23,975 nt of DNA from a virus: positions 1 through 23,975 of IMG/VR virus record IMGVR_UViG_3300027782_002638, one strand, 5' to 3'. Within the stretch, counting starts at the first letter, position 1. Every line of letters begins with the position of its first letter. A program made the translations under genes and the position numbers. The notes beneath the pieces were generated by a model, which saw nothing but the letters and a program-made list of their open reading frames with translations, did no database searches and was not told where the DNA came from. Below, one piece after another: positions 1-23,975 of the stretch.

Positions 1-37
1 CTAGTACTGTGCTTCCACTTCTGGGAAGACCAGCTAG

Positions 38-58
38 AAAAAAAAATTGTTTTTCAAT
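38..58 (-). terminator. Weak terminator-like hairpin and T-tract
   Basis: On the minus strand, just after the stop codon of the TPR-glycosyltransferase gene, a 4-bp ATTG/CAAT stem with an A5 loop is followed by a run of about nine T. It sits where a terminator would end the late transcript, but the stem is short and AT-only, so it may not work. Bases 12-28 hold a separate 5-bp hairpin (CTTCC/GGAAG). No gene start is visible in bases 1-57. Confidence 0.22.
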
Positions 59-1380
59 CATAGGACGGCTTTTAGTTGCTCCAAATGAGACCAATCTCTC
101 CACTTTCTTTGACGCAGAATAGTGCAGTTATCTCCGTACCATTTAGAATCACCTAGCCATGTATAATACGTAGCAATAGGAGGACATACTGTAATTGGGA
201 ATCCAGCTGCAGAACACACGTGGGCTACTGAGGTGCAACTACTTATAGTATAATCCATAAGTGATAAACACGCCAATAGATCATCAAGATCTTCTAGATG
301 TGGTGCAGCATTAAATATCTTGGAATAATTCTCTATTCCTTCATATTCATCTTTTTGTATTGAAACAAATGTAATATCATCTCTAGAAAAATTCAATACT
401 TCATTATATTTCTCTAATGGAACTGTACGATGTAGATCCTGATCATAGTACATATTGCCTGCCCATCGGATAGCAATCTTTTTACCTTTAGGTAGAAGCT
501 TCTTCCATTTTTCAATATAGTCAGGATCTGGCTTGAGATATGGTCCATTCCAAAGTTCATTCTTATCAAGATTTAGAGCAATTGGAAGATACATAGATCT
601 GATTCCAAGAGCATCTGAAGGGACTTCTTTTATACTAGCAACTACATTAAATCCATTCTTTCTGAAAAGTTCTGCAGTATTCTTTCTTGAAGTAACAAAT
701 ATTGGATTCATACCAAGTTTTTTGATATTTTCCATGAAACGAATATTGATTACTTCATCACCAATGCCACCTTCAGCAATAATAGCAACAGTCTTTCCTG
801 GAATGACTTCTCCGTACCAGTGAGCTAGGGGTAAATCATACTTCTTCCAGATTCCAATTCTGTGACCAACATCAATAAAATTAAGAACACCTTGCTTGAA
901 TTCTCCTTCATCAATCAGATAAGATCCTAGATTGAATTCACAGCGTAGACGAACATTATCTGGAACCATAGGATCCTGAAGTAGATTCTTGATTTCTTGG
1001 TGTGATCGATCAAAATCTCCAGAAAGATAATACGAGAAGATCATTTCCATTAAAGCTTCATAATCTTTTGGATTAATAGCAAGATTCTGTTTAGAATACT
1101 GCATAGAAATTTCTGGATCATTAGTATGATTATAAAGCTTTGCTAGATTTGATCTAGTAGCATATCTTTGTTCTTCAGTAGTTGATAATTCTAATGCTTT
1201 CTGAGCGCACTCCAGTGCACTATAATAGTCCTTCATTTCATTGAAGTGCATACCAAGCTGATCAAGTTGTTGAAGTTGATTGGAATATTTTCTAAATACT
1301 TTTAGAAGTTCTGAACCTGCTTTAAGTTCATCTGTATTTTTAAGAAACTCAATTATAAATCCAAGTGGATCTTGTTGCAT
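58..1380 (-). CDS. TPR-repeat protein with GT9-like glycosyltransferase domain
   Basis: This 440-aa protein has two parts. Residues about 30-170 are helical tetratricopeptide-like repeats (for example YYSALECAQKALEL at 52-65). Residues about 185-440 resemble the heptosyltransferase/GT9-like domain found behind TPRs in bacterial and phage proteins. Visible motifs are GGIGDE (204-209), KIAIRWAGN (301-309), a SCTSVAHVCSAAGFP segment (381-395) matching the family's nucleotide-sugar-binding loop, and a C-terminal WYGDNCTILRQRKWRDW (414-430). The predicted activity is transfer of a sugar from a nucleotide sugar; donor and acceptor are unknown. It is the last gene of the tail-fibre cluster, 18 bases after an RCC1-like gene, with a GGAG ribosome site about 10 bases before the ATG. 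The position suggests it modifies fibres or a host surface glycan, which is inference. It lacks a signal peptide and membrane segments. Confidence 0.8.
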   Translation of the reverse strand: MQQDPLGFIIEFLKNTDELKAGSELLKVFRKYSNQLQQLDQLGMHFNEMKDYYSALECAQKALELSTTEEQRYATRSNLAKLYNHTNDPEISMQYSKQNLAINPKDYEALMEMIFSYYLSGDFDRSHQEIKNLLQDPMVPDNVRLRCEFNLGSYLIDEGEFKQGVLNFIDVGHRIGIWKKYDLPLAHWYGEVIPGKTVAIIAEGGIGDEVINIRFMENIKKLGMNPIFVTSRKNTAELFRKNGFNVVASIKEVPSDALGIRSMYLPIALNLDKNELWNGPYLKPDPDYIEKWKKLLPKGKKIAIRWAGNMYYDQDLHRTVPLEKYNEVLNFSRDDITFVSIQKDEYEGIENYSKIFNAAPHLEDLDDLLACLSLMDYTISSCTSVAHVCSAAGFPITVCPPIATYYTWLGDSKWYGDNCTILRQRKWRDWSHLEQLKAVL

Positions 1381-1398
1381 TATATAAATTCTCCATAA

Positions 1399-2646
1399 TT
1401 AACTTAAATCTTGTTTTATTATTCCTAGCTTAAAAGACCATCCTGTAACTACTGATGACCAATTTTTTCCTGGCGCGACGGTGCCCATGATGGAGCTGAC
1501 TTGAACTGGTGATGACCTATTAGTTTGTGAAAAATCACCAACTTGACCATTCTCATTATTTCCCCATGCCCAAAGAGTGCCATCAGTTTTAATAGCTGCA
1601 GAACCGAGATACCCTGCAGATATTGAAGACCAAGTAGTTAATGCACCAACTTGTACTGGTGATGATCTATGAGTTATATCACCTAGACCAAGTTGACCAT
1701 AACCATTATTTCCCCATGCCCAAAGAGTGCCATCAGTTTTGACTGCTAGAGAACCAAAATGCCCGGCACTTACTTTAGACCAAGTAGTCAATGCACCCAC
1801 TTGTACTGGTGATGATCTATGAGTACGATCACCCAAACCAAGTTGACCATTAGTATTTTCTCCCCATGACCAAAGAGTGCCATCTGTTTTTATAGCTAGA
1901 GAATGATTAGTTGCTGCAGCTATTTTAGACCAAGTAGTTAATGCACCAACTTGTACTGGTGATGATCTATGAGTAGTATCACTAGTACCAAGTCGACCAT
2001 TAGTATTCAGTCCCCATGACCAAAGAGTGCCATCAGTTTTAATTGATAGAGAGTGATATGTGCCAGCAGATACTAATGACCATGCAGTCAATGCACCCAC
2101 TTGTACTGGTGATGATCTATGAGTTCTATCACCTAGACCAAGTTGACCACTAGTGGCTTCATTTTGTCCCCATGACCAAAGAGTACCATCAGTTTTAATT
2201 GCTAGACAATACCCATACGATGCAGATACTGATGACCAATTAGTTAATGCACCTACTTGTACTGGTGATATTCTACTAGTTGTATCACCTAAACCAAGTT
2301 GACCATTTTGATTCCATCCCCATGACCATAAACGACTAGAAGTATCAATACCGCATCCATGTTGGCCAGCTGAAACTGAATTCCAGTCAGTAACTACCAC
2401 TATTTGGTTTGGATCCAACTTAGTGCTGCTAATAGGAGTATAATCTGGATAACCACTATCACCGTCAACCTGATTGATCCCAAGTTGGCCTACGTCATTG
2501 ATTCCCCAACCATATCCAAGACCAAATACACTCCAGACACTATTATTTCCAGATTTTCTAGATGCTATTGGAATTGATTGTTTATTAGCCTGAGTAACTA
2601 AAAGGCTGTCTAGATCTAATCCATCTCTAGTAAAATTAGAGGCCAT
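1399..2646 (-). CDS. RCC1-like seven-bladed propeller tail/receptor-binding protein
   Basis: This 415-aa protein is almost entirely RCC1-type repeats of about 50 residues, each with the core IKTDGTLWSWG, a G-Q-LGLGD turn and SSPVQVGALT. Seven W/G-rich blades can be counted (one degenerate near residues 37-58, then LWSWG or LWAWG six times), fitting a closed seven-bladed beta-propeller. The N-terminus (MASNF, GLDLDSLL) matches that of the second RCC1 protein encoded at 3319-4479, so a shared attachment segment is likely. RCC1 folds bind proteins or other ligands. In this fibre cluster the likely role is an exposed, host-recognising virion protein, but that is inference. It lies 3 bases after the DUF4376-like gene. 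A TATAAATA box lies about 66 bases upstream of the start. Confidence 0.82.
   Translation of the reverse strand: MASNFTRDGLDLDSLLVTQANKQSIPIASRKSGNNSVWSVFGLGYGWGINDVGQLGINQVDGDSGYPDYTPISSTKLDPNQIVVVTDWNSVSAGQHGCGIDTSSRLWSWGWNQNGQLGLGDTTSRISPVQVGALTNWSSVSASYGYCLAIKTDGTLWSWGQNEATSGQLGLGDRTHRSSPVQVGALTAWSLVSAGTYHSLSIKTDGTLWSWGLNTNGRLGTSDTTHRSSPVQVGALTTWSKIAAATNHSLAIKTDGTLWSWGENTNGQLGLGDRTHRSSPVQVGALTTWSKVSAGHFGSLAVKTDGTLWAWGNNGYGQLGLGDITHRSSPVQVGALTTWSSISAGYLGSAAIKTDGTLWAWGNNENGQVGDFSQTNRSSPVQVSSIMGTVAPGKNWSSVVTGWSFKLGIIKQDLS
1500..2340 (-). repeat. Tandem RCC1-coding DNA repeats (about 150-nt units)
   Basis: Within the RCC1-like gene, units of about 150 nt recur in tandem with long nearly identical stretches, such as the segment coding for VGALTTW and the CTTGTACTGGTGATGATCTA block seen around 1670, 1810, 1950 and 2100. 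Similarity at the DNA level, not only in protein, suggests recent duplication or homogenisation between units. Confidence 0.85.
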
Positions 2647-2649
2647 GAT

Positions 2650-3291
2650 TTATCCCTCTATTTCAGTCTTAAGCTCTTGAATTTGGGGTGCAGTAGTAGC
2701 AGCATCTATTCTATTTATATATGATAATTCCCAATTAAAATCTGCTTGAACACTGCTATCAATAGCATCAGCAATAGATCTTACATCGGATTTAGTTAAT
2801 GCAATCCAAATTTTATCACTAAACTTATAATTTTTTATATCAGCATCTGCCATTATAGTTAAAATATTAATCCAAATATTTCGTGGTGGACCACGTTTCT
2901 TACTAACAGATATAGTTTGGCCTTGTACAACAATATCTATATTAGCAGTTTCTTTTTCATAACGTTTATCTGCTAATAATTCCTTTAGCTTATTCTTAGC
3001 AGAATCAAGGTCTACTGGAGCAACATCATACCATCCAGTGACTGGATTTTCATTAGTATTCCAGAATGGACCAGCAAGTTGCTGTGTAGGATAATTGAAA
3101 GCTGGAATAGTAAGATCTGTTACTGGAGCAATCTTAATAGTATCACTAATGACAATAGGCTCCAGAGAATCATATGAGCCAGGAAGATCAAATGTAATAC
3201 CGCAAGACTTCAGGTAATCTTCAAAGAAAACTCTGGCATAGTTGCGTGGACCAACTTTCATATATCCGTTATCTATAAGTCCGTAATTCAT
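2650..3291 (-). CDS. DUF4376-like tail-fibre-associated protein
   Basis: This 213-aa protein resembles the DUF4376 group of phage tail-fibre or fibre-assembly proteins. An N-terminal segment (to about residue 90) is specific to this phage. It is followed by a helical stretch with DSAKNKLKELLADKRYEKE, a short beta hairpin (IVVQGQTISV), and a C-terminal alpha-helical region ending in ALTKSDVRSIADAIDSSVQ and a final helix (INRIDAATTAPQIQELKTEI). That layout is typical of the family, whose biochemical role is unknown. It lies between two RCC1-like genes, 27 bases after one and 3 bases before the other, so it may connect or help assemble the propeller proteins. The ATG has an AGGGA-type ribosome site. 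No catalytic motif is visible. Confidence 0.6.
   Translation of the reverse strand: MNYGLIDNGYMKVGPRNYARVFFEDYLKSCGITFDLPGSYDSLEPIVISDTIKIAPVTDLTIPAFNYPTQQLAGPFWNTNENPVTGWYDVAPVDLDSAKNKLKELLADKRYEKETANIDIVVQGQTISVSKKRGPPRNIWINILTIMADADIKNYKFSDKIWIALTKSDVRSIADAIDSSVQADFNWELSYINRIDAATTAPQIQELKTEIEG
2712..2719 (-). promoter_or_regulatory. Candidate T4-type late promoter TATAAATA (internal)
   Basis: The minus strand reads TATAAATA exactly, 66 bases upstream of the start of the RCC1-like gene 1399-2646 and inside the 3' end of the gene before it. The distance fits a promoter for the last two genes. In such AT-rich DNA a few perfect matches per strand are expected by chance, so position is the only support. 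Confidence 0.4.
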
Positions 3292-3315
3292 AGTATTTCC
3301 CTAAGTTATATTATC

Positions 3316-3323
3316 TATTTATG
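3316..3323 (-). promoter_or_regulatory. Candidate late promoter CATAAATA
   Basis: The minus strand reads CATAAATA, one mismatch from the T4 late box. It overlaps the stop codon of the RCC1-like gene 3319-4479 and lies 25 bases upstream of the DUF4376-like start, a suitable place to initiate transcription of that gene. Confidence 0.35.
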
Positions 3324-4479
3324 GTGGAGAATTATATAAGTATTGCGCCATAGAATGACCGTAGCCGGAACTAACACCAACCCATGTAGTCAATGTACCA
3401 ACTTGAACTGGAGACGATCTACTAGTAGTATTTCCACTGCCTAATTGTCCTACTGTTGCGGAACCCCAAGACCAAAGAGTGCCATCAGTTTTAATAGCTA
3501 AACAGTGCTGATCGCCAATAGAAGCTTTTGACCAAGTAGTCAATGCACCAACTTGTACTGGTGATGATCTATGAGTACTATCACCTAAACCAAGTTTACC
3601 AGAAGTATTATCTCCCCAACCCCAAAGAGTGCCGTCGGTTTTGATAGCTATATTAGTTGGATATCCGGTTGATATACTTGACCATGTAGTCAATGCACCA
3701 ATTTGAACTGGAGATGATCTACTAGTTGTATCACCTAGACCAAGTGCACCATAATTATTAGATCCCCATGACCAAAGAGTACCATCAGTTTTAATAGCTA
3801 AACAGTGAGTGTAACCACCAGCTATTTTAGACCATGTAGTCAATGCACCAACTTGTACTGGTGATGATCTATGAGTACGATCACCCAAACCAAGTTGACC
3901 ATAACCATTAGCTCCCCATGCCCAAAGAGTACCATCTGTTTTAATAGCAAAAGAAGAATATCCGCCAGCAGCTACTAATGACCATGTAGTTCCAGCCCCG
4001 ACTTGTACAGGTGATGATTTACTAACAATAGTTCCATCACCAAGTGCACCGCCGCCATCAAGATTGGCATCCCCATCATTTTTTCCCCAAGCCCAAAGAG
4101 TACCATCTGTTTTAACGGCTAAAGTGTGTTGACCAAAGCTAGAAGCTACTCTATTCCAAGCTGTCAATGCACCAACTTGTACTGGTGATGATCTATTAGT
4201 TATATCACCCAAACCAAGTTGACCAGAACCATTAATTCCCCAAGACCAAAGAGTGCCATCCATTTTAATAGCTACAGTAGCCTGGCTAAGTGAAGCAACA
4301 ACTCTAGCCCAAGCACTTGATCCAATTAGAACTGGTGATGATCTAGAAACAGCAGTTCCATTACCTAGTTGACCAGATGTACCTCGTCCAAATCCATATA
4401 AATTTCCTATATTAAGAAAAACATAACTAGCATAAGCAATATCTACATCTAGGCCATTAGTCTTAAAATTAGTAGCCAT
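3319..4479 (-). CDS. Second RCC1-like seven-bladed propeller tail/receptor-binding protein
   Basis: This 386-aa paralogue of the protein at 1399-2646 has the same start (MATNFKTNGLDVD) and seven RCC1-type blades: LYGFG near residue 28, then KMDGTLWSWG and five more KTDGTLW-type cores. Blade 3 carries an extra loop (KNDGDANLDGGGALG). Residues in the repeat cores are nearly invariant and differences concentrate in loops, as expected if the fold is conserved while surfaces diversify. No signal peptide or membrane segment is present. It begins 2 bases after the stop of the S74 fibre gene, so the fibre may carry or display it. A receptor-binding function is inference from fold and neighbours; enzymatic residues are not apparent. 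A GGAG site lies 11 bases before the ATG. Confidence 0.82.
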   Translation of the reverse strand: MATNFKTNGLDVDIAYASYVFLNIGNLYGFGRGTSGQLGNGTAVSRSSPVLIGSSAWARVVASLSQATVAIKMDGTLWSWGINGSGQLGLGDITNRSSPVQVGALTAWNRVASSFGQHTLAVKTDGTLWAWGKNDGDANLDGGGALGDGTIVSKSSPVQVGAGTTWSLVAAGGYSSFAIKTDGTLWAWGANGYGQLGLGDRTHRSSPVQVGALTTWSKIAGGYTHCLAIKTDGTLWSWGSNNYGALGLGDTTSRSSPVQIGALTTWSSISTGYPTNIAIKTDGTLWGWGDNTSGKLGLGDSTHRSSPVQVGALTTWSKASIGDQHCLAIKTDGTLWSWGSATVGQLGSGNTTSRSSPVQVGTLTTWVGVSSGYGHSMAQYLYNSPP

Positions 4480-4481
4480 GA

Positions 4482-6311
4482 CTAGTTATTCTCCAGCCTA
4501 TCTACCTTGGCCGATAGTTCTTTAACTGATTGAATTAAATACGCTATCAAACCAGAGTAATTAACACTCTTTGTTCCATCAGTATCTGTTACTAGGAATG
4601 GAATAATCTTTTCAAGATCCTGAGCAATCACACCTGATGATTTGTCACCAGTAGTCTTCCAGTTAAACGTTACACCAGTAAGTTGATTAACAATTCTTGT
4701 TGCATCAGCAATTGTCTCTACATTATCCTTGGCAGCTGCATCAGATAGAGAATTAAAGATAGTAGAATTCAGAGTTCCAGTAGAAGGAACAAAATAAAGC
4801 TGAGTATTAGAAATTACGCCATTAGACCAAGCACCTGAAGTTGTATTTGACATTGGGAAGTAGTATGTCTGTGTATCGGTATTATTGGCAGTAAGTGTGG
4901 CTCCACTACTAGATGCCCAATATAATCCGGTACCATTAGATGATAATACTTGACCATTAGAACCAATGGATCCATTAGCAATAATACCACCTGAGATATA
5001 AGTATTACCTTGAACAGATAATATATTTGTTGGAGTAGTATTGCCAATGCCAACATAGCCAGTGTTAAAGTAAAACGAAGACGCCGCAAATTCCATTGCT
5101 TTAACGTTGTCATTGTTAGCGGTTGCAGAATACAAGGAAATGCCATTTGCTAGTTGTAGATGGCCACGAATAAGAAAAGAGTCGTTAGCAGCTGCAGTTA
5201 CGTGAAACAGGCCCCTAGGCGAAGCCGTCCCAATACCAACATTACCATTAGCAACAATATATACCGCATTACCAAATGTGGCAACATTAGACGCAACAAC
5301 AAGTGCAGTAGCATTGATGGTAGAGTTGACTGTAGAGTTTCCTGCTCTAATGTCTCTAGAAGAAATCACATCGCGTAGAGTTAGATCACCAGAAGTTAGA
5401 GTCAAAGAACCATTAATTGTTCCAGAGGTATTAGAACTTACAGGAGTATAGTTTAACCCGATAGTAGAGTTGCCTGTAATATCAGCAGCAGTAAGAGAAA
5501 CTGCTCCGGTTCTAGTATTAAAGGTTGTAACACCATTAGCACCGCCGCCAGTAGCATTAGCCCAAGCCATACCGGTACCATTAGATGTCAATACTTGACC
5601 ATTAGAACCAATGGATCCATTAGCAACAATGCCGCCCGAGATATAGGTATTACCTTGAACAGATAATACATTTGTTGGAGTAGTATTGCCAATGCCGACC
5701 TGGCCCGCGGCGGAGATATGCATACTCGGGGTAAACGTGTCTCTACTGCCGCAGTTGAACGTTGTTGTGCCAGTAGAACGCTCATACTTAATTTGAAAAG
5801 CACCGCCTGCTCCACTGCTGTAACCACCCAAGCCCATAGTGGATAGCGTAGCTGCAGAATCGCCCCACATGCCGTCATTGGAGTTATTGGCCGCTACAAA
5901 GCGGAAGGTAGGCTGAGTAGTTCCGATGCCGACGTTGCCATTAGCAACACTATATAATGTATTACCAAATGTGGCAACATTAGATCCAACAACAAGTGCA
6001 GTAGCACTGATACTAGAGTTAACTGTGGCATTACCAAAGGTAAGCGCATAGCTATTTGCAATGGAAACATTAGAAGCAATGGTTAAAGCCGCATTGGTGC
6101 TTACATTACCACCACGAATTGTATTAAACGCACCAGTTGGACTAGACAGAGTACCATTTATATAAGCATTGCCAGTAGTAATACCACCAGTACTGTTTGC
6201 AGCAATCGTCACAACAATATTGGTCATATCGTCTAAAAGATTATTGGTCTTTGTCACCCACGCGGCAAAGGTATCAAATCCTGGTTGTATATTTGCGTAT
6301 TGCTTAGCCAT
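4482..6311 (-). CDS. Tail fibre protein with C-terminal S74 intramolecular chaperone
   Basis: This 609-aa protein has a repetitive, N/G/S/T-rich shaft with motifs such as GNVGIGTTQPT, TYISGGI and NGSIGSNGQVL, typical of trimeric beta-structured phage fibres. It ends in a Peptidase_S74 (endosialidase-type) chaperone domain at about 520-609. The conserved start SDAAAKDN gives Ser523 and Lys528, the same five-residue spacing as the known self-cleavage dyad, followed by GVTFNWK, GVIAQDLEK and a final helix AYLIQSVKELSAKVDRLE. By family knowledge the domain guides trimerisation and is then cut off just before the serine. The shaft contains two direct duplications, annotated separately. It follows the 74-aa gene by 28 bases and leads the distal fibre cluster, so it probably forms the long fibre or its tip. 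Confidence 0.85.
   Translation of the reverse strand: MAKQYANIQPGFDTFAAWVTKTNNLLDDMTNIVVTIAANSTGGITTGNAYINGTLSSPTGAFNTIRGGNVSTNAALTIASNVSIANSYALTFGNATVNSSISATALVVGSNVATFGNTLYSVANGNVGIGTTQPTFRFVAANNSNDGMWGDSAATLSTMGLGGYSSGAGGAFQIKYERSTGTTTFNCGSRDTFTPSMHISAAGQVGIGNTTPTNVLSVQGNTYISGGIVANGSIGSNGQVLTSNGTGMAWANATGGGANGVTTFNTRTGAVSLTAADITGNSTIGLNYTPVSSNTSGTINGSLTLTSGDLTLRDVISSRDIRAGNSTVNSTINATALVVASNVATFGNAVYIVANGNVGIGTASPRGLFHVTAAANDSFLIRGHLQLANGISLYSATANNDNVKAMEFAASSFYFNTGYVGIGNTTPTNILSVQGNTYISGGIIANGSIGSNGQVLSSNGTGLYWASSSGATLTANNTDTQTYYFPMSNTTSGAWSNGVISNTQLYFVPSTGTLNSTIFNSLSDAAAKDNVETIADATRIVNQLTGVTFNWKTTGDKSSGVIAQDLEKIIPFLVTDTDGTKSVNYSGLIAYLIQSVKELSAKVDRLENN
4927..5060 (-). repeat. Fibre direct repeat A, copy 2
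   Basis: These 134 nt match 5572-5705 at a constant offset of 645 nt (215 codons) without gaps and with about 11 mismatches by eye. Both encode an NGQVL, NGSIGSNG, TYISGGI, GNTTPTN segment of the fibre shaft. Confidence 0.85.
5245..5341 (-). repeat. Fibre direct repeat B, copy 2
   Basis: About 97 nt match 5938-6034 at a constant offset of 693 nt (231 codons). Both encode a NATALVVASNVATFGN-type shaft segment. Mismatches are scattered and keep the reading frame. Confidence 0.75.
5572..5705 (-). repeat. Fibre direct repeat A, copy 1
   Basis: This is the upstream-in-gene partner of 4927-5060. The in-frame spacing of both repeat pairs suggests the shaft grew by duplicating a block of over 200 codons, with later replacement of the unique parts. 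Confidence 0.85.
5938..6034 (-). repeat. Fibre direct repeat B, copy 1
   Basis: Partner of 5245-5341; encodes the SATALVVGSNVATFGN segment near residues 100-125 of the fibre. Confidence 0.75.
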
Positions 6312-6336
6312 TAACTATTCCTAAGTAACTTTCTTA

Positions 6337-6344
6337 TATTTATT
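6337..6344 (-). promoter_or_regulatory. Candidate late promoter AATAAATA
   Basis: The minus strand reads AATAAATA, one mismatch from TATAAATA. It overlaps the stop codon of the 74-aa gene and lies 26 bases upstream of the S74 fibre start. It would give the fibre module its own late transcript. Confidence 0.4.
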
Positions 6345-6564
6345 GCTTATTCACAAGTTGAATTAATAAGTCTTTAATTTCAGAAAACTCTTTCTTTAGA
6401 GAATTAACATCTTCAACTATAGAGTCAGCTCTTAAAATTCTTTCACGTTCTTTTTTATATGCTACAAGTGAATCTAGATCTGTATTTAACACAGCTGCAT
6501 TTTTTCTGTCTCTTATGAAATTTTCTGCATCGGTCTTAACATATCTTTGATTAAGTACTGTCAT
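6340..6564 (-). CDS. Small coiled-coil protein of the baseplate/fibre operon
   Basis: This 74-aa protein is of unknown function. The N-terminus is polar (MTVLNQRYVKTDAENFIRD). The rest is strongly charged and helical, with a heptad-like C-terminal stretch (DVNSLKKEFSEIKDLLIQL) suggesting a coiled coil. It starts on the last base of the stop codon of the 852-aa gene (TAATG), so it is translationally coupled to it and is very likely real. Small proteins like this often accompany structural genes of marine T4-like phages, where they may be minor virion or assembly proteins; no firm family assignment can be made from sequence alone. Confidence 0.7.
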   Translation of the reverse strand: MTVLNQRYVKTDAENFIRDRKNAAVLNTDLDSLVAYKKERERILRADSIVEDVNSLKKEFSEIKDLLIQLVNKQ

Positions 6565-9122
6565 TATGTTACTGCAATTGCTCTTAGATTTAGAACGCGC
6601 GGAACTATATAAGATGTCTCAGATGCTAAAACAATCTTGATAGCATATGTAATGAATGTATCATATGGCACACCTGAAGAACTATAATACCTGACAATAT
6701 TTCCATTCTGCTCATTAATAAAAGCAGTAAGCGGGAAATCTACTTTTTCGTAAGATCCGACAGTAGTAGTAAAAGCTGAATTATTATCTATTGTTATAGA
6801 AGTATTATTAGCAATTGCTGTTACTTTAGATATTTGGAAAGTAGCCTTTGTAGAATCACTATAGATCTTGACAAGATCATTAATCTTAATATCCGTTGTG
6901 AATGTAGTATTAATACCAGTTACAGTAGCTCCTGAATTGCTAGTAGTAATTGCGCCAGTCTTAATAGTTGAGAATGGTGAGGTTGGGATTGAGAACTTAA
7001 ATTCTTTTACATCAGATAGATTTGTTGAATCAGAATATAATGTAGATGAATACTGATCATTAAGAAGCAGTGTCCAATCTTTTGAATCAAATGCTTCTGG
7101 ATCTGCGGCTGATAAAAACTTTCCGTATACGTTAATAGTTGTACCTTGTGGACGATATGCATCAATATAGACTACAAGATCCTCTGAATCTAATTCAGAA
7201 GCTAATGTAATAGTCTTAGAAATATACTTATTAATGGCTAGACCATTCTTGGTATTTTCACCATAGTACTGATTAGTAATCATATTACGATAAGCAAGTA
7301 CAGATGAAGTTGGAACATCAACAACTGGACTTACAAATCCACTATTTGAACTTAATACAAGATTAGCAGAAAATGATTTTCTACCACCCATATTTGTAAT
7401 TTCACTTGATTTAGAAGCAATTACAATTTCATTATTGAGTATACTATTAACGCTTGAGGTACTATATGATTTTACTTCTGTATTTCCATAAGTTCCAGCA
7501 ATTGTATTTAAAAGTTGTAATTCAATTGTGGCATCCTGTAGAGTCATATTGTGAAAAAATGGTACAAATTTATTAATAACACGATCTCGGATAAGTCCAA
7601 TCTGAGTATTTGCTCTAGATGTTACACCAACTATAGTTGAATTCTGTGTAAACTTAAAGGTACCATTAGCTGCATTAGAATCTACTAGAGTAAGATCTAG
7701 ATAGTTAAGATCATAGGTATAAACTTTACCGACTGGTGTTGACTGAAGAACTATATTATTTCCAGAAAATAACGGAACATTCTTAATAGTCATTGAAGTA
7801 GTATTTGTTACATTAGCAACAAATACCGTATCATATAAAGCATTAGCACCGCCATCTGACGCAATTAAGATTGAAGTATTATTAAATTGTGTAAATCCGT
7901 TTGTAATAGTTCCAGTTAATCCATTAAGAGTTACTGTGTAAGTATTTTGATTTATGGATACATTACTACTATTAGCTGTACTATTGCTGAATGATAGATT
8001 AGAACTTAATTGGAATGCATATTCACCTTGTTCAAAATAACCATAATTATTACTCATATAAAAGAATTCGTAATCTTTATTGACTAGGCTTACTGAGCTG
8101 CTTGCGTTAGAAGTAAAGCTGGCTCTATTCAATGTAAATTTCAAGAATTCATTTGGAATTGGGTTCCAAGTATTTCCATTTGTAGAACTAAAGAGATCAC
8201 CTTGACCCCAGTTTTTAACTACTGGATTTTCTGTTAGTAAATCTACTCCGCCTACAGCAGAAGTATAGACGCTATATCCCGGATTTCCACCATCTGGAGT
8301 AATAGTAATTGCATAATAATTGTCTGCTGGTAAGAAGATTGGTGCTTTAAATGTTACTGTAGTTGCAGTATTTGCATTATTAGAAATATTAACACTAGCT
8401 GGTAAAATATTTACTGTTGAATAAGGAATTATAGATCGCGTTGGAACTCCATTTTGTATTTGTCTGATATCAACTGTAACACCTTGAACTGAATCTTTAG
8501 ACTTAAAATATAAATCTAAGCTAGTTACAAATATACCATCTGCTCCATCAAGGCCATCAGGCCCAACATAAAATGATTGTGCTAATGGATCCATATAGAT
8601 GCTCGCCAAGAAATCCGCCGCATTAATAGGATTTGGTTCCTTTGGCTGCTCCGGGAGGCTAACTGGAGCCTTATTATTAAATGAATTAAAAGTATATGAT
8701 GCCTTAGTAGTAGAAGAACGGCTATTTAAATTATTAACATCTGTAATAATAACTTGGCGCTCACCTGTAAAGAAAGAGGCTTGTGGAATGTGGAATATAG
8801 CAGCAAATCTACCATTAGCATCTGTATACGTAGCATCACCACGAGATCCAGCAGCATGAAAATCTGCAAGAGAAAGATTTGCTTTTGTAAAATCTGTAGT
8901 AGCTGGAGTTGTAAACTCTGAAACTCTTATTCCATCAAAAAACACATACATTCTTGTGCTTGAACGAAGACCAGTTGCGTATACTGCAATATCTTGTTCT
9001 CTAATAAAAGTTATATTATCAGCAGAACATCTATATTCTGATGCTGATATAGTATTTTTTCCAGCAACAGCTGGAGTTATAGCACTACCCGGTGAAGAAA
9101 TGATAGGTGTAGGTGTTGACAT
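6564..9122 (-). CDS. Large baseplate/tail structural protein (DPLAQSFYV type)
   Basis: This 852-aa protein is rich in Ser, Thr and Asn. Its recognisable core is DPLAQSFYV (178-186), followed by a GIFVTSLDLYFKSKD segment (196-210), VDIRQIQNGVP and a beta-rich stretch with PADNYYAITI. This combination recurs in large virion proteins of marine T4-like phages encoded beside the baseplate wedge genes. An N-terminal beta domain (about 35-130) contains VYATGLRSSTRMYVFFDG. Near residues 720-795 is a GINTTFTTDIKINDLVKIY module related to modules in the neighbouring proteins. A role in the baseplate periphery or fibre attachment, in the place of T4 gp9/gp10, is inferred from gene order, not from detectable similarity to those proteins. 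It overlaps the next gene by one base and is 42 bases after the DUF4815 gene. Confidence 0.7.
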   Translation of the reverse strand: MSTPTPIISSPGSAITPAVAGKNTISASEYRCSADNITFIREQDIAVYATGLRSSTRMYVFFDGIRVSEFTTPATTDFTKANLSLADFHAAGSRGDATYTDANGRFAAIFHIPQASFFTGERQVIITDVNNLNSRSSTTKASYTFNSFNNKAPVSLPEQPKEPNPINAADFLASIYMDPLAQSFYVGPDGLDGADGIFVTSLDLYFKSKDSVQGVTVDIRQIQNGVPTRSIIPYSTVNILPASVNISNNANTATTVTFKAPIFLPADNYYAITITPDGGNPGYSVYTSAVGGVDLLTENPVVKNWGQGDLFSSTNGNTWNPIPNEFLKFTLNRASFTSNASSSVSLVNKDYEFFYMSNNYGYFEQGEYAFQLSSNLSFSNSTANSSNVSINQNTYTVTLNGLTGTITNGFTQFNNTSILIASDGGANALYDTVFVANVTNTTSMTIKNVPLFSGNNIVLQSTPVGKVYTYDLNYLDLTLVDSNAANGTFKFTQNSTIVGVTSRANTQIGLIRDRVINKFVPFFHNMTLQDATIELQLLNTIAGTYGNTEVKSYSTSSVNSILNNEIVIASKSSEITNMGGRKSFSANLVLSSNSGFVSPVVDVPTSSVLAYRNMITNQYYGENTKNGLAINKYISKTITLASELDSEDLVVYIDAYRPQGTTINVYGKFLSAADPEAFDSKDWTLLLNDQYSSTLYSDSTNLSDVKEFKFSIPTSPFSTIKTGAITTSNSGATVTGINTTFTTDIKINDLVKIYSDSTKATFQISKVTAIANNTSITIDNNSAFTTTVGSYEKVDFPLTAFINEQNGNIVRYYSSSGVPYDTFITYAIKIVLASETSYIVPRVLNLRAIAVT

Positions 9123-9164
9123 AGTTATTCCTTAACTCTAAAATATTTCATACTATTTACTACT

Positions 9165-12100
9165 TTACCAATCATTGCTATAATAATAGTAATTAGAATA
9201 ATCATCATTAACATCAGAAGTAGTATCAGAAGTAGTAGTATCTATAGTATAAGAAACGTCAGTAGATTCAACCGCTTCAACAAAAGGAAAAGTTTCCACT
9301 GGGGGAGGTTGTGGAATATCTGCAGTTACTGATATGGGTGGAATTACAGGATCAGTAGTACCTTGTTGATATATAATACTTGGGTCTTCACCGATATAAT
9401 CAATCGCAATACTATAGCCATATGTAGCTGTATCTACGACCTCATAATATCCTGTTTGGCTATTATATACTGTTGTTCCATTAACAAAATCACCTCGTAA
9501 TACTATTGCAGTATCAAGTTCGGATATCCATACCATATTTCCACTTTGAGGTCTTGGCCATGCGGGGGTTGGTAAAACACAAACTGTAGGTCCTACAACA
9601 GGGGGATCTACAGGAGGATCGCCAGGTCCTGGCGGGTCGGGATCCGGTGGCTCGTATATTATCACCGGTGGATCTGGAACTGGTGGCTGGGGAGGAAATA
9701 TTGGTGGTTTCGGAGGAATTCTAGTATCAACAAATACATCATATAGAGGAATTGTGAATGCTGTGCCAATCCAATTATAATATCCTTCAGTACAACTACG
9801 ATAACGTGTAGCAGTATTTTGAGTTAAATATGGAACTCCTGTATACGCTAATGTGACTACATCATTAGTCTTTGTATGAGAATGAAGAACAGTATTAGCG
9901 TTTTCATTGGTATTATATTGTAGATCAATTCTAAATTGATCAAAGCGTGGAATAATAGAAGATTCTGCTGGATCAAATGAAGTAAAGTATTCTTTATCTT
10001 TTAGATTGGATCCAAAAGTAGATTCAAAATTATCTACAAAAATACCATTCTTAAATCGATCTTGTCCAGTTGTGCTATTCTTAATTACTAAATTCTTAGT
10101 CTTTTGTTCAAGTAGAGATAGAGATGAATAATACTCTAGTCTAGATATTCTCTTATTAAGACCATTGATGTCTTTCATAGTATATCTACGAGTTTGATTT
10201 ACAGAAGTAGATACTGTTGGTTGTCCATTAGTTTGAGGCGTAACTTGAGAAGCTACTAAAGTAGGATACGGAGGAACAACAATAGAACCAATAGTCATTC
10301 CAGTTGATGGACTTGCTGGTGCCTGAGGTGTTTCTGCAGCATCGCCTTCAATAATATTAACTCCGCCAGCTGGACTTAAGTGTACTTTATCTATTCTGCC
10401 AACATAATAATCCATATCATAACCAAATGATTGATCTGGAGTAATATATCCGTTAGAAGTAAACGTATTACTTACTAGTGGATTGATGACTGCAGCATTT
10501 GAAGAAGCATTAGCTAAGTTTACAGTAGCAGCAAGAGTAATTGTATTGGATACATAAGCTCTAAAATCAATATAGTCTCTTAGACGGATAACTTGTCCAG
10601 TAGAAGTAGTATAAGTTGGAATGTTTTGCGTCTGAATGGCTGCAGTATTTGCAGTATTTGCATCATCAATAGGATATGAATTTATAGAGAAGAAACCTAC
10701 ACCAGTACTACTAGGAATTGTGAATACATCAAATACTACAGTTAACTTATCACCATTAAATACTGGAATACTACCAGCGCCAGGGTTTCTTATAAGTTGT
10801 GAAATTCCGTATGTAGTATCTGTTTGATTTGTTTTAAGTGCAAAACTAGATGTGATATCATTAGTAGAACTATTACTAAATGCATTACCAGCTGGAACTC
10901 TATAAACACTTCTTAACTTATATACATCTGGTAGACCAAGATACCATGGACCGTTTGGCCCAACTGAACTATTAGCAGACATTGTAATCTGATTAGTTGC
11001 TGAAGAGAAGTTTATAGCATTAGCAGTAAGATTTGCTGTTGCATTTGCAGTAAGAGTTATAGTCGTGGTATTTGTAGTTGAAACTGTACCTAAAAATAGT
11101 GAATTATTAGCAAGATATATTTGATATCCAGCAGAAATATATGTATTAACGGAAGAATAGCTTATAGCATTAGCAGTAAGATTTGCTGTTGCATTTGCAG
11201 TAAGAGTTATAGCTGTAGTATTTGTAGATGCAACTGTACCTAAAAATAGTGAATTTGAAGTAAGATAGATATCATATCCAGCAGAAATATATGTATTAAC
11301 TGTAGTATTAGTGGAAGTTATAATTGCATTTGCAGTATTACATGTAATAGTTCCGCCAAGTGAAACAGTAGTAGAAGTTATGATTGCACTAGCAGTACTA
11401 GATGTAATAGTTGCGCCAAGTGGAACAAAAGTAAAGCAATTGGACGTAGCATTTGCAACTAGAGTTATTGCAGTAGAATTAATTGATGCTGCTACTGTAC
11501 CAAGAAGAGCTGTATTAGCATTAGTACCAGAAAGATAAATTTTATAACCTGGTGATACATAGCTACTGAAAGAACTATTTGTAGTAGTAATGATATTTGT
11601 GGCAGTATTACATGTAACATTTGCTGTAAATGGTAAGAATAGTGCAGTATCAATACAAACTGTTCTATTTTGGTTAACAGTCTTTTGAATTGCTGCAGTA
11701 TTAGTTGATTTAACATCATAATAGATATTTACGTTTGCTGCGGCAGATTCTAAAGTTTCTACAGTATTAGCTGCGCTTCTTAGCGTAAATGACATAGATT
11801 TAGTATTTGCTAGACTGATTGTTGAATTACGATCTGCAAAATTAATTGGAATATTTTTTGGATATGCTTTAGCAAGAGTGCCAGATGCATAAGCATTAGT
11901 AACACTATTTGTGGTTATCAATAGTGTATTATTAACGATGCTTTTGATTTGCCTAATTTCATTGACAGTAGAGTTTGCAATTCTTATATAATCATTTTCT
12001 TGGAAAGAAGTCAAGAATATAGTATTTGTTCCAGTGATATTTGGAGTTGTACTATTTGCAACAATAGTTCCAGTAGCATTAGTTACAATAACATTTGAAC

Positions 12101-13811
12101 TTGGAATAACAATTACAGCTTGTTCTTGCAATGATGTTAATGTTCCAGTTCCGTAATAGAATTGCTGTGTTCCAGTAAGCGTTACAGCTGAAGATACACC
12201 ATTAGAATTTACATTTATAATATCATTTTTGCGGAATACAAATGAAGTTTTAACATTAGCTGATGGGGCTAATGTTTTTACATATGACTTTCCAGTGTAG
12301 AAAGTAGTCTTACTAAAGTTTGGATCAATAAGTACAGCTACATTACTATCTAATGTTGTGCTATATGTTAATATAGCATCAGCTACACCAGTATTTCCTG
12401 TAGCGGCAAATGCTCTTGTAGAAGAGAAAGATTTGCCGCTATTCATTTGAATATTTGTTAGATACAGATAATATTCTGCGGCTGGAGTGTCAACAGTTCC
12501 ATCAGAATACGAGAATGACAATACCGTAGCTGTACCTATTGCATTTCCAAGTGGAGATATTGAAGCATATGTTCTATTACTTAGAGCAGAAGTAACTGCA
12601 TCATATAAAGTAACAGTAGATCCAATTGTAAAGTATCCTGCTACTTCTTTGACTACTATATAATTTCCGTATGAAGCAGAAATATTCTGGCCAGTTAGAG
12701 ATATTGTATCGGTACCTTTACGAACTTCATACTTAGAAGAATTTTCTAAACTAACTCTATATCCATTTACATAAGCTAGTCCTGAACTGACTAAAGCATT
12801 AAATGTACTAGAATTGGCTGGATTAACATCTGAATTTATCTTGAATGGATTTACTACAAAGTCCCCGTTTGTTTCATATTCACGACGGGCCATTTCTTTG
12901 TTAATGACATTATACTGAGTAGTTTGTCTTAGTCTAACTATATTTCCATTATTCCAATCAGCAATAGATAAGAAGTTATTTGATGGAAGAGCGTTGCTAT
13001 TAGCTACAGTTAGAGTGGGTGTGAGCTTTAGTCGATTAGCACCAGGAGCATTAACATTTGTATATCCAGAAGCATTATCTAGAAGAGAAGAATCAGTAAA
13101 TTCAGTAACTACCGATTCTACAGTTGAGAATCCAACAGAAAGATTATTTGGTGCACTAGAATACTTTGAAATGATTGCAGTAATTGGTGATCCAACTTTA
13201 ATGAAGAATCCTTTTTGGAAAATAATTCCTTCACCAATTGTAAATGAATATCCAGTACCAATTGGATTGGTGTTTATAGAATTGATCTGAGAAGGTGCAA
13301 CCTTAACTGTGAGTGAAGTAGATAGTGTTGTGGTATTTGATGGATCTGTATTTGAATAGAATGTTAGTTGTTCATCAGCAGCAAAGACCTTTTGTCCACT
13401 AGTTCCACTATTTAGATACTTTACATAGATTGTATGTAGATCTGGATTCTGAGATTCTAGTCCATTCACACTATTGACTACAATGGCTTGTAGATTAGAA
13501 GTAGTAGCAGATACTGCACGTAATCCTACGTAATTTGAGGGGACTGTAGTTTGACCATCTACTCTAAGATCTGGAAGTTTTACATAGTCATATGAAGAAT
13601 CAGTGCTAATACTGCATCCTTGAATTACAGTGCCTTCTACAAAGATGTTATCGCCAAAGCGCTCAATCTGATTTTGTAGAATTGTTTGTAGTTGTGTAAG
13701 CTCACGGGCTTGTACGGCTACAGCTGGCCTAAATAAGATCCTATGAAAATTCTTTGCTTCGTCAAAATCGTCGTAATATGGATCGACGTTAAAATTAGTA
13801 TCTAATGGCAT
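9165..13811 (-). CDS. Giant DUF4815 baseplate/fibre structural protein
   Basis: This 1548-aa protein begins with the hallmark of DUF4815 phage proteins: FHRILFRPAVAVQARELTQL near residues 22-41, then QTILQNQIERFGDNIFVEGTV. This family occurs in baseplate regions of marine T4-like phages; its exact role is unresolved. The middle (about 727-936) is a tandem beta-rich repeat array shared with gp8 (annotated separately). A conserved block with GYDMDYYVGRIDKVHL lies at about 1125-1140, then a helical segment with GLNKRISRLEYYSSLSLLEQ. After it come a proline-rich hinge (about 1364-1405, PPKPPIFPPQPPVPDPP) and a Tyr/Asp/Ser-rich C-terminus (SNYYYYSNDW). It lies 10 bases after gp8 with an AGAGG ribosome site. 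It is probably an elongated peripheral baseplate or fibre component. Confidence 0.78.
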   Translation of the reverse strand: MPLDTNFNVDPYYDDFDEAKNFHRILFRPAVAVQARELTQLQTILQNQIERFGDNIFVEGTVIQGCSISTDSSYDYVKLPDLRVDGQTTVPSNYVGLRAVSATTSNLQAIVVNSVNGLESQNPDLHTIYVKYLNSGTSGQKVFAADEQLTFYSNTDPSNTTTLSTSLTVKVAPSQINSINTNPIGTGYSFTIGEGIIFQKGFFIKVGSPITAIISKYSSAPNNLSVGFSTVESVVTEFTDSSLLDNASGYTNVNAPGANRLKLTPTLTVANSNALPSNNFLSIADWNNGNIVRLRQTTQYNVINKEMARREYETNGDFVVNPFKINSDVNPANSSTFNALVSSGLAYVNGYRVSLENSSKYEVRKGTDTISLTGQNISASYGNYIVVKEVAGYFTIGSTVTLYDAVTSALSNRTYASISPLGNAIGTATVLSFSYSDGTVDTPAAEYYLYLTNIQMNSGKSFSSTRAFAATGNTGVADAILTYSTTLDSNVAVLIDPNFSKTTFYTGKSYVKTLAPSANVKTSFVFRKNDIINVNSNGVSSAVTLTGTQQFYYGTGTLTSLQEQAVIVIPSSNVIVTNATGTIVANSTTPNITGTNTIFLTSFQENDYIRIANSTVNEIRQIKSIVNNTLLITTNSVTNAYASGTLAKAYPKNIPINFADRNSTISLANTKSMSFTLRSAANTVETLESAAANVNIYYDVKSTNTAAIQKTVNQNRTVCIDTALFLPFTANVTCNTATNIITTTNSSFSSYVSPGYKIYLSGTNANTALLGTVAASINSTAITLVANATSNCFTFVPLGATITSSTASAIITSTTVSLGGTITCNTANAIITSTNTTVNTYISAGYDIYLTSNSLFLGTVASTNTTAITLTANATANLTANAISYSSVNTYISAGYQIYLANNSLFLGTVSTTNTTTITLTANATANLTANAINFSSATNQITMSANSSVGPNGPWYLGLPDVYKLRSVYRVPAGNAFSNSSTNDITSSFALKTNQTDTTYGISQLIRNPGAGSIPVFNGDKLTVVFDVFTIPSSTGVGFFSINSYPIDDANTANTAAIQTQNIPTYTTSTGQVIRLRDYIDFRAYVSNTITLAATVNLANASSNAAVINPLVSNTFTSNGYITPDQSFGYDMDYYVGRIDKVHLSPAGGVNIIEGDAAETPQAPASPSTGMTIGSIVVPPYPTLVASQVTPQTNGQPTVSTSVNQTRRYTMKDINGLNKRISRLEYYSSLSLLEQKTKNLVIKNSTTGQDRFKNGIFVDNFESTFGSNLKDKEYFTSFDPAESSIIPRFDQFRIDLQYNTNENANTVLHSHTKTNDVVTLAYTGVPYLTQNTATRYRSCTEGYYNWIGTAFTIPLYDVFVDTRIPPKPPIFPPQPPVPDPPVIIYEPPDPDPPGPGDPPVDPPVVGPTVCVLPTPAWPRPQSGNMVWISELDTAIVLRGDFVNGTTVYNSQTGYYEVVDTATYGYSIAIDYIGEDPSIIYQQGTTDPVIPPISVTADIPQPPPVETFPFVEAVESTDVSYTIDTTTSDTTSDVNDDYSNYYYYSNDW
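11003..11630 (-). repeat. Tandem beta-module repeats in the DUF4815 gene
   Basis: Three to four tandem units encode YISAGYQIYL, LFLGTV, STNTTAITLTANATANLTANAI modules. Bases 11012-11062 and 11162-11212 are identical over 51 nt at an offset of exactly 150. A more diverged unit (GYKIYLSG, LLGTVAASINSTAITLVANAT) lies at about 11420-11600. 47 nt of the first copy (11016-11062) recur exactly in gp8 at 14977-15023. Confidence 0.88.
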
Positions 13812-13821
13812 CTAGGTCCTC

Positions 13822-16602
13822 TTAGTAAAAATTCAAAACCAGTTTGATGGTTTCAGACTGGGTATTTGATCTACTGACTGCAGTTATATTCTCGGCATAA
13901 ACTATATCACCACTGTATTTAACAAGATCTGGTTGTCTTATGGCACTCACATCTACAATTTTACCACCAGATGCTGATTGAATTGTCTTACTTCCACCAG
14001 TTTCAAATTCACCCTTTACAGCAGTAAGATAGAAATTATATGTAGTATTCCCACCGCCTACTGGAGCATCAATAGCCTGAATATAACCGTATGCACCATT
14101 AGATCCAGGAGTATCTTGTTGACAATAATCATCTATAACAAAGGTATTAGATCCGACTTGATATGTTCCAGTAAGTTTTAGTGTCTGAACAAATGTTTCC
14201 GATGGTTGTGTAACAGAAGAAACATTTGCATATGCTCCAGATAATTGTCCAGCTACATTTGCACCGGTAATAAACACTCCACTTACATTTGTTAATTTTA
14301 ATACAGTACTATTTGAAGTTTGAACAGTTCCTACTGCAGAATATTGTGTATTAGATAATACTGCAGTAGTCACATACTTATTTATAGACACTACATCAGT
14401 ATTTGATAGCGTTTTATTCCATAGAGTTACCGCAGTAGAATTGGTAGAGTAACTTATAGTTGGAGTATTTGACGGCAATAAACCATGATTAAAGATCTTA
14501 TTTCCATTGAGATAAACATCAATTGCATTTGTAGCAGCTAATGCAAATAGAGAATTTGAACCGGAATCTAATCCAAATACAGTATTCGTAAATCCTGCAG
14601 AAACTGCATTGATACTATTATTAACAAGGGTGTTTCCAGATTTAAATATTGTAGTAGAAGTAGTAAATGATCCAGAATCTTTTCTGACTAGTGCTGTATT
14701 GCCAGTTATTTTTACAACAATTCCATTTGCTACAGGTGAATTTTGATAGATTATATCATTAGCAGCCAGAGATGTAGCAGCACTAAATCCAAGAGTTACA
14801 TAATTACCTACAGTATAAGAATAGTTTTGAACTATGCTGGTAAAAGTATTAAGTGAAGTATTCACACCAATTGCTTGTACAACTTGTTCACCAGATAAAA
14901 ATATACCAACATTTGAAGTAGCTGAAGAGTAGCTTATAGCATTAACAGTAAGATTTGCAGCTGAAGAGAAGCTTACAGCATTAGCAGTAAGATTTGCTGT
15001 TGCATTTGCAGTAAGAGTTATAGTTGTAGTATTTGTAGATGCAACGTTGCCTAACAAAAATGAATTTGAAGTAAGATATATTTGAGATCCAACAGAAATA
15101 TAGGTATTAACTGTAGTGTTAGTGGAAGTTATAATTGCACTAGCAGTATTAGATGTAATAGTTCCGCTAAGTGGAACAACGACAGCTGTTGCATTTGCAG
15201 TAAGAGTTGCATTTGCAGTAAGAGTTATAGCTGAAGTATTTGTAGATGCAACAGTGCCTAACAAAAATGAATTTGAAGTAAGATAGATTTGATATCCGGC
15301 AGAAATATATGTATTGACTGTAGTATTAGTGGAAGTTATAATTGCACTAGAACTATTAGATGTAATAGTTCCGCCAAATGGAACAAGGATATATGCATAA
15401 GTTATTTCTACATTTGCATATTTTGGATTCTGAAGCAATCCGATTCTAGAATAATCGTTTTGAGTGGAAATGCTATTTGCTTCACTATTAGCAAATGTAA
15501 CACTTATTCCAAGCTTATTTGCATTTAGTTCAGAAGATACATCATATCCATGGCCACCATGAGGAGCAATAACTGCTCTTGCAGATGCAGAATTTGCAAT
15601 AAGGGTGCCAGTATTTCCAACAATAGAAACATTTGCATATGTATAGTTTGATCCACCAGAAACCATATCGATGCGCTGAATAGCTTTTGATGTAGTATTG
15701 ACTACTGCAATACCTGCCGCTCCTGTTCCATCTCCCATAACATTTACATATGGAGCAATAGTAAATGCCGATGCTAAATCTGGCTGTGGATCAAATACAG
15801 ATTCTATTGCTACTTGATATTGATTGGCAGTAACTGTATATCCAGTTATCTTTCTAACTTGTCCTACTGCTGTTCCACTTGAAATATACAAAGCAGAACC
15901 TGTATAAAATCCATTATTTGAAGAACCATTATTAATTGCATGAATTAATGTATTACCACCAACGGCAATTTGTGCAAAGGATCCGTTTGCGTATGAAACA
16001 TAATTGTTCCCACCAGAGACAACAAATACTGCATCAATAGATCCGCTATTAGCAAATTGCGTAACATATGTATTTGCAACTACTGGAATATAATCAGTGG
16101 TGGTAAACTTATTATATGTAGCAGTATCAATAGTATACATGTACTTCCAACGATAGCCATCAGCAGTAGTATAGTTTTCTTCATCTGCATCTGTTTCGCT
16201 AAACAGCGGTTGACCAGTAGATGCAATTCCACTAGCATTATCTATACATTTGAATACGTGATATGCACCGCCTTCATATGATACTACAAAGAAAGCTTTT
16301 GTAAAGAGATCGCCGTCTTGATCATCATATCGAGCATAAATTGTTCCAGAAGTCCAGTCATATCGATCAACCATCATCTTTGTATCATCTGGAGTAACAA
16401 TTTTACCAAAGATTAATTCTTCAAATATAGTATATTCTGTTTCTGTAGTAGAATCTGAAATAGAAAGAGGAGTATTATTTGGCCATGGCGTATTACGCCC
16501 AGCAAAGATATAGAATTGATTATTAGACACATTTTGAATGGGCTGATAGTATTGTAAACTATTTCTTACATTAAAAAGTTTTGTATTTGCTACAACCGTC
16601 AT
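13822..16602 (-). CDS. 8: Baseplate wedge subunit gp8, enlarged by internal insertions
   Basis: This 926-aa protein matches the two ends of T4 gp8 (334 aa). The N-terminal part has FYIFAGRNTPWPNN (30-43), VDRYDWTSGTIYARYDD (78-94), YHVFKCID (114-121) and a DGYRWKYMYTI segment (148-158). The last 37 residues have DLVKYSGDIVYAENI and ETIKLVLNFY, matching the DLMRHSGEMIYMEN and EEINILFTF ends of T4 gp8. In T4, gp8 is a wedge component assembled with gp7, gp10, gp53, gp6 and gp25. Between the ends lie about 550 extra residues of N/S/T-rich beta sequence, including a repeat array at about 405-560. The start overlaps the previous stop (TAATG), indicating translational coupling. Confidence 0.85.
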   Translation of the reverse strand: MTVVANTKLFNVRNSLQYYQPIQNVSNNQFYIFAGRNTPWPNNTPLSISDSTTETEYTIFEELIFGKIVTPDDTKMMVDRYDWTSGTIYARYDDQDGDLFTKAFFVVSYEGGAYHVFKCIDNASGIASTGQPLFSETDADEENYTTADGYRWKYMYTIDTATYNKFTTTDYIPVVANTYVTQFANSGSIDAVFVVSGGNNYVSYANGSFAQIAVGGNTLIHAINNGSSNNGFYTGSALYISSGTAVGQVRKITGYTVTANQYQVAIESVFDPQPDLASAFTIAPYVNVMGDGTGAAGIAVVNTTSKAIQRIDMVSGGSNYTYANVSIVGNTGTLIANSASARAVIAPHGGHGYDVSSELNANKLGISVTFANSEANSISTQNDYSRIGLLQNPKYANVEITYAYILVPFGGTITSNSSSAIITSTNTTVNTYISAGYQIYLTSNSFLLGTVASTNTSAITLTANATLTANATAVVVPLSGTITSNTASAIITSTNTTVNTYISVGSQIYLTSNSFLLGNVASTNTTTITLTANATANLTANAVSFSSAANLTVNAISYSSATSNVGIFLSGEQVVQAIGVNTSLNTFTSIVQNYSYTVGNYVTLGFSAATSLAANDIIYQNSPVANGIVVKITGNTALVRKDSGSFTTSTTIFKSGNTLVNNSINAVSAGFTNTVFGLDSGSNSLFALAATNAIDVYLNGNKIFNHGLLPSNTPTISYSTNSTAVTLWNKTLSNTDVVSINKYVTTAVLSNTQYSAVGTVQTSNSTVLKLTNVSGVFITGANVAGQLSGAYANVSSVTQPSETFVQTLKLTGTYQVGSNTFVIDDYCQQDTPGSNGAYGYIQAIDAPVGGGNTTYNFYLTAVKGEFETGGSKTIQSASGGKIVDVSAIRQPDLVKYSGDIVYAENITAVSRSNTQSETIKLVLNFY
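14925..15385 (-). repeat. Tandem beta-module repeats in gene 8
   Basis: Two full units and one partial unit encode ITSTNTTVNTYISAGYQIYL, SFLLGTVASTNT and ITLTANATANLTANA modules. Bases 14977-15023 are identical to 11016-11062 in the DUF4815 gene. Flanking parts of the unit match with few changes, showing that the two genes exchanged or share this cassette. Confidence 0.88.
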
Positions 16603-19310
16603 TAGTTTATCTCTATCTCTACACCTGGAGTTTGAAGAGTAATATCTTCTTGAGTTTGAATAATAGTTTTACCAAATAGTTCTGTACCAGCAATATGCAA
16701 GAGTTTCTTTAAAATGTCAGAATATACATTTAGAGACAATCTAGAACGTATTTCATATGAGAACTCTTGATAGTATTTATTATCATGAATATATTTATCT
16801 GAATTTAGCTTGCCTTTATTATCTTTCCAGAAGCCTTGAGATTTACCTTGTTTTGTATCTATAGCAGTACCAAAAATTTGTAATTGAGCATTTACAGTAT
16901 TTGTTAGAGTTAATGAAACTCCATTAGAATACCCAAATCCAGATGATAGAACTTCTACCTCTGTAACTATACCATTAGAAGAAGTAACTGCAGTATTTAC
17001 ATCAGCATTAAATCCCATGGTTCTATATGTATAATCTCTGGATATATCTGAGATATAACCTAGGCCTTGAACTGCATCATTACTATCTGTACTATAAACA
17101 TTTGCAGATGAAATAAAATCAAAATTAAATGTTTTTGGTTCAACAACAATTGTATTACCAGAAATAGATCTTATAGTTGCCTTTGCTCTACTTTGTGAAG
17201 TAGAAGAAGTTATAGCAGAAATTACAGCATTTGCTCCACTAACATTTCCAACAATATTATTTGCAGTAACAAATGATCCAGATAGAATATTAATTATTAA
17301 AGTTGTACTATTAGCAGAATATATGGTACCAGTAGCTAATGAAGTAAGTTGTGTAACTCCTTCATCTTGAATAAATGCTCCAGTATTAGATGATACAGAC
17401 AGAACGCTACGGGTAATTACTCCATCTTGAGTTAGTGTTTGTCCTGAAGAGAATAAGCTATTTGTATTTGCTAAATTGATATATAACTCTGGTCGATCAT
17501 ATCCTGCTACAAGCTTTTCTCTAATTATAACTAATGGATCAATATTATAGTTATTGCCAGGATTAATAGATGTAAGAGCTTGAATAGTTCCAATAGTAAT
17601 TGTATTAGTAGTTAACATGCCGCTAATTATATTACTATATCCTTTAGCAGTATTAGCTGGAAATCCGTATGCATTGCTAGCAACATTAGAATTAGAACCA
17701 TCAATGAGTATATCTAAAAATGGCTTTAATCCACTATTGTTAGCAGAAAGAAAATCTGCGTCAACAATAATAGTTTCTGTAGAAGTTAGTGAGCCAATAT
17801 TAAATGATGTTCCAGAACCAGAACTATAAACTCTGTCAGTATTAGCTGTTACTTTATAGTTTGTTCTCCAAACTGTAGAATTAGAAACTGCATAAGCTGC
17901 ATTAGCAACTAGTGTTAGTCCTGTATTTGAAGTTACAGAATTTACAACTCCAATTACTGCATTATTAGCTCTGAAATATAGAGTATCACCTACTGCAACT
18001 TCAGAATCAAAATGATTATTGCCTGTTCCGACTACAGCTGTTGTAGAAGTACTAGCAACGTTTACTAGACCAACAGGTTCTCCAATATAAGTTTTAATAT
18101 ATCCTTTGTCATAAAAGACTCGAGTATTAGAATATATGCCAATAGCAGTAGTATTAGAATCAACTAATGTAGCAGTTGCAGAAACATTTGATGTAGATAC
18201 TAAAGTAGCATTCACAGAAGAATTCGTAGCTAGTCTTACAGTATTTGCTAGATTCCAATCTCCTCCTGTAATGCTTATAACTAGATTTCCAGTGGCTGCT
18301 GTACTATTAGCAGTCAACGATACAATATAACCATTTGCTACTACTGCATTTGAATTACTGTATCCAGATACAACGTCTGAAACTGAAAATGTATTTCCAG
18401 TAATGGCACTATAGTTATAAAGTTGTAGAGGTTGAACTATACTCGTGAACGGATAGAAAGATCCATTTACATTACTTGTAGTTATCACGGCATTAGATAT
18501 TATAATACTGGATGTGTTTTGATAACCGTATCCACCATCAATTATAGTATAAGCAACTTTACCAGTCCCGTCAATAACTGTCTTAACTCGGGCTCTACCT
18601 CTGACTCCTCCGGTTCCAGATATATCTAGAAGATCGCCAACTACATTGAATGCTCCTCCAGAAGTTACAGCTATATCATTTAAAGATCCTACAATATATG
18701 GAGATCCACTGAGACTATTATTATTAGTGATGTATTCTCCAGTGTCAAACTGGCCTTTAACATCACTAAGATATATTACATCAATAAATCTGCCATTGAT
18801 TCTTTTTCTAACAATATTTTCGACAAATGCTGTTGCACCAGATGTTGCACCAGTGACTTGTTGTCCTAAAAAGGTAAAGGCTCTATCAGATTGTGAGCAT
18901 TCTAAATATTGCGGAATTTTCCATATACCATCGGATGGTCTAAGAATATCTACAGATGGATCATAGACTTCAATATCTTCATTAAAAACTAGCCTGAAAA
19001 GAAGTTTATTTGCTTCTGAACTTCCTTTAGACTTATAAAGATCTTGAATATGCTTAACAAGAAACGCCTTTGAAGCCGCAGTATTTTCTGGAAGACTATT
19101 TAAGAATTCATTCTTAAAGTGATCTAGAAATGAATCTACAGTATAATCTACGTCTCTATATTCTAAAAGCTTTCTAGCTTCTGAACCATCTTGATCTAGC
19201 CATTCGTAATATGCTTTTATGAATGCTACAAAGTTATCTCCATCTTCTTGATAAAAGCCTGGAAATTGAGATTCTATTAGTGTCGATATATTATTTTCTA
19301 TATTCTTCAT
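16602..19310 (-). CDS. Baseplate wedge protein in the gp7 position
   Basis: This 902-aa protein has ends typical of a large structural protein conserved in marine T4-like phages. The N-terminus has FPGFYQEDGDNFVAFIKAYYEWL (about 16-38), LLEYRDVDYTVDSFLDHFK (48-66), KHIQDLYKSKGSSEANKLLFRLVFNE (about 86-111) and a DPSVDILRPSDGIW segment. The C-terminus has GFWKDNKGKLNSDKYI, YYQEFSYEIRSRLS and a HIAGTELFGKTII segment. The middle is a long series of beta-rich N/S/T modules with SGATAFV and SGANAVISAI elements. Its place between genes 6 and 8 is that of T4 gene 7, a 1032-aa wedge protein, so the same job is likely, although direct similarity to T4 gp7 cannot be shown here. It overlaps gene 6 by four bases (ATGA). 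Confidence 0.72.
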   Translation of the reverse strand: MKNIENNISTLIESQFPGFYQEDGDNFVAFIKAYYEWLDQDGSEARKLLEYRDVDYTVDSFLDHFKNEFLNSLPENTAASKAFLVKHIQDLYKSKGSSEANKLLFRLVFNEDIEVYDPSVDILRPSDGIWKIPQYLECSQSDRAFTFLGQQVTGATSGATAFVENIVRKRINGRFIDVIYLSDVKGQFDTGEYITNNNSLSGSPYIVGSLNDIAVTSGGAFNVVGDLLDISGTGGVRGRARVKTVIDGTGKVAYTIIDGGYGYQNTSSIIISNAVITTSNVNGSFYPFTSIVQPLQLYNYSAITGNTFSVSDVVSGYSNSNAVVANGYIVSLTANSTAATGNLVISITGGDWNLANTVRLATNSSVNATLVSTSNVSATATLVDSNTTAIGIYSNTRVFYDKGYIKTYIGEPVGLVNVASTSTTAVVGTGNNHFDSEVAVGDTLYFRANNAVIGVVNSVTSNTGLTLVANAAYAVSNSTVWRTNYKVTANTDRVYSSGSGTSFNIGSLTSTETIIVDADFLSANNSGLKPFLDILIDGSNSNVASNAYGFPANTAKGYSNIISGMLTTNTITIGTIQALTSINPGNNYNIDPLVIIREKLVAGYDRPELYINLANTNSLFSSGQTLTQDGVITRSVLSVSSNTGAFIQDEGVTQLTSLATGTIYSANSTTLIINILSGSFVTANNIVGNVSGANAVISAITSSTSQSRAKATIRSISGNTIVVEPKTFNFDFISSANVYSTDSNDAVQGLGYISDISRDYTYRTMGFNADVNTAVTSSNGIVTEVEVLSSGFGYSNGVSLTLTNTVNAQLQIFGTAIDTKQGKSQGFWKDNKGKLNSDKYIHDNKYYQEFSYEIRSRLSLNVYSDILKKLLHIAGTELFGKTIIQTQEDITLQTPGVEIEIN

Positions 19311-21085
19311 ACACGAGTAGCCGAAACTGTTACGTTAATATCAGCGTTATCAATTAGTATGACTGTATTATTCTTTACAGCAAAATCATTTGTAGAAGAT
19401 GACACATATACCTTAATTGAATCACCGGTATAATCATCTAGGGCTGGAAAATCTATAGAAGCAAGTCCAGTTTCATAATTAATAGTTCCGACATTATGTT
19501 TTACTACAACTTCTGTGACTCCAAGAGCTGCTGTCAAATCAGTTGTAGAAGTTACAATAGCAATTTCAGTATTTCCAGCATCTTTTAGATATGATAAAGC
19601 TCCACTATATGTAAAGGTGTCAGAAATAAGAGTTCCTTCCTTTACAGGATTTTGGTAGTCAAGCGTAAATAGTTGGCTAGATCCTACAGTAGGAGAAATC
19701 CTTTTAATCATTCTAGTTACAAGATCAGATGTGACTATGCTTGGATCTGCTCCATCTATTGCAGCAGCCAATTTAGAATATCGCATAGTTTTATTATAGT
19801 TATCTAGATATTCAGTATTAAAGGCTTGAACTGCTTGAACAATAGCATTCTTAATGTCGTTTTCATTTTTAGAAGAAGCATTTAGATTATAAGAAGCAGT
19901 AATGGTCAAATCTACATATGTGTAGTCAGCAGAAATTACTATAGGTTCAATTGAAATAGGCATTTTTCCACTTATGAAAGCTGTAATACCTGTTTTTAGT
20001 ACCTCTGGAACTCCAACATAACTTATAAGATCCACAGAAATAAATACTGTTCCATATTGAGGAGGATATACGCTTTCTCCTCCATAAACATTGATGGCTC
20101 TAATATCTGGATATTCAGCCAATAGAATAGTTCTATAATCGTCTAGAGTAATAGCTCTTTCTTGAGTTTGATAATGTCTAGGAGCATTAAACTTGATTGA
20201 GGCTATAGTTTCTTGTTCTGATCCACCATATGCAATTTCATTTGTAGTTACTGTAATAACAGAAGTTCCATAACCATCTATAGATGATGAAGCTTTAAAA
20301 CTGCCGGCTCCATTTGGAGCAATTCCCTTACTTACTCTGTAAGAAGCATTAATAACATTTCCATTGATTGGTGCTGCACCAATAATACCATCCCCAAATA
20401 CTAATTCATATCTAGACTTATCAGCAGCCTGTACGAAGAAAATCTTTGATGTAGAAGTGTATCCAAGTAATGATGTAGCTTGAATAAATTCACTATTTGT
20501 AGTATCAGCCGAAGAATTTTGAATATTAATCTTGATGCTAGAAGTATCAACATTTGGATTATTGATAATAAATCTTTGATCATTTGTGGCTGTATTAACT
20601 AAAAATGATTCTGAGACATAGGCTCCTTCATATACTGCAACATCGCTAGCAGTATATGCGTCGGATGCTGTTACAATAATTGGATCTGCAGTAGTAAATG
20701 TGTAGATGCTATTATCAATGCGTGACGTGAATGTAGCACCGCGAGGAATTGTAATTGTTGAAGGAGCATCATTTGGTGCTATAGCAATATCTATATAAGC
20801 TACTGCAGACCTAGCTGATCTAGGAGTATAGTTTAATTCCTTTGCTCTAGAAACTACAGAGTCCCTAATCTGAGCCGAATCCAAGAACATCTCAGTAATG
20901 GCCATGTTTGTATAGAAATTATTGATGTGTGTATTATACGATAACACATCTAATAGTACACCAAGATTGGATCCATTAAAATCATAATCTTTGAATCTAG
21001 CCTGAGAAGATAAGAATGTGACTAGATTCTTACGAATAGTTTCGAAATCTAAGTCAGATACTACAAGAGCTGAATTTGCTGCCAT
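19307..21085 (-). CDS. 6: Baseplate wedge subunit gp6 (baseplate J-like)
   Basis: This 592-aa protein is the T4 gp6 homologue (660 aa in T4) with a baseplate_J-type fold. The N-terminal helical region matches gp6: FETIRKNLVTFLSSQ, then DYDFNGSNLGVLLDVLSYNT (about 33-52), followed by a RDSVVSRAKELNYTPRSARSA segment. The middle contains VFGDGIIGAAP and KGIAPNGAG, typical of the J-like beta domain, and a helical LDDYRTILLAEYPDIRAINVYGGE segment. By family knowledge gp6 dimers form the continuous inner ring that ties the six wedges together and rearranges during sheath contraction. Gene 25 lies 12 bases upstream; the end overlaps the next gene by ATGA, suggesting stoichiometric coupled translation. 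Confidence 0.92.
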   Translation of the reverse strand: MAANSALVVSDLDFETIRKNLVTFLSSQARFKDYDFNGSNLGVLLDVLSYNTHINNFYTNMAITEMFLDSAQIRDSVVSRAKELNYTPRSARSAVAYIDIAIAPNDAPSTITIPRGATFTSRIDNSIYTFTTADPIIVTASDAYTASDVAVYEGAYVSESFLVNTATNDQRFIINNPNVDTSSIKINIQNSSADTTNSEFIQATSLLGYTSTSKIFFVQAADKSRYELVFGDGIIGAAPINGNVINASYRVSKGIAPNGAGSFKASSSIDGYGTSVITVTTNEIAYGGSEQETIASIKFNAPRHYQTQERAITLDDYRTILLAEYPDIRAINVYGGESVYPPQYGTVFISVDLISYVGVPEVLKTGITAFISGKMPISIEPIVISADYTYVDLTITASYNLNASSKNENDIKNAIVQAVQAFNTEYLDNYNKTMRYSKLAAAIDGADPSIVTSDLVTRMIKRISPTVGSSQLFTLDYQNPVKEGTLISDTFTYSGALSYLKDAGNTEIAIVTSTTDLTAALGVTEVVVKHNVGTINYETGLASIDFPALDDYTGDSIKVYVSSSTNDFAVKNNTVILIDNADINVTVSATRV

Positions 21086-21097
21086 ATATTTTACCTA

Positions 21098-21514
21098 TTA
21101 TCTGACTCTGTCTAGTGCTATGGTGGCGCTTAACAGAACTGGTTGTAATCTATTTATTGTTGTAAATGTAATAGTAACATCTACTTCATTGTTATCGTTT
21201 CCTGCAGAAACTTTGATATCAATGATATTTGCTCTTGGTTCATATGTGTTTATAGCATTAGTAATATCACTTTGAATGGCTCTTAGAGTAAGAGGAGTAA
21301 TATTATCAAATAGATACTTTCTGATATTTGCGCCAAATCTTGGTCTAAAACGTCTCTCATAATAATTAGTCAGTAAGATATTCTTTATGGATCTCTTAAC
21401 TGCATCTTCATTTACAAGACGAGTAAGATCTTTCTTAATTGGATGTATTGTAAAGTTTGTTTGGAAATCTGAATAAAACTCTTCAGTATTTGTTTGAGGT
21501 GTAATGGCAGCCAC
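21098..21514 (-). CDS. 25: Baseplate wedge subunit gp25 (lysozyme-like fold), GTG start
   Basis: This 138-aa protein (T4 gp25 is 132 aa) belongs to the GPW_gp25 family, which also includes TssE of type VI secretion. Signature elements are YYERRFRPRFGANIRKYLFD (51-70) and the YEPR motif (91-94) that contacts the wedge core and sheath initiator. The reading frame opens with GTG, not ATG. An AAGGAG ribosome site at 21521-21526 with 6-base spacing fixes this start. It is the first gene of the minus-strand late operon, 23 bases downstream of a perfect TATAAATA box. In contractile systems gp25 with gp6 and gp53 forms the wedge core needed to begin sheath assembly. Confidence 0.93.
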   Translation of the reverse strand: MAAITPQTNTEEFYSDFQTNFTIHPIKKDLTRLVNEDAVKRSIKNILLTNYYERRFRPRFGANIRKYLFDNITPLTLRAIQSDITNAINTYEPRANIIDIKVSAGNDNNEVDVTITFTTINRLQPVLLSATIALDRVR

Positions 21515-21537
21515 AATTATCTCCTTGAATACTTGAT

Positions 21538-21545
21538 TATTTATA
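21538..21545 (-). promoter_or_regulatory. T4-type late promoter for the baseplate operon
   Basis: The minus strand reads TATAAATA exactly, 23 bases upstream of the gp25 GTG and with its ribosome site between. Spacing is what is expected for a late promoter with a very short leader. It would be read by the phage late sigma (gp55), gp33 and the clamp gp45 in T4-type regulation. Confidence 0.7.
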
Positions 21546-21565
21546 AGAATTTTTGAGAACAGGTA

Positions 21566-21593
21566 TTTACATTAATCTAATATAGTGTACTAT
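21566..21593 (+). promoter_or_regulatory. Possible host sigma70-type promoter overlapping the late box
   Basis: TTTACA (21566-21571) is followed after 16 bases by TACTAT (21588-21593), a weak match to -35/-10 elements. It could let host polymerase transcribe the tmRNA before late factors appear. The -10 match is only 4 of 6. Confidence 0.25.
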
Positions 21594-21598
21594 AAATA
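21591..21598 (+). promoter_or_regulatory. T4-type late promoter for the tmRNA
   Basis: The plus strand reads CTATAAATA ending at 21598, a perfect late box. With usual spacing the transcript would start near 21604, a few bases before the acceptor piece of the tmRNA. It is oriented away from the box at 21538-21545. Confidence 0.7.
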
Positions 21599-21660
21599 TA
21601 TTGTTCGGTGATACGGACTTGAAGTTGTGAAGACCCGGGTGCGATTCCCGGCGCCTCCAC

Positions 21661-21703
21661 CATGAATACTTGAGTATATCAGATGCAAGTTCAAGTATTC
21701 ATG
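21661..21703 (+). other. Intervening hairpin of the permuted tmRNA
   Basis: CATGAATACTTGA (21661-21673) and TCAAGTATTCATG (21691-21703) form a perfect 13-bp stem with a 17-base loop. It begins inside the CCA of the acceptor piece and ends two bases before the first G of the coding piece, so it stacks near the acceptor stem in the precursor. It would be removed on maturation (RNase P at 21706 and 3' trimming), leaving two RNA pieces. Confidence 0.85.
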
Positions 21704-21789
21704 ATGGGGGCGATCAGTATCGATTCACATTGGATGGGAAGAGGAGAACACGGTAAGAAACGACCGCCAATCAGTTCAAACTTATAAAT

Positions 21790-21831
21790 GCTAACGACAA
21801 CGAAAGCATGGATACCCGCCTAGCGGCGTAA
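21790..21831 (+). other. tmRNA tag reading frame: ANDNESMDTRLAA
   Basis: Translation would resume at GCT (21790-21792) and run AAC GAC AAC GAA AGC ATG GAT ACC CGC CTA GCG GCG to TAA. With the charged alanine the tag begins AANDN. The LAA end is the usual ClpXP/ClpAP degron, and ANDN starts are common in alphaproteobacterial tags such as that of Caulobacter. Confidence 0.92.
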
Positions 21832-21894
21832 GTATTCCGGGGTATGGGTTCCACCTAGCAACAGAACGGGCCCACTAACATGAATGGAGTTAAT

Positions 21895-22227
21895 ATGAAA
21901 AAGACTAATCTGAATGACTTTGATGCGCCAGTAGTCATAAACAACGGAATGTTTCAAATTCAGTCCGATGATTATCTAAATCAGCTTATTATAAATAAAA
22001 TTGTCGTTCTGCCCCTGAGACATATTCAGGGTAACATTGAAAGTAAGACCTCAAAGGATTCGGTAATCATAATCCTAAGCGGTTCAGGATCAATGGAGGT
22101 AAATGGATCAAGTGTGCAGATTACTGCTGGTGATGTCATTGAAGTAAGGGCAGACGAAACCTTTACAGTTACAAATGATACACTTGAATCATCTATACAA
22201 TTTATTTCGGTATTAACTAAGAAGTGA
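21895..22227 (+). CDS. Small cupin-like protein of unknown function
   Basis: This protein has 110 aa from the ATG at 21895, chosen because a GGAG site (21886-21889) lies 5 bases upstream. The ATG at 21880 is in frame but lacks a ribosome site and would overlap the tmRNA end. The core resembles a single cupin barrel: SVIIILSGSGSMEVNGSSVQ followed by ITAGDVIEVRADETFTVTN, with the glycine turns and the GD-(V/I) strand typical of the fold. The histidines and glutamate that usually bind metal are absent from the expected places, so it is probably a ligand-binding or structural cupin rather than a metal enzyme. It is the first protein gene downstream of the tmRNA and could share its transcript. Function unknown. 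Confidence 0.72.
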   Translation: MKKTNLNDFDAPVVINNGMFQIQSDDYLNQLIINKIVVLPLRHIQGNIESKTSKDSVIIILSGSGSMEVNGSSVQITAGDVIEVRADETFTVTNDTLESSIQFISVLTKK

Positions 22228-22232
22228 GTTGA

Positions 22233-22254
22233 CTTCCTCCCTATAAAGGAGAAG
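22233..22254 (+). promoter_or_regulatory. Hairpin covering the ribosome site of the hydrolase gene
   Basis: CTTC-C-TCC (22233-22240) can pair with GGAGAAG (22248-22254) around a 7-base loop, with one bulged C. The 3' arm contains part of the AAGGAG ribosome site (22246-22251) of the cell wall hydrolase. It might delay translation of the lytic gene; not proven. Confidence 0.35.
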
Positions 22255-22258
22255 CCAT

Positions 22259-22825
22259 ATGGGTTTCAAAATAAACTATTATCCACAAGTAATTGCGCTT
22301 GTGGCAGTACTAACTATATCAATAAATGCTAATGCTAATATACCACAACATGATGTAATTGGTGATATTATTGAACAAAACAACTATGCCGCACCTATAC
22401 CAACATTAGAAATTCAGGAACCGCCACTAGAAATCAAACCGGTAGACCAAAAAGAATTGTACTGTTTGGCAGAAGCCGTATATTTTGAAAGTAAAAACGA
22501 ATCTCTTAAAGGCCAGAAAGCTGTTGCACACGTAATAGTTAATAGGTCAAAGAGTCATAAATTTCCAAGCACAATTTGTAGAGTTATTAATCAAAAGAAT
22601 CATTCTACGTGTCAATTTTCTTATAAGTGTGAAGGAAAATCTCTTGTACCAAAGAATAAAGAAGATTATGAGTTAGCTATGGATGTAGCTCAAGACACTT
22701 TAGATGGTGAAGAGGATATTACAAAAGGTGCTTTGTATTTTCATAATAATACTGTAAAGCCCGTTTGGGCTAAAGCATCTAGACTAACTATGATTATTGG
22801 TAATCATAAATTTTATAGAGGATGA
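22259..22825 (+). CDS. Secreted SleB-type cell wall hydrolase (probable endolysin)
   Basis: This 188-aa protein belongs to the Hydrolase_2/SleB family (lytic transglycosylase or amidase-like peptidoglycan hydrolases). Residues 1-26 look like a Sec signal peptide with a hydrophobic core VIALVAVLTI and an ANA cleavage site before N27. A proline-rich linker (45-62) leads to the catalytic domain: AEAVYFESKNESLKGQKAVAHVIVNR (71-96), where Glu77 aligns with the family's catalytic glutamate, then FPSTICRVI, CQFSYKC, and GALYFHN plus a C-terminal IGNHKFYRG, all typical. The four cysteines (69, 107, 118, 124) may form disulphides in the periplasm. Start fixed by AAGGAG 7 bases upstream. A signal peptide means export does not need a classical holin. 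It is probably the lysis enzyme, between the tmRNA region and gp33. Confidence 0.87.
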   Translation: MGFKINYYPQVIALVAVLTISINANANIPQHDVIGDIIEQNNYAAPIPTLEIQEPPLEIKPVDQKELYCLAEAVYFESKNESLKGQKAVAHVIVNRSKSHKFPSTICRVINQKNHSTCQFSYKCEGKSLVPKNKEDYELAMDVAQDTLDGEEDITKGALYFHNNTVKPVWAKASRLTMIIGNHKFYRG

Positions 22826-22829
22826 TAAT

Positions 22830-23057
22830 ATGGTGATGAATAGTAAAGCTAAGGAATTCTATGAAGTTATAGAAAACTTAGTTTGGAAACATGATATTGA
22901 TTATATGGATGCAATTATTATGCATTGTGAAAAGAATAATATTGAAGTAGAAAGTGTTGCATCCTTGATTAAAAGTAATGAAAATATCAAGAGTAAGATT
23001 CAAATTGAAGCAGAGAAACTGAATTATTTGCCAAAGACTGCCCGATTGGATATCTAA
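22830..23057 (+). CDS. 33: Late transcription co-activator gp33
   Basis: This protein has 75 aa from the ATG at 22830, which has an AGAGG site 8 bases upstream; an earlier in-frame ATG at 22797 lies inside the hydrolase gene and lacks one. The sequence YMDAIIMHCEKNNIEVESVASLI followed by SKIQIEAEKLNYLPKTARL is the pattern of gp33 in marine T4-like phages and aligns with the C-terminal half of T4 gp33 (SYLEATTAFLEENSI, IEKIQSEAIDENLL). T4 gp33 binds the RNA polymerase beta flap and, with sigma gp55, joins polymerase to the sliding clamp gp45 at TATAAATA promoters. The gene starts 4 bases after the hydrolase stop and its stop overlaps the gp59 start (TAATG), the same 33-59 pairing as in T4. Confidence 0.83.
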   Translation: MVMNSKAKEFYEVIENLVWKHDIDYMDAIIMHCEKNNIEVESVASLIKSNENIKSKIQIEAEKLNYLPKTARLDI

Positions 23058-23635
23058 TGGATGCATATGCCGCATACGTGATGTATCTGGCTTTGAAACG
23101 ACACTTTACTCTTGGTAGTAATTATGACTACTTTAAGTATAATGGTAAGACGAATGCTTCAAAGCAATCGTTTGAGACTAGACGAGATAGGTACTCTTTT
23201 CATAAGCTGTCTAAGAAGGATCATCCTAGAGACTTTGTAGTAGCTAACTTTATAGAATATGGTCCAAATATTTGGATTGGTGATTTGGTTTCTGACTCTA
23301 AGTATGAAGATACTTACAGATCTTGGTTAAAGAGAAGAGAATCTATCTCGTATGTCTTCAAGAATGATCTAGAACAACTAGAGAATATAGATGCAGACCT
23401 TAAGTCAATTAATGGAGATTATCCAAGACTGCTTCAGCTCTATATGAGAAATAAAGTATGTATAGAGACTATTATTATTCTATCTAATTTGGTTGGGTTT
23501 ATTAAAAGATGGAATAAAGAAATCTTGGATCCAGTCATTTGGCCAGAGATATATAATACATGTATAAAGTATGCGCCATTTATGGAATATGATGCAGAAA
23601 AACTTAAAAAAATAACACTAGAAACAATATGTTGA
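23057..23635 (+). CDS. 59: Loader of DNA helicase, gp59
   Basis: This 192-aa protein (T4 gp59 is 217 aa) matches at several points: YVMYLALKRHF, NYDYFKYNGKTNASKQSFETRRDRYSFHKLSKK (about 22-54), FIEYGPNIWIGDL and a C-terminal helical region. These correspond to YKLYLMIKQHM, YDVIKYNW, YQKRRDKYFFQKLS and AWIGDI in T4 gp59. By family knowledge gp59 binds fork DNA and single-strand binding protein gp32 and places the gp41 helicase on recombination intermediates and forks. It is mostly alpha-helical, with basic patches around 24-54. It overlaps gp33 by one base, so both are co-translated. In T4 the next gene is 32; here a methyltransferase gene follows. Confidence 0.85.
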   Translation: MDAYAAYVMYLALKRHFTLGSNYDYFKYNGKTNASKQSFETRRDRYSFHKLSKKDHPRDFVVANFIEYGPNIWIGDLVSDSKYEDTYRSWLKRRESISYVFKNDLEQLENIDADLKSINGDYPRLLQLYMRNKVCIETIIILSNLVGFIKRWNKEILDPVIWPEIYNTCIKYAPFMEYDAEKLKKITLETIC

Positions 23636-23645
23636 TGGAGATATT

Positions 23646-23975
23646 ATGGTAAAACTTGTTTTGACAAATAATGGTGTTCCAATGCACCTTGGTGGATCTG
23701 ATGATTTCACACATTGTGACGAAGGCGCTCTTGATTTTCTAATTGAAAAGTATGGTATTAAGTCTTGGCTAGATATTGGCTGTGGTCCTGGCTGGATGGT
23801 CAAGATGGCTCAAGAAAAGGGCCTAGATGCTATTGGTGTAGATGGAGACTTCTCTGTAACTCCACCTGAAGAAATTAAGGATAAGCATTTTATTCATGAT
23901 TTTTCTGTTGGCTCCTGGACACCTCCACGCAAGTTTGATCTAGCTTGGACAGTAGAATTTGTTGAGCACGTTGAA
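23646..23975 (+). CDS. Class I SAM-dependent methyltransferase (partial, runs off window)
   Basis: The first 110 residues of a gene cut by the window end. The N-terminus reads MVKLVLTNNGVPMHLGG. Motif I of the Rossmann-type methyltransferase fold is WLDIGCGPGW (about 42-51), followed by the acidic end of strand 2, IGVDGD (63-68), and a motif resembling FDLAWTVEFVEHV (98-110) at strand 4. The WTVEFVEHVE end is the pattern seen in methyltransferases that often act on small molecules, sugars or lipids. Substrate unknown. The ATG has a GGAG site 5 bases upstream and lies 10 bases after the gp59 stop, so it belongs to the same operon. Confidence 0.82.
   Translation, partial: MVKLVLTNNGVPMHLGGSDDFTHCDEGALDFLIEKYGIKSWLDIGCGPGWMVKMAQEKGLDAIGVDGDFSVTPPEEIKDKHFIHDFSVGSWTPPRKFDLAWTVEFVEHVE

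Follow-up and report, generated by a model that had tools for sequence, protein, structure and literature searches.

A permuted two-piece tmRNA gene of alphaproteobacterial type, preceded by a T4-type late promoter element, in a T4-like phage

tmRNA frees stuck ribosomes and marks the unfinished protein for destruction. Viral two-piece forms of this RNA are already known. The Methylophilales phage Melnitz (2022) has one, located upstream of gp33. Its report gives permuted tmRNA in 17 of 47 contigs related to Melnitz, counts 53 two-piece tmRNAs among phage genomes, places the Melnitz tmRNA gene behind an early promoter and proposes recycling of tagged host proteins (PMC9004378). A Rfam model, RF04321, has been given together with 79 bacteriophage tmRNA sequences (PMC11915505). 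Our own two viral scans, one for T-loops ending in ATT and one for the host-type loop GGCRGTA, each returned at least 120 stretches, so such viral tmRNA genes are common. An earlier note on the DNA analysed here had described permuted tmRNAs in T4-like phages as little described, a view that these counts contradict. The gene reported below adds another case. It lies in what we call the window, that is, the whole stretch of DNA analysed, a 23,975-base virus record from IMG/VR that represents a fragment of a phage genome.

Anatomy of the tmRNA gene

We located a permuted two-piece tmRNA gene of the alphaproteobacterial type at window positions 21602-21876 on the plus strand. Two Rfam models matched over their full lengths: RF04321 (tmRNA_permuted) at 21602-21831 (model positions 1-213, 113.6 bits, E 7.9e-22, gathering score 47) and RF01849 (alpha_tmRNA) at 21564-21876 (model positions 1-355, 101.1 bits, E 7.4e-27, gathering score 50). 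At the level of sequence, the locus is thus confirmed as a permuted tmRNA gene. The alpha_tmRNA check that the earlier note had proposed therefore came out above the cut-off, and together with the T4-type neighbours the two matches bear out its central claim, a permuted two-piece tmRNA in a T4-like phage. The ARAGORN check proposed alongside it succeeded only in part. At the default threshold no tmRNA was reported in the window, while the relaxed setting -ps80 returned one permuted tmRNA with exactly the tag ANDNESMDTRLAA, a clean tag of 13 codons as in the earlier note. Extra overlapping calls at -ps50 were judged spurious. Since the default threshold misses the window gene, a survey relying on ARAGORN alone would overlook such a gene, and phage tmRNA counts in print may be too low. 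The parts of the gene are the following:

21603-21618, plus strand: hairpin GTTCG/CGGAC at the 5' end of the acceptor piece; it has its counterpart in the 5' hairpin of the alpha_tmRNA model and does not vary among the five aligned sequences
21604-21662, plus strand: acceptor (tRNA-like 3') piece with encoded CCA, from the Rfam models; 5' end predicted from the late promoter
21626-21631, plus strand: P2 5' strand TGTGAA, partner TTCACA at 21724-21729
21635-21651, plus strand: T arm CCGGG-TGCGATT-CCCGG, with two compensatory pairs, CG>GC and CG>AU
21652-21662, plus strand: acceptor 3' strand CGCCTCC plus ACCA; seven of seven pairs with 21706-21712, invariant in the five aligned sequences
21663-21705, plus strand: intervening segment, presumably removed on processing; a hairpin of 11-13 pairs extending the acceptor stem
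21706-21876, plus strand: coding (mRNA-like) piece starting GGGGGCG, from the Rfam models and ARAGORN
21724-21729, plus strand: P2 3' strand TTCACA, from the pairing count in the alignment
21751-21766, plus strand: pseudoknot 1 stem CGGT/ACCG, aligned to a conserved block of the Rfam models and invariant in the five aligned sequences
21790-21831, plus strand: tag reading frame ANDNESMDTRLAA and stop TAA, from ARAGORN -ps80; resume codon GCT at 21790
21810-21838, plus strand: helix P5 around the stop codon, GGATAC / GTATTCC, from the pairing count in the alignment

The pieces follow the permuted order, with the acceptor piece (T arm and CCA) first, an intervening segment of 43 bases next and the coding piece last. 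As the earlier note had described, the acceptor half, which terminates in CGCCTCCACCA at 21662, precedes a coding half that opens with GGGGGCG at 21706. Its extent of 21604-21880 was right in placing the gene and overran at the 3' end, which lies nearer 21876. In the acceptor piece, the 5' hairpin begins at about the position where a late transcript would be expected to start. Up to the AACAGA motif the coding piece measured 160 bases, against a host median of 195. The tag, A-N-D-N-E-S-M-D-T-R-L-A-A, comprises 13 codons with a degradation-signal end; the tags of relatives (ANDNESMDYALAA and ANDNSAFETRLAA) keep the frame, the length and the final LAA and vary in the middle. A phage search with the doubled tag peptide gave no match.

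Pairing was counted on a structure of our own naming in an alignment of the window gene with four relatives. In this alignment of only five sequences, 91.9% of cells paired, against 34-51% with the partners slid, a comparison that favours our structure over its slid versions because it was drawn from the window's own sequence. Both partners had changed in six pairs, which were distributed among the T stem, P2, P5 and the spacer hairpin. The acceptor stem, T stem, P2 and stop-codon helix all form, which upholds the earlier reading of three of these helices (acceptor stem, P2 and stop-codon helix). P2 and P5 each contained one double-changed pair, with 93% and 85% of cells paired, respectively, in these few sequences (n=5). 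The acceptor stem, as read from the sequence, contains G3-U70, the alanine identity pair. The spacer hairpin was retained in relatives despite differing sequence, with two pairs changed on both sides; as a phage-specific trait it was rejected, since the spacers of host genes fold too. The cofolding energy of the two pieces was no better than that of mononucleotide shuffles (z +0.4) and, being indistinguishable from them, was not used as evidence for the gene.

Gene neighbourhood and origin

The tmRNA gene is surrounded by T4-type core genes (gp6, gp25, gp33 and gp59), and the local gene order is gp25 (divergent), tmRNA, cupin, SleB-like hydrolase, gp33, gp59 and a methyltransferase:

21098-21514, minus strand: gp25 baseplate wedge protein, divergent neighbour (GPW_gp25 E 2.4e-15; phrog_261 E 1.4e-40)
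21880-22227, plus strand: cupin-domain protein (Cupin_2 E 7.8e-6, slightly under the curated cut-off)
22259-22825, plus strand: SleB-like cell wall hydrolase, an endolysin candidate (Hydrolase_2 E 2.1e-27; phrog_938 endolysin)
22797-23057, plus strand: gp33 late-transcription coactivator (Trans_coact E 3.3e-18; phrog_254)
23057-23635, plus strand: gp59 helicase loader (T4_Gp59_N E 1.5e-9; phrog_269 E 8.3e-50)

No more than about 12 bases separate the cupin ribosome-binding site from the tmRNA 3' end, with translation probably starting near 21895, and no terminator-like site was found between the tmRNA and the genes after it. Elsewhere in the window, the tail/baseplate region encodes two proteins with RCC1-like repeats (GTLWSWGxNxxGQLGLGD...; 1399-2646 and 3319-4479), and two very long baseplate/structural proteins (9165-13811 and 13822-16602) carry near-identical Thr/Ser/Asn repeats common to both genes.

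When viral loci were picked by their tmRNA alone, 50 of the 87 distinct loci with enough DNA had a same-strand gp33 no further than 2.5 kb downstream and none had it on the opposite strand, among the matches listed; within 2.5 kb upstream of the tmRNA it was found in 1 of 99 loci, again among the matches listed. Loci picked by gp33 had an alpha-type permuted tmRNA upstream of that gene in L155-L161, and in L177 and L178 only the general permuted model scored above its cut-off. The slot upstream of gp33 and gp59 holds both alpha-type and beta-type RNAs, which suggests that it is a long-standing slot in T4-like phages.

The earlier note had supposed that the phage took the gene from its host lineage. 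The sequence does not establish this, given the alpha_tmRNA score (101 bits, compared with 143-313 for the chromosomal alphaproteobacterial genes scored), the T-loop TGCGATT (21640-21646), which differs from the usual host type, and the conserved phage gene neighbourhood. The host-type loop GGCRGTA occurred in 56 of 58 matched alphaproteobacterial genes, the other two having been chosen for their TGCGATT loop. A donor search of genome contigs with the exact acceptor-end pattern gave no match, and with a relaxed pattern it returned two distant Alphaproteobacteria with genes of 212-213 bits. We dropped the loop TGCRATT as a mark of an old phage lineage: close phage relatives mix TGCRATT and GGCRGTA (L161 and several clusters), so TGCGATT is no proof of such descent. 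T-loop positions 54, 58 and 60 were seen to covary, as G..G..A (GGCRGTA) or T..A..T (TGCRATT), sometimes within one close cluster.

The late promoter element and the time of expression

Three promoter-like elements lie between gp25 and the tmRNA gene:

21538-21545, minus strand: second late promoter TATAAATA, in the opposite direction before gp25; exact match, gp25 start codon at 21514
21566-21593, plus strand: weak sigma-70-like promoter TTTACA-N16-TACTAT, 9 of 12 matches, overlapping the late promoter
21591-21598, plus strand: T4-type late promoter element TATAAATA, exact match directly before the tmRNA

The plus-strand TATAAATA stands 13 bases ahead of the expected transcript start at about 21604. 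Its frequency in the window was not above chance (5 found, 5.5 expected). An argument from the window alone was therefore rejected, and the case rests on the fixed place of the element in relatives. Of 104 distinct upstream regions in the first viral sample, 32 had TATAAATA at a distance of 44-50 bases from the T stem, and it occurred once elsewhere in 200 bases; in the second sample it lay 37-55 bases before the T stem in about half; and in the pooled samples the distance was 36-56 bases in 74 of 195 distinct viral genes, all among the matches listed. We also built clusters of viral permuted tmRNAs on the mature tmRNA, excluding the promoter region. Here the majority of members had TATAAATA at the fixed place in 39 of 89 clusters, against a single cluster with the element elsewhere in the 110 bases upstream (matches listed). 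None of about 60 chromosomal alphaproteobacterial tmRNA genes had it at that place; elsewhere upstream among these host genes, one copy was 95 bases away and two others were at 73 and 180. This result suggests that the window tmRNA gene and many of its relatives would be made when virus particles are built. In the first sample the late promoter was associated with the presence of an endolysin between tmRNA and gp33 (p 1.5e-4), a link that was dropped after pooling (12 of 29 versus 13 of 48, matches listed).

Our main reading, to which we assign a probability of roughly 0.8, is that the window encodes a working, phage-borne two-piece tmRNA of alphaproteobacterial type that is expressed in the late phase. 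From the sequence we infer the following course of transcription, processing, charging, function and benefit. A single precursor would start at TATAAATA, near 21604, through RNA polymerase with the phage factors gp55 and gp33, possibly with weaker early transcription from the overlapping sigma-70-like site, and would read on into the genes for the cupin protein, the endolysin, gp33 and gp59. The intervening hairpin would be removed by enzymes of the host, RNase P cutting before G21706 and tRNase Z or exonucleases acting at the CCA at 21662, and the acceptor stem and P2 would hold the two pieces together. Host AlaRS would charge the RNA with alanine via G3-U70; with host SmpB (presumed) and EF-Tu it would then enter stalled ribosomes and release them, and the added tag ending in ANDNESMDTRLAA would direct the fragment to the host's proteases. 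Judging from the promoter position, the likely benefit is that ribosomes are kept free as truncated mRNAs accumulate late in infection. Against this reading speak the alpha_tmRNA score, lower than that of the chromosomal genes scored, and the shorter coding piece, so that some activity may be lost, and also the lack of a strong -35 box at 17 bases in the window clade. The link to the late phase in the function that the earlier note proposed is supported by the late promoter, while its other proposal, the redirecting of tagged proteins, is unlikely because the tag, with its final LAA, resembles an ordinary degradation signal.

If the gene were instead mainly early, driven by a host-type sigma-70 promoter and tagging host proteins for recycling, then TATAAATA would be a mere AT-rich -10 box. 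The placement of the Melnitz gene behind an early promoter (PMC9004378) speaks for this, as do the promoters themselves: among the matches listed, a TTGACA-like box (5 or 6 of 6 bases) stood 16-18 bases upstream of TATAAATA in 44 of 74 viral genes, a perfect TTGACA stood exactly 17 bases before it in 34 of the 74, and the window carries TTTACA-N16-TACTAT. Against it, where sites had the form TTGACN-N16-18-TATAA, the sequence went on as TATAAATA in 43 of 46 tmRNA promoters but in just 5 of the 178 sites located elsewhere in the same viral DNA (matches listed; Fisher p 9e-37, too small a value because the sequences are related, although the contrast is large). Melnitz itself has TTGACA-N17-TATAAATA at this place, with TATAAATA 13 bases before its tmRNA match. 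The window clade has no good -35 box at 17 bases, its TTTACA sitting further upstream, and sigma-70-like matches in the region of the window gene were not above chance. We regard a mainly early gene as unlikely. A decoy or inhibitor of host tmRNA or SmpB, rather than a rescuer, has a precedent in the CDS-less tmRNA-like RNA of mycobacteriophage DS6A, which in E. coli acts as an inhibitor of the endogenous tmRNA (cited in PMC11915505). Such an RNA would need no tag frame, and relatives preserve that frame with its stop and LAA end, as well as the alanine pair and the pseudoknot region, which makes this role very improbable here. The low alpha_tmRNA score relative to chromosomal genes would also fit a decaying host-gene fragment picked up by chance. 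Decay, the least credible of these alternatives, is already largely refuted by the full-length match, the compensatory changes, the undamaged tag and a position shared with diverged relatives.

Beyond the window gene itself, we think it rather probable, with less assurance than for the window gene, that phage permuted tmRNAs as a class have gained a promoter type of their own. In this type a host sigma-70 promoter would be fused with a perfect T4 late promoter (TTGACA-N17-TATAAATA), or the late element would dominate, as in the window clade. tmRNA would then be supplied throughout infection and especially late, when host ssrA transcription would be shut off. If this is true, the 'early only' view of the Melnitz gene would be revised. 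The fixed late promoter yields a testable prediction of timing, namely that the phage replaces host tmRNA while its structural proteins are made. No report of a conserved late or fused promoter of phage tmRNA turned up in the part of the literature that was searched. What is new relative to the Melnitz paper is the perfect late promoter directly before permuted tmRNA genes.

Comparison with known systems

Melnitz and the pelagimyophages Mosig and HTVC008M resemble the window in having a permuted alpha-type tmRNA in a T4-like phage, on the same strand as gp33 and upstream of it. Melnitz further shares TATAAATA directly before the tmRNA, whereas Mosig and HTVC008M lack it at the promoter place. 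In all three the tag and T-loop differ from those of the window, and the window differs from all three in its cupin and SleB-like endolysin between tmRNA and gp33. Melnitz has a glutamine riboswitch after its tmRNA gene, which the window lacks. For gp33 and gp6, identity between the window and Mosig or HTVC008M amounts to only 34-46%. In HTVC008M, a cultured pelagiphage, the permuted tmRNA upstream of gp33 is unannotated (KC465899 ~145103-145414; L190 3112-3423; 90.6 bits with RF04321). Pelagibacter phage Mosig has a manA RNA motif downstream (L188 6607-6814). Permuted tmRNAs without an annotated feature also occur in Caulobacter phage CcrBL10, Roseobacter phage DSS3P8, Ruegeria phage RpAliso and the jumbo Sinorhizobium phage Phosso (L396, L398, L399 and L400), and in DSS3P8 a GOLLD RNA (L398 860-1293; 150.7 bits, just at the cut-off) directly precedes the permuted tmRNA. 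SmpB was found in none of the complete genomes of Mosig, HTVC008M, Melnitz, CcrBL10, DSS3P8, RpAliso and Phosso, all of which have a permuted tmRNA, nor in Caulobacter phage Cr30. Among isolates, Cr30 has the closest gp6 (44% identical to that of the window) and is also the nearest one whose baseplate and gp33 are related to those of the window; it has no permuted tmRNA, and the RNA is thus dispensable for some relatives.

Beta-type permuted tmRNA (RF01850) lies upstream of gp33, as in the window, in the T4-like contigs L162, L163, L165, L166, L168, L172 and L174, and in L168 and L174, the two whose genes were read, a SleB-like hydrolase precedes gp33 and gp59 follows it, again as in the window. 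Unlike the window, these contigs have the betaproteobacterial RNA type and no TATAAATA at the promoter position. Their tmRNA arose either by in-place exchange of the tmRNA type or by independent capture. Chromosomal alphaproteobacterial ssrA genes (RF01849) have the T-loop GGCRGTA and no promoter TATAAATA, whereas the window gene has TGCGATT, a shorter coding piece and a lower score; the two are alike in piece order, 5' hairpin, T arm, P2, pseudoknot 1, tag and 3' end motif.
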